Origin: Cinnamomum chago
Taxonomy: Eukaryota; Streptophyta; Magnoliopsida; Laurales; Lauraceae
Reading direction: 5' to 3'
Assembly (NCBI GenBank): GCA_038049695.1
Contig: CP142457.1
Location: forward strand, 29,849,501 to 29,913,500
DNA length: 64,000 nucleotides
Shown: piece after piece, positions 1 through 64,000 of the stretch
Numbering within the stretch: position 1 is the first letter of the stretch
Layout of the letters: every line of letters starts with the position of its first letter
Translations under genes and position numbers: made by a program
The notes under the pieces: generated by a model
Told to the model about the DNA's origin: nothing
The model's input: the letters and a program-made list of their open reading frames with translations, nothing else
The model's database searches: none

Positions 1-689
1 TTGCTTCTGATTGGGTTGTCCAAAATAATGAGTTAATAACCGCATTTAGTTGGGTCAATTAACAGCATTAAGTGGTCGCCGGGGATTTGAAGAGTCACGG
101 GCCGTGCCGCGTCTTTTCAAATTCTTCTTGTGATGACCGACGATGGATCTTCATGTTGATCGATGTCAGATGATCGTACAACTTTAGACATAGATCACTA
201 ACAACGGGTCGGTACCATTTGTCTTGTCGATTTCTCGATCGGTAGAACAAAAAGTGTACTTTCTTGGTCAGCCGGTTGACGATCTTGGAGCAATCAATGA
301 CAATTTCTTGCTCTTGCCGGCGGATCCGAAATGTAAACGGAGATCAGTTGATTCCAAGCGTCGAAAATTAGATTTTCAGGAAATCACAGGGGCTGGAACT
401 CCCAAAACGCGAAAATGATAAAAAAACGGGCCTTCCGACGGAAATCTGGCGACCATGGGCTATGGTCACCGGCGACCATGGGGTTTGGTCCCCTTTGGTC
501 CCCGTTTCGTCGGTCGTTTTTCGATCTTTTTGCTTCTTTTTTTCTCCTATATTTTCTTGACATTTTTCCTCATTTTTTGGCTTAATTCTCCTGAAGAAAA
601 CCCGACGATAAGTCTTGCAAAACCGGAGCACAATGTTTTGTATTTTTTTGGAAAAGCCGAAGACCTTGCCGCCCAGAGTTGTCGATTTT

Positions 690-1375
690 TATCAAGAGTC
701 AAAACTAGGTCAAACGATGTCGGAATGATCTGAAATTTGAGGTGAAGCCTCCCGAGCAGTAGATAGGACCAACCATGGGCTTTTGCTTGAGTTTTGAAGC
801 TGTTTGGGGTCTCGTTGCTGTTTGGCTTGATTTCGCCGCGAAGAAGATGTCGCGCTTTGATGTGCGGTCAACCGATGTTCAATTGACCTGAAACTTGACA
901 GGGAGCCTATTGGAGTCATTTTGAGATGATCCATTAGCTCCGATTTGGATGTCATGGTTCCGGGGTGTTTCGCCGCCGGTAGCCTTGATTTTCTTTCGGA
1001 GCGTCGAAGTCGGGTCAAACATTGTCGGAATGACCTAAAATTTGACGTGCAGCCCTTTTGAAGCATGTTGAAGCCGCCCATGTGCTCTGTTTGATGAGTA
1101 ATGGTCATGCTGGTTCTCGTTGTTGAAAGGCTTGATTTTCGTTCGGAGCGTCAAAGTCGGGTCAAACGTCGCCGGAATTACCTGAAATTTGACGTGGAGC
1201 CTTTTGGATGTATTTTGAGACCATCCGTAGGCCCTGATCGAAGTTTTAATGTCTTCGACACCGCCGCCGTCGGGAGCGCCTGCTTGGCCACCGGTGGAGT
1301 GAAGTTGGGTCAAATGATGTCGAAATGGCCCAAAACTTCATGTGTACTCCTCGTTTGGCTGTCTTGAAGGATCTT
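690..1375 (+). repeat. Degenerate tandem repeat, about five units of about 150 bp
   Basis: Five diverged units share a core of the form gtcgggtcaaac, then gtcggaatgacctgaaatttgac, then gagcc. Cores lie near 705, 870, 1010, 1155 and 1310. Units 3 and 4 are the most alike; unit 5 is partial. Such arrays are common in untranslated parts of large plant LTR retrotransposons, but no family can be named from the sequence alone. Confidence 0.6.
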
Positions 1376-1504
1376 GCATTTTTCAAGTGATTCTAACAAG
1401 ATTTGATGCTTGAAGTAGCATTGCCCGTTTGTAGTAGGATGCGGCTTCATGTAGCTTCTTGATATTGAAGAGGCAAAGTGACATTTTTAGTGTCAACAGA
1501 GTTA

Positions 1505-1745
1505 TCGTCTCTTGTGTGCGGGTGCTTTCACCGAGCTGAGACTTCTGTCGAGTTCCATAACTGCGGCACTTTGCAGCTAGTTCTGTAACCCAGCTGTCGT
1601 CTCTTCTATGTTGGTGCTGTCACCGAGTTGAGACTGCTGCCGAGTTTCATAACTAAGGCATTTTGCAACTGGTTCTGTAACCAAGCTGTAGTCTCTTCCA
1701 TGCTGGTGCTTCACCGAGCTGAGACCGCTGCCGAGTTCTATAACT
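1505..1745 (+). repeat. 92-bp tandem repeat, about 2.6 copies
   Basis: Units begin at 1505, 1597 and 1689 with the motif t(c/a)gtctctt, giving an exact period of 92 bp. Each unit contains caccgag(c/t)tgagac and then gccgagtt. Copies differ by scattered substitutions. Because 92 is not a multiple of three, the array is unlikely to be coding. Confidence 0.8.
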
Positions 1746-1789
1746 TGGCGAGGAATAGAGTTGTTGTAAGTGAAGCTGTCCGGTTCGTG

Positions 1790-2185
1790 GCTGGTGTTGT
1801 CATCGAGACCGTTGTCGAAACTTTGTTTCTTGTTCGAAGAAGCTGGCTTGAGGCTGGTGCTGTCACCGAGGCTGCAGTTGAAGTTACGAAGATTGGAATT
1901 GTTCGAGCTGTGGTCAGTGCCATCACCGAGGCCATTGCTGGAGCTGTCAAGATCGAGATTGTCCGGGTAGTAACTGGTGTTATCACCGAGGCCGCTGCTG
2001 GAGCTATCAACTGAGGAAGCTGAGCTGTGGCTGGTGTTGTCACCGACGCCGCAATTGAAACTCCTACTAGGTTGTGCTTCTACCCGAGTCGTGGCTGATA
2101 ATATCGCCGAGGCCGCTGCTGGAGCTGTCTCGATTGGAATTGTCCGAGCTGTGGTTGGCGCTATCTCCGAACCGGGACTTGAGGT
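1790..2185 (+). repeat. About 60-bp tandem repeat, about seven units
   Basis: The motif caccgagg recurs at 1864, 1924, 1984 and 2041, with weaker copies near 1801, 2105 and 2164. The spacing is 57-64 bp. The three central units keep spacings divisible by three, so several frames stay open. The minus strand reads a repeated GLGDNTS-like peptide about every 20 codons. I judge the open frame to be a by-product of the repeat rather than a gene. Confidence 0.7.
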
Positions 2186-2849
2186 TGAAGACTGCATGGC
2201 TAGTCAAGGAATTGTTTCTGTGACCGTCGTTCTTTTCTGAGGGAGGAGTCCCACGAGAGATTGAAGCTCTGGTAAGCTCGAGCTCGAGCTTCGCCTTGGT
2301 TCGCCCTGTCGACTAGTGCTTTTACAGTGATTATGGGGAACCAAAAGAGGTCTCTTTGAAGCTCGCTGGTTGACAGCAGAGCTTGGTAGAAGGATGCGAG
2401 GGCCGCGACTATGGGCCCTGATATCAACAAGGGACTGATCTTCATCACCATCGCTGTCGTGATCCATCTAGTGGAGGAAATGACGAGACCTGGCTGCTGC
2501 TGGAACTTTTGTTCCGCGGGGGAGTCTCCAGCCGAACAACACTCTGCTAGGGTGCTCCAGTGGAGGAGCTTTTTGCTGGGGAGGTGCTGTCACCCCCTTT
2601 GCTAATGAACCTATCTGAGTTAATGGTCGTCCTACGCCTGTCGCATCAGACTTCCCCTGGATCTGGTTTGATAGGGGATCGTCGATGATGGCGGCTGGGC
2701 TTTCTAGATCCTTTGCCGCTGCTAGAGGCATGACTTTTTGATCGTATTTTCCCACAGACGACGCTAATTGTGAGTGCCTAAATATTAAGGACTCAGATTA
2801 GGTGAGTGTGAGACTCGTGGCTTGCTGTTTAAGATTCTTTGGGGAAGAT

Positions 2850-3180
2850 AAATCACCTTAGAACCTGAAAGAAGAGTAGAAATAGAGATCAGAGACCCAG
2901 ACTGCCGTCAGCCGAAGACTCTCCGATGCCTGAGTAAGTGCTATAACTAAACAAAGGATGGAGATGAGAGGCAAGTATGCTAGTATTTCATGTTAAGGCG
3001 TTATCTGGCCTATTTTCGCGTGTTCTTGCGTACCTTAGAAGGGATTGCTATCCCTCTATATGTAGAGGTTTCACCTGGTGCACCCTTAGTGGGGGTAGGT
3101 GGAGATACTGTCCAGTTGAATCAAGAAATAACGTCTGGTATCAATGTGGATGTGAGTGATCAAGACGACACTTGATCACT
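2850..3180 (-). mobile_element. LTR-like segment, probably minus orientation
   Basis: A GC-moderate block contains tctccgatgcctgagtaag and a following segment that resembles the U5/R end of plant Gypsy LTRs read on the opposite strand. No TG..CA boundaries, PBS or target duplication could be fixed. Further caccgag-like repeats follow at 3330-3530. Confidence 0.3.
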
Positions 3181-4098
3181 ATCCGGCGCCTGTCTTGTCT
3201 GTCAGCACGTTCTGCAATGTAGCCGTAACTTTGTGAAAGTACAATCATGGTCTAGTACTCATCTTTGTGGACGACCGAGCTGAAGGTGATACTGAGGCCA
3301 GATCCAGATGCATCCTAGCACTATTGCTGATGTGCCTTATACCGAGACTAAGATGAGCCCAGTCGGTACTCTTACCGAGGCTGGTTCAAGTTTGGCGCAA
3401 GCTGGCACTGTTTGCCGAGTTGAGATGAGATGTCTAGTTGGTATCGTTACCGATGTAGATGAATCTTGGCACTCTGGCCGAACTTTGATACCAAGATTGG
3501 GATGAATTGAGCTGGTACTGCTACCAAGACTAACGTAATCCTACTCTTAGGAAAGCACCCCACAAAGAGACTGTACAAGTGTTTATGTAAATAGGACAAT
3601 ACCTTTTTGATAAGCCAACGTCCTCCTCTAGATAAACTTTTTGAGATCTAATCTACTGGTTTATCTAGTAGTTAGTATAAATTAGAGAGATTTTAGGATG
3701 TGAGATAGATATTAGTTGGTCTAAGTAAAGTTTAGAATTTAATGGAGCTAAGACGAAGATAATTAATGATTGTTTTTGAAAAAAGTGAAATGGATGGCTT
3801 TTAGTTTTGAGATAAAACTGTTTATAGATATGATGTATGAGTTATGATTTATTTATAGGGATTAGATGTGCACATTTTATCGTGAAGCCCCGAAAGTGGA
3901 TTCCTTGTGTCCCTCTATGGCGAAGAGGCATATATAATAAATAAAATGTTAATGATGTAATGTGTACCATATATATAATATTTAATAATAATTGATGTAC
4001 CATGTACCCTATATATAATATTTGATAATACAGCCCCGATTAGTTGCAAGATTACGGGGGGCAGGCCCACCAAGGACCACAACTAATGTGGTACTTAT

Positions 4099-4142
4099 GA
4101 GAAATTCTATTCGCACCCACTGGAAGTGATGAATACACCCAC
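4099..4142 (+). repeat. Left terminal inverted repeat of the MULE
   Basis: The terminus starts gagaaattctattcgcaccc and ends with tgaatacacccac. The two conserved blocks are separated by a variable 10-bp spacer. The 9 bp just outside (4090-4098) pair with 10813-10821 as the target duplication. Confidence 0.85.
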
Positions 4143-4498
4143 AACTTAAATAATTTTTAATTACTAAAATGCCCTCGGGTGAAAGGACGAAATTGCCCTT
4201 ACCAGCAACATCTGTCTTCCTCCTTTGGTTCACCAGCAGCAGTCTCCAGTCACTTCTTCTTCTACTTCTACTTCTTCTTCTTCTTCTTCTTCTTTTTCTT
4301 CTCCTCTTCCTATCCCTTTATCCATTCCCTTCTCACTGCACCTCTACACTCCTTCTTCCTCATTGATTTTCATCTCCTTCATCATCATTTCTTCTAACTC
4401 TTTTTAATATATCATCAAGTCTCCTCCATTTATTGAACGAACTTGGAAGTACAATTATCCCTACACCACATTGTGTATTTAAAGTAGGCATTTGCAAT

Positions 4499-6168
4499 AT
4501 GGACAAGCAGTTGACGATCTACGAAAATGAGGTATATACATTTTGACTTCATTTCGTTCGTTTTTTTTTTGTTTTCTCGCGTCCTGCACGGCATTCTATA
4601 GACCGTGCAAAATTATTTTACACGGCGTATATATACCGTGCAAAATTATTCTGCACGGCATATATATACCGTGCAAAATTATTCTGAACTGCCTATATAT
4701 ACCGTGCAATATAATTTTGCACCGCCTATATAAACCGTGCAGAATAATTTTGCACCGCCTATATAAACCATGCAAAATTAATAAATGAGTGTGCAGTGCT
4801 AATCTAAAAATTTGTGATTTGCAGGAGGTTGAATCAACCGGTGCCAGTGAGTGCCTTTTGGATTTTACAAATGTCTTCACCACTGACATGATATTCAGAA
4901 GTCGAGAGGGCCTAATCCAATGGACAAGGGATGTTGGAAAGAAACATGGCTTGGTAATTGTAATCAAGACTTCGGATGCTGGTGGAGATGGACGGAAGCC
5001 GAGAGTCGTTTTTTCTTGTGAGAGAAGTGGTAGTTACAGGAGTCCATCGAAGGTATTCGAGAAGAGAAATCCTAAGAAGACAACGGGAACGAAGAAGTGT
5101 AGTTGCCCTTTTGCTTTGAAGGGTCGAAAGTTGGCAACTGACGACGATTGGATGTTAACAGTGGTTTGTGGGGTGCACAATCATCCAAACGCACAGCATC
5201 TAGAGGGGCACTCGTTTGCTGGGAGGCTTTCTGTGGAAGAAATCAACGTTTTGATTGATATGTCTAATAGTTTGGTGAAACCGAGGAACATCCTTCGAAC
5301 ATTGCAGGAAAGGGATGTGCACAACACCACTACAATTAAGAGTATCTACAATGCTCGCCAGAAGTTTAGGGTGACAGAGATGGCCGGTCGATCACAAATA
5401 CAGCAACTCATGAGGCATTTGGAAGAGAACAACTACATTGAGTATCACACTAGCAACGATGCTACAGATGTTATCATGAACCTATTCTGGGCACATCCAT
5501 CATCTATTCAGTTATTACGTGCATTTCCAGAAGTTTTGATAATGGATTCCACATATAAGACTAATAGATATCGACTTCCCTTGCTTGAAATTGTTAATGT
5601 CACATCTACTCAATTGACGTTCTCCGTTGCTTTTGTGTACCTTGAATCAGAGAGGGAGGCCAATTATAGATGGGCTTTGGAGAGGCTTAAGGAATTAATG
5701 GATGGATGCATCACGACCCGTGTAATTGTCACAGACAAAGAGTTAGCGCTGATGAATGCAATAAATGTTATTTTTTCGAATGCAACAAACTTATTATGCA
5801 GGTGGCATATTTCTAGGAACATGTTGGCAAATTGTAAGAAGTGTTTTGAGACCAACGACAGATGGGTTACATTTATCTCTTGTTGGAACACGTTGGTAGT
5901 CTCTCCAACTGAAAGCGACTACACACAAATGCTAAGTGCTTTGGAACGGAATTACTGCGGGTATCCATATGCTGTTGATTATGTGAAGACCTCATGGTTG
6001 AATAAGCATAAGGAGCAATTTGTGGCTGCATGGACGGATCGGCATATGCACTTTGGGAACGTCACTACTAACAGAGCTGAGAGTGCACGTGTAAAATTAA
6101 AGAGACACTTAGGCACATCGAGCTGTAGCTTTGATTCGTCCTGGCAGGTTATATATACCAATGAGTAG
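4499..6168 (+). CDS. FAR1-type MULE transposase, C-terminus deleted
   Basis: A two-exon model fits best: exon 1 at 4499-4531 (MDKQLTIYENE), a GT-AG intron 4532-4824, and exon 2 at 4825-6168, giving 458 aa. The N-terminal half has a WRKY-GCM1/FAR1-type zinc-binding region (SCERSG, KKCSCPF, GVHNHP). The centre is a MULE transposase domain with candidate catalytic acids D252 (IMDSTYKTN), D315 (VTDKELAL) and E430 (TNRAES), and the conserved LCRWHI between the last two. Such proteins cut and join transposon ends in the nucleus. The frame ends in SSWQVIYTNE and a stop, where relatives continue for roughly 100 residues and then a SWIM zinc finger. The next homologous stretch resumes immediately in another frame (see the OTU entry), so an internal deletion with a frameshift is the likely cause. 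The first 33-bp palindrome array lies in its intron. Confidence 0.9.
4586..4780. repeat. Array of 33-bp palindromic units, left copy
   Basis: About six head-to-tail units of 33 bp. Each has the form GCACGG, 10 AT-rich bases, CCGTGC, then 11 bases such as aaaattattct. Both the GCACGG-CCGTGC pair and the next CCGTGC-GCACGG pair can form 6-bp stems, so the whole array can fold as a chain of hairpins. It lies within intron 1 of the transposase gene and starts 487 bp from the left terminus of the element. Confidence 0.92.
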
Positions 6169-7156
6169 TGTCCACCACTATTGGCGGAAGCTTAATTTAG
6201 AAGCCACTATGGTGAACGAAGCCCTTGAGTTGACCATAACTTCAGAGTTCGAGTTGATCACTAAGAGATTTCAAAGTAGTGATCAGAAGGGTAAAATACA
6301 AATTTTAAGAAAACTTAGAGAACTCGGTTGTCCTTCATCTACTTCTCTTATTGAACCAGACGTAAAATTGAATACCCGCGGTCGGTCATCATCGAAAAGA
6401 AAGAAGTTGGATAGATCTACGCGTTGGGAACCATCTAATTTTGAATACGCACTGTCGATAAAAGATAGCGTTCCAGGTAGATTAAGCAATACAGTTGCAA
6501 CGAAGAATAAGGAGAAAATGACTGTCCGTCGCACTCGGTCATGTACGTTTCTGCATTTGCTTCCTCAGTCTTTGGGCCCCTATATCCACACTATTAAGGA
6601 TGTTGCAGCTGATGGTAACTGTGGATTCAAAGCGATAGCTGGTCTCCTAGGACTGGGCGAGGATAAATGGATGCAGGTTAGAATGGATTTGAGCAATGAA
6701 TTGCAGAGGTATCAAAATTATTATGCACTGGTTTATGGAGGAGAGGACAGGGTTGGGGAGCTGTATTACGCATTGTGTTACTTTGAAAGCAATCCTTCAT
6801 TTGATCGATGGATGACAATGCCGGACATGGGTCACTTAATATCTTCATATTATAACGTTGTATTGGTCCTTCTTTCACTGCAGCAGTGCCTTACTTTCCT
6901 GCCTTTGAGATCATCCCCGATTCCATCAAGTTCTCACAAAGTGCTCGCGGTTGGTTTCATCAATGGAAACCATTTTGTTCAGGTCTTCATGAAACCCGAA
7001 TCACCCATCCCTCCCATTGCTACAAATTGGCATAGACACCACCATCCTAAAGCAGACGGATGGCAGATCCCATATGCAAAGAGCATCGAGCAATTCAGAG
7101 AATTGATTGGAAACAGTGTCGCAACGCAGGAGTCGGTCAATCTTGACAGCGATTGA
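6131..7156 (+). CDS. OTU-domain cysteine protease module of the MULE
   Basis: This 341-codon frame overlaps the end of the transposase frame by 38 nt, in a different phase. Its first residues (MSSVHHYWRKLNLE, then a basic RGRSSSKRKK stretch) match the linker that follows the SWIM finger in long plant FAR1/MULE-OTU proteins. The first ATG is therefore probably not a native start, and the frame is the C-terminal part of what was one polyprotein. The OTU domain occupies about residues 150-310. The catalytic cysteine is C164 in DVAADGNCGF and the histidine is H281 in NGNHFVQVF; both are present. OTU proteases cleave ubiquitin or related chains. Why some MULEs carry one is unknown to me; protection of the transposase from degradation is a guess. 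No premature stop is seen within the domain. Confidence 0.88.
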   Translation: MIRPGRLYIPMSSVHHYWRKLNLEATMVNEALELTITSEFELITKRFQSSDQKGKIQILRKLRELGCPSSTSLIEPDVKLNTRGRSSSKRKKLDRSTRWEPSNFEYALSIKDSVPGRLSNTVATKNKEKMTVRRTRSCTFLHLLPQSLGPYIHTIKDVAADGNCGFKAIAGLLGLGEDKWMQVRMDLSNELQRYQNYYALVYGGEDRVGELYYALCYFESNPSFDRWMTMPDMGHLISSYYNVVLVLLSLQQCLTFLPLRSSPIPSSSHKVLAVGFINGNHFVQVFMKPESPIPPIATNWHRHHHPKADGWQIPYAKSIEQFRELIGNSVATQESVNLDSD

Positions 7157-7320
7157 TTATGTGTACTCTCCATTTGATGTAAACAAACATATTACCTATT
7201 TTGTATTGGATGGCCAATGAATTCGATCAGGTCTTTATGTGTTTATGTTGTGTATTAATTCATTAATAATATTCCAAAGAAGGTATTACTTCATTAACAA
7301 CTGCTCGGTTAAACATGGCT

Positions 7321-7455
7321 GGGCAAATTTGTTCTGCACGGCGAATATGTTCCGTTGAAATGGATAATGCACGGCATAAAGTTGTCGTGCATAAACTATT
7401 TGCACATTAATAAAGTGCCGTGCACACTCTATATGCTCGGAACATGGTGGCCGTG
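7321..7455. repeat. Array of 33-bp palindromic units, central copy
   Basis: Four diverged units of the same GCACGG..CCGTGC design at 33-bp spacing lie between the convergent 3' ends of the OTU and PMD genes. The left edge (actgctcggtt) matches the inner edge of the right array at 10121, showing that the two arrays share a longer module. The rest of 7157-7735 is AT-rich, with no other gene. Confidence 0.85.
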
Positions 7456-7735
7456 TAGTGTATTTTAGCAAATATTCGGACAGAAACACATAACATACAT
7501 ATCCATATAAGGCCCATACAAGTTCAAACATAAAAAAGTGTATCCTCAAAACATCCATAAAAAAATGGATACATCCAAAAAATCAGGTGATCCATCCATA
7601 CATATCCAAAAAATTCCTTAAATCCCCAAAATGGATAAACCCATCCATACATCCTCTAAAGTGTATGCTTTAATTTCCCATCCATACAGACTTAACAAAA
7701 GTATAAGACAAAAAAAAAAAAAAACCCTCATGCCA

Positions 7736-9985
7736 TCATGGATCTGTACGTCGTCGGTACGTCACCGGCAAGCCATCCAGGATCTCGAGGGTGGTTTGGA
7801 GTGCCCGGTAATAGAAATCTGCAGGCTGTTCCGTTTGTGCAATCGTAGCGCGGAGATGGTCCCTCGCCCGAGTGATCTGTAAGAAACAATTAACTGTGTC
7901 AATACCTAAGATAAGTATAACAAATGGATGCATAATGTTTCGATAAAGTACAAACACTCACCACTCTTGGAGTCGGGTCAGCTACACCCTCATTAGGGTG
8001 ATAGTGGGAATGACGTTGGGGGTTCTGTACTCGAGGGTGTGAAATCCTAGAAAACCACTCGAGGTAGTCGGGTGAGCACTCCCATGCATGTTGCGCTCGA
8101 TGGCCGCGGTGCGCTAAGGACAATAGATGATCCTCCCAAGTAACCCAGTACTGGTCTAGAAATCTGTAAGAGACCCTGTATTGTCCAGCAGTAGATCCCC
8201 GAGACGCACGAATGGGGGCGAGCGGTGCGGGTGGGATGGTCTGTACATATCCAAACTGTCGTAGAACCCTATGTGGATGGTAGGGTTCAATGACATCTAA
8301 CGCTCTCAAACAACCACAGAAGAAAGATATCGGATGGAATGGATGATGAGCCCTGACACCAGTATATGGATCCCACTGGACCTGTGGCAAGTAAATGAAA
8401 GAACTCATTATTATAATAAAAATTTGTCCATTGAAAAAAAGTGCAACATTAAACCAAGGACCCCATATGGGTGCTCACCTGACTCGGATGTAGGTCATCC
8501 AGCCTCTCACGCAACAGTTTTATGTTCTCCTTCGCAATCCCAGAATCCTGTCCAGCATTCCAGCGGCTCGCTTGAGGCATACCAGCGGTATATCCCCACT
8601 GCGCAGGAGGACGGGTAAATGGGAAGTGCTCGTACACCCAAGACTGCAAAAGATACCAATTATTAATTATACAATTTAAATGATCAATTACGATGGAACA
8701 TGTATATGTATATGTATTACCGTGAGCAGTGTCAGATATCCAGCAATCTGTCGCACGTCTGCCCTCGTGGCAGTCCCCAATTGGCGATAAAGATATGCAA
8801 GTGCGGCAGCCCCCCATGCATAACGACGGACCCGTAGCAAGTCCATCAGTAAATGTAGGTAGGCAATGGGGACTCGAGTGGCCGACTTATCGGAGAAGAG
8901 TGTGCAGCCTAACAAATACAGAAGATAGCCTCTAGCTGCACACTCTACCAGCTCAACAGACGACGCAGGACTCACCTCGCCGCACACCCGTTTGATCCAG
9001 GCCATCCTCACTACCCCACCACGAGCTACTCTCAACTCAGCTGACGCAGATGCCCTATCCACGCCCAGTCCACACTCAAGTAAATCTACTTGATCAGTAA
9101 ATCCCATACTAGTCGATGCGTGGACAGGCAGTCCCGTTACTGGGATGCCGAGGAGAGTACCCACATCATCTAAGGTGATCGTCATCTCACCAAATGACAT
9201 GTGGAATGTATTTGTCTCGGGCTGCCACCTCTCTACAAAGCTGGATACCAGAGGGCTTGAGATATATCGGTAAGAAAAACGCTTCAAATCTGCCAATCCA
9301 GACTCTTCTATAATAGCATAAAACCGAGGAACATGGATATCGGCCCCATCCCCAGGCAAAGGTATGTACCAATCCTTCAGCCCTCGCCAATGATTGATAC
9401 ACTTGAGTGCCTCACGTTCCTGCACATTACAAGTATAAATCTTCATTAATATCTGTTATTATAGACTTCAACACAACTTATTTGAAAAACGATTAATTAA
9501 AACATTAAAAAAGGCAATTGTACCTCCCCATCCCATATGGACAAGGCTACGTGTGTCCTAAAACTCATAAGGACAGATAGGTTGGCCGGACCACCGGGGA
9601 TAGGACCCTCCCTTGCCGCCGCAGCAGGAGGACTGGATGGTTGTCCCTCCTCGAAATGGGAATCATCCTCCCCTGGTGCCGCTGCAGGGAGACTGGACAG
9701 CTGTGCCTCCTCCTCAGAGGAATCATCCTCTGAAGAACTGTCACCATGCTCTTCTCCTGGTGCCGATGCACGGGGACGGGACGGCTGTGCCTCCTCCTCT
9801 GAGGAATCATCCTCTGAAGAACTGTCAACATGCTCCTCAACCTGCTCCCGGAGTGGATCCTGTTGCAGTTTTCGTCTTCGTTCAGACACCGATCTTCGTC
9901 TTCGTTGACGGCTGGCGGTCGAAGAACTCACATGCAAACCTCGGGAACGCGATCTTGAGACACCGATCTTCGTCCGAACTCTCAT
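7736..9985 (-). CDS. Plant mobile domain (PMD) protein, five exons
   Basis: Exons on the minus strand: 9985-9524, 9419-8721, 8643-8479, 8381-7962, 7876-7736. All introns are GT-AG and all are phase 0; the joined frame is 628 aa without a stop. Residues 1-130 are low complexity: a basic, SR-like start, then two copies of the acidic DSSSEDDSSEEEAQ motif and a third diverged one with Pro/Ala spacers. From about residue 135 the protein is a plant mobile domain: ALSIWDGE across the first splice, then NHWRGLKDWYIPL, FGEMTITLDDVGTLLGIPV, later WVYEHFP and QWDPYTG. Host relatives (MAIN, MAIL1 in Arabidopsis) act in the nucleus in silencing and genome stability; transposon-borne relatives are of unknown function. 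An in-frame TAG lies just upstream of the chosen ATG. It is convergent with the transposase and OTU genes of the same element. Its open state contrasts with the broken transposase. Confidence 0.92.
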
Positions 9986-10062
9986 GGCTCGCTAGAAGAA
10001 CTGGCCCGTCCCCCTGTCATCTGTGAGCTTCCACCAATACGGCGAGCTGGTCTTCTCGGCAT
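9982..10062 (-). CDS. Short upstream frame overlapping the PMD start (ATGA)
   Basis: A 26-codon frame (MPRRPARRIGGSS...) ends at a TGA that overlaps the PMD start codon as ATGA. It is rich in Arg and Ser like the PMD N-terminus, so it could be the former N-terminus cut off by a one-base frameshift, or an upstream ORF that tunes translation. The sequence does not decide between these. Confidence 0.4.
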   Translation of the reverse strand: MPRRPARRIGGSSQMTGGRASSSSEP

Positions 10063-10140
10063 TTCTTCCAATCTGTTAAAAAAGAAAACCAATAAAAGAG
10101 GATATCATATTTTTTTTGTACTGCTCGGTTTAAATAGACA

Positions 10141-10324
10141 GTGCAAAATTATTCTGCACGGCTAAATGGAACCGTGCCAGTTCTGTTTGCACAACTCAAT
10201 GTAATCGTGCAACCTCTGTTTGCACGGTAATATGAAATCGTGCAAATTATATGTGCACAGCTTATATAGGCCGTGCATATATATTCTGCACGGTTTACAA
10301 TTCCGTGCAGAAAATCCCTGCACG
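10141..10324. repeat. Array of 33-bp palindromic units, right copy
   Basis: Five to six units of the same 33-bp design as the left array lie upstream of the PMD gene on its strand. The array ends 488 bp from the right terminus of the element, almost exactly mirroring the left array. It is bracketed by actgctcggttta on the inside and ctgccgagcag on the outside, themselves an imperfect inverted pair. Confidence 0.9.
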
Positions 10325-10768
10325 TCTCTGGACTGCCGAGCAGATTGCGAATAGATGTTTTCAAAAATGTAAAACTGGAGTTCGAAACTATTTCTTTTCA
10401 CACCAGATTCTTCCCTATTTGTTGCAAAGGTCTCACAACTATACTCTCTAATGCATAAATTACAACCTAAACAAATTTGTGAAAATGATAAACCTATGAA
10501 GAAGAAGAAGGGCTCTCACCTGTTTCACTGTCCTGATGAAGAAGACGAAGAAGACGAAGAACAGCTCACCAACTGTCCACGAGGGTGTGAGAGCTGTGAA
10601 GTGGGACGACTCCGAATGGCCACAAATTTGAAAAATGCAAACGAGAGAATGTGTTCAGGAAATGGAACAGGGAACGAACGGTGAGCTTGGATGGGCAGTC
10701 TGGGGATTATGGTGGGTGTGTTCAGCAAAATCAAGCCAAAATTAGAATTAGTGTGGTGAGGTCAGCAA

Positions 10769-10812
10769 GTAGGTGTATTCAGGAGAATAGGTGGGTGCAT
10801 ATAGAATTCCCC
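10769..10812 (-). repeat. Right terminal inverted repeat of the MULE
   Basis: Read on the minus strand it starts ggggaattctatatgcaccc and ends with tgaatacacctac, the same length (44 bp) and layout as the left end. The differences in the first 21 positions are two A/G, one T/A and one C/T. Confidence 0.85.
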
Positions 10813-11148
10813 CGTGCTTATAATCTAGAAAGTCTGAATAAGTATTGGAAAGTCCACAAGGACGACAACAAGGCGGTGCTCATAATCTAGTGGCTGATTT
10901 GTGGCTGAGCAAGTATTGGAAAGTCTAGTCAGTCAGCAAGCCCAACCTGACTAATGTGACTAAAGTGAGTGAGGTCAGGCCTGACGTATGGTATGTATTC
11001 TCATTTTCCACAAACAGAATCGCATTGTGAAGTGCGGCGTCCAAACGCACTCATCAGTTTTCTTTTTCCCCATAGAAACATAATCTCAGTTCCAACGTCG
11101 ACGAATCTAGTTTCACCCCGGAAAAGATCGACAGAAGAAAATAGAAAA
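10813..11148 (+). promoter_or_regulatory. Truncated promoter and 5' UTR of the Moco sulfurase gene
   Basis: Only 336 bp separate the right end of the MULE from the start codon. The proximal part contains an imperfect duplication: gtgcttataatctag at 10814 and gtgctcataatctag at 10876, each followed by aagtattggaaagtc (10840 and 10911). No clear TATA box is visible. An in-frame ATG at 10969 would add 60 residues, but they match nothing known in the family, so I treat this part as 5' UTR. Confidence 0.55.
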
Positions 11149-14100
11149 ATGGAGGAAGGAAAAGAGGAGTTTCTCAAGGAATTCGGAGAGGATTACGGAT
11201 ATCCAAACGCTCCCAAGAACATCGATGAAATCCGAGCGTCCGAGTTCAAGCGATTGGACGGTCAGATTCTTTCCATCTCATATTCGACTCAGTTTCTTTC
11301 ATGAAATCTCTCTATCAAATATTGAATCCTTTTGTTTTCTCAACTTGTTTTTTTTTGGGAATTTCTAGGGCTCGTGTACTTGGATCATGCAGGAGCTACT
11401 TTGTACTCGGAGTTGCAAATGGAAGAAGTCTATAAAGATTTCACTACTAATGTGTACGGAAATCCACGTATCCAAACAAACAAAAAAACATTCACAGATA
11501 AAATGTGCTTTTTAATGTTTTGATTATGTGGGTTGCATTTGTTTTAGTTTGGTTTGCTTTGAATTAATGAGAATTATCCAAAAATTCAAAACTTTTGATT
11601 GTATACAGTTCTTTTTTCTTTAATCTTTTTTGTTCTGGGTAGAAATTATTTAAATTATATGAGTTGCATTTGTTATACTACTTCAATCGCTGCTTTTCAA
11701 CTCAAGGAACTCATCTAGACTTCCATTTTATGGGCTTAGTTAGCTCAATCAACATTGGGTTGTTTGTTGTGATGTGGAAAGAGCACAATCAAAGAGAAAG
11801 CGGGGAAGATTCAAAGGAAAGCACAAGGGAAAACGCAGTACTTCTTAGCTATGAAGCAATTACCAAAGAGAGATTTAAAGCTGTTGTACCTATTTCTTAC
11901 TAAAAGCAATTACCAAAGACAGATTTAAATCAATGAGGGATTGCAGAAGGGAAGAAGTTCTTATACATTTTTCCTATAAGATGCCAAGTTACAATTTCTT
12001 ACATTCTCCTCCTTGGCAAGGAGCCCATCTATTCTCCTTGCTTATCAACGCTTAGCCTGGACAATGTATAGCCTTGTTTAATTCTTGCTGAACTTAGTGA
12101 ATTACGATTTATTTCTCCTTATGAAACTTCTTTAACTAAACTTTTGAATTCTAATCTTTGCATAACTCTTTTCAATTGTACAAATGATACGCTACCCAAC
12201 TGCGACTGAAATGAGGAATGGGGCAAGCAGAAGAACATCTTCCATTATGGATCTGATATCAGCCTGTTGTAGAATAGAGAGTGAATATAGAGAAACAATC
12301 TGGATTAAAACACAATAAATGAGATTTATATTTTATTTGGTTCATCACTAAGAGCTATGCGTGCCCACAAGTGAAGATCACCGCAATTTTCCAATATATC
12401 TAGAAGGAACATGATATGATATGCCAAAAAGAATGCGTATGTGAAGATCACTGTGATTTTTAAATATATCAAGAAGGAACATGATACTAGATGTCAAAAA
12501 AGGAACAAGAGATTACAATATCATGTGACTTGCATTTGCCCACACAAAAGTCTCTAAGACAGTATCTAGCACACAGCGACACCACACCCCCCCCCCCCCC
12601 AGGCACCCCCCCGGCCACACACACAAACAAAAAAAAAAAAAACTTGAATGAACGAACTATCCCCATTACAGAAAAGAAACCCATGACATGCTCATCAATT
12701 CCCTCATGCATGCAAGAAATACGTGGACAAAAACTTTAATAAGTCGATGAAACCTTCTTAGTTGCGCAAGTCTTTTTTTTTTTTAAGGAAGCTGGACAGT
12801 TAACCCAATCCTTGTTCTTGTATTTCCATTTCTTTCTTTCTTCTTCTTTTTTAATAGCTTATATTTCTTTTTTTTCCCTAAAAAAAAAAAAACCAAAGAG
12901 TGGTAAAAACAGGCAAGAAGTCCTTATGGGATTCTTCCGACAATAGGCCAAGCCACTATTTCCAATAATAGAATGTATTTGATTAGGTTACTGACATTTT
13001 ATTAAATGAATCTATAAAAGGGGAGGCTGTTCATTTCATAAAATCAGACCACTCCATTCTTTCCATTTTCATCTTTTTTCTGTTTTTGGGGTCAAGACAT
13101 AGATACTCCAGTCAAGTTTTTGTGAGTATACCTTAGTTTATGCCTCACCTTATAGGCATGCCAACCACTGGTGTAGGGGATGACCAAAAATCTCCCTCTT
13201 ATCAATCTTAATCCAGTTAATTTTTGGTTTTAGAGCTCCGAATCTAATAGTTTTATAAGTGCAGCTTGGACTGTAATTCAATCCATTAGTGGATCAAGGT
13301 CAGATTAGGTTCAAATTGGGATTATTGTCAGTTCAAGGGGATTGGTGTGCGGTTCAAAGTGAACCTTTTCTATTTTTTTTTTTTCATTGTAGTTATGCTG
13401 TGTGAATAAAATCTTGCTAACTTTTGGTTTTAATATGGTTATTGTGATAGGTAGAAAGTATCTTGGTTTCTTTATTTACTTATAACTTCTTCAAGCATGT
13501 TTTTTGGGCTGGTATGGATTTAATTAGTTTTCTTACGTCGGTTTAATTGATTTACATGGAGTTATTCAGCTAATGTGTAATTTTTAGTTTTTATACTAGT
13601 TTTATTTCAGCACTGTGTTTATGCGCATTAGCTGATATGTTATTGGTTTTGTTTTATCAGTATTTCTTAATTTAATGCAATTTAGATAGCCAAAGTGATT
13701 CGAGCTCTGCCACATCTGATGTAATAAGGGCAGTGCGTCAACAGGTATTTCTATTAAGGGATAAGAGTTACAGCTACTTGGGTATTTCATCTTTTACAAG
13801 GAGCACCATGTGTCGGTTTATCTGAATTTCTAACTAATGGCCCCCAATGTTGATATTCCAAACAGATAAGATCTCCAAATCTTTGTGATATTAGCACCAA
13901 TCTTCACATTCTTTATTTATTTATTTTTTTGGTAAAATTGATGAAAGAATTTTATAACTGAAAGAATACTTTTAGAGCAGGAAGTTGCAAAGTGACTACA
14001 AAATGTAATTGGGAGGCACAAAGTAGAAAAATTACTAGAGAGTTTTGTGGGTGCTTGTGCCTGAAAGTTCACCTCCTTATTATTATTATTTTTTTTAATG

Positions 14101-17100
14101 TTAAAGTTCACCTCCTTATTGAAAAAGGGAATGCATTGTTATTTGTTTAACAGAGGTTGCTAATGCTGTAAGGTTTAGGTTCACCTAAATCAGAACTTAA
14201 ATAGGTAAAAGAACATATGTTTTTGAGGTAAACAATGGCAAATAGATAAAAGAGCAGAAGAAGGGCTATAACTATATATCCTTTTTATAATCCTTCATTC
14301 CACTTTATATATATTAATAATTAATATTATATATATAGGGCTATGTTATGCTAAGAGGTATCTCTCATGTACTTACGTGAGAGGTAATCTTTTTACCACC
14401 GCGTGGGACATCCCTTGACAAATCCAACCCCATTGCACTCATTAACCCCTAGTGAATTAGCACTCACCCTAATTTGGCACTAATCTAAGTACTAATCACC
14501 GTCTAATTAAAATCTCCTAAAATAGGTAACTTCTGAAACTGTTTTAATTTAATCCAACAGTGATGGTAAGTTCAGAAACTGTTTAAATTTAATCCAACGG
14601 TGATGGTAACTTCAGAAACTGTTTAAAATTTTAATTTAATCTAACAGTGATTATTATTCAGATTAGTGTCAAATTAGGGTGAGTACTAATTCATTGGGGG
14701 TTAGTGATTGTTTGGGTAACGGGGCGGGGGGTGTGGTTTGGATATGTCATGGGGTGTCCCATGTGGTGGTAAAAAGGTTACATCTCAAGCAAGTCCTTGG
14801 GAGGTACCTCTTGGCATAATATTATCCTACACACACACACACTAGTAAGGATCAAGTACATGAGGTCTGCTGCACCATATCACTCTGTGCACCTCGCTGT
14901 GGGGTCCACATGGGTACTCAGGGATGGGACCTGGGGGGATCTAAACATCTATGTGGGCCCGACCTCCCTACCAAAAATGATGCCTATCTGATCTTCCTAA
15001 CCCCTTCATCAAAGGCCCACAAAATTTATCCCCTATCATTCATTATCTCCTACATATCATGTATTTGTATTTTGTATATTATCAAAAGTTTACCTTCCTT
15101 TGTGCCTGACGCCTTGTCTCGTCTGAAGTGAAAAGAAGCTATAATTGATGAGATGGAGCACTTTAGTCTAGAAGAATTGAACCTAGTAGTTGATTGATCT
15201 TTGTGCTGTTGGTTTTTTGTGGGTGTGGGCATTCGATGTATAATCCATATGGATATGTTTAGCGGTATAAAGCTTGATTGGTAAAAAAGAGTTTTACTCA
15301 GGTTGCTCATCTTGAACATTCCTCCAGCAGAAAAATTAATTTGTCTGGGTTATACTTTCGACGATAACTTACTTTTCTTGGTTTGAATGTCAATTGGTTA
15401 TTGAAGAATGCTTTTCTTCCTAGTGATTCACAAAAAAATGTTTATATGGTTCTGCTTCCGAATTTATTCTAGGAGGCCAAGTGGGAAAGGTGTCTTGATT
15501 GAAAAAGGCATTATATGGACTAAAGTAGTAACCCTGGTCTTGTTTGGCTCGGTTTGAAAGGTTTAGTTAGGCAATGCTAAAGTATGGGTATAAGAGATGT
15601 CAAGCAAACTATATTTGTCACCAGTAGTGATGCTCATACAATCTAACGAGTCTCGGAATATTTCTTGGGTGTTGACGTAGCTGGGTCCAAAATTCGCCTT
15701 GAAATTATAAATTAGACCTATTGAATGAACGTAGGTTTGCATCAAGGCCAAGGGTCAACCTTAAGCCCTTATCTCTTTACATTCATTATGGATGAGTTAG
15801 GCTGCTTATATTCAAGGGGAAATGTACCTTAGTTTATGTTGTTTGCAAATGATATAGGTGGCGTTTGGCATCTGTACTTTGTACCTCTATTTCTCTTAGA
15901 ACTGATTCCAAACATTTGAGCCATGATCTTTCTTGAATCTCAAGATATTTGCAAAAAATGCATAACCATAGATCAATATTTTTGGACTTCCGTGGGCCCC
16001 ACAGTCACGATCCGAACCGTTGATCCTCTCTGTAATACTAAAATGGCTATGGCTTCAAATTTCAGCCCATGATTCCATGTACATCTCGAGAAATTGCCAA
16101 AAAGCTGAGAGCCTTTGGATATGCTCAGGTCAAAACCAGTGCCTTCCACGTGAATTTTCAACGGTCCGTTTTTTCCATTTATTTTAATTTTTAAAGTTTT
16201 TGGCCACAAACTCATGATCCAAACCGTTGGAAACATTCTATTGCCCAAACACGGCCACGTAGCCAAATTTGAGCCATTGATCTTTCTCGAATCTCGAGAT
16301 ATTTGCAAAAAATGCATAACCATAAATCTATATTTCTGAACTTATGTGGGCCCCACAATCATGATCTGAACCGTTGATCCTCTTTGTAATATTGAAAATG
16401 ACTATGGAGTCAAATTTCAGCCTGTTATTCAATGTACATCTTGAGAAAATGACTAAAAACTGAGAGGCGTTGGATATGCAAACGTCAAAACCAGTGCCTC
16501 CCACATGATCTTTCAACAGTCAATTTTTTCCATTTAAAAAAAAATTTGTGCCACAAACTCATGTCCAAACCGTTGGAAACATTCCTTAGCCCAAACACAG
16601 CTGCATGTCCAAATTTAAGTCGTTGATCTTTCTCAAATCTCAAGTTATTTGCTAAAAAGAGCAGAACCATATATTTGCATTTCTAGATTTCTATGGGCTC
16701 CAAAACCACAATCCAAACTGTTGATCCTTTTTGGAACTCTGAAAAGGACTTCAGGGTAAGAAATCAGCCCCTGATTCATTGTAGATATTAAGAAATTAGT
16801 GAAAAACCGAGAACTGTTGGATTCTTTTGAGGTATATTTCAACTAGTTTTTTCATCTTACCAAATGGTCTCGTTGTAACACATCTATTTCGAACTGTTCC
16901 TTTTGAAACAAATCTATATCACCTAGATCTATTTCATACGGACAAGATTTGCCAAATAGAGCCATATTGTTGGATGAATGGAGAGAGAATGCAAAACTTG
17001 AAAGATGGTGGGAGGCTTTCGTTTAAAAAAAAAAAAAACCGAAGAAAAAGAAAGAAAAAAGATGGTGGGAGACATTAAAATCCAAGGGCTTTAAAATATG

Positions 17101-20100
17101 TTGTATAATGACTAAATATATGGATTGCAACTATAGTGAGCCTGCACAAAGAGCTAAAACTACTGTGAAAGTTGAAGCTCAAGATATACCAGAAAATAGA
17201 TTCATTCTGATACGTTCGCTTGATAATTAGTAAGGATGGAGAGATCGACGAAGATGTTGAACATAGGATAAAAGCGGGATGATTGAAATGGAGACATGCT
17301 TTTGGAGGGCTTTGTGATCAGCGCATACTGACAAGATTAAAGGAAAAATTGTTCAGGTCAATGATTACACCGGCTATGACCTATGGAGCAGAATGTGGGG
17401 CAATCAAGAAGCAACCCATGCACAAAATGAGAGTAGTAGGGATGAGTATGTTAGGTAGATGTGTGGTAAAACTAGGAAGGATGGAATCAGAATTGAGCGC
17501 TTTTGAGAGCATCTAGGTATAACGTTAGTAGGTGATAAAATAAGAGAAACCCATTTGAGATGGTTTGGACATGTCCAATGCAGGCCAAGAATGGTGCTGG
17601 CGAGAAAAAAATTTTCTATATAGGTTGATCCCACCAAGGGGAAGGGGTAGCCATAGAGGAGGTGGATGGAAGTAGTACCGGTAGATCTGAAAAAGTGAAA
17701 CCTATCTAATGATTTGGCACGGGATAGATTGGAATGTAGAAACAGAATTCATGTAGCCGATAGGACATAGTTGGGCAAGGCTTTGATGATGATGATAAAA
17801 ATTAGGTGTGAAACTTTTGGGGACAGCCATAAAGAAAGCACAATCGTGAGCTTGATTATGACACTAGCGACTTATTGAATGATCCAAGGGCATACCTATG
17901 TTGGTTGGCAGGCTCGTTTATAAAACTATCATGCGGTCAGAGATCTCATATGCAATCAATGTGATCTGTCAGTTCATGCATTCTCCAAGAACTTGACATC
18001 TTAGTGCAGACTGCAAACCATCGTATTTTGTGCTAGGATGAGGAATACTTTGTGCATGCCGTGGTCATTTGAACGTTCAAGCCTATAGATGACACAGAAA
18101 GTCAACTAATGGCTACTGTACCTTGGTTGGTGCAATTTTGTTATTTAAAAGTAAAGAAAGAAAAGGAAAAAAAAAACCTTTTGTTGCCTGATCAAGTTCG
18201 AAACTAGAATATCATGCCATAGTTCTATTGATGTAGGATAGTGCAAGGCTAATCTAGATGTAGTGAGATCATAGTTATCTAGTTTGCAGTTCGATCAGTT
18301 TGCATTCGTAGTTCGACACTTATCTTGATTCGAAAATTCGATGGGGTAGGTTCATTTATTTTGTTCGCTGATTCGATTAATTCGTAGTTCGAATTCAACA
18401 AGTTCAATATAATAATTTGAATTAATATAATTATGATACCTGAACTTCTCTTTTACTTGCATATTCATCAGCAGGAAATTTATTTAGTCTAACCTTGAAT
18501 CCATCGGTAGGGCCTATCTTAAGAATCTGAACCATTGAGAATTAACATCAGCCTTCACATTTTCACATCTACTTCAAAAATTTACTTTAGTTAACTTTGG
18601 CCCTACTTCAAAATTATCACATCTAAACTAATTAGATTTCATTCCTTTGCATTGTTAATTTATAATGTATTTGATCAATGTGAGTGCTGAACTGATTTAG
18701 ATTGGGGTAAAACTTTTTCCAACATCCATGAATGTTGATGTATCAATTTTTAACGGTGTGGATTGAAAACAAAGGACCCCAATCATGAATTTTATATATA
18801 TAGCATAGACTACTTTTTTAGGTCATAACTGAGGATCCAGACTCTAGCCTACTTCTTGCAAGATATCTATTGTGGATACGGATGACAGCTAAGAGAGAAA
18901 AGAGGGTAAGGAGAAACATCCTTTTTTTCTCCCTACTGTACGGGTGAGGGGTAAAAAACAATAAACTTTCTTCTTACTCTTTTCTCTTCTTCAAATGGTG
19001 AGAAAAAACAATGAAAGTCATCTTCCTCGATGAGATTCCTGCAACTGAAAACGTCTGCTCAAACATGGAGAGAGTGAGACAGAGTCTGAGAGTGGTAGCT
19101 AAGCCTTTATCTTTTCTAGTTTTCACTCTAATCAACCTTCGGATTTTCAATTTTTTCTGCACCGAACTGTTTCGAATTGGGCATTTCCTTAGGGATGAAC
19201 TACAGCGAATCAAACTGCAAATTATTTGATTTGAACCATTCGCAGTTCGAGGCCTAAACCACCAAATCAGGTAACTATGAGTGAGATCATAACACACTTA
19301 ACATTTGCAAATAAAATTATAAAACTAAATTCAGATTGCACCTTTTATACAGAACTTCAGTTTAGGAATTAGATCAAAGGCTGAGATTAAACATTAATAA
19401 TAAAACTAATGGACCCTACGTACAATTCCGCTAAAAAAAAAACCTAATAAAATTAATTGAACTTGACCGTATAGTCACTTTGATGGATCCCACTTGATCT
19501 TTAATTTTTGATTCTTCGTTGGTCCCTCCCAAGTGGCACATCCCAAGGTAGGGTCTTCTTGATTTTTCCACATGGGGTCATCATCTAGATCCGACTGTTA
19601 ATCTTTATCAGAATTAAGATCTAACGGTGGATTCGGGTTGCGATTCAACGGTGGATCTTTGCTTGATTCGCGATCCAACACTTGGCAGTGATCATCTATC
19701 CACAAAGAGGCTTGTATATGTGTCTTCTTGGCCTTCTACTTCTTCCTCTTGGTGAATTTTTGTAGAGAAGCAATGAGCTCATTATCCACGAGCTGTTATA
19801 GTTGAAAATTCTACTTGAAGAGTTGGGCTTTTCAAACAGTAATCAGATGATTTTTCAATGTAACGAGTGACAACATAGCGGCTATTCATATTGCCTTAAA
19901 TCTAGTGTATCATGTGCGGACCAAACACATCGAAGTTGATTGTCATTTTTTTCCCTACACGGGATACTTGAATTCACGCACTACTACACACACACACCCC
20001 CCTTGTCCCCAACCAGTTGAGCAACAACTGAGGACATAGTTTTCTTTGTGAGAAAGTAGCAGTGAAAGAAAATTATAATTAGCGTAGGCTTGCACTAAAG

Positions 20101-23100
20101 ATCAAGTGGCAGATTTTCTTACAAAGGTCGTTACTGAGAAGTAGTTATCAGATGTTCTTCTTTCCATCCTGAACATAATAGATATATGTGCACCAGCTCA
20201 AGGGGGAGTGTTGGGAGTCATAAAAAGGGTTGTTTGTATCAGGGACCATTCCATTAGTTTTCAGAACTGTTCCATTATTTTCAGAAATTATAGCGCTGTT
20301 TGTAGAATCTTGAAAATTTAGAATAATATAATATACTAGTCTGGTTGGCTGCTTGGTTGATGAAACTTTTTTGGGCTTTTCTATCAATCTATCTTTCTCT
20401 TTCTTCGCCTTTCAACTTTCTCTCTCTTTCTTCCTTCTTAAATTTTCCCTTTCATCCATTTTTTCCTTTTCTTTTTTAAACTCACAAACTCTTCCCCCCA
20501 GATGCTGGGCAATAGGTGTCCCTAATAGGTGTGTTCATGGGCCGGGTTGGGCCCGGCTGAGGATTATCCGGGCTTGGCCTTACTTCTAAAATATAGGCCC
20601 AAGCCTGACCCAAGCCCAAATTGGGCCTTAAGTGGCTAGCCCAAGCCCGGCTCGTATGAAAATGAGCAAGCTGCCTGGCCTGAGTTTGCTTTATAATAAT
20701 ATTTTCTTAGAAAAAGGCCCCTATATATTTATGAGACCTAAAAAAAGCCCCTGTTCATTGTGTTTTTACTGAAACCTCCCTTGACAGACAGTCAAGGCTA
20801 GAAATGGAAATCTATACTGGTACCCTTTTACAAATTGTTCTTTTTGACCATTTTACCCCTTTCTTTCAGTTTAAAGTTGGAAAGACAAATCTCTATTATT
20901 TTCCTTGGATTTTCGATGAACCAATTCATCTTGAGTACTCAAAATAGAGCAATCATCCTGCAGGCTGCAACCCTTATACCTTATGTGTATTTTTCTGATA
21001 TTTTCTCTACACCCTTTTCTAACCTTTCTGTCTCTTGATGAAGAGCTGAAGGAAAAAGACTGTAACGCACCACGATTGTGACCCCCCCTAAAGAAGGGTG
21101 ATTAGAAGGGTGTATATGGATTGGGTTTGCAATGTGAGGAATACATGAGTCCCACACTAGAAATGAGTTGTCCAGATCGCTGGGCTTACAAGTCAAACTC
21201 CGTCTTAACTCAATATGCGGCCTTTTAAAACCATGCGGCCATGGAAATCGTAAAAACTATGGAGTTAAGTGTGCTCGGGCAGGAGCAATACTAGGATGGG
21301 TGACCTCCTGGGAAGTCCTTGCATGCGCACGTGGGGCCAAAACGGACAATTTCATGCTGAGTTGGGTTGTGCTGTGACAAAGACCTATATCCCAATTTCT
21401 CTAAAGTAGTAGCATCACAACCGGTAAGAAGTAAAAATAATATGGTTACATATAGGCATATAGAGAATAAGGAAAGAGATATCATTGTATTTTAATCGAG
21501 TTCTTCTCATGTTCCCGCAGTTTTGCTTTTTCATTCCACTAGTTTTTGTTACTTATTTTTTTGTGTTGAATTTTCTATTTCAAAATGACCAATGTAGGCT
21601 GAATCCATTGAGTTAATATTTTTCGTCTTCTTTTCTTCTTTCTAGTGATCTTAAACTCCTGTTGAAGGGGGTGGGTTAGTGGGCTTGTAGGGCTCTCAAG
21701 TGATGACTACCACCACAATGTGTTGGGCAATTTTAGGATTTATAATCTTTTTTATGGATTCTGAGAGTCATTTTTGTCGGAAATTGAATCTACATTGTGG
21801 CTTCTCTATCAATTCTCATTGGTTCTTTCACTACCCATTTGCCCTTGGACTTAGAAGTTAGAATCCATTTCTTTGGAAGTAGTATAATTGGAATCCATAG
21901 AGTTTTTTGCTCTACCATCAATTTTCTTGGATTTTCTCATACCCATTTGTTCAAAGAACTTGAAGAAGAAAACCGAGAACCCATTTTCACACAGTCGATC
22001 CTCTTTTACGGTCACGAGGAAGGAGACTAAATATGTGTTTCTAACTTTATACCACAGAAACGGGATAGAACGGTCAAAAAAGAGAGAGGTGAGATGGAAA
22101 AGAGCAGAGGTTCCCTTTCCTAACGTTGACCATTAGTCATGGGAGGTTTTAGTAAAAACCAAACATATAGGGGCTTTCTTGTAAAAAGCTTTTATAAAAA
22201 AAATGGCTTGCCTGTATAGTTCAAGCTTTAGGTTAACTGGTTTTTGTTACTCATGTATGTGTGAGATGCAGCGTGTTTGAGTCCCCTCGTTATCACTCCC
22301 TACCAATATTTTTATATTCAGGCCAGGCCGGGCTTTGAGCTCTTTACCACTGAAACCGGGCTTTGGGTTCTTTACCACTGAAGCCAGGCCTGGCCTAGCT
22401 ATTAAATGGGCCTAAATAAAAGGTCTGAGTCTGGCCCAAGCCCTGCCCAAAGCGGGATGGGCCTAGCAGTGATCGGGCTGCCCCGGTTGATGAACACCAC
22501 ACACACACACACACAAGCCCAGGCTGTAGCTCAGTTTCTTATGGATCATGACCCAGGCCTTGCCCGTTTTGGGTGGGGCTTGGGCCGTATGCAGGTGGGC
22601 GGGCGTGAATTCTTTGCAGTAGTGAAATCTTAATCAGTAAGTTTACGGAATTATTCTATGAGTTTATATGGAGCGTGTCGTTTTATCAAAGTTTGAATTT
22701 TCTTTTGTTGTTGACTTAATTGAAATGAAATGCTTGTTTTGAAGACACTTAATTTCATATGGTCATCAGTGCACCATAGCTCCTAGAAGGCCACCATTAT
22801 TTGATTGTATTGATGTTCCATTGGTTCTTACAAATGGCAAATCTTAGCATGGTTATGTATGATTGTAATTTAAATTATTTGATGGAATATGGATGGAATT
22901 TGTGCTGCTCTATGATTATATAATACATTGATACTTCTCGTGTTCTATCAAAGCGTTGGGTTCCTTATTATTATTATTATTATTATTTTTTGTAGCGCTA
23001 GGAAATCTTTGTATTGTTAGCTCAAACATAACTTAAACCGATTGTGTGGTAGAAATAGTATTTCATTTTGTTCAAGCAAAGTTTGAATTTCTTTCTCCTT

Positions 23101-26100
23101 TTTTTATTTTTTATTTTTATTTTTAAGTTCTACTTTGATATGGAATGGCATGGGATATGGAAATTGGTATTTTTGATTTCAAAGGTATAAACTGTTAGCA
23201 TAACATGACTTCATGGTCTTGAAGATAGATTTGTTGTGACTAGGTCCTTGATTATTGTAATGCATCGGCTAAACAATACAATTGCATATTTACTTCTGGA
23301 GCTACATCTGCTTTGAAACTGGTGGGAGAGGCCTTCCCATGGAGCAGGGAGAGCTGTTACATGTATACGATGGAGAATCATAATAGCGTCCTTGGAATTA
23401 GAGAGTATCCACCAGACCTGATTGGTTTTTATAAGTAGTTCTTTGTTGCACCCTTCGAGGGCTTGTTTGGATGTCCTGATGTGGATTCCTCAAATGCATG
23501 GTTTTTGGAACCCATGTCAGAAATATCATTTTTCGATAGATGTCATTTTTTTCTGTTTTACAAATCCATGGATTCTTGAATTTTAAAATTGTGGATTGGG
23601 GGACAAAAAACCATCCTTGGCCCCTTTTTATTTTTTATTTTTTTTTGAAACCCCTTACAAAATTCTTCATGAGGACTCATAATGAGCAAAATCATGGTGG
23701 GTCCACCTATTGGTGGTCACATGTAGAGTCCCCCACAGTGGTGAGAATACACGGGAGTACCCATATCCATCATCGGCTACATGAGTTTTGTTTCTCCATT
23801 CCAATCTATCTTGAGCCAAATCCTTTGGGAGTACCCCTACCCAATGACGTAAATATGGTAGGCACCCAATGATGATCAGTGTGGCCCACCAATCATGAAT
23901 TTATATAGTGGCCTCACCAGTGCTGGAAATGACAATAGGATGCCCATACAATGACATAAAATGTTGGCCCAAGAGTGATGGCAAAACATGGTTGTCAAAA
24001 TGGATTGTTCCTCATTTTGCCTTTTTTTTTTTAATTTTAAATCTTTTGTTTTGGAGTGGCTGGTCCCACCATTCACCTTAATGAGTGCAGCCAATATCAG
24101 TTGCATAACTCCCCATGGTAGGTTTTTCCATTCATAGCTGTGTGGGGGCCCTAAACTGGGGTCCAACTATTCAGATGTATGTTCATGTTGGGTCCCAACA
24201 TGCCACTTCACTTATGGGGCTTGATATTTAGATACCACTACAAGAACATCTCTTGAGCACCATACAGTGCGATAGAAAGATCCCATTATACGTCCATTGG
24301 AAGGGCCACCAAATAGACATTTCAATCTGTGCCAATCATAACACATCTTTTTTTTTTTTTTTTGATAATGGAGGGTGTCCCGGCCCTTTGAGCTAGACTA
24401 ATCCCTACGGGCCTAGGGGGAGCCGGGTAAATCCCCTGGGGCCTCAGTGTGGTAGCGCAGTTTCGAACCCCCAACCTCCAAGAGATCATAGCACATCTTT
24501 TATTTTATGGAAATTGCTTTCTGAGTGGGACAGATGCATTATCAAGCAAAATCCAGTGGATATCTGAACAAGTTTTTTTTTTTTTTTTTTTTAATGATTG
24601 AATTAATCCAGGTTTTTAGAAATCCAACAGGCTTCTAAACAGTAAGTTCCATCAGCAGGCTTTTAGAGTTCTCCAAGCAGATTTGTGTCAGAATATTCAT
24701 TGATTCCAGAAACCCAATGATTCGAGAATCCTATTAAATTTAGTGAGCCAACCGAGCCTTCATAGGATATGAATATTTACAGCAGAGAAAAGGCCTCATA
24801 ATATTGATCAATGAACATGAAGTGGTGATTGTCCTTAATAATCTATAGATATGCTCTCAACCAAGGAGCTGCTGCTGTTGCTGTAGATATTGAAGAGGTT
24901 AAGTATCTCACTGGATTTTCTAAATCCAATATATCTTCTGTTAAGGTTTTACAACATCCAATACAGAGGAGAACCCAAGCTATGTCACCAGCAGAAATCT
25001 CAAACGGTAACTCTTTTGGCCTATCATCTAAGTATTAATTTATGTGTTGCATTTATTGAATGAATTTATATGGGGATGATTTCTACTCTCCCTTTTGTGG
25101 ATACATTTATGGATATTGATAAACCATGACATTTTCAAACCCAATACAAATGCACGAATATTGGTATGAAGTTATTCATTAAAATGAATAAAAGTCTTAG
25201 GGCCCGTTTGGTAACTCTAAAAGCAAGCTCTTATTTTCTGATTTAGAGCTTATTTATATATATATATATATATATTTATAAACCTCTAATTAATTTTCTA
25301 ATTTTAGAGCTTATTTAGAAATTAGAGCTTTTGCCTATAAGAAACATAAGCTGAGGGGAGCTGCTTATTTTGTTTTAGAGCTCTTTTTTAGCTAAAGTGG
25401 AATAGTGGATAGAGGTGGACAATGCAAAATTTATGTGTTTTGGATGAAAATTGTAAGAAACCATATACAACCCAAAACTTTAAGCTAATAGGTGGAAGGC
25501 CCATACAGATATATTAAGACATGTCAAGCTTATGACTCAGGCAATGTGGGATGTGGGACTTCCCAAGAAAAAATTACCTCATAAATTTTCAAAATGACTC
25601 AAATGGCGGGTTCTTCATTGTAATTTTAAAAGGTGAGCCCAAATTGCAACAATTCTTAAAAGGCGTGCCCCCATTATCTCATGAAATGAGAGATTTTTAT
25701 TATTAATAATTATAAATTAGAACTTAAAATTTAGAGCTTTTATTTTAGACGGTAGTCTAATTAGCTGTTTTAATTAGATTAGAGTTTCCAAATGGCCCCT
25801 AACATAATATAAGAGCAATGTACTCTCATTGGACATTTGGTTATGTGTATGAAACTTTCAGAAGTATTTTTAAAAGTATTATATATGTATACATACATGA
25901 AAAAAATGATATTATGACAGCCATGTGCCTAAAGGTGAAAGCGATCTTATTTTTTGGCCATATGGGTTGCCAATTGTCAAACCTTAAAACTCAGATGTCT
26001 AATTCTTAGGAAGTTTTGGAGCATGAATGTGAATAAAATTCAATCATAAATCTATCGGTGAAGCAAATCTGAAGAAATAGCAATTTATATTCCTCACCAG

Positions 26101-29100
26101 ATGGTAGAGCTTTAGTGAAAGTTTTAGAACTTATCTATGACAGTCCATACCTAACTAGATATCAACATATAACAACATCATGAATTAATCAAATAATGTT
26201 CTTTCTAAGTCTGTAGAAATTTAATACATAAAGGAATTTAGTAGGCTAAAATCTCTCAAACTGTCACTGATTATTGTGCCCTCTAGCATAAATGTCGAAT
26301 CTGACCACTCGACCCCCATAAGCCTCGTCATCATTAATTGTCTCCTCACTTCGGCTCTTGTTACCTAAAAATGTCTCATGCAAGGATAAGTACAGAGAGC
26401 TTGGTGAGAAAACAAATCCTACATGGCCACGTCTACTTCGCATGTAGTTTTTCATAGTAATCACAGGATATGAGAATTATATTACTCCCGACAATTGATT
26501 ACGGGCATCAGTTATCGCAATTCATTAGCAGGCATAATGTGGAATATGGACAGAATTAAAAGGAAATATAATCTCAACAGATTAGGAATATATCCGAGTA
26601 CCAAAAATTTCTTGTAACTGAAATTACGTGCAGAAGGTATACCACATGAGCTCTGAAGGTATACCACATGAGCTCTATCCCCCACTGAAGTGGGTAACAG
26701 AAAAGAGCAGACTAGAATCGGTACCTCAGATATCCTAGTCAATTTAGACCCCCTACGAGTGGTTTGAGAAGAAGTAGCAGTATCCACTCAGACACTACAG
26801 TGGAAGTGTGTTGAATCAAGACCAGACAGCAAGCGTGCATCTTTATTATGGCTGTTTCGTTCTGTCCCCACTTATGAAAGGTCAATCAGATACGATAGGT
26901 ATTGTGATGCGAAAGGCTTTACTCGAAGAAATATGGGGAACATGTATCACACATGCAAGTCACACAGAGTTAGGACTTCAACTAGTGAAGGCTTAGAAAT
27001 AACCATAACATAATAGGCATCCCCACTGCATTAGATATCTTATGTGAAGCACATTAGAATTAGGCACGATATGGAACACCATATCTAGATTCTAGAGACA
27101 TCATTCTATGCACCAAAGTTTACTCCAATACATCAGATTCAGATATTCATAAATATGCATTTAAATCAATTAAGATTCAGATATTCATAAATATGTATTT
27201 AAATCAATTAATTTTACACATTGGAGACCCAATTTTCAAAGGAAATCTTAACTCCAAGAGCCTATATGGTACAGATTCCCAAAATAGCTAAATAATGATG
27301 GATCTAAGGCAGATGTCCTTAGACCAGTTGTGTATCATGATCTGCCATAATGGATTCTCTTAAGTATCCATTCGGCCAATCAGCCACATGTTTGAGGTTT
27401 GCTTGATGTCTATGCCAATCCCCGTCATTATTTTCGTGATTTTTGATCAATACATTGCTAAATTTTACATGTAGAGATGATTTCTACCTGAAATAATAAC
27501 TAGAATTGATATTCAACTTGAAACAAGCATAAAGATAATTCAAATAAAACCAACCAGCAGCACATTATAAAATCTGAGATAAATTCCATGCGTTAAAACC
27601 GAAGAAAACCAGAACCCCAATGTATATTCTAACTCAAGCCAACTTGGACCCAATTTTTGAGTGGTCGGCCATTGGGAGAAACCCCGATGGACCACTCGGT
27701 GAGCCTCTATCAAGGATGAAAATAGCGGTAGGCCTGCCGCCAAAATGCTACGTAGCAGGCGTTATGTAGCGTAACTAGGGCTGCACAGAACCGGACCGCA
27801 GACCGGACCGGACCGCAAATCCGGACCGGATTTGTGGTCTTAGACCACAAATCCGGACCAGACCGGACGGTTATATCCGGTCCGGTCCGGTCCGGACCTT
27901 TTAAAAACCGGTCTGGACCGGATTAATAATAAAGATTTTTTTTAAAATTTTTTTAATATAAAACTTTAAGTATATAAAATTTCTAAGTCAAATACCATAG
28001 TGAAAATGAAAATATAAAATAAAATAAGAATTTCTAAGTCATATTTTTCTTCTTTCACTTGCATAATGGGCTGAAAATGAAAAAAAAAAAAAAGAACTTA
28101 GAAAAAAAAAAAAAACTAATGAAACCGGTCCGGACCACTTAAGTGGTCCAGACCGGACCGTTTTGGACCGGACCGGACCGGACCGGACCACTTATAAGTG
28201 GTCCGGTCCGGTCCTCTCATTTAAGCCGGACCGGAAATCCGGTCCGACCGGATTCCGGTCCAAAAACCGGACCAGATTTCCGGTTGTGCAGCCCTAAGCG
28301 TAACGGTGCGATTTGGAAAAATTGTCAAAAAAATATGAAAAAATTCTAGAAAATCTAGAATATTGGAAAATGAGAGAAAATGTATATATATATTTTTTTT
28401 GCAAAAGTAACTAAGGTAAGGGGGCGTAGCGGTCCCCTCACTGTATGAGGCCCTGTATCACTGTATAAATAGAAAATAATAGTAATGATCATTTTTTTCA
28501 CATGTGTTCATGTTGCTTAGTTATGCTAACTTAGAAACTAATGAAAGGCTTATAAAAGAAAAAAAACTATGTCATCAAGTCAAGACTTAAGAGTACCTAG
28601 AGAAAAAAATACATACCAAAGGGGGTGTCTAATAGGATGTACTTAGAGAAAAATCATTGAGAGAAACTCTCTGTATCGACTGTAATAGGGCGAGATCATG
28701 TGCTTTTTGGTGTTCTTTTAAACATAAAAGGGTAGAAGAGTTGTGTAGAAATGTTATTTGGAGAGAAGAAGAAAAGAAATAAGTCTTATTATGCATTTAA
28801 AAAAAAAATGGAAAGTAGGAATTTTTGTCATCCCGTAGCGGCCGTAGCGGCGATATAGCGGCCGCTACGTAGCTATTTTCATCCATGGCCTCTATTTCCC
28901 CCCATGTGACTACATTCTGCTGATTTATTTGGGCATATTTCTTCTCATATCTATGTCAGCAAGAATCTTTTTTACTAATAAATCTGCATCGAACATAAGG
29001 GTTTGTAGAAGATAACAGGCCCAGCAGGCCTAGCCCATGTGCCAAGCCAAGCCCACTCATGGGATATACACAAATCTGTACATGATTAGATTTAGTCCCT

Positions 29101-32100
29101 AATTTCTCTCCTTCTATGTATAGGATATAATTGATTTTTTCCATTCTTTTGTTATTCTGATTTGTATCTAATTTGTAATCTTTACTTAATTAGAGCCTTG
29201 ATTAAGGCATCATATCAATATAAATATGATAGTCGATGCTCTGTGTTGGCACGACCTTCTCTCCACTCTTCTTCTTCTCATTCTTCTTCCTCCTTCATAT
29301 CTTCTAACATGGTATCAGAGCCATAACATCTTGGAGGCCTCATTATTCTGACATCTACGCTACTTGGAAGAAACACAGATCAAGGATCTGTGCTTTGGGA
29401 AAGCAAGTCGTGGCTGTTCCCTCATCTGATCAATAGTGGCCCACCTACGATCATCTCGCAATCCACAAGCTTCACTCCAGCCTTGGTCGTCCATCTCTCC
29501 TAGTCTTTTTGGAGATTTTTTCAGTATTTTTCAGAGATCAGAGGTAGGCCTTTTGATCTGTCTTGTGTTTATCAAACTTTTTGAAATAGTTTTCATCTCA
29601 ACCGCATAAAATCCTGGATTCTGAATGAATCTTGATGAGACCTGTGCTGCTGGAAAGGAAAATTGATACCGGTCTCTAGCCTTTAATCTGATTCTCAATC
29701 AGATCAATTTGTGGGCCCCACGTAGGGATCCTGCATCCAAATTTCAGGACGTCTGGGCTGTTTTATTGACAAAACAGGCACTTTTATGTGCTGTTTGCTG
29801 TTGGATGCTTCATCAGCCGCTAGTTACTACTGATTTCTGATCTGAGGGCTGTTTTCTTCTTTAAAACTGCCACCTTTATGTGCTGGTTACTGTTTGGATG
29901 CTTCATCAACTACTAGTTACTGCTGATTTCTGATCTGAGGGCTGCTTTGTCTTCTTTAAAACTGCTGACTTGCTGATTTACTGTTGCTACTATTGCTTTT
30001 TGATCAGGGAAAAATATGATGTTATCCCCGTTAAGTTTAATGGGCAAAATTATATGGCCTGGTCCTTCCATCTGAAGAACTTCATAGAAGGATAGGGGCT
30101 ATTTGGTTATCTGGATGGAACGGTTACAAAACCTCCCACTCCAAGCACCACGGACTCCAAAGCCATAGCCACCTGGTCCAAGGAAAATGCCAAGGTGATT
30201 ACTTGGATTCTGAACTCCATTGATCCCTCCCTTGTCGTAGCTCTTCAAGCATATAATTCAGCAGCAGATATGTGGGCTCACCTCAAGAAGGTCTACCATC
30301 AAACCAACAAAGCCTGAAAATTTCACTTAGATAGTGAAATTGCCAAATTTACTCAAGGGGATCGATCTGTGCAGGAATACTTTAATGGTTTCCTCACCTT
30401 ATGGACCGAACGGGATTCCATGTTGATTCAGACAGTCTCTCCTGGCTTTCTCTCCGAGGCTCTTAAACTCCAAGAGGAAACTCACATTAGCCAGTTCCTT
30501 ATGAATCTCCGACCAGAATTTGAATCAGTTCGGTCTGCCCTCATGAACCGAGAACTGTCGGCTAATCTTGATACCTGCTTTCAAGAAGTACTTCGCGAAG
30601 AACTTCGTCTCACCTCCCAACGGGCTATTCTTGAAGAACCGAAGGCCTTCCTTGCACCCATTCCGACTGACTCTGCTCTTCTAACAACCCCCAATCCAAA
30701 GCCCACTCAATACTTTGAATGCAAAGGCTTTGGTCATATTGCCAAGAATTGCCGCAAGAAGTTGGTTTGCCGTTACTGCAAGAGGTCTGGTCATCTTATT
30801 GATGACTGCCACAGCCTCCGGTGAAGGAATGAGACGCAGCCTAAAAAGCCTCCCTCCCATCTGCCAAGACAAAATCTTCCTTCTGCATTCCAGTTTCAAG
30901 TACCATCATCCGATGCAGCAAGCACTTCATCTGGGGTTGTTTCCATGACTCCTGCTCAGATTCAAGAACTGATCCAGAGCACGGTTACCTCTGCATATGC
31001 GTCAATGGGCTTCTCTGGCGGTCGGTATCACACTCATTCTCATATAGCATCTCCTGCTTTTCATTCCTCTGCTTCTCTTTCTTCTCCTATTACCTCTTCC
31101 ACATGGTTTTTAGATTCAGGAGCCTCCAATCACATGACATCTGTAGCTCATAACTTTATAGATTCCCACCGTTACCTTGGAAAAGAGAAAATAACCACTG
31201 CTAATGGGGATCAACTACTCATTTTGGGAGTTGGTACCATTACTTTATCTTGTGTTTCTGGCTAGTCCATCACCCTTCCCAATGTTTACTTTGTTCCCAG
31301 ATTATCAACCAATCTACTTTCTGTAGGACAACTTATAGATGATGGCTATCTTGTTCACTTTTCTTCTTCTGGTTGTGTTATATAGGGGCGGCAAACTGGG
31401 AATGTGATCGCGACGGGGAGTAAACATGGGCGCCTGTTCTTGCTGGACATTGGACATCATTCTTTCCTTGCTTCTTCTTCTAATTTCAATACATTGTGGA
31501 CTGTTTGGCATAAACGTCTTGGTCATTTGAATAATGCGCATTTGCTTTCGTTGTTTAAATTTGGTTGTTTGGATTCTACTATTGATAACAAAATGATGTC
31601 TTCTTTATCTCAATCAAAGTGTGAAGCTTGTTGCCTAAGTAAAAGTCATATTTTGCCTTTTCCTATTCATCATGCTCGTGCTTTGGCATCATTTGACATT
31701 ATTCATTCAGATGTTTGGGGCATTGCTCCTACCTTGAGTAGGACAGGATTTAAATACTATGTGACTTTTATTGATGACCATTCTCGTCATACTTGGATTT
31801 ACTTTATGCGCATGAAATCTGAAGTCTTCTCTATCTTTCAAAAATTTTATAACATGGTCCACACCCAATTTAAGAAAGAAATCAAAATTCTTAGATCAGA
31901 TTCCGGTGGAGAGTACATGTCTCATGAAATCTCTACCTTCCTTTCTGATAAAGGAATTCTTCACCAAAAATCTCCTCAGCAAAATGGGATTGCGGAAAGA
32001 AAGAACCATATTCTTGAAACTGTTCGTACTCTGTTGATTGCATCCTTAGTCCCTCCCAAATTTTGGTGTGATGCTGCACAGACTGCTGTGTATCTTATCA

Positions 32101-35100
32101 ACCGTCTTCCTAGTACTGTTCTAGGAAAGACTACTCCTTATGAAGTTCTCTTTGGTCAAACCCCTTCATACTCTCACTTACGTGTTTTTGGTTGCTTGTG
32201 TTTTGTTCATCTTCCTCCGACTAAGCGCACAAAGTTATCTCCACAGGTTGCTAAATGCATCTTTTTGGGTTACAGTAATGAACATAAAGGGTTTTTGTGT
32301 TATGATCAATTGGAAAAACGCATGCGCATCTCTCGTAATGTAATTTTCTTGGAACATATTCCCTTCTTTTCTTTACATTTGGATAGTCATCCTATTGTTG
32401 TATCCTATCTGCCACAATTCTCGGAGTCTGAGTCTCCATCACCTTTTCCCAAAGTCTATGTCCGGCGGAACAAAGTCCCTCCTCTGGCGACTCCTTCTCC
32501 TGATTCTCTCCCAGCGCCGCCTACTGCATCTTCAGGTAATGACACTCCTTCTGATAGCACCATTTCTTTACGACGCTCTAGTCGTCCTTCTGTTGCCCCT
32601 AACCGCTATGGTTTTCCTGCTCTTCTTACTTCTTTAGATAGTACTCCTATGCCCACCTCATATTCACAGGCCTCAAAGATTGCTTACTGGCAGGATGCTA
32701 TGACCGAGGAATTAGTGTCTCTTGAAGCAAACCGAACATGGGAATTGGTACCGGCCCCAGATGGAGCCTCTGTGATTAGCAGCAAATGGATATACTCCGT
32801 CAAAGTCCACTTTGATGGGAGCCTTGATCGTTACAAAGCCAGATTGGTTGCACAGGGATATAAGCAGGAATATGGCATCGACTATAAGGAAACATTTGCA
32901 CCAGTGGCGAAAATGACCACCGTTCGTACTCTTCTTTGTGTCGCGGCAGCCCGCAATTGGCCTCTATGGCAAATGGACGTCAAAAATGCTTTTCTACATG
33001 GGGACTTGCGCGAGATTGTTTATTTAAAACCTCCATCGGGATATGCTTGTCCTCCAAAGCATGTGTGCAAATTGAGGAAATTTCTTTATGGGCTTAAACA
33101 AGCTCCCCGGGCTTGGTTTGATAAGTTCCGGGTAGCAATCCTTCAAGTCGGATTTCGTCAGAGTCACTCTGATAGTTCCCTCTTCCTAAGATGGACATCA
33201 AAGGGCTACACATTCCTCTTGGTCTATGTTGATGATATGATTATTAGTGGAAATGATACTGCCAGTATTATAGATCTCAAACACGACCTTACTCGCCACT
33301 TCAGAATGAAGGATCTTGATCCTCTTACCTATTTTCTGGGGCTTGAGTTTGTGCGTAACAAATCCGGCATTAGGGTCCTTTAGCGCAAATATGCGCAAGA
33401 TTTGATCACGTTAGCCAGGCTTGATGATGCTCACACTTTCGATACGCCTCTGGAATTGAACAGCAAACTCAGTTCCAATGATGGCACTCCCCTGGATGAT
33501 CCATCTGTTTTCCGGCAGATAGTTGGTAGTTTGCTCTACTTAACTATGACTCGGCCGGATATTTCTCATGCAGTTCACACAGTAAGTCAGTTTGTTAGCA
33601 ATCCCCACAAACCGCACCTTGCTTTACTCATCCTCCGCTATGTTAAAGGAACTCTTCATCATGGTCTCTTTTTCCCTTCTGATACTTCTCTCCAATTATC
33701 AGCTTATGCGGATGCTGACTGGGCTGGTTGTCCGGACTCTCGGAGGTCTACCACTGGCTGGTGTATGTTTCTTGGAAAATCTCTGATTTCATGGAAGTGA
33801 AAGAAGCAAACCATTGTCTTAAAGTCTTCTGTTGAGGCAGAATATCGGGCGATGTCCTCCGCCAGTGCTGAAATTATCTGGCTCTGCCGCCTTCTGTGTG
33901 AATTGGGTATTCTTGTTGGTAGTTCCACACCTCTCCATGGGGACAATACCAGTGCTACCAGAATTGCCAACAACCCGGTCTTCCATGAAAGAACAACGCA
34001 CATCGAGATTGACTGTCACTTCATCCGTCAACATGTTACCGAGAAGATAACTTTGCCTCATGTATCTTCTTTTAACCAGTTGGCGGATATCTTCACCAAA
34101 GCACTTCCTAAACAGCATCATCATGATCTAACTTGCAAATTGATGTTTTCAAACTTACCACATCAATTTGAGGGGGAGTGTAGAGGATAATAGGCCCAGC
34201 AGGCCCAGCCCATGTGCCAAGCCCACTCATGGGATATACACAAATCTGTACATGATTAGATTTAGTCCCTAATTTCTCTCCTTCTATGTATAGGATATAA
34301 TTGATTCTTTCCATTCTTTTGTTATTCCGATTTGTATCTAATTTGTAATCTTTACTTAATTAGAGCCTTGATTAAGGCATCATATCAATATAAATATGAT
34401 AGTCGATTCTCTGTGTTGGCACGACCTTCTCTCCACTCTTCTTCTTCTCATTCTTCTTCCTCCATATCTTCTAACAGGGTCCACTCAAACAAATCCATTA
34501 TATACATGGGATGTGCAAGTAGATTTGTAAGAGGGGTAGATCAGGTTGTTTTTCAAAGCTGTCCTTGTGGCTTTTCTCAATTGAGGAAGGGTATATAACA
34601 TAGATTATAGTCTGCTCCAAGCTTTTTCTTTCTTCTTTTCTTGTTCTCTTCTTTCTCCAAACTTCTCTTCTTTTCTCTTCTCTTCTAATAGACTAGGCTT
34701 TTTTTTCTCTTCTCTTTCTTTTTTTGGGGGAAACAAATGAATATAAGGGAGAGAGAGATGTCCACGAAAATGGACCCAACACTTGTTCTCAAAGAGGTAT
34801 TCACCTTGTGACTTGCACATGGTTTTGGAATGTGCGAAAGTTTCCTTGGTGCAAAACCACCCCACCACAGCGCCAAACCTCCAGTTTTTTGATGCCATAA
34901 AACTTCCTTTTTGATGCTATAAAATTTCCATAAGCCTTAAATTCCTAAACAGTCCCTAAGCTTGGGCCTATCACTATAGTGATCCCCACATGGACCCCAT
35001 CCCACTCTTATTATTAATTTCATCACTTAACTCTCATCACTTAACTTGGTTCTCCTTATCAATGACATTAAATTATTCTCATGATTTAATTATATGTACA

Positions 35101-38100
35101 AAGGCCTAGATTAGCTTGATCAGACTTAATTAATTAAATACTTAAGTATTTCCTCAATCCCTGATTAATCCTTAATTAAATCAATTCATATGGCCCTGGC
35201 ACCAATGATATAGTCAATCACTTCACATTTTCTGCCTGTGCTTGAATCGGCAGTCACCCTGTTTTTACACTCATCTCTCTATGACATTTGGATTGGAAAT
35301 CTAGAAAAAAAAATCCTTTAAAACCGTTAACCTTGAGGCCTGTAGATCGAGGAGTTATGATGTTGTGATTTGGTTGATATGCTTTATAGCGCGAGGTTTC
35401 ATTGAAATATTTCCATTCCCTCACTCCCCATGAGTGACATCAAGGGGGGCTCCTCAATGGAGTTCACACGATAAGATGGTTTACTTGGTTTTCACCTCAT
35501 AATTCATCCTCAAATATACTGTGTGAAAAGTATTTCAAATAGAAAATCTCACAATATTAGCACAACATTTTGAATAGCATTAACTTCCTGATAGTATCAC
35601 AATATTTTTCAAAACAATGCCATACAAATGATCGTGGTTGATCTTGAAAATTTCGAATGGGTTAAAACTTGAAAAAGGAACTTGGTTTAAGACTTCCTTC
35701 AGGCCTACTTGAGCCGGATTTATTTTAAGTGGATTGGATCTTCTCCTTACATTAGGAAGGAGATAAGTTCGGGAAACGAAGTATAAGATAAGACATTATG
35801 ATAGCTTACTAAGAAGAGAAAAAATTGAAATAGTAAATAATTAGTACATCCATTAAAGAGAGGACATAAAATCTCCAATTAAGATTTAAGCATATATATA
35901 ACAAAAGATAATTACTACATCCATTAACAAGAGGAGGTAAAATCTCCAATTACGATGATTTAAGCAAATAAAAAATAATTTTTTATTATCTTAGGATAGT
36001 TTTATATTTTATATTATTTGTTTTTTCATCAACATCATTGTCGACGAAGCCTCATAAAATTTTATTTTTATCATTATTATTACACCATCATAAAAAAAAG
36101 CCATATGAATTATTATTTATTTAGCATTAAAAATATAGTAATTATTTGTTATATATTCACCACATTATTGAAATGCTAATAAATATAAACAATTATCGTT
36201 ATTAGCTCCGATACCATCTCTATTTAGTATTTATAGACATATTCTTAAGTCGGATAAATATTTCAATTTAATAAGAATCATCTCCCAATCCATTAGCTCC
36301 AATCCAACTCTAAACTAACTCATATTCCCTTCTCTCCCTCCATCACGAAGCTTTTAATATCATTTGGTTACAAATATTTTTTCTTATCTAGTTATATCAG
36401 ATTTATGAAGGTAAAAGTATGAAAACTATACAGTGTTCCAATTATATATGCTCTTTTCAATGAAACACATACATGCATAAGACCTACATAAGACTTATGA
36501 TCATTGCACAATCTCTGTTTCTCCTATGATTGTCATGTACACAAGAGTGCCTCGCAGACCAGCTGGCTAATTGCTTAATAGTGGCTTGGCTAATAGAAAA
36601 TTGTGCCACAACAGCCCAGCGCCGCCCCCCCCCCCCCGCCACACACACACACACACTCTATATATATAGTGTATATATATATATCTATGTATACATATAT
36701 ATATTTATATATTTATTGTATTGACATGGATATTCAAACATGATTAAAGTATTTAGTGGTACAATCTAAATGTACTCATTGGGTTCTCACGTGGATTGGT
36801 GATTGTAGGTGGTATTTACAACTTATTTGCCTTTCCTTCAGAGTGCAATTTCTCTGGTGTGAAATTTGACCTCAACTTGGTTAATATTATGAAGAAACAT
36901 TCAGAAAGTGTTCTGCAAGGCTCATCATATTGTAGGTAGATTACGTTCATTTATTTTCTTGGATATTTCTTCAACTTGGTTTTTCGAGACATGATGATTA
37001 TGCTTACAAGATGTTTATTGCCTCCCATGTAAGGAAACTGGAAGCCATGTACATGAGCGGGATCTTAGCTGATTTCTAGTTTGTTCCCACCCCGTTTGTT
37101 TTCCTGCTAAAGTTCAGGCTGGACTTTATATCAGATAGGCCATGACTGGAATGGCAATGGGTTGAACTAAATGGGTGACCTGCCTCTCTTAGGGCCTGGT
37201 CTAGTAGTGTTTTTGTATGGTTTGGGTTGGGAATGTGTTTAGGCTTTATAGATTTTGTCCTAGGTTGGGTTTCCCCTGGGTTTGGGTTTTCTCTGCCTTG
37301 ATCTCTCTGTCCCATTTGAGACGTATTTATGTATTGATTAATGAAAGATGATGAGATAAAAATTTCTTTAAATATTTTACATTTCTTTTAGAAGTAAAGT
37401 AATACATCATGATATGCATGAAACCTGACCTGACCCAAACCTCATGGGGAGGGTCTGGTATCACATACCTTATAGCCATCTCAGGTTGGGTCAATATTTT
37501 TTTTGGATCAGTAATGATTAAATATATTGTGATTAAGAAATAGTACAGCCAGTTTAAGCAAAAACACCACACAAGGGCATATCATTATAAGAGAAATATA
37601 CAAAACGCCAACCAAAACTAAATAACTTACAGGAGCATTCCATTCGTTGCTTTGCTAGAGTCTGCCATTCTATAAGCAGACTGGTGCAGCCCCAGATCCT
37701 CGATCGGCAATGTCCAATGGGATTAATCCAATCAAAAGATGGATTCAGCCAATAGGGCATGCTAAAAAAAATGGGAAACACCATAATTGAAGAAAACTTA
37801 GAGAAATTTTTGATTAATTGTAACAAGCATGCACTACAATGAGGTTTGATCATCCTTATATAGGAACAGGATTGATCTCTAGCAAGCAAGACTTTTTAAA
37901 TAAAATAGGAAACTAGCTAATCCTAATCAAACAATAAAACTAGAAATAGTTCCTGATTAAACAAGGAATGAAAATTGAAATGGGATAAAAAGGGAATGCT
38001 AATCAATTGGGCCTGTGGACGGAACCCAATGGACCGGTTTGACCTCTGGGTCAATGTGTTGGCCTAGTTGATTTCTTGGGCCTGGTCTGTACTGCATCAC

Positions 38101-41100
38101 AGACCTACTAAACACAGGCCATATGAGATATTGCTGAAGATTCGGAAGTTAAACACACAATTCTACTTGCGGAAGAGTTTTGGGACCAGTTTCAAAGCTC
38201 TAAGAGGGCCTGCAAGGGCTGGCTGACGATTTGATGATTTTAGATCTGAGATTGGGCCCTAACTGGGGTTAACATACCCCAGTTATTCATAAAAACTACA
38301 TGATATGGGCATTTTCGATAAATTGTACGACTGCAGGGAGGCTTCTGTAATTTTCTTACAATTTATCGAAAATTCCTGTAAAATTCCATCAAACAGGATG
38401 CAATTTGCCCCTTAATTGCATCGGCTTAAATGGGCCCAAACCCATGCATACACTATACCACCAGGGTCTCCGATCTACCTACTATTTCCGGATTGGGCCC
38501 ACTAGTCCAATTAGCTGGAAACTTGGCCCCACGTCCTCAGATGTACATTAAGGTCTGAGCGACCTTTGTAAAGCCAATTTCTGGTTCGGGAGTTCTTTCT
38601 TGTAGTTTCTCTTTTATTTTAATTTTATGTAAATTTTACTGAATGGGCAGTCCCATTAAATGGGATTATTATAGCTAAAACTTCATCAAAATTATAAAAG
38701 ATTGCAAATTCTACTAGATTTCATCTTATTAAGTTGGATTAGAATTGTTTCGTAAAAACAATGGGGTTTCTGTAAAACCATATGTAGGTAGTTATAGAAA
38801 ATGTCTGCATTTATTAGGTATGTAAATGGTACGGAATTTGGCTACCTTAAGGATTATTCTCATTGCCTTAATGCCACCAAGCCAAGAGGTGAAGAGGCCA
38901 ATCCACAGATGTCTGGCAGAAGGGAGCAAGAGGGGGCCTGCCGATGTGCTCTGACCAGTTTCAATTCACGTGCCTTCATGGCAATACCTGTGCATCACTC
39001 CAACGCCAACTCTGATGGTCACCTCCTGCAGCAAGATAGGACCCAGTTGCTGGTCAGGAATAAGGTGGAGGTGACACACAATAGAAGGCTGACCTGATCT
39101 TAATTTAATGGAATTTCTTACATGATATAGAATATAGTACTGTATAGTTTTCTCCTCGAACACTTTGTATATGATGTATTGTGCAAAATTTTTGATCCAT
39201 ATTAATCTTGAACAATATTTAAATAATTTGATTTTCAGTGTTTTCTTAATCCATTTTCTTTTTTGTTTTCGAAGTAAGGGGCGATGGATGGTTTTGGTTG
39301 ATGCTGCAAAAGGATGTGCAACACAACCACCTGATCTTTCAAAGTACCCTGCTGATTTTGTCGTCGTCTCATTTTATAAGGTATCTCTGCTTATATGGGC
39401 CAGTTTTAGTTTTAACTCATTCACAATGTTTAGTTTTGAACAATTTCACATTGTTGCTTAGATCTTTGGCTATCCCACTGGGCTTGGTGCTCTCATCGTT
39501 AGAACTGGTATGAATTTTCTGCCAAGTGGTCTATCTTCATCTGAAATATGGATAATATATGATTTTAACTGTCTAGTAATTACTGGTGTCCATGTTCTAT
39601 GATGTCATGTGATGGGTTTCCAATATGTTATTTATAGTTTCTTCACTTCGGCTAAGAGCACTGATACTGATGCTATGCCCAATAATGGTTTGTTATTTTT
39701 GAAAGGATTGTGGATATATGTAATTTTTTTTTTGCCAAAAAGGATGATTCTATTAAACTGAAAAAAGAAGCAACAGACTGGGTGGCATGGCTCATACAAA
39801 ACAAAACACCAAAATTCATTCTACAACCAATATCAGATTCCTGGCAAAAGACCATATTCACTGGATTGTCTAGTGCCTTTGACTTTCCTGACTCAAATTC
39901 TGCCTTTGATCTGAACCTTCTCCTTGGTTCTGGGACCGCCTCATATCCGTACCGGGGCTGAAGAAGGTTCTTGTGGTGCCTGTTGCCTAATCTGCTCCTG
40001 AAGAAAGATGCCATGAATTGGAGGGAGATGAGTGTAGTAAACCAAAACAACTGGGTGGTCCACTTTTGCTAGAAAATTTGCTACTCTATTGGCAGATGCT
40101 AGCAATACTTGATCGACCTCATACCAATGTGGTTAATATTTCCAAAGTTTTCCGCCACGTCACCATTAGGTCCCATAAATGATTTGATCTTAAAGCTTAA
40201 GCTGATACCGACGTTACTGTTGACAACCACTTACCCATTTTGCTCTTGCTGTTGATAATAGTACTGTAGTTCAAATTAGATGGTGTATGGCTTTAGTGAT
40301 GATGGTGATGAAGAGAACTGTAGTTCAATATTGAAAAAATAGAGGAAAAATTGTCTCGTCTATTGTGAACTTTGGGTTTTATTCCTTTCATATGTGTTTT
40401 CCTATTTGACTCGGGATAGATCGGAATGGTGAAACGGAATTCTTGTAGCCGGCCCCAACATAGTTGGGAAAAGGCATTGATGATGATGATGATGTGTTTC
40501 CTATTTATTTGGCGAGGGATACACTTATTAATTCTAGAAACTTAGGGAGAGCAAACTGGACTAGAAGGGCTCAACATCTGATGTCCTCTTGTTATTGGTT
40601 TTGCATTTTATGCCGAACCCATTTTTCTTGTTTAAAGTTTTATGTCGCTAATGGGGCGTAAGGGGGCTGTTTGGGGGCTTTACTAATGGAGTTGAGTGAA
40701 GTAGAGATTATTTTGAAGAAAGAATAAAATATAAGTGGGTTATGATGGTATTTTGTTTTTAGTTGTTTATTATGGAATCTTTTTGACCTTTTGTATTGAT
40801 TGTGGAGTTTTTTTGTCTTTTAGTGGAGAAATGAGGTTACATTTTGACCTCTTTTTTTTGAAAAATATGGTGGGAAATTTGAATTAAAGTGCTTTTGATG
40901 GGACTTTTTTTTTAGAAATGGGGGCTTTACCTTACTTGACTCTATTAGTAGAGTTGCCAAACAAAATGGTGACCTGGCGGAAAACTTTGGAAATATTAGC
41001 TTAGATCAAGAAGTTGTTATTATCTTTACTATGACTATATAAGATTCTCCCAAAACAGTAAATGAGCTTTGAATATGCATTTAGGTTTGCACACATATGC

Positions 41101-44100
41101 CCGTGTATGCTTGTTTTATTTGCATAGTTTAGTTCTAGAAATATAAAAACACAGCCAATCCCAGTGATGGAATAACGCTTCAATGTTTTGATCAGTTAAA
41201 TTTTATTTAAAAACTAAAAATGAAGTTGCATTGAGTGCTACTGTTCTGCGAGTGTAATTCATATGTAATCAATATTATCTTTTGATATGTTCAGCATCTG
41301 CTAAACATTTTATTATCTAATTTATCAACACAGAAGCTGCCGAGTTACTAAAAAGGACATACTTCAGTGGAGGTTAGTAATTGACTTTATTCCCTTTATA
41401 TATGTATATTTTACTTGTTTGATGGATGCTACGATGGATTAGTCTTTGTATTTCTCCAGGAACTGTAGCTGCATCCATTGCCGATATTGACTTTGTACAG
41501 AGAAGAGGAGGTATTGAGGAATCATTTGAGGATGGAAGTCAATCATTTCTGAGCATAGCTGCTATAAATCATGGATTCAAAATAGTCAATACATTAAAGA
41601 TTACTGCAATAGCCAGGTATGCTGACTGGTATTTGTTATAGAACAGGCAATGTAGTATATGAATGCTGAAAACATTATCTTTTTATGGGAAAAATGTTAA
41701 ATTTTATGGGAAAAATGTGAAATGCACAGTTAATTTCATGGATTATATTTATCTTTTGTTTAGTAAGCAGTACATTATCAATGGAAAAGAGCAGAGCTAG
41801 TACATTACGTGTTATGGATTTGATGCTTGGACCAAGCTCCTATTATGGGAGGTGCCCAGGGGCAGAACCAGAACATTTTCCATGGAGGGCCACTATATGA
41901 ACTTTATTTTTCTTGGGGGGGCCATGCATAAAAACAGCAATTTTTCGTAAAAAAATTAGGGTTTTTTCGAAATTTCCAGGGTGACCATGTTCCCCCCTGG
42001 CCCCTAGTTGTAATTTGTAAAGAACCAAACCCAAACATTTCTGATCTCTGATTGGTTAAATTGTTATTAGCAATTTATATGATTTTTCCCGAGATTTTAG
42101 GAATTAATTTAAAATATTTAAAGCATTCAATGTTTCTTGATAAAAAATATATTTGGCTCATAAGATCTTGAATTTAATGATTCTAATGATTTACATTGGC
42201 AGAATCTAAAAATTTAATAAAATAAATGGTTGCTTGGGTCGGTTAATGGGGATTATTCAGAATGCATTATGGGCCTACAAATTTTAGGCCCAATGGTGGG
42301 TGTGAGAGAGGACTAGTGGCTGTTTTGGCTGGGTGACCATATTTGTATGATAATGGGCTTGCTATGTTGCTAGTGAGGGCCCATTTAGAATCCTAACTAA
42401 AGATTCTCAAGGGACTGAAGTGCTCCAGTTGAGGAAAGTGACTCCAAATAACCCTAATAAGGACTGTTGATGCAAAGTGCCACACAAACCCTTCATCACT
42501 CTCTTCCATGAACACTTGTTTGACCCTCATCTCTGTTGCCCGCTCTCTCCCTCATATTTCTCTCTCTCTCTCTCTCTCTCCCCGAGTTTTTTTTGGCAAG
42601 TTCTCATGATTGATGAAGGCTAGGAAGCAAGGATCGACTACGGTTTGGTGTGCTTTGATGAGTAGGGCAAATCAATAAGGGGAGAAACCATCACAAATGT
42701 ATCAAAGTCAAGTATTAAATCTGGATTAGTAATTTATACATGTTTCTCCTAATTGTTTCTATTAAATCTACAAAGTAGAACCCTAATTCAAATTTTAGTT
42801 GTTAGGGCAAATAGAAATTCTGCCAACTTTTGATCCCTTAGATTGGCTGGGATGAACTTCTCATCAAACCTGTTCTTAAAGAGACTCCAAGTAATTTCTT
42901 TTGCAGTGCTTTAATAAGTTCTCTTAGTTGTCTTCCACCATCGATCAATATCGCCTTGAAGCAAAAAGGATGTTAAGTTGACTTTCTTCTGATCGGAGCA
43001 TCCCAGAACATCAAATTTTACCCAATTTTGTTTTCCACTTTTTGGCCTATATTGGATCAATCGGCCCTTCAAAATCTGTGGGCCAATCTCTTTAAATCTC
43101 CTTTTAAGGCTCTTGTCCTCACGCTTGCCTTGATCCCCGGGTGGAGTAGGAGTTTCCTTGATTTTCATGTAATCCATGAATTGAGCTTGGAACTGTGATT
43201 GCTGCTGATAAGTGGATGGAAAGGAAAGTGCTGGAACATCTGTTGGACGTCATTGGATCTGAACTCCTCAGTTGGGTTGGGATCTCCACATCCTTGGGAG
43301 TTATCAGTCATTCCTCTTTATCTTCTTAATAGTTAATACAAAATCAGTAATATTTAGAGCGTAATAAAATTTAATTCCAAGTTCATTGTTAGCGAAGCCC
43401 CATTTATCATCTGCCAATCTCACACGTTTATTGAAGGTTCCTAGAGTGTTTTTTTTTTAATTTCCAAGAAACCTAATTCTCTGATACCATTCTGTCAGGC
43501 CTCCAAACCTGGAATTCCTAGATTCTGGCTCTTGGGACACGAGCTATAGATATAACCATCCGTAGTGTGCGATTTAAACACTAATCAAATGCAGCAGAAT
43601 AATACACTTACATTCAATTTCGCAAAATAGTCTGAGCATAAGGAAATTCTTAGAAAAATTTTTATTATATGATGCGCGGATACTTAAAAATGGGCAATGT
43701 CTAGTGTCATATTGTATCTGGCACTTCACTTTTTATGTGAAAAATCCTTGTCCATCCCTTGTCGACGGAGTGTCCTTGCCGTATCCATGCTGTATCTGGG
43801 CATTATAGCTTTTATTTAATCCAAGCAAGTTACATAATCAATTATCAAACAACTACTGAACCATCATGAAATAAACTTGGCCAAAGGAAGGTCTTATTAC
43901 AAATAACTCTTCAACTAATAAATGTCTAAATTCAATAACTAAGCGAATCGAAATTAAATTTAAGGTAGACAAACTCAGCCTAGATTATGTTATCGGAGCT
44001 CCAATCGTGTTCCATATGACTTGCCCTCCAATGCTAATTTATTCAGACTGGGTCCTACCCGAGGATCTAGAATATACCCCAAAACAAGGGAGTTAAATTT

Positions 44101-47100
44101 TAGGAACTTTGCAAGAGAGAAATATGTGATAGATGCAATTTGAATAATGACAGGTAAGATTTAAAGAATTCCAAGACTACAACACTATGCATAAATTGTG
44201 CAAAGTACATTCTACAAACGAATAAAAATGATAATATCAAGGTAAATAACACCAAGTGGCAGCCACATGAGCTAAGGCTAGGCCTTTATTATTACCCTGT
44301 TGGATAGGACACCTGACTGGTTGTTTCTCGTTGGTCTCAAACAAGCGACACTGAAAGTAGTCCTGAATTAGGGGAATTACCAATTAACCACTTTATTTCA
44401 AATTAATACCTTGATGATGTGATCATTATCGTCATCATTATAATCAGAACCTTGTCCCAACTATGTTGGGGTCGGCTACATGAATTTTGTTTCTCCATTT
44501 CAATGTATCCTTAGCCAAACCTTGTACCGATTATTTCAAATTAGCACCTCAATGATCATCATCACCCAAAATTAAACTGCAGCTATAAATTAATGATTAA
44601 CTAAAAGCGTTCCCTCATATGAAAGGTTACAATCCTAGTGGTGCTGAGCTATTATGATTATGTAGGGTTTCTAGTCATTACATCCAGAAAGGAGTTATTT
44701 AGAGGTCATTACAAAAAGGCTCTTTCAGACAACCCCAAAAAGGTGCCCCCTCCCTTTTTTTTTTCTATTTTTACAAAAAAGCCCTTGATTTGTGTTGTAA
44801 CATATGACTCTTAGTTTTAATGGGCAAATGAAGAAATACCCTTCGTTCAATCTGAGTGAATTTCACTAACTCTAGTTACTTTTAGTAGGGCCCGCTTAGA
44901 TGCATGATGACCAACGGAGGCATGGCGATAAAAAGCTTGGATCGTCTAGCCATTCAAATGATCCTAGCCTTTGGTTTTAGGTCCTTTAAGTGTAAGGGGA
45001 AAAATTGTTTTTTATCTTTTAACTCGAGCGATAAGTCATTTTAGTACTTCTTTAAGGGTAAATCAGTCAAAAACAAAACATTGGACCATATAATTACTTT
45101 CTGTATGGAAAACAGAAATCAAAACATGGGGGGCTTTTCTGTAAAAAAAAAAATATATAGAATGTAACAAATGGTTCTAAATTGGACACGTCAATAAAGG
45201 GGTTACACAAGTAAACTAAAAACCTGTAGAAATATTTATCCTTGATTTCAGCCTGAGGAGCAAGTGCGAATGTCATAAAGGATTCTCACACGTTGAACAT
45301 TGAACAAGAATTGATTGAGCTCTAAGATCATCTATAGGGCAGAGGGCACGTTTGAAATATAGTAATACAAAGGAATTAAATCATCTAATCATTAAGTAGA
45401 ATTTGGATTAGCAATATAGTGCAAAAAGGCTAATGACCAAACATGGTTGTAAAAGGCGCGCCTAGGCGCGAGGCGCAGTGAGGTGCACTAGTTGGGCTTC
45501 AAATACCTCGAAGTTAGGCGCAGCCTCGAGCTGAATCACGAATACAATGCAGCTGGCAAACCATTACCATTTTTTTTTTTTTTTTTTTGAAACACATCAT
45601 CAGGCTACCGCCAATTTCGCATCAGTAGGGATGGAGGCAGCCATTGATATTTTTGATTGTTTAGTCTGGGGCCTTTCTTCTTCTTTTTTTTTTTTTAAAC
45701 AGTTATCAATTGGCAAACCATTACCAATTTTTCTCATCCATCAGTCGGGGTGGGCCTTATTTATTTATTTATTTTTGATGTGGATCGTCTTCATTTGGTG
45801 CCGATGATGTAGATGTGGATATGGTCATGGTCCATGATGGGGATATGAGTTGATTATTTGGATTTTGGAGATAAATACATTTTGATATTTTGAGATTGAT
45901 GTTTTAGAATGAATATTTTGTATTTAGATCATGAATGAGCTCATGAGTGGTCCACATAACATAATACAATGCATCTGATCTATTTAAAACTGAAGGTCCA
46001 CTGATGCATAACACCTGGTTGAATGATCTGATTTTGGGGCCTTGTTTTAGTCTTTTTCAGTTGCATTTTTTGACAGTCATACTTTTTGTTCCTTTTTTTA
46101 ATCAAATGATGTCTGCCGGGCTGGAATTTGGATTAAACATTGCTCATTGAATTTTGAATTATCTGTCTATACCAAAATATCTATTTTTTTTATCTACAAT
46201 GTGTCTCGCTTCAATGAAGCCCGTGCCTCGCCTTGCTCCTAGGGCCTAGGAGACCTTAGCGCCTTGAGACGTATCTTGCTTTTGAAAACACTGTGACCAA
46301 ATACACTAGGATTCCCCAAAACTAAGTTAAACATGAAATTAGGCCTAAACGACCATAGCACATAACCTCATGGCTTGCGGCCAATGGAGAAATCCACTAT
46401 GGATTGCACGGCCTGCCCTATTTCATCGTAATCTCATTTATTTTTCTTGATTTGGAACTCCTTTTATTCTTTGTTTAAATTTTGCAGTTGGTTAATATAT
46501 AAATCCAAGGATCAAAATAGCAGTTGTGCACGCGCGTAGCGGCTAGTGGCCAAAATGCTAAGTAGTAGGTGATATGTAGTGGTTGCGGCGATATGTATTG
46601 GTGTAGCGGTGTGAATTTTTGAAGTGGTCAAAAGAAGTCAAATTTTGTGTAGCAGTCAATCTTGTGTTTTTATAGTGCTTTGGAACCATATTAGGATAGA
46701 TATGGCTTTCGAATAGGTTATTGAGGAGAAATAGGAAAACCTGAGTTTTTAATTAAAACTGCTTGGCTCTGCTAGGTCTTAGACCGTAGCGTTGCTATTT
46801 TCAAAATAGTGTAACGGCCTTAATCGCTATTAGTCTATTACCGATAATGCAGCCACTACGTAGTGTAGCGGCCGTTATTTTGAACCATGCTCGCTAGGGT
46901 TAGGCTAAGGGTTGTGTATCATTGACTCAAAAGGAAACAAAGAGGGATGAACAGTAAAAAGTCATTAACCCTAATACACAAGGCCCTAGACTTCTCAAAT
47001 CCCACTCCGCATGATCGTAGGGGAACCAAACCCCATGGAATGGGTTCCCATGGGGTTCGGCCTGCAACATCTCCCTTCGTTTACAATTAGTTGAGAAATT

Positions 47101-47494
47101 TCTAGACCCTTTCCATCATCCAAAGAAGATTTGAGAACCTGTTCTATCTACCCTAACAACTAAAATTTGAGATTAGGGTTCCACGAAGTAGATTTGATAG
47201 AAACCATTGGGAGAAACATGTATAAATCACTAATCCTGATTTAACGTTTGAGATTAGGGATCCACGAGGTAGATTTAATAGAAAAAATTGGGAGGAACAT
47301 GTATAATTCATTAATCCATATTTCATAATTGCCTTTGATACATTTGTGATGGTTTCTCCCCTTGTTGATTTGCACTATGCATCAGAGCAAAACCAAACCC
47401 TAGTTGATCCTTGCTTCCTTGTCTTCTTCTAGATCTTGCCAAGAACCTTGGGAAAAAAGAAGAAAAGAAGATGAATAAAAGAAAGATATGGATG

Positions 47495-47564
<70 letters not shown>

Positions 47565-50500
47565 GGGTCGAATAGGTGTGCGTGCAAGAGAGGAGGATGG
47601 GATCATGCGGCACTTTGCAACAAGGGTCTGTTTTGTGTGACCCTTTTTTGGGTTATTTGGAGTTATTTTTCCTTAATTAAGGGCCACACTCAACTGAGGC
47701 ACTTAGTTCCCATGAGGATCATAAGTTAGGATTCTAGATGGGCCCTTCTTAGCTACAAACGAAGCCCATTACTATACAAATATGGTCACCTAACCCAAAC
47801 AAGCCCCAAATTACTAGGCCCATATTCTCCATTTTTTCAGTGACGACATGGAAAATGCCATCGTAGAAAAGGAAAGCATTTAGGAAAAGAAAATGTTCCT
47901 CAATTTTTAAGTACAAAATTTGAATTTTACAGGTGGTTGTGGGATTCGATGTTCGAACGTGTAGGCGACAGGTCATTTATAGAACACATGATTCCTTTGT
48001 GTATCCTTTGATATCCTAAGATTACATTTGCTCTGAATTTACAATACATAATAGAAAACGCTACAAAATTATGGAAGAAACGACTGATCTGCTAGTTTTA
48101 GCCCTCGTATACCATTGGGTACATAGGAATTCAATTCCTTGTATTTCCACTTTTGATGTCAATTTCGGGTTTAACATTCATGTTGGCATCCTCGTGGGTA
48201 GTTGGAGTTTTAGTCCGACCGCAACCCTTTTCATCACATCCCTTAGGCCATTTTTATGTTTCTTAGCATGGTTAAGACAACTTTGCATGATGGGGTTTTG
48301 ATCCGGAGTTGCATGGTCCCTATTTAGACAAAGAACTTAGAAATTAAAGGAAAAAGAAAGGAATGCAATTGAATTTATGAAATTAAAATCCCCTTTGGAG
48401 GGATGCTCCAGAGGTTCTAAGCACCTTTGAGGCTGTGCGAGAGCTGAGGTAGAGCTGTTGTGGTGTCTCCTTGCACAAGTAACTTTCTCTTTCTCCTTGT
48501 TTTTCTTTTCAAATGATCAGAATTTCCGCCAATTTTTCGATGATTTTCCTAACTTAAGAGGGCTTATTTATAGGCTTGGACGGCTTAGGGGTGGTTTGGC
48601 CACATTTCCCCATGATTTCCTCGACTTTCTCCACTAAATAGTCTGTCTTAGAAGGTAAGGTCCTGGGGGGTCGCGGCAGTTGGCCATTCTGTCATGGGGG
48701 TGTCGTGGGAGCTTTCCTTGTGACCGCATGATGTGGATTGTGGTGTTACTGCCTCCGATTGCCATGTAGTGGCTAAGAATCTTGAGAGGGTCTTGGAGGA
48801 GTGGTCCATGTAGGCACCATGTGTCAATTTTTGATTTGTGACATGTGTCATGCATTTTTGGCATTTTGAGGATTTGATTGGGTCGAATTCGAGTGCTACG
48901 TGTCACTGATTGAGACATGTGTCATGATGACTTGACATCTTGTCGAACCCATTTGAAGTGAGAAAACGATTAGGGGTTGCAAAAGTTGACTTTACTGCCA
49001 AGGTGGGGTCGTGGCCCCCTTTAGTTTGGGCCGGGTTGTGTTGTTGGATTTGTGTGTGTGGGGGGGGGGGGGGGGTGGTGTTGTTCAGTTCTGCCATGGG
49101 GGTCTGGCACTGTTTTGCTTGTATCTTCCTCATTTTATAGCTCCGTTTGCTCCAAAATTTTGAGAGAATGTTCTGCATATGTTCCTTGATGATCTAGAGT
49201 TGAATTTGGAGGCCTTGGATTGCTTGAATATCTGAAAGTGGGGCCCACCAATATGTGTATTGTTTGCACAGTTTTGGCTTTAAATGGTGTCTGATTCACT
49301 TGATTTTTCTTCCTTGAGCTTGGAAATGTCTCAACATCAATTGAGTTGCTCTTCCTTGTGCTTTTCAGTGCTTGGTTTGATCATTTGCTGGTCAACGTGA
49401 ATTTTGACCACTCATTTGTCTTTGTATACTTATTTATGGGTTTGTCTTAACTTTTTATGTGCTAATAGCCCATAATTCATTTTTAATAATCCACCATTAA
49501 CTGACCCAAGCAACCCGTTTATTTTTTAAAATTTTCAGATCATGCCAATATAAATTATTAGAATCATTAAATTTAAACTTGTATTAGCCAAATATATTTT
49601 CTCTATCAAGAAACATTGATGCTTTAAAAAATTTAAATTAATTCCGAAAATTGTAGAAAATTCATATCAATTTCTTATAAAAATTTGACCAATCAGGAAT
49701 TTTTGGTGTTGGGTCCTTGCACTGGGCTTATGAACGTATGAGTTAGACCTATATACAACCCAGAAATTGTTGTATATTTTGGATAAGGATATGTAAACTG
49801 TATTGTGGATGTAATCCCTGAGATTAGGCAAAAGAGAGTTGTCCACACAAACCATATTCTAGTTCCTTAAATAAACAATGTATCACTTGATACCAAAGGA
49901 TCACCTAGAATTCCCAAACTCTCTTGTAATCAATAGGACCATGGTTAGGTGAGATATTGGAGGATGTCCTCTCCTATTTCTGGCCCTACTGATGAACTGC
50001 TTGGAAAAAGGAAGGCTCTTCCTGCTCTACTCGGGGTTTCTCCAATTTTATATATGTTTTACGAGTGTAAGTGGGACAAGGGTGCATGTTTTATGGGTTT
50101 TAAGAGGGGCAAGGGTGTAGTTGTTCTTCCTCCTTGTCTTTCTTCTGCATGTCTGTTCAGCTTACTCATCATCATCTTGCTTTTGCTTGTTCTCTCTACA
50201 TGGTTGGATCTTTTTCCCAAAATCTCTAGGCCCATTTATTTTGCATTAATAAGATAGTTTTTCTTTTTTCTGTCATTATTTGTTAATCCAATTTAGCATT
50301 TTCTTCTTTTTGTTTGTCTTGTTATTTGAATCACAAATTCACAATTAGTGAAAACATGGCTTGGTTCTTTATGGATTTGGTCAGTTTGACCACCGAAGCT
50401 AACAAGTGTGGACCCAACCCCAACCCATCTATTTTGTTGATCTAGCTGTAAATCAGGTTGATAATCAGAATGTACTGAATCAGGTTGAATATTTGGGTAG

Positions 50501-52243
50501 GTTGTGTAGCAAGCAATTACTCAACATTCAATTAGAAGAAAATGTCTGATTCAACCCAATTTTATCCTTTTCTACTTTTTGATTGTGTTGTTTGAGCCAC
50601 AGCTAGTGAAAGCATCTATTTTGTTAATCTAGCTGTAAATCGGGTTGGTAATCAGAATGTACTGAATCAGGTTGAATATTTGGGTAGGCTGAGTAGCAAG
50701 TAATTACTCAACATTCAATTAGAAGAAAATGTATGATTCAACCGAATTTTAATCCTTTTCTACTTTTTGGTTGTGTTGTTTGGACCACAGCTAGTGAAAG
50801 CATGGGTTGGCGTTTTGAGTTTGGTTTGGTCAACCGAAGTTAATAAATTTGGATTCAACATCAACCTAGCCCCTTTATTGATCAAGTTATAAATCAGGCT
50901 GGTGCGCGACTGGGATGAGTGAGTTTGGGGTAGGTTGGTTAGAAGTACGTGCTCAACATTCAAGCTGAAAAAAAAAAAAATCTATTCTACCTAATCCGGA
51001 CCAGTTTATTAATCTGGTTGGAAATGTCACCCCAAATTGTGATTTATCTAGCTGGTTGGATGTGTCGGGTCAGGAATTTTCTCTCGGTTGTGTGGTTCTT
51101 CCCAAGAAGATTATGTTCGTCATGTATTAAAGCAAACAGATTTAAGGCTCTACTTCTTTTTTGGCTTTAGTGGAACAGTTTCGTAGATCCGTTCTGTAGG
51201 GTAGGGGTTGCTTACATGTTCAGATAATTTCTAAGTTCATTTTTAGTTGTTTACCAATCAAGCAGATATTCAGGCTCACAAACATACAATTTGAGGATTC
51301 TTTAACCTTGATTTTGTTGAAAATCTCTGTTTTAAATGTTTTTTTTTTGTGTTGTTCCCTTAGGTAAAAATTTGTTATGATTGTTTTTCGATTATGTTTA
51401 GGGAAAATTTGAAATAGGTATAAAACTTTTGGCTCATTTTGAAAAAAGTACATGGAGATTTGAATATTTCAAAAAAGTATAAAAGCTTTCCACAATTCCT
51501 TCAATCAAGTTATTTTTCAAAATTTCCCTTTTATTAAATCATTTAAGAGAAATGATCAAGTCCTAACCAAATGACCTAGTGGGGCCCACTTCAACAACCT
51601 TTATGCATGGATTGTTAAAAAAATGCATTCCAAATGACTAAAAAACTAGCTTCACTAAATGGTTATGATCATCAAAATCAAAATGGTCAATTTTGGGAGG
51701 AAAGAAGTTAAGAAAAGACAAAACCTATCGTAAAGGAAGGGTCTTTTTGTCATTTATTGAAAGGATTATATGGAAAGGACTTTTTTGAAAGAATTGTGAA
51801 AAACTTTTTTAGTTTCTTGAAATATTTAAATCTTCATGTACTTTTTTGAAAACGAGCCAAAAGGTTTATGCTTTTTTGAAAATTTCCCTTATATTTATGA
51901 TGATTTTAGTGCAATTGTTCTGATCCTTTTCTAGTTGGTTCCCTGTAATGAATGGTGTTATGTGCACCTTGATCATTACGAATAAAATGTGGTTGCCTAT
52001 CTGTTCGCTAATATTTTGTGTTCTTGTACAAGGCATTGATCAAGTGCACATAAATTGTTCCATATCATACTCTTTATGCTTATGTTTAACTATAAAGCAG
52101 GTCTTGAACTTGATCTATCTATTGTTTGTTTCTGTTATAGGCATACGGCATCTCTGGCAACTTATGTAAGAAGAGTACTTCTAAGAATGAGGCATGGCAA
52201 TGGAATGGAGGTGTGCGTGGTTTATGGAAGACATACTGCTGAG
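11149..52243 (+). CDS. ABA3: Molybdenum cofactor sulfurase, N-terminal half (3' partial)
   Basis: Exons: 11149-11260, 11369-11467, 13686-13744, 23244-23404, 24849-25006, 36809-36935, 39275-39380, 39462-39507, 41334-41372, 41460-41616, 52141-52243. They total 1167 nt (389 codons); every junction is GT-AG and the phases agree. The protein starts [19 protein letters not shown] and follows the NifS-like, PLP-dependent domain of plant ABA3/LOS5: [55 protein letters not shown], and [16 protein letters not shown] with the PLP lysine K274 at the exon 7/8 junction, then [16 protein letters not shown]. The enzyme sulfurates the Mo cofactor of aldehyde oxidase (last step of abscisic acid synthesis) and xanthine dehydrogenase. 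The active-site cysteine loop and the C-terminal MOSC domain are not in the window, so the gene continues past 64000. No inactivating change is seen. Introns range from 81 bp to more than 11.7 kb. Confidence 0.97.
11468..13685 (+). other. Intron 2 of the Moco sulfurase gene
   Basis: 2218 bp, AT-rich, no gene. It contains a short duplication of caattaccaaag(a/g) at about 11857 and 11907, a direct repeat of about 65 bp at 12365-12490 (gtgaagatcac..gaaggaacatgatac twice), a poly-C tract with adjoining CA repeat at about 12586-12625, and several A or T runs. No transposon ends could be fixed. Confidence 0.8.
14337..14828. mobile_element. Fold-back MITE with internal tandem repeat
   Basis: Long inverted arms: the left arm starts agggctatgttatgctaaga and the right arm ends with its diverged inverse (tcttggcataatattatcct). 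Similarity continues through ctttttaccacc and gggacatccc to cctaatttggcac, well over 100 bp. The loop holds three tandem units of about 50 bp (aacttc(t/a)gaaactgtttaa.. at 14528-14650). A TA at both ends is the only target duplication visible, so the superfamily is unassigned. Confidence 0.75.
15900..16840. repeat. About 350-bp tandem repeat, about 2.6 copies
   Basis: The phrase gatctttctYgaatctc.agatatttgc occurs near 15928, 16281 and 16626 (periods about 355 and 345 bp). Within each unit, gatc(c/t)(a/g)aaccgttg occurs twice, which hints at an older half-unit. Minus-strand open frames across the array overlap each other and look like repeat artefacts. Confidence 0.85.
16945..17800 (+). pseudogene. 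RTE-type LINE 3' end, decayed
   Basis: Conceptual translation gives the C-terminal part of a plant RTE-clade reverse transcriptase: [16 protein letters not shown], then [59 protein letters not shown] and a final RIHVADR. It has stops and frameshifts. It ends in the usual tail (catagttgggcaaggctttgatgatgatgata). A 57-bp A-rich insertion near 17014-17060 is flanked by a 12-bp duplication, agatggtgggag. Confidence 0.88.
18270..19279. mobile_element. hAT-type element, 1010 bp, non-autonomous
   Basis: Termini catagttatct..aggtaactatg form an 11-bp TIR with one mismatch. They are flanked by a perfect 8-bp target duplication agtgagat (18262-18269 and 19280-19287), the hAT hallmark. The interior is AT-rich, has ttcgcagttcga-like repeats near both ends, and encodes nothing recognisable. 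The element at 53634 has the same catagt(t/a) terminus. Confidence 0.87.
20030..20500 (+). pseudogene. Copia 3' end relic: pol tail, polypurine tract and LTR start
   Basis: 20093-20200 translates as the C-terminus of a Copia pol ([15 protein letters not shown]). It is followed by the polypurine tract caagggggag and an LTR start tgttgggagtc at 20209. The LTR runs through a pyrimidine-rich stretch to about 20500. The rest of the element, including its 5' part, is missing. Confidence 0.75.
20705..22195. mobile_element. Fold-back element nested in the 20.5-22.5 kb element
   Basis: The left arm aaaagcccctgttcattgtg..tttttactgaaacctccc pairs with the right arm gggaggttttagtaaaaacc..ataggggctttcttg. 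The left arm has an extra upstream copy of ggcccctatat. The interior holds a 5S-bearing Cassandra solo LTR and otherwise unassigned AT-rich sequence. The target duplication was not resolved. Confidence 0.6.
21061..21379 (+). mobile_element. Cassandra-type TRIM solo LTR with 5S rRNA-like block
   Basis: The 319-bp segment begins tgtaacgcac, ends gctgtgaca, and is flanked by a perfect 5-bp duplication aagac (21056-21060 and 21380-21384). Positions 21245-21325 match the 3' two thirds of plant 5S rRNA: gagttaagtgtgctcgggc, then actaggatgggtgacctcct and gggaagtcc, which includes the internal promoter region. Cassandra elements are known to carry 5S sequence in each LTR. Only one LTR is present, so this is a solo LTR left by recombination. 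Confidence 0.93.
24335..24501 (-). mobile_element. tRNA-type SINE on the minus strand with 17-bp target duplication
   Basis: The body lies between copies of atcata(a/g)cacatctttt (24335-24351 and 24485-24501, one mismatch). On the minus strand it contains a pol III B-box-like gggttcgaaactgc near its 5' end and ends in a poly-A tail (poly-T on the plus strand at 24348-24362). The interior is GC-rich, unlike the flanks. It is about 135 bp long, within the plant SINE range. Confidence 0.85.
25197..25802. mobile_element. MITE with ttagggcccgtttgg-type inverted ends
   Basis: The left end ttagggcccgtttggtaact and right end agagtttccaaatggcccctaa are inverted repeats. The interior is AT-rich with ta repeats and recurring ttagagctt words. 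A TRIM LTR is inserted at 25452. No unambiguous target duplication, so the superfamily is open. Confidence 0.7.
25452..25569 (-). mobile_element. Probable solo LTR of the same TRIM family as 55401-55715
   Basis: It starts tgtaagaaaccatata and shares aggtggaaggcccatacag, attaaga(c/t)atgtcaagc and gatgtgggacttcc with the LTRs at 55.4 kb, with scattered substitutions and a short internal duplication (atgtggg). No second LTR or internal region is adjacent. A candidate target duplication is aaaat. Confidence 0.75.
27711..28887. mobile_element. hAT-type element (outer), 1177 bp including a nested hAT
   Basis: Ends caaggatgaaaatagcgg and the inverse of ..gctattttcatccatg give a TIR of about 16 bp with one mismatch. 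A perfect 8-bp duplication gcctctat flanks it (27703-27710 and 28888-28895). Sub-terminal gtagcgg / gccgctacg words occur at both ends. The decayed element at 46506 has the same ends. Confidence 0.88.
27776..28296. mobile_element. hAT-type MITE (inner), 521 bp, rich in ccggaccg
   Basis: Termini tagggctgcac..gtgcagcccta are a perfect 11-bp TIR. The flanking duplication agcgtaac is perfect (27768-27775 and 28297-28304). Both arms are made of repeated (a)ccggaccg words that can pair across the element; the centre is A-rich. It lies inside the sub-terminal region of the outer hAT. Confidence 0.92.
29004..29309 (+). repeat. 5' LTR of the Copia element
   Basis: Starts tgtagaagataac and ends tatcttctaaca. 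It carries a 5-bp and a 3-bp insertion relative to the 3' LTR. Confidence 0.95.
29310..29321 (+). promoter_or_regulatory. Primer binding site of the Copia element
   Basis: tggtatcagagc directly abuts the 5' LTR and matches the usual initiator-methionine tRNA primer site of plant Copia elements. Confidence 0.93.
30012..34190 (+). pseudogene. Copia gag-pol, one frame with seven premature stops
   Basis: All domains lie in a single reading frame: gag (30012-30820) with a first zinc knuckle lacking its first cysteine ([13 protein letters not shown]) and an intact second one ([14 protein letters not shown]); protease ([12 protein letters not shown]); integrase with its HHCC finger (HKRLGHL..CEACC) and DDE acids; reverse transcriptase with YVDDM; and RNase H (ADADWAG, ending [10 protein letters not shown]). 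In-frame stops fall at 30093, 30315, 30822, 31263, 31383, 33381 and 33798. There is no frameshift. Four stops are TAG and three TGA, none TAA. No ATG is in frame at the expected gag start. It is a dead copy. Confidence 0.94.
34179..34476 (+). repeat. 3' LTR of the Copia element
   Basis: Starts tgtagaggataat directly after the polypurine tract and ends ccatatcttctaaca. Confidence 0.95.
34480..36808 (+). other. Intron 5, right part: no gene
   Basis: AT-rich unassigned sequence. It has a direct repeat of about 70 bp at 35842-35965 (acatccattaa(a/c)agagga..aaaatctccaattA twice) and a compound poly-C / CA / TA microsatellite at 36625-36720. No open frame has recognisable content. Confidence 0.7.
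37555..38099 (-). mobile_element. Gypsy-like LTR, minus strand
   Basis: On the minus strand it begins tgatgcagtacagacc, contains a promoter-like ctatataaggatgatc at about 37850, and then has a leader-like stretch. The same tgatgcag start is seen at the LTR next to the gag relic at 58.9 kb. The 3' boundary and a target duplication could not be fixed. Confidence 0.4.
38311..38373. repeat. Perfect 17-bp inverted repeat with 29-bp loop
   Basis: attttcgataaattgta at 38311-38327 and its exact reverse complement at 38357-38373 lie in intron 6. The stem is AT-rich. I see no sign that it is a transcribed hairpin; it may be a fragment of a fold-back element. Confidence 0.8.
39722..40130 (-). pseudogene. 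L1-type LINE 3' end, minus strand
   Basis: On the minus strand, [15 protein letters not shown] is the end of a plant L1 RNase H domain, followed by a short tail, a stop, a 3' UTR and a poly-A (poly-T at 39723-39732). The element is 5' truncated, as is usual for LINE insertions. It is in intron 8. Confidence 0.65.
40405..40498 (+). pseudogene. RTE-type LINE 3' tail
   Basis: Only the last coding residues and the tail remain: gatagatcggaatggtgaaa.., then gtagccggccccaacatagt tgggaaaaggc, ending in (gat)n. It matches the tail of the LINE at 17.7 kb and is extremely 5' truncated. Confidence 0.75.
42010..42815 (-). repeat. Left arm of a large inverted repeat pair
   Basis: Read on the minus strand this block (ccctaacaactaaaatttga.. 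through tgatacatttgtgatggttt, a GA microsatellite, atatggtcaccca, gacccaagcaacc to tttgaccaatcag-like sequence) matches 47140-47830 and 49440-49715 on the plus strand at very roughly 80 percent. Its inner end directly joins a Gypsy gag fragment. Confidence 0.85.
42820..44682 (-). pseudogene. Gypsy relic: 5' LTR, PBS and partial gag
   Basis: On the minus strand the LTR (44682 to 43493, about 1.19 kb) starts tgtaatgactagaaaccc and ends ggcctgaca. Two bases later comes atggtatcagag, a Met-tRNA-type PBS. Gag follows: [20 protein letters not shown], then [11 protein letters not shown], a stop, and [22 protein letters not shown]. It is cut off where the inverted repeat arm begins. Pol and the 3' LTR are absent. 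Confidence 0.75.
44435..44530 (-). pseudogene. RTE-type LINE 3' tail, minus strand
   Basis: (atc)n-like start, then ccttgtcccaactatgttgg ggtcggctacatgaattttg: the inverse of the tails at 17.7 and 40.4 kb. Confidence 0.7.
45442..46293. mobile_element. hAT-type element, 852 bp, rich in ggcgc
   Basis: The ends catggttgtaaaaggcgcg and the inverse of ..gcttttgaaaacactg are weak TIRs (about 11 of 16 matching). The flanking 8-bp duplication tgaccaaa is perfect (45434-45441 and 46294-46301). Both sub-terminal regions carry gcgcctaggcgcgaggcg-type words. No coding content. Confidence 0.82.
46506..46889. mobile_element. Decayed hAT related to the 27.7 kb element
   Basis: caaggatcaaaatagc at the left and the inverse of gttattttgaaccatg at the right match the termini of 27711-28887, as do gtagcggc and gtagcggccg words near the ends. 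The target duplication is no longer visible. Confidence 0.65.
47499..47560 (+). repeat. (AG)n microsatellite, about 31 units
   Basis: A pure dinucleotide tract inside the right arm. The left arm has only about 11 units at the matching place. Confidence 0.97.
47980..49435 (-). mobile_element. LTR-like insertion within the right inverted repeat arm
   Basis: The minus strand has a promoter-like gcctataaataagccc at about 48560-48580 followed by a leader-like region. It is absent from the left arm. Exact TG..CA borders and target duplication were not found. It also holds a compound CA / poly-G tract at 49050-49078. Confidence 0.35.
50429..50970. repeat. 187-bp tandem repeat, about 2.5 copies
   Basis: ctattttgtt(g/a)atctagctgtaaatc begins at 50429 and 50616. 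The two units are nearly identical (for example aatcagaatgtactgaatca in both); a third, diverged partial unit ends near 50970. Confidence 0.85.
51401..51888. mobile_element. Mutator-type MITE, 488 bp, arms of about 100 bp
   Basis: The left arm gggaaaatttgaaataggta.. and right arm ..gaaaatttccc are inverted over roughly 100 bp, including cttttggctcatttt and aaagtacatg(g/a)agattt. The flanking 9-bp sequences ttatgttta and ttatattta differ once. No coding content. Confidence 0.82.
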
Positions 52244-53129
52244 GTTGGTTTTCTGTTTAGCTGGGATTTTTGATTAATTTATTAACTTTGTTCTGAAGTC
52301 ATGCACTTCTTTTCCAAATCAAGGACTATGGAGAATTATTGGCTAAAGCAGATGCTATAAATATGTATTATGTCATTAATTCTCAATTTCGTTCCGCATT
52401 ATTTTTATATTGCAAATGCAAAATTAGATCTTTCATTCTATTTGCCTGTGGAAGGGGCTCATTTACTAATTATATATATTTTTAATCAAAAGCATACTTC
52501 TAAGCCATTTACTTATCATCAAAGCTTTGTTCCATCTATGTTGGGGTAAGCCGTTTACTTATGTTAACCAAATATTCTATGAATGCTTGTCTTATTTTCA
52601 ATAACATTGGTCAGTTTTGGAGGGAATTGGAATAAGTGGTGGGTCAGGGTTGGTAGGAATTACAGATAGAAAATGGGCCTTTTTGAGCATGTGGTGACAT
52701 AGGTTTGTGGAGGAAAGGTCTCGTGGAGAAACATGATAGTCGAAAATATCGGGGTGGTAGTAGGGGTTGGAGCCAGGTGGAGTTCTGGAGGGTAAGGGTC
52801 AAGAAAATGGAATCGGTTGTCAGTATTGGGGGAGGCCAAGTTGAAGTTAGTATAACTTTTTTCTTGGGGAATCTGGTATTTGATGGGTGAAGGTGATAGG
52901 GAAACAGTTTGCGGATATTTATGGGAGGGAAGGAGCCTTTTAGATTTGTTTTCACTAGACTGTATAAACTTGTAGGGATGTATGTTGATCAGTGCTATGA
53001 GATTTGAGAAGGATAGGGTGTAGTTAATATGTTAGAAGAAATATGCCAGAGGTTGCATCAGCAGATGCAAGCACTCTTGATTCATGATTACTCATAATTC
53101 TGTGTTTTTTTTGCAGGGATGAATAGGAT

Positions 53130-54640
53130 ATAAGGACATGGAAAATGGAGCCATGGAGAAAGTTTTTAGTTAAGTCTTTCTTTACTTGCTTGGCCTCTTC
53201 CATATTGGCCTTTTTGACTAGTGAGCTGGTGCTGTCAGGTCTAGCTCCATCAAGGGTTGAATCCTTATTTGGTCGGCTATAGCAGGAAAGGTGCTAAAAT
53301 AGACAATCTATACAGATGAGGAGTTGTGCCCTCAAATACTTTGTTATTTTGTCATTTACGTGATAGTGAAATGAGTATGTAGATAATCTGTTCTCAAAAT
53401 AGAAGGAAGTTAGGGTGATCTGGATAAGAAACTCTTCTTTATCGAGAATGAATTTTGGGTCCCACAAGAGTAATGGGTGCTGGGTTTTTTAGCTTGGGAA
53501 GCAGCTCCACTCAAAAGGATAGGAGTGAATCCATGGAAGATCATGTTATGGGCAGCTTTTTAGTTAATATGGAAAGAAAGAAATGGTATCTGTATTCATT
53601 CATGAACATAAACAAGAAGAGTGGCTCATGAAGCATAGTAGTAAATTCCGTTCTGTTCCGGTTGGAATTGGCATTGGGCGGAACGGAATGGCCCTCTAAA
53701 TGTCTCCGGTCCCAATTCTGGTCCGTTTTGGTCATTCCAGTTGTTCCGGTCCCAATTTCGGTTCCAATTCCGGACCAATTCCGCCCCATTCCAGCCAAGG
53801 TTTCATACTTCCATTTATATGTAATTAAAACTAGAAAATGGTCAATTGGTGAGTGTACTTTAATTTGAGTGATGTAAGTATGCACTTTTAGTATTATTTT
53901 TGCATTTGACTATTTTTTTTTTCTATTTGAGGTATACTTTGATATATTTTTTTCATTTTTCAATTGCGCCTTTTTGGAGCGGAACACTAGAATTGACTGG
54001 AATGCCGAAACTTTCCACTACGGAGTCAAACCGGATCAGAATTGATAACTATGTCATGAAGGCATGGTCTCACATTTGGTTGTAGACTATAGTGATGAAA
54101 GAATTATATAACATGATGTAATTTGATATTTGATGACTGAAGGCAGCAATGTTAGGAGTAAGGACGCAATGGAAGATTGCACAATGTCAAATTGGCACCC
54201 GCTGGAAATAGGTTACTTGAAATGCAATGTGGATTGTAGCTGCCAGGAGCAGGTCAATGCTGGTCAATGGATTGTTAGAGAATAATGTTGTAGAAACAAT
54301 GCTATCATTTTTGGGAGTGGTTGGGTGGAAAAAAAGAAAATTGAATGAAGCGTATATTGTAGCCATCTATAATATGTTGTTATTTTCCATAGAGGGTTTC
54401 TAAGTAAGCTAATTATCAAAGGAATCCATCAGATGCATTGGAAAAGGGGGTGAACCATGGAGAATGGATTTCATTTTGTGGGAGATTTGTGAGATAGATG
54501 CATATCCAATAGTGGTGTCCTCTCATGTTTTAAGAGACATAAATATGAGGTTGATGATCAAGAAATATTTACATATGGCTTTACTGATTTTGATAAGGTG
54601 TGCAATAGAGTGCCAATGAAGTTAATGTCACATAAACACA
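53130..54640 (+). pseudogene. L1-type LINE relic, decayed and interrupted by a hAT
   Basis: Fragments in several frames recall the 3' part of plant L1 elements: KVLKIDNL near 53290, LGKQLHSKG and WKIMLWAAF..IWKERNGI at 53460-53600, then an RNase H-like GYLKCNVDCSC at 54210 and WRMDFILWEI near 54460. A piece resembling a LINE reverse transcriptase (FTDFDKVCNRVPMKL, 54575-54625) follows. There are many stops. Confidence 0.6.
53634..54053. mobile_element. hAT-type MITE, 420 bp
   Basis: Termini catagtagtaaatt and the inverse of aattgataactatg. A perfect 8-bp duplication tcatgaag flanks it (53626-53633 and 54054-54061). The sub-terminal regions are rich in ttccggt / ggaacgg words. It shares the catagt(t) end with the element at 18270 and splits the LINE relic. 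Confidence 0.88.
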
Positions 54641-54879
54641 TGGGAGTAGAATAATTCTTGATTTCTCATGATGTAATGAGACCACTGGGGTCCACCAATT
54701 AGCGCTAACATAGAAGATAAGGATGTTGACTCATAGGATTTGTATCCAAGTAGATTTGTTGTGATCATTCCCAAATTATAAGGGAATTAAACTTACAATC
54801 TTTGGAAAGAGGAATTGTATATACTGAGGTGGCCGATCCTATGGATGGCGTCCAATTTGAGTGCAGTCAAGGTTAAGTG

Positions 54880-55212
54880 GTTAGTTTGACGCATATGCCT
54901 AGGCATTTTGGGTGTATTGGATAGCAACTTGAGATGGTATCAAAGCCAACACATCCTTGTTTTGAATCTGCACAGGTCAAAAAAGGCCTCACGTTGCATC
55001 TTGTGTGCAGGCGCATGTGTGCGGGGCAAAAAGGTCCCATGCCTCGTCTTGTGCCTGTGCGCGCTTTGAGTCCGTTCAATGTCTTGTCCAGGGCATGGGT
55101 AGTTAGTTTGCCGCACCTTCAACGCCTAGGCATTTTGGGTGTATTGGTTAGTAGCTTGAGAATGAAGAGTTATTGTGGTCTCGTGTGTTTTTGTGACATG
55201 GTATTAGAGCCC
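54880..55212 (+). mobile_element. Copia LTR end and primer binding site
   Basis: The sequence ends ttgtgaca at 55198, followed at once by tggtattagagccc, a Met-tRNA PBS with one change. A related partial copy ends near 54945 with gatggtatcaaagcc, and the phrase cctaggcattttgggtgtat occurs in both, so the LTR end is duplicated. The gag relic at 56.2 kb belongs downstream. Confidence 0.6.
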
Positions 55213-55400
55213 TAATAAAATTTTTAGGGTTTTCATATCTCCTGGATGAACGAGCAAAGGCAATCGGCTTTTATAATCTCATCAACATCATTGTTAAAGG
55301 TCTTTGCATGATTGCATCCACTACATCGTCGAAGTATTTTTTTCGATGGTCTTGTCAAGTTCATCATCGTAGGTACATCCAGTGCATTCTAGGTCTCAAC

Positions 55401-55715
55401 TGTAAGAAACCATATACCAACCCAAAAGCTTAAGCTGATAGGTGGAAGGCCCATACAGGTATATTAAGATATGTCAAGCCTATTACTTAGGCGATGTGGG
55501 ACTTTCTAACACTCCCCCTCACGTGCAGGTCCAACAGATTTCATGGACGGGCCTGTCACGTGGGCTACATAAGAACACCGGGATTGAAACCCACTCTGAT
55601 ACCATGTAAGAAACCATATACCAACCCAAAAGCTTAAGCTGATAGGTGGAAGGCCCATACAGGTATATTAAGATATGTCAAGCCTATTACTTAGGCGATG
55701 TGGGACTTCCTAACA
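55401..55715 (-). mobile_element. Complete TRIM element, 315 bp, minus strand
   Basis: Two 111-bp LTRs (55401-55511 and 55605-55715) differ at one base. On the minus strand each starts tgttag(g/a)aagtcccacat and ends ggtttcttaca. The 93-bp internal part begins with the PBS tggtatcagagtggg and ends with the polypurine tract gtgagggggag. A perfect 5-bp duplication tcaac flanks it (55396-55400 and 55716-55720). It codes for nothing and sits in the leader of a Copia relic. The near identity of the LTRs argues for a recent insertion. Confidence 0.96.
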
Positions 55716-56179
55716 TCAACATCTACTGCATCACCATTGAAACATCCACATCTCTACATCTCTAACTCAGATCCGTCGATTAGGGCTTGTCTAGGTTTTG
55801 TTGACTAGGTTTTAATCTTGTCTGGCTTCTCTCGACCTTAGAGAATTTGCGTCTCCCACGATCGGCTTTGTTTGATCTCGCCTCGATCCTCTGGTTTATT
55901 TGTTTCTACACCTCAGTTCATCTTTGCAAAGCTCGCCTCATTGCAACGCGTTGCTTCCAACTTCAGCTTTTTTTTTTTTTTTGAAGTCGACTGAGGCTAT
56001 TGTGGAAAAGCTCCACTCGTTCCTTAGATACTAGGTACTATTCACTTCCCGCCTCATTGACAAAAGCAATTGGTCCTGCTGGCTCTCTTATACGGCCAAC
56101 AATTTTTTGACAACCATTTTAGGTTACCTAGCAGTAGCTCGTTTTTGTTTGAATTTTTTTTGTTGCCATATCTGATTAT

Positions 56180-57840
56180 TGTCATGGCAGAAAAATCTGA
56201 GATTTTGCCTGTGAAATTTAATGGAAAAAATTACTTATCCTGAGAATTTCAACTGAGTATATTTTTAAAAGGAAAGAATTTTTGTGGACACATTGATGGA
56301 TCTTCCGCAAAACCATGTAACAATGATATTTCCAAACTTCCTCAATGGGAAATAGATGATTCAAAGATCATGAGTTGGATCCATAAATCTATGGAACAAC
56401 ATTTTGTGCTTAATCTACATCCTTCCAACGCAGCGCAAGACATGTGGGATTATTTAAAAAAAAAAAATTCAATTAAGAAAATGCAGTGAGAGAATTCCAG
56501 TTGGAGCTCAAAATATCGGAATATTCTAAGGGGAATAAATTCATCTAAGAATATCATTTTAGATTTTTTAATTTGTGGGAACTCACGGAAATAGTCTATG
56601 CAACCATTCTAGATGTAGCCCTTACTGATGTTCAGAAGGCTCATAAGGATAGTCAAGGAGACCAATTTCTTATGAAACTACTTATTGAGTTTGAACTGGT
56701 TCGTTCCAATTTGACGAGCCGTGTTGTGTTCAAACCCCTGGGGACGTATTTCTTTCCATGTTGGTCATTTGGCGTGTTTTTATTTCCGGCTATCAGGACC
56801 CTTTGATATGCTTTGTTTCGTCGTTCACTAGCAGCTCGAGCTTTTGGTGTTTTTTGTTATTGACATGGTATCAGAGCTGAGGGTCGTGTGTTCGAATCCT
56901 CGGGGACAGGTTTCTGTCCATGTTTGTCATTTGGTGTGTTTCTGTTGGCTATCATGACCCTTTGATATATATTGTTCTGTCATTCATTAACTACTTGACC
57001 TTTTGGTGTTTTTGGTTTTAACACGTGTTTTGGTTCTATCATTGGATGATTGTCTTGGAGAATTTCTTAGGGCAGAGCAACGCTCCATTACCCAACTCGC
57101 TTTAGAATGAAAAGGCATATCTGCTGATAATCATGATGTTGCCTATGATGCACAACCTAACGGACATGGCATGACCAAATTTCAGTGTCGTAGTTGCAAG
57201 GTGTATGGACATATAGCCACTTGGTCAAGAAGAAATTTGGCAACTATTGTAAAATGGGTGGACATGTCATTTTTGAATGTCTCTGGCGACCACAAAATCA
57301 TGGTAATAAAGCTTATTAAGCTGCTCAGCAGCAAGTTCTGCCACCATTGCGTCGGTCATACCTCAACACCCTTCCAATACTTTTTAACTCCTGAAATGAT
57401 TCAGCATATGCAACAGATTTCTACTCTTGGTCTGTCAAGTAAGTCATCCAAAACTCTTGATTGTTATTTGGACTTTGGAGCTTCAAACCATCGGACACAT
57501 TGGTCTAACACTGTAGCTCACATGAAATCATACTGACGGTAATTTAAAAATTCATTCTACAACTGGTGCATCCCTTCCCATTAATGCTATTGTTGATATT
57601 CCTCATTCTCGCCCATTAAAGCATGTGTTTTATTCTCCCCTTTTGTCCACTAATCTCCTTTTTGTTGGCCAATTAGTAGAAAACATTTGCAAATTCTCAA
57701 TCTCATCCTTAGGTTATATTGTGCAGCATCAGGCATTAGGGATGGGACCTAAATGTGGAAGGATGTTTCCTCTTCATTTTGTAGCACTAACTGGTGGACC
57801 CCAGTACATCTCAAGCTGTCCTTCTATTAGCTATTAGTGA
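56180..57840 (+). pseudogene. Copia gag-protease relic
   Basis: 56184 onward reads MAEKSEILPVKFNGKNYL, then a stop and CGHIDGSSAKPC, MSWIHKSMEQHFVLNLHPS, and later DVQKAHKDSQGDQFLMKLL: a Copia gag. A damaged zinc knuckle (FQCRSCKVYGHIA) lies near 57185 and a protease remnant with DFGASNHRTHW near 57475. Many stops and frameshifts are present, plus an insertion at 56740-57030. No pol or 3' LTR was found. Confidence 0.78.
56740..57030 (+). repeat. Duplicated tRNA-like segment, two units of about 155 bp
   Basis: Two units share cc(c/t)(c/t)ggggac, tttggYgtgttt, ggctatca(g/t)gaccctttgat and gaccttttggtgttttt-like stretches. Between them is catggtatcagagctgaggg followed by tgttcgaatcctcgg, which resembles the A-box and B-box regions of a tRNA-derived SINE. 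The arrangement interrupts the Copia gag relic. Confidence 0.55.
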
Positions 57841-58549
57841 TTGAAGAAATATGAGTGAAAGCATAAGAGGGAGGCCAAATCGAGGAATGCTGTTGGAAAT
57901 AGGTTGAGCATGTACAGGGAGGCCAAGAAACACCATCTGTATGATTCATCAAAGAGTTACAGGTTCAAGGAAATAAGAAGGGAAACCCAACAAAGACCTT
58001 GGATCTAGTAGTGGAAGAAAGTCACGAGTCACATAGACTGGCTTCAAATAGGGTCAAGCTGAAAGGTAAAATCACAAAGGCCATCAAATATATGGGATAA
58101 GGTTACAATGAAATGGATATTGATATTCCCTAGATGGGTAATTATGAAGTCTTAAAGAGTAACATAACCATTTCATATCAAATATTATTTAGAGAGGATG
58201 CCAATATGTTGCTGTGCTTCTTATTTTTACGTCTTTCTTGTTGTCACCATGTAGTCATGGGCCCTTAATTTACACGCAAGCATTCTGCGAGAGAAAGAAA
58301 GGGAGGTACCAATAACTAATCCCTTTACTACCTGTACACATTAATCCATGAATTGACACATACCCCGATTCGACGCTTTCCTGAGCTGATTGAAGAGGCG
58401 GCTTTATAAACATAATTGATTTTTTTTTTCATTATTATCCTTGTTTTGTCGAGATGCCAAGATCTGGACCAAAACGGCTGAACAGGTCTGAATTCTGCAC
58501 TGAAATCCATAAAAGGGTAGTTTAGTTCGGTCACCTAAACAAACCAAAT

Positions 58550-58929
58550 AACTTAAATGATGCAGCCCTAGGGTTAAGGCTTGTGAAAAGTGCTGCAGCA
58601 CAATAAGGGTGTCAAAGCATGTGTTTGCAGACACAATAAGGAGTCTCCACTGAGACAATAACACAAGGACACCTCAAAAGGGATAAATCCACAATATATT
58701 AATCATTAACTCTTGAGAAATTCTTCTCTACAATGATAACATATAAATAGGAAAAAGAAAACTTAGGCCCTAAGAAAACTAATTAAATTGAAACTAAAGA
58801 AATTATAAACCTATCCTAATTACAACTCTCAAATAAAATTAGAAGACTAATGACAAATAATTAATGAAAGAAAAAAACCCTAAATTGTCTTGGGCCCTTC
58901 ACATGTGGCCTAAGGTCTATCCTGCATCA
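58550..58929 (-). mobile_element. LTR-like segment downstream of the gag relic, minus strand
   Basis: On the minus strand it starts tgatgcaggatagacc, overlapping the end of the gag-like frame, and contains a promoter-like tcctatttatatg at about 58745. The same tgatgcag start occurs at 38.1 kb. The far end is not fixed. Confidence 0.5.
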
Positions 58930-59564
58930 TTCTTCTCGGCTTGGGGAGAACTCGACCTCAAGTTCGGTAAATATCCTCCTAGATCAAAGATCAATCGGAC
59001 GAACTTCCGATCCGTTAGCTGAACTGTAGTGTTTGTGATCAGCTTGTAAACTGGATTTGATTGTTTCCTCCAATTTGCAGTAGGCTTGATGCATCGCTTC
59101 TTTTGATAACTAGATTTTGTATGGGTGTGCAATTGAACTGTTGGATATTTCATGTGTAGAATGTGCACCATCAAATCGCAATTTCCAAGTTCACGTTGTT
59201 GATCCCTAAGGATCAGATCATTGTGGGAGACTTCAACAACTTGTTCGTCTTTCCTTCCTGCTTGCATCTCTTGATTATCATTACTCATAGAAGGAAATTC
59301 AGGCCCCTTTTCATCTTTTTGCTCATGCTTTGGTTCTAGCATCTCAGTGGTAGTCTGGATATCGTCCACCATGGGTTTCATAACATGGCCTTTAGTTATT
59401 TGAGTTGACTTTTCTTCTTGAGGCGTACCTTTTTGTAGATAAGACCGTTTAAGCATTTGCTCAACACGAATTGCTTTCCAATATGCCTCATGAATGCTCT
59501 TGTAGTCATTCATTTTCTCCAATACTTCTGGTCTCAAACATCTAAGAAAACCAGTTAAATCCAT
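58917..59564 (-). pseudogene. Gypsy gag-like frame, 3' part
   Basis: A 215-codon open frame begins within the right border of the gag homology: TGFLRCLRPEVLEKMNDYKS then AYWKAIRVEQMLKRSYL, a retrotransposon gag signature. A charged, variable region and SSSPQAEKNDAG follow, just before the LTR. The N-terminal continuation lies at 63349-63480 (EYYDQFSRLQDI, FEDDEHD), separated by the hAT insertion at 59562. No zinc knuckle or pol follows. Confidence 0.65.
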
Positions 59565-59873
59565 GGTTTAAAATATTGGCCAATACCGTTACGTATCGGC
59601 CGATACAAATCGGTATTGGCCCTAATCGAGGCGATAACTCACTGGGATATTGGTTTCAGCATCGTATCAGTGTGTCTCGATCGTAGGTATTTTCAGAATC
59701 GATTGTAACGACCGAAACGGTTGTTATGACCGAAAGTTAAAAAAAAAAAAAAAACAGAGAGGAATAGAAAACAAAGAGCAAGGATGTGTGCCATAGAGAG
59801 GAAAAGGAAGAAGAAAATAAATTATATAATCCACTGCTTTAGAGAAAATAACAAAAAAAATAGAGATAAGGAA

Positions 59874-59896
59874 AGGGGGGGGGGGGGGGGGGGGGC
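59874..59896 (+). repeat. Poly-G tract of about 21 bases
   Basis: An uninterrupted G run after aagga and before cgggc, inside the hAT left arm. Its length may be assembly-dependent. Confidence 0.9.
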
Positions 59897-60536
59897 GGGC
59901 TTGCCGCTGCCTTTGCCTGTTCGTCATCCTCTTTGTGCTTATTCTCCTCTCCCACTCTTATTTCCCTTTTCTTCTCTCTTATTCTCTCTTTCCTTTTTCA
60001 TTTCCCCCTTTTCTATTTCGTTCCATGAGAACAGGTGTGGATGTCGAAATGAAATAAATGCCCACATTTATTAGGGTTATCAATCGTCATGCTTGGGTAG
60101 TGGGTTAGGTTTAATTTCTGGTGGGAAGTGATACTTTAACTTGAGGTGAGGGTTGGACTTGAACCATTTCATGGGCTCCAATTCAATTTTAAAATTCTTT
60201 AGGTGTTTAGGTTATTAATATATGGGCCTAATCACATTTTTCATCAAAGAATTGATCCAATGGTGGAGAGACTTCTGGTTGAAGTAAATTTTTAGGACAC
60301 TTCAGGAAATTAGAGCCTATTTTTATTGACGGATTTGGATTTCAATAATGCTCCACAAATCTGTTCAAAATTTATGCCCCTTATTAAATAGGCCCTTAAC
60401 AAATTTTAGTCAAGTTAGAATTGGGCTACTAATCTGAATAATCACTTCAAGAATATGTGAATAAAATTCTAAGAAAATCTCAAATTTGTATAATGGTCAA
60501 TCCAATAGTGGGCCAAGTCCTATTGGTGTCAAACTG

Positions 60537-62981
60537 TGTAATATCCTGTATTATATGGGCCCAGGATTAGTCTGGCCCAGGTAGTACTTTGGGTTGTTTC
60601 CTTATTATGGTATTAGTAGAAGTACTTATTATGGAGAATTAGAAATTGGAAAGTGCCCCACGTTTTGTTTTGGGACTGGAGTTGTATAACAACTATAGTA
60701 GAAGAAATAAGGGAAAGATTGGAATTAGGAAGTTTATGCAACTCTCCTAGTAGAACCCTGTTGTCTATCTATTTTGTTAATTAGGAATGTCCCACGTGTA
60801 TGGTGATTGGAAAAGGGAAAGAGTGGTGAAACAACTCTAAGTGAAAGTAGGAGAAGAGGAATAGGACTCTGATTCCTTTTAGTATATATATACAACCATC
60901 GGCCAGTAGAGTGTTATTCAATTTTCTTCCTTGTTGTTTGGAGAGCAATTTTGAGAGAGAGAACTTGATCTCTGGGATCCAGGGGAAGAAGAAGGAGAGG
61001 AAGGTCACTAACGGATGTCCTATTCGCGCCCGCACATTGCAAAAGCAACGATTGCATATCAAAGTGAGTGGATCTTCCTAATTGATTGGGTGATTAATCA
61101 AGATGATTGTTAATGGAATGTGATTGTTAGGTATGCAATGATTTTTAAAACCATCACATAGGCATAAACGATATGTTTTGAGGCAAGGAATATTGTTTGA
61201 ATGGTGATTTGAATGTTACAGATTGATAAGGGGTGTAAATCCTTGAATATATGTTAAGCAGGCACAAATCTGTAAAAAAAAACAGAGCACTGTCGTCAAT
61301 GGTAGTATTGGATGTTTGTGAGTTGTGGGACCCCATGGCCCAGTAGATGGAGAATCAGGACCATAGATCCACAAGGGGACTCATGGTCGACCATAAGGAG
61401 AAAGATCATCTTGGATTTAGACCAGTAGATTCCACTATTCATTAGAATCAAAAGAACCCAGGCGTGACTGTGTACAGGAACCAGTAAAAGTCGTTTCTGG
61501 CTTGTGGACCCCAGAACATGATCTAATCATGGATCAGATCCAATAGGATGATGGTTTAGCAGTGGGCGATCTTCACCTAGGAGGCTGATCTTGATTTAGT
61601 TGAGTGGGGCCCACTGGATACAAAAATTGGAGTGTTACAGGCATGAATGAGGCAGTCTGGTCGATAGTGGTAGTGGGACCCACTAACAAAACCAATCATG
61701 GATTAGGACCCCACGTCTTGAAGTAGACTCAGAGACGATCCCAATGGTGGTGGTCCCATGTGGCCTGGTCTCCATCTGACCCGTTATCCAGGAACTTCAA
61801 TTTTATTAACCATAAGGATAATTTATTAATTTCAATTGTGTTTGTTAACCTTGTGGGGCCCAGTAAAGATATCTGGTGGTGAATCCAATCCATTGAGAGT
61901 AAAGCCTATACTTGAGTAACCATAGAGAGTAGACCTGATCGTGATTTAGACTAGTGGGACCCACTGGATGTTATATGAGTGTGCCTTCAGGCGTGGACTA
62001 ATCAGTAGCTGGATCTGTTCATGGACGTAATACAAGTATAATTGGGCTTGGCCCAGGACTGATAGGTGATGATCATACAAAGTTTATATACTAATAACTT
62101 AAGATTAGGTGATCAATTAATTGTGATTAAGGGTCTGTGAGCAATTTAACTGTGATTAATTTAATGCATTAAGATTACTTAATGTTATGTTATGTTTGTT
62201 TTATGGTGGACCAACCATACTCCAACAACACCAATTATGAGTTGGAGTGGGGCAATAAACACTGAACTTAGTAGGGTTGGGTCCACACTGTTGATATGTA
62301 CATGAGGAAAATTGTTAATAATATTGAGTTGTGGTTGTTATGAGATGGTGAGGTCCCAGACGTGGGATGCTGGACTTAGTGTCCGAGCCGTTATAGCGGC
62401 TGGTCCATAGGGGACGTGTCCGATGAGACAGGGTCATGGTGACCGGTATACATGTATACAATGTGCCTTTGAGGCGTGGTAAGGTGCATGGGCACGGATA
62501 TATATATGGATGAATTTTATGGTATTTAATATATTGATTCAAATATGTTAAATCATGTAATATTATGTTTTATGCTGCTTATGTAATTAGGAATATTCAT
62601 TCACCAGTAATACTGATGTTGTGTTGCCCCTTCAGGTAATCTTACTGTGGGTGGGATAAATCAGGATGACGCTCAACACGTAGATTTTGGCATGCGTGGC
62701 TGAAGAGAGAGAATAAGAAATATTTATATGAGTGACAGAAGGATTAGCTTTTGTTTAGCAATTGATTTAATGTTTAGTACATTATTAAATTGAGTCAGAA
62801 CATAGGGATTTGGATTATTCAGAGATTTTTGATATTGTTTGGCTTTATTTAAATTAATTGGAATTATTGTTGATTTATATGCCAAATCTCTTATGAAAAT
62901 AATTTGATAAATGAATGGTAAACATTGCCAAGTTATCACGATCCGAATATCCGATAGGGCCCCGGAATTTGGGTCGTGACA
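60537..62981 (+). mobile_element. Solo LTR of a Gypsy-type element, 2.4 kb
   Basis: Starts tgtaatatcctg, ends gggtcgtgaca, and is flanked by a perfect 5-bp duplication aactg (60532-60536 and 62982-62986). It has a TATA-like agtatatatatacaaccatc at about 60878 followed by a leader-like stretch. No internal coding region, PBS or second LTR is present. The length and ends suit long-LTR chromovirus lineages such as Tekay/Del, but that is an inference. Confidence 0.85.
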
Positions 62982-63779
62982 AACTGTCTGTCAAATTGGT
63001 AGTTATTTTAAGTAGTGTAGATTTTAGGTATGAACTACTACATTGATTGATTTACAAACTATATGGACAGGACTAGTCTAATTAATTTTAAAAATTAGAC
63101 AGCGATACAACATGTTATGACTTAGGGGGACCAGTGTTTTACTTTACAATTGTTACTTATGGAAACAAATATTATTTTCTAGCATTTTACAATATTTTGG
63201 ATTTTTTTGGATAGTTTTTCAAATATTTTCAGGGGTAAAAAAAAAATTTCACGCCGCGACGAACGCGATAGACCACGATCGATACCGCGCCGGTATCGGT
63301 TTTTTAGGTCGGCCAATACTGCAAATGATACCACGATTTTAGACCATGGTTAAATCATGTTCATCATCCTCAAATCCACGTATATCTTGCAACCTTGAAA
63401 ATTGGTCATAATATTCAACACCTGACAACTCAACTCGTGTCAAATTAAGAAATTGCTTAAAATAACATTCATTCTAAGAATATCATTTTCCATATTTAAG
63501 TGCATATTTCACCATTTGAAGTTCATTATAGAATTTATCGGGATGCAATTTCATATTTCCTTGGATGTGAGAATAGACAGAATTTTTTTTGTAGATATGT
63601 TCTCCCGGAACACAATGGTAAAACCTGATATGCAATTTGACTTTAAATGGCTCCTCAGTGGCAGAAATAAGTCTCGGCCGTCAATTTGGTCGAGTCTAGC
63701 CTATCACCTCGCTAATGGTTATGATGCCGTTAGTGGTCCTGGTTTCAAACTGGGTTAGGTTTGCCTGACTTGGGCCCGA

Positions 63780-63959
63780 TGTAATGCGCCACCCACACAC
63801 ATGCATGATATTGTCCGCTTTGGTCCACGGGCCTCACGATTTTGTTTCTGGTAGGCGTCAACCCACCAAAAGGCCTCATGCAAGGTAACGATGCAAGTTC
63901 TACATATAATCTCAGTCGCTTTCCTCTCTATAGTCGATGTGGGACTCCAGGGCGTCACA
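63780..63959 (-). mobile_element. Small LTR of a TRIM-like element, minus strand
   Basis: On the minus strand it starts tgtgacgccctggagtccca and ends gggtggcgcattaca. Just upstream on that strand is a polypurine-like ttcaaggggttggat, so this is a 3' LTR and the rest of the element lies beyond 64000. Its end ccaaagcggacaatatcatg closely matches ccaaaacggacaatttcatg of the Cassandra LTR at 21.3 kb, but it has no 5S block. Confidence 0.65.
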
Positions 63960-64000
63960 ATCCAACCCCTTGAAGGCTGCACGTCCCTGTGTAGTAGCCT

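What the first reader, a model, noticed from the sequence alone, without database searches (positions are those of the whole stretch)
4099..10812. A MULE that carries three kinds of protein: transposase, OTU protease and plant mobile domain
One TIR-bounded unit of 6.7 kb holds a FAR1-type MULE transposase, an OTU cysteine protease with its Cys and His present, and a convergent five-exon PMD gene. PMD and OTU modules are each known from plant transposons or host genes. Finding both, in this convergent arrangement within defined TIRs and a 9-bp target duplication, suggests an element family with its own ubiquitin-editing and chromatin-related factors.
Basis: partly seen in the sequence, partly recalled or inferred. 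Interest (0 to 1): 0.85.

Follow-up and report, generated by a model that had tools for sequence, protein, structure and literature searches.

The report
MULE family with protease, PMD, motif arrays
This is one broken copy of a plant jumping-gene family whose members carry a transposase fused to a ubiquitin-protease-like domain plus a second protein shaped like a known DNA-binding anti-silencing factor, and whose own non-coding DNA holds arrays of a short motif that such a factor might recognise.

Summary
Confirmed and extended. Window 4099-10812 is a Mutator-like element (MULE). In the same genome 20 other copies were fetched by the left end; 17 also have the right end, with transposase, OTU and PMD in the same order between them (PMD partly deleted in one), and 10 of these 17 have perfect 9-bp target duplications. 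Corrections: OTU is the C-terminal domain of the transposase polypeptide, not a third gene; the window copy is defective (about 260 bp with the SWIM finger missing, frame broken). dN/dS lies below neutral simulation for transposase, OTU and PMD. The OTU model matches OTU proteases.

The parts
4090..4098 (.). left target site duplication GGTACTTAT (7 of 9 with the right one)
4099..4142 (+). left terminal inverted repeat
   Evidence: the 20 fetched copies were chosen by this end
4499..4531 (+). transposase exon 1 (MDKQLTIYENE)
   Evidence: splice reading by eye
4585..4780 (.). left motif array in intron 1: CCGTGCA/TGCACGG heptamers, 33-bp period
4825..6142 (+). transposase exon 2: FAR1-type zinc finger and MULE catalytic core
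6143..6159 (+). site of the deletion of about 260 bp (SWIM zinc finger) and frame break of this copy
6150..7156 (+). C-terminal part of the transposase polypeptide: linker and OTU domain (Cys in DGNCGF, His in GNHFVQ)
7335..7424 (.). middle motif array between the two gene 3' ends
7736..7876 (-). PMD exon 5
7962..8381 (-). PMD exon 4
8479..8643 (-). PMD exon 3
8721..9419 (-). PMD exon 2 (core of the domain)
9524..9985 (-). PMD exon 1 (acidic N-terminus; the upstream start frame is shifted against the Cinnamomum protein P0001)
10121..10330 (.). right motif array, upstream of the PMD gene
10769..10812 (-). right terminal inverted repeat
10813..10821 (.). right target site duplication CGTGCTTAT

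Best explanation
It is a defective copy of a cut-and-paste MULE family. Gene 1 encodes one polypeptide: FAR1-type zinc finger, MULE transposase core, SWIM finger and C-terminal OTU cysteine-protease domain. Gene 2, convergent, encodes a PMD protein. Shown: anatomy, copies, duplications, dN/dS below neutral in transposase, OTU and PMD, OTU-like fold, similarity of the PMD fold to VANC21, and motif arrays kept in relatives. Inferred: the PMD protein binds the CCGTGCA pairs in the element's intron, intergenic and 5' regions and removes or blocks silencing of its own family, as VANC proteins do for VANDAL elements; the OTU domain removes ubiquitin (or a like tag) where the transposase acts, for example from the transposase itself or from local chromatin.
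Against: No binding, methylation or protease data. The motif could be the transposase's or a host factor's site; the transposase is better conserved than PMD in the relatives. VANC21 sites are arrayed in one orientation, here they alternate. Not all sites are non-coding: one lies in PMD exon 1, and most other copies have one in the SWIM region. Diverged loci vary: 13, 20, 13, 2, 13, 6 and 6 sites in L029-L035, and in L033-L035 CCGTGCA is not among the six top 7-mers (its background held parts of other copies). PDB sequence search with a PMD profile finds nothing and the DUF1985 scores shown are under Pfam's cut-off. Host PMD proteins MAIN and MAIL1 promote silencing, the opposite sign. OTU is absent in 2 of 7 diverged loci.
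Confidence: 0.55

Rival explanations
1. The arrays are internal binding sites for the transposase (through its FAR1 or SWIM finger) that help assemble the transposition complex; the PMD protein has another role.
For: Subterminal repeated sites bind transposases in other plant DNA transposons (recalled). The transposase is 73-83% identical in L029, L030 and L033, which keep the motif, more than PMD is.
Against: One array lies in the middle of the element and no site lies in the terminal repeats themselves. The PMD fold is that of a protein crystallised with its DNA target.
Confidence: 0.25
2. The arrays recruit a host transcription factor and serve as promoters or enhancers of the two genes; PMD and OTU act elsewhere.
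For: Two arrays lie near the 5' ends of the two genes. The DOWN motif of MAIN/MAIL1-dependent genes, CATGCAGTTT in the MORC1 promoter, is a similar short promoter motif (PMC9899485, passages).
Against: A third array lies between the two gene 3' ends, and the fixed 16/17-bp alternation is unusual for a simple enhancer (judgement mine).
Confidence: 0.15
3. PMD and OTU are passive captured host sequences with no use to the element.
For: MULEs often capture host gene pieces (PMC5418596 passages).
Against: dN/dS below neutral in both; same order in families with the PMD core exon 64-66% identical; catalytic residues kept in most plant relatives.
Confidence: 0.05

Closest known systems
Plant MUDR, MDR and MUDRAVI2 MULE groups with PMD (Dupeyron et al. 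2019, PMC6446971; section with Table 1 read in full, other passages)
   Same: MULE transposase with a PMD gene inside the element, 'in antisense for most of them' in group 50; 9-bp duplications.
   Different: Those groups are listed without FAR1 (except an oomycete subgroup of group 50) and without OTU; the FAR1-bearing plant groups 35 and 36 are listed without PMD. No motif arrays are mentioned in the parts read.
VANDAL elements with VANC anti-silencing proteins (Hosaka et al. 2017, PMC5735166, passages; Sasaki et al. 2023, PMC10398659, passages)
   Same: MULE with transposase plus a second protein; the PMD model has the VANC21 fold; short motifs in tandem arrays in introns and intergenic parts.
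   Different: Sequence not detectably VANC; motif differs from YAGTATTAY and AGTTGTMC; sites alternate in orientation; OTU present; no functional data here.
MULE-PMD fusions (Ikeda et al. 2017, PMC5418596, passages; here Vaccinium and soybean proteins P0229-P0231)
   Same: PMD carried by MULEs; an anti-silencing use was suggested there.
   Different: P0229-P0231 are fusions with MuDR-type DNA-binding and transposase domains, not a separate convergent gene beside an OTU-bearing FAR1-type transposase.
ULP1-bearing MULEs and the Hydra MuDR-6_HM with an 'Ovarian Tumour Gene'
   Same: MULE carrying a cysteine protease that could act on ubiquitin-like tags.
   Different: The ULP1 cases are recalled, not read; the Hydra one is only a table entry. 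Here OTU is fused to a plant FAR1-type transposase.

Membership tests
Mutator-like elements (MULE) | MULE-type transposase domain | tested here: met
   PF10551 E 4.8e-23
Mutator-like elements (MULE) | 8-11 bp target duplications flanking inverted ends | tested here: met
   10 of 17 copies perfect 9 bp; window 7 of 9
FAR1/Jittery-type plant MULEs (group 36) | FAR1 zinc finger at the transposase N-terminus | tested here: inconclusive
   PF03101 E 7.7e-5 but 23.8 bits, under its cut-off of 28.1; AFT over its cut-off
FAR1/Jittery-type plant MULEs (group 36) | transposase groups there in a tree | not tested
   no tree built
OTU cysteine proteases | OTU fold | tested here: met
   model pLDDT 88; the 50 listed PDB matches are OTU proteases or a complex with one, best 1.3e-4, TM-score to target 0.58
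OTU cysteine proteases | catalytic Cys and His | tested here: met
   Cys 91 of 98, His 89 of 97 relatives reaching the position, of 99; present in the window copy
OTU cysteine proteases | Pfam OTU model | tested here: not met
   no Pfam family at E up to 10
OTU cysteine proteases | cleaves ubiquitin | not testable with these tools
   needs enzyme assay
Plant mobile domain proteins | PF10536 above cut-off | tested here: met
   147.3 bits against 34.9
VANC anti-silencing proteins | shared fold of the DNA-bound region | tested here: met
VANC anti-silencing proteins | recognisable sequence (DUF1985 above cut-off) | tested here: not met
   15.7 bits against 35.1; no PDB sequence hit
VANC anti-silencing proteins | short motif in arrays in non-coding parts of its own element | tested here: met
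   orientation differs from VANC21
VANC anti-silencing proteins | binds the motif and removes DNA methylation | not testable with these tools
   needs experiment

The most novel reading that the evidence does not exclude
PMD and VANC are one superfamily of sequence-specific DNA-binding proteins. PMD genes in MULEs are anti-silencing factors that read motif arrays kept in the same element, and host MAIN/MAIL1, whose dependent genes carry the DOWN motif, are the domesticated, sign-reversed branch. The OTU on the transposase is the enzymatic arm, editing ubiquitin at PMD-marked copies.
Probability: 0.3. Interest if true: 0.9.

Novelty: new variant of a known kind. Interest (0 to 1): 0.74.

Why it matters
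A 2021 review calls the plant mobile domain a domain of unknown function (PMC8616336, passages). A clear fold match to VANC21 on DNA, with a candidate target motif in the same element, makes that question directly testable with one gel-shift or DAP-seq experiment. If right, it would extend sequence-specific anti-silencing from Arabidopsis VANDALs to other PMD-carrying plant elements, and add a ubiquitin-protease-like domain to the transposase itself.

Tried and rejected
OTU-PMD linkage in other plants: one Rhododendron protein (P0215) joins an OTU tail to a PMD, and its neighbour by locus tag (P0224) holds a PMD 47% like ours; but the fused PMD is of another kind (27-45% in pieces), so this is weak. 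By eye, three contig lengths (Diospyros, Camellia, Rhododendron) recur in the PMD and OTU lists, without distances. MULE-PMD fusions P0229-P0231 showed no OTU match and are MuDR-type. Only 120 of 325 PMD matches were listed.

First self-alignment of the ends picked a TTC repeat. A first script timed out. The unit counts score both strands and are not used; the phase-folded consensus is. In one search, 4 of 8 cross-family totals do not exceed the best of 300 shuffles. Foldseek rows after the first for PMD have E 0.56 and worse. The 7-mer ranking had a poor background. dN/dS of PMD exon 1 is 0.65 and that of SWIM and linker 0.54; neither was simulated. Conserved columns come from rows I picked (29 of 99 OTU relatives; 24 or 25 PMD proteins).

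Not done: genome-wide OTU count, right-end count and motif pattern. The genome search answered only; it was busy. So the statement that the motif is concentrated in the elements rests on the 64-kb window and the flanks of 17 copies, not on the genome.

Literature: only open-licence PMC papers were searched; mostly listings were seen. The paper behind 9lnj, if there is one, and Babu et al. 2006 (recalled as the first PMD description) were not seen; either may already note part of this.
Full report
What was checked. Window 4099-10812 was read directly. The ends share AATTCTATNNGCACCCAC exactly, and it occurs nowhere else in the window with up to three mismatches. Pfam gives MULE (4.8e-23), AFT and a FAR1 hit under its cut-off for the plus-strand frame, and PMD (8.6e-43, 2.9e-10, 7.5e-6) for three minus-strand frames; the OTU stretch has no Pfam hit. 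Five PMD exons with GT/AG joints give 628 aa, and a short first transposase exon joins the long one (joints set by eye).

The copy is broken. Against relatives such as P0123 and P0124 the window protein lacks a stretch holding the SWIM finger, and the frame shifts there; by length the loss is about 87 residues (876 against 789). The 20 fetched copies of the same genome cover that stretch. The PMD start region is shifted against the Cinnamomum protein P0001, which begins MPRRPSRRIGG.

OTU is part of the transposase. Of 99 proteins found with the C-terminal query, 80 also match the transposase part. In the family, 6 of 20 fetched copies have one stop-to-stop frame of 873-876 aa with transposase, SWIM and the OTU His motif, and 5 of these 6 also show DGNCGF; one has the Cys motif changed (L013). 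Elsewhere L010 reads DGNYGF. The OTU model (pLDDT 88) has 6 PDB matches at E up to 0.001 and the 50 listed are OTU proteases or a complex with one, best 1.3e-4. Among the 99, the Cys is kept in 91 of 98 that reach the position and the His in 89 of 97, gaps counted as misses.

The family. The left 302 bases hit 40 places in a 1.06-Gb genome, the window included; only 40 of 144 candidates were scored. I fetched the 20 best-scoring others of 39. In 17 of 20 the right end follows, in most about 6.9-7.1 kb away and co-linear (up to about 9.2 kb with inserts; L020 is shorter, 5.7 kb); the other three are a nested duplication (L010), a large insertion (L017) and a match that stops early (L027). Coverage of transposase-OTU is complete (rounded) in all 20; PMD coverage is at least 98% in 16 of the 17 and 70% in L020. 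In-frame stops are common in the copies: 10 of 20 have at least one in transposase-OTU, and of the 16 with full PMD 12 have at least one there (indels ignored). Ten of 17 have perfect 9-bp target duplications; L028 has 8 of 9; L024 and L026 have 7 of 8; four (L011, L015, L018, L022) show none at the expected place. Two copies (L019, L023) have a diverged right end. The PMD core exon alone gives 150 scored matches of 3239 candidates, from 100% down to 59% identity.

Selection. Pooled pairwise dN/dS over 21 copies is 0.55 (transposase core), 0.54 (SWIM and linker) and 0.42 (OTU); it is 0.58 for PMD exons 2-5 (20 copies) and 0.65 for PMD exon 1 (18 copies). Neutral simulations with the base-change pattern of non-coding parts give 0.75-1.15, 0.66-1.21 and 0.77-1.13 for transposase core, OTU and PMD exons 2-5 (60 runs each, one extreme dropped at each end). 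So these three modules appear to have been kept by selection before copies decayed. The simulation is star-like with 12 lineages, a simplification.

Deeper relatives. Seven more loci were fetched; identities are for the PMD core exon. L029 (81%) has transposase, SWIM, OTU and convergent PMD. L033 (64%) is bounded by both ends with an 8-of-9 duplication and holds transposase, part of SWIM, an OTU without stops, and convergent PMD. L030 (66%) is bounded with a 9-of-9 duplication and has transposase and PMD but no OTU. L031 (66%) is bounded with 8 of 9 and keeps the transposase start, OTU tail and PMD. L034 (60%) and L035 (59%) keep OTU pieces beside convergent PMD. L032 (82%) has PMD and a right end only (duplications by eye). 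OTU is thus present at least in part in 5 of 7, and PMD convergent with transposase or OTU in 6 of 7. All carry stops or gaps in places.

Motif arrays. CCGTGCA is the most enriched 7-mer of the element: 16 inside, 1 in the other 57 kb, binomial 3e-15 before correction for the number of 7-mers. Fifteen sites lie in three non-coding clusters: intron 1 of the transposase, between the two gene 3' ends, and upstream of PMD; one lies in PMD exon 1. Most other copies have a further site in the SWIM region. Across 18 elements (window and 17 copies) there are 13-22 sites each and none in the flanks examined. Neighbouring sites most often stand 33 bases apart in the same orientation or 16-17 apart in opposite orientation, making a 33-bp unit. 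In L030 and L031 the arrays sit at matching places; in all 8 comparisons with the window's two outer arrays the 14 core bases of the folded consensus agree while 5-8 of 19 spacer bases do; the totals exceed all 300 shuffles in 4 of 8. For the window left array against L030 left (21 of 33), the chance that all 14 core positions fall among 21 random identities is about 1.4e-4 (my arithmetic; core defined from the window alone). L033 keeps both arrays; L034 and L035 show a weaker right array and 6 sites each; L032 has 2.

Reading. VANC proteins bind short motifs arrayed in non-coding parts of their own VANDAL element and remove methylation there (PMC5735166, passages). Here a protein with that fold, in an element with its own motif arrays, suggests the same logic. 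That PMD binds CCGTGCA is an inference; the transposase or a host factor are live rivals. The similarity of CGTGCA to the CATGCA of the DOWN motif is a lead only.

What is known already. PMD in plant MULEs, often antisense, is in Table 1 of PMC6446971; capture of PMD by MULEs and a possible anti-silencing use are in PMC5418596; an OTU gene is listed for a Hydra MULE. Not found by my searches: OTU fused to FAR1-type transposases with PMD in one unit, the PMD-VANC21 fold link, and these arrays.

Noticed in passing
window 11100-11530: A host gene begins about 340 bases beyond the right end; its first exons read like molybdenum cofactor sulfurase (recalled; Pfam found no match in the one frame tested). 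The element would sit in its promoter region.
   Followed up: partly
window 30318-30824 and 31386-33383: Remains of a Ty1-copia-like retrotransposon: zinc knuckle, integrase and RVT_2.
   Followed up: no
P0121, P0129, P0150, P0161, P0165: Several annotated plant proteins join this OTU or MULE to AP2, FHA, MYB, SET or NLP/RWP-RK domains. These may be gene-model fusions from insertions near genes, or captures.
   Followed up: no
PMC9899485, figure legend passage: The DOWN motif of the MORC1 promoter, CATGCAGTTT, shares C-R-TGCA with the CCGTGCA heptamer found here.
   Followed up: no
L033: CCATGCA, which CCGTGCA would become by loss of its CpG, is also frequent (15 in the locus, 5 in the background used): the arrays may be decaying by deamination.
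   Followed up: no
L019, L023 right ends: Two copies share a diverged right end (about 78% over the last 120 bases), as if ends had been exchanged between subfamilies.
   Followed up: no
L010: A second stretch of the element begins inside the first, about 4.5 kb from the left end: a nested or tandem copy.
   Followed up: no
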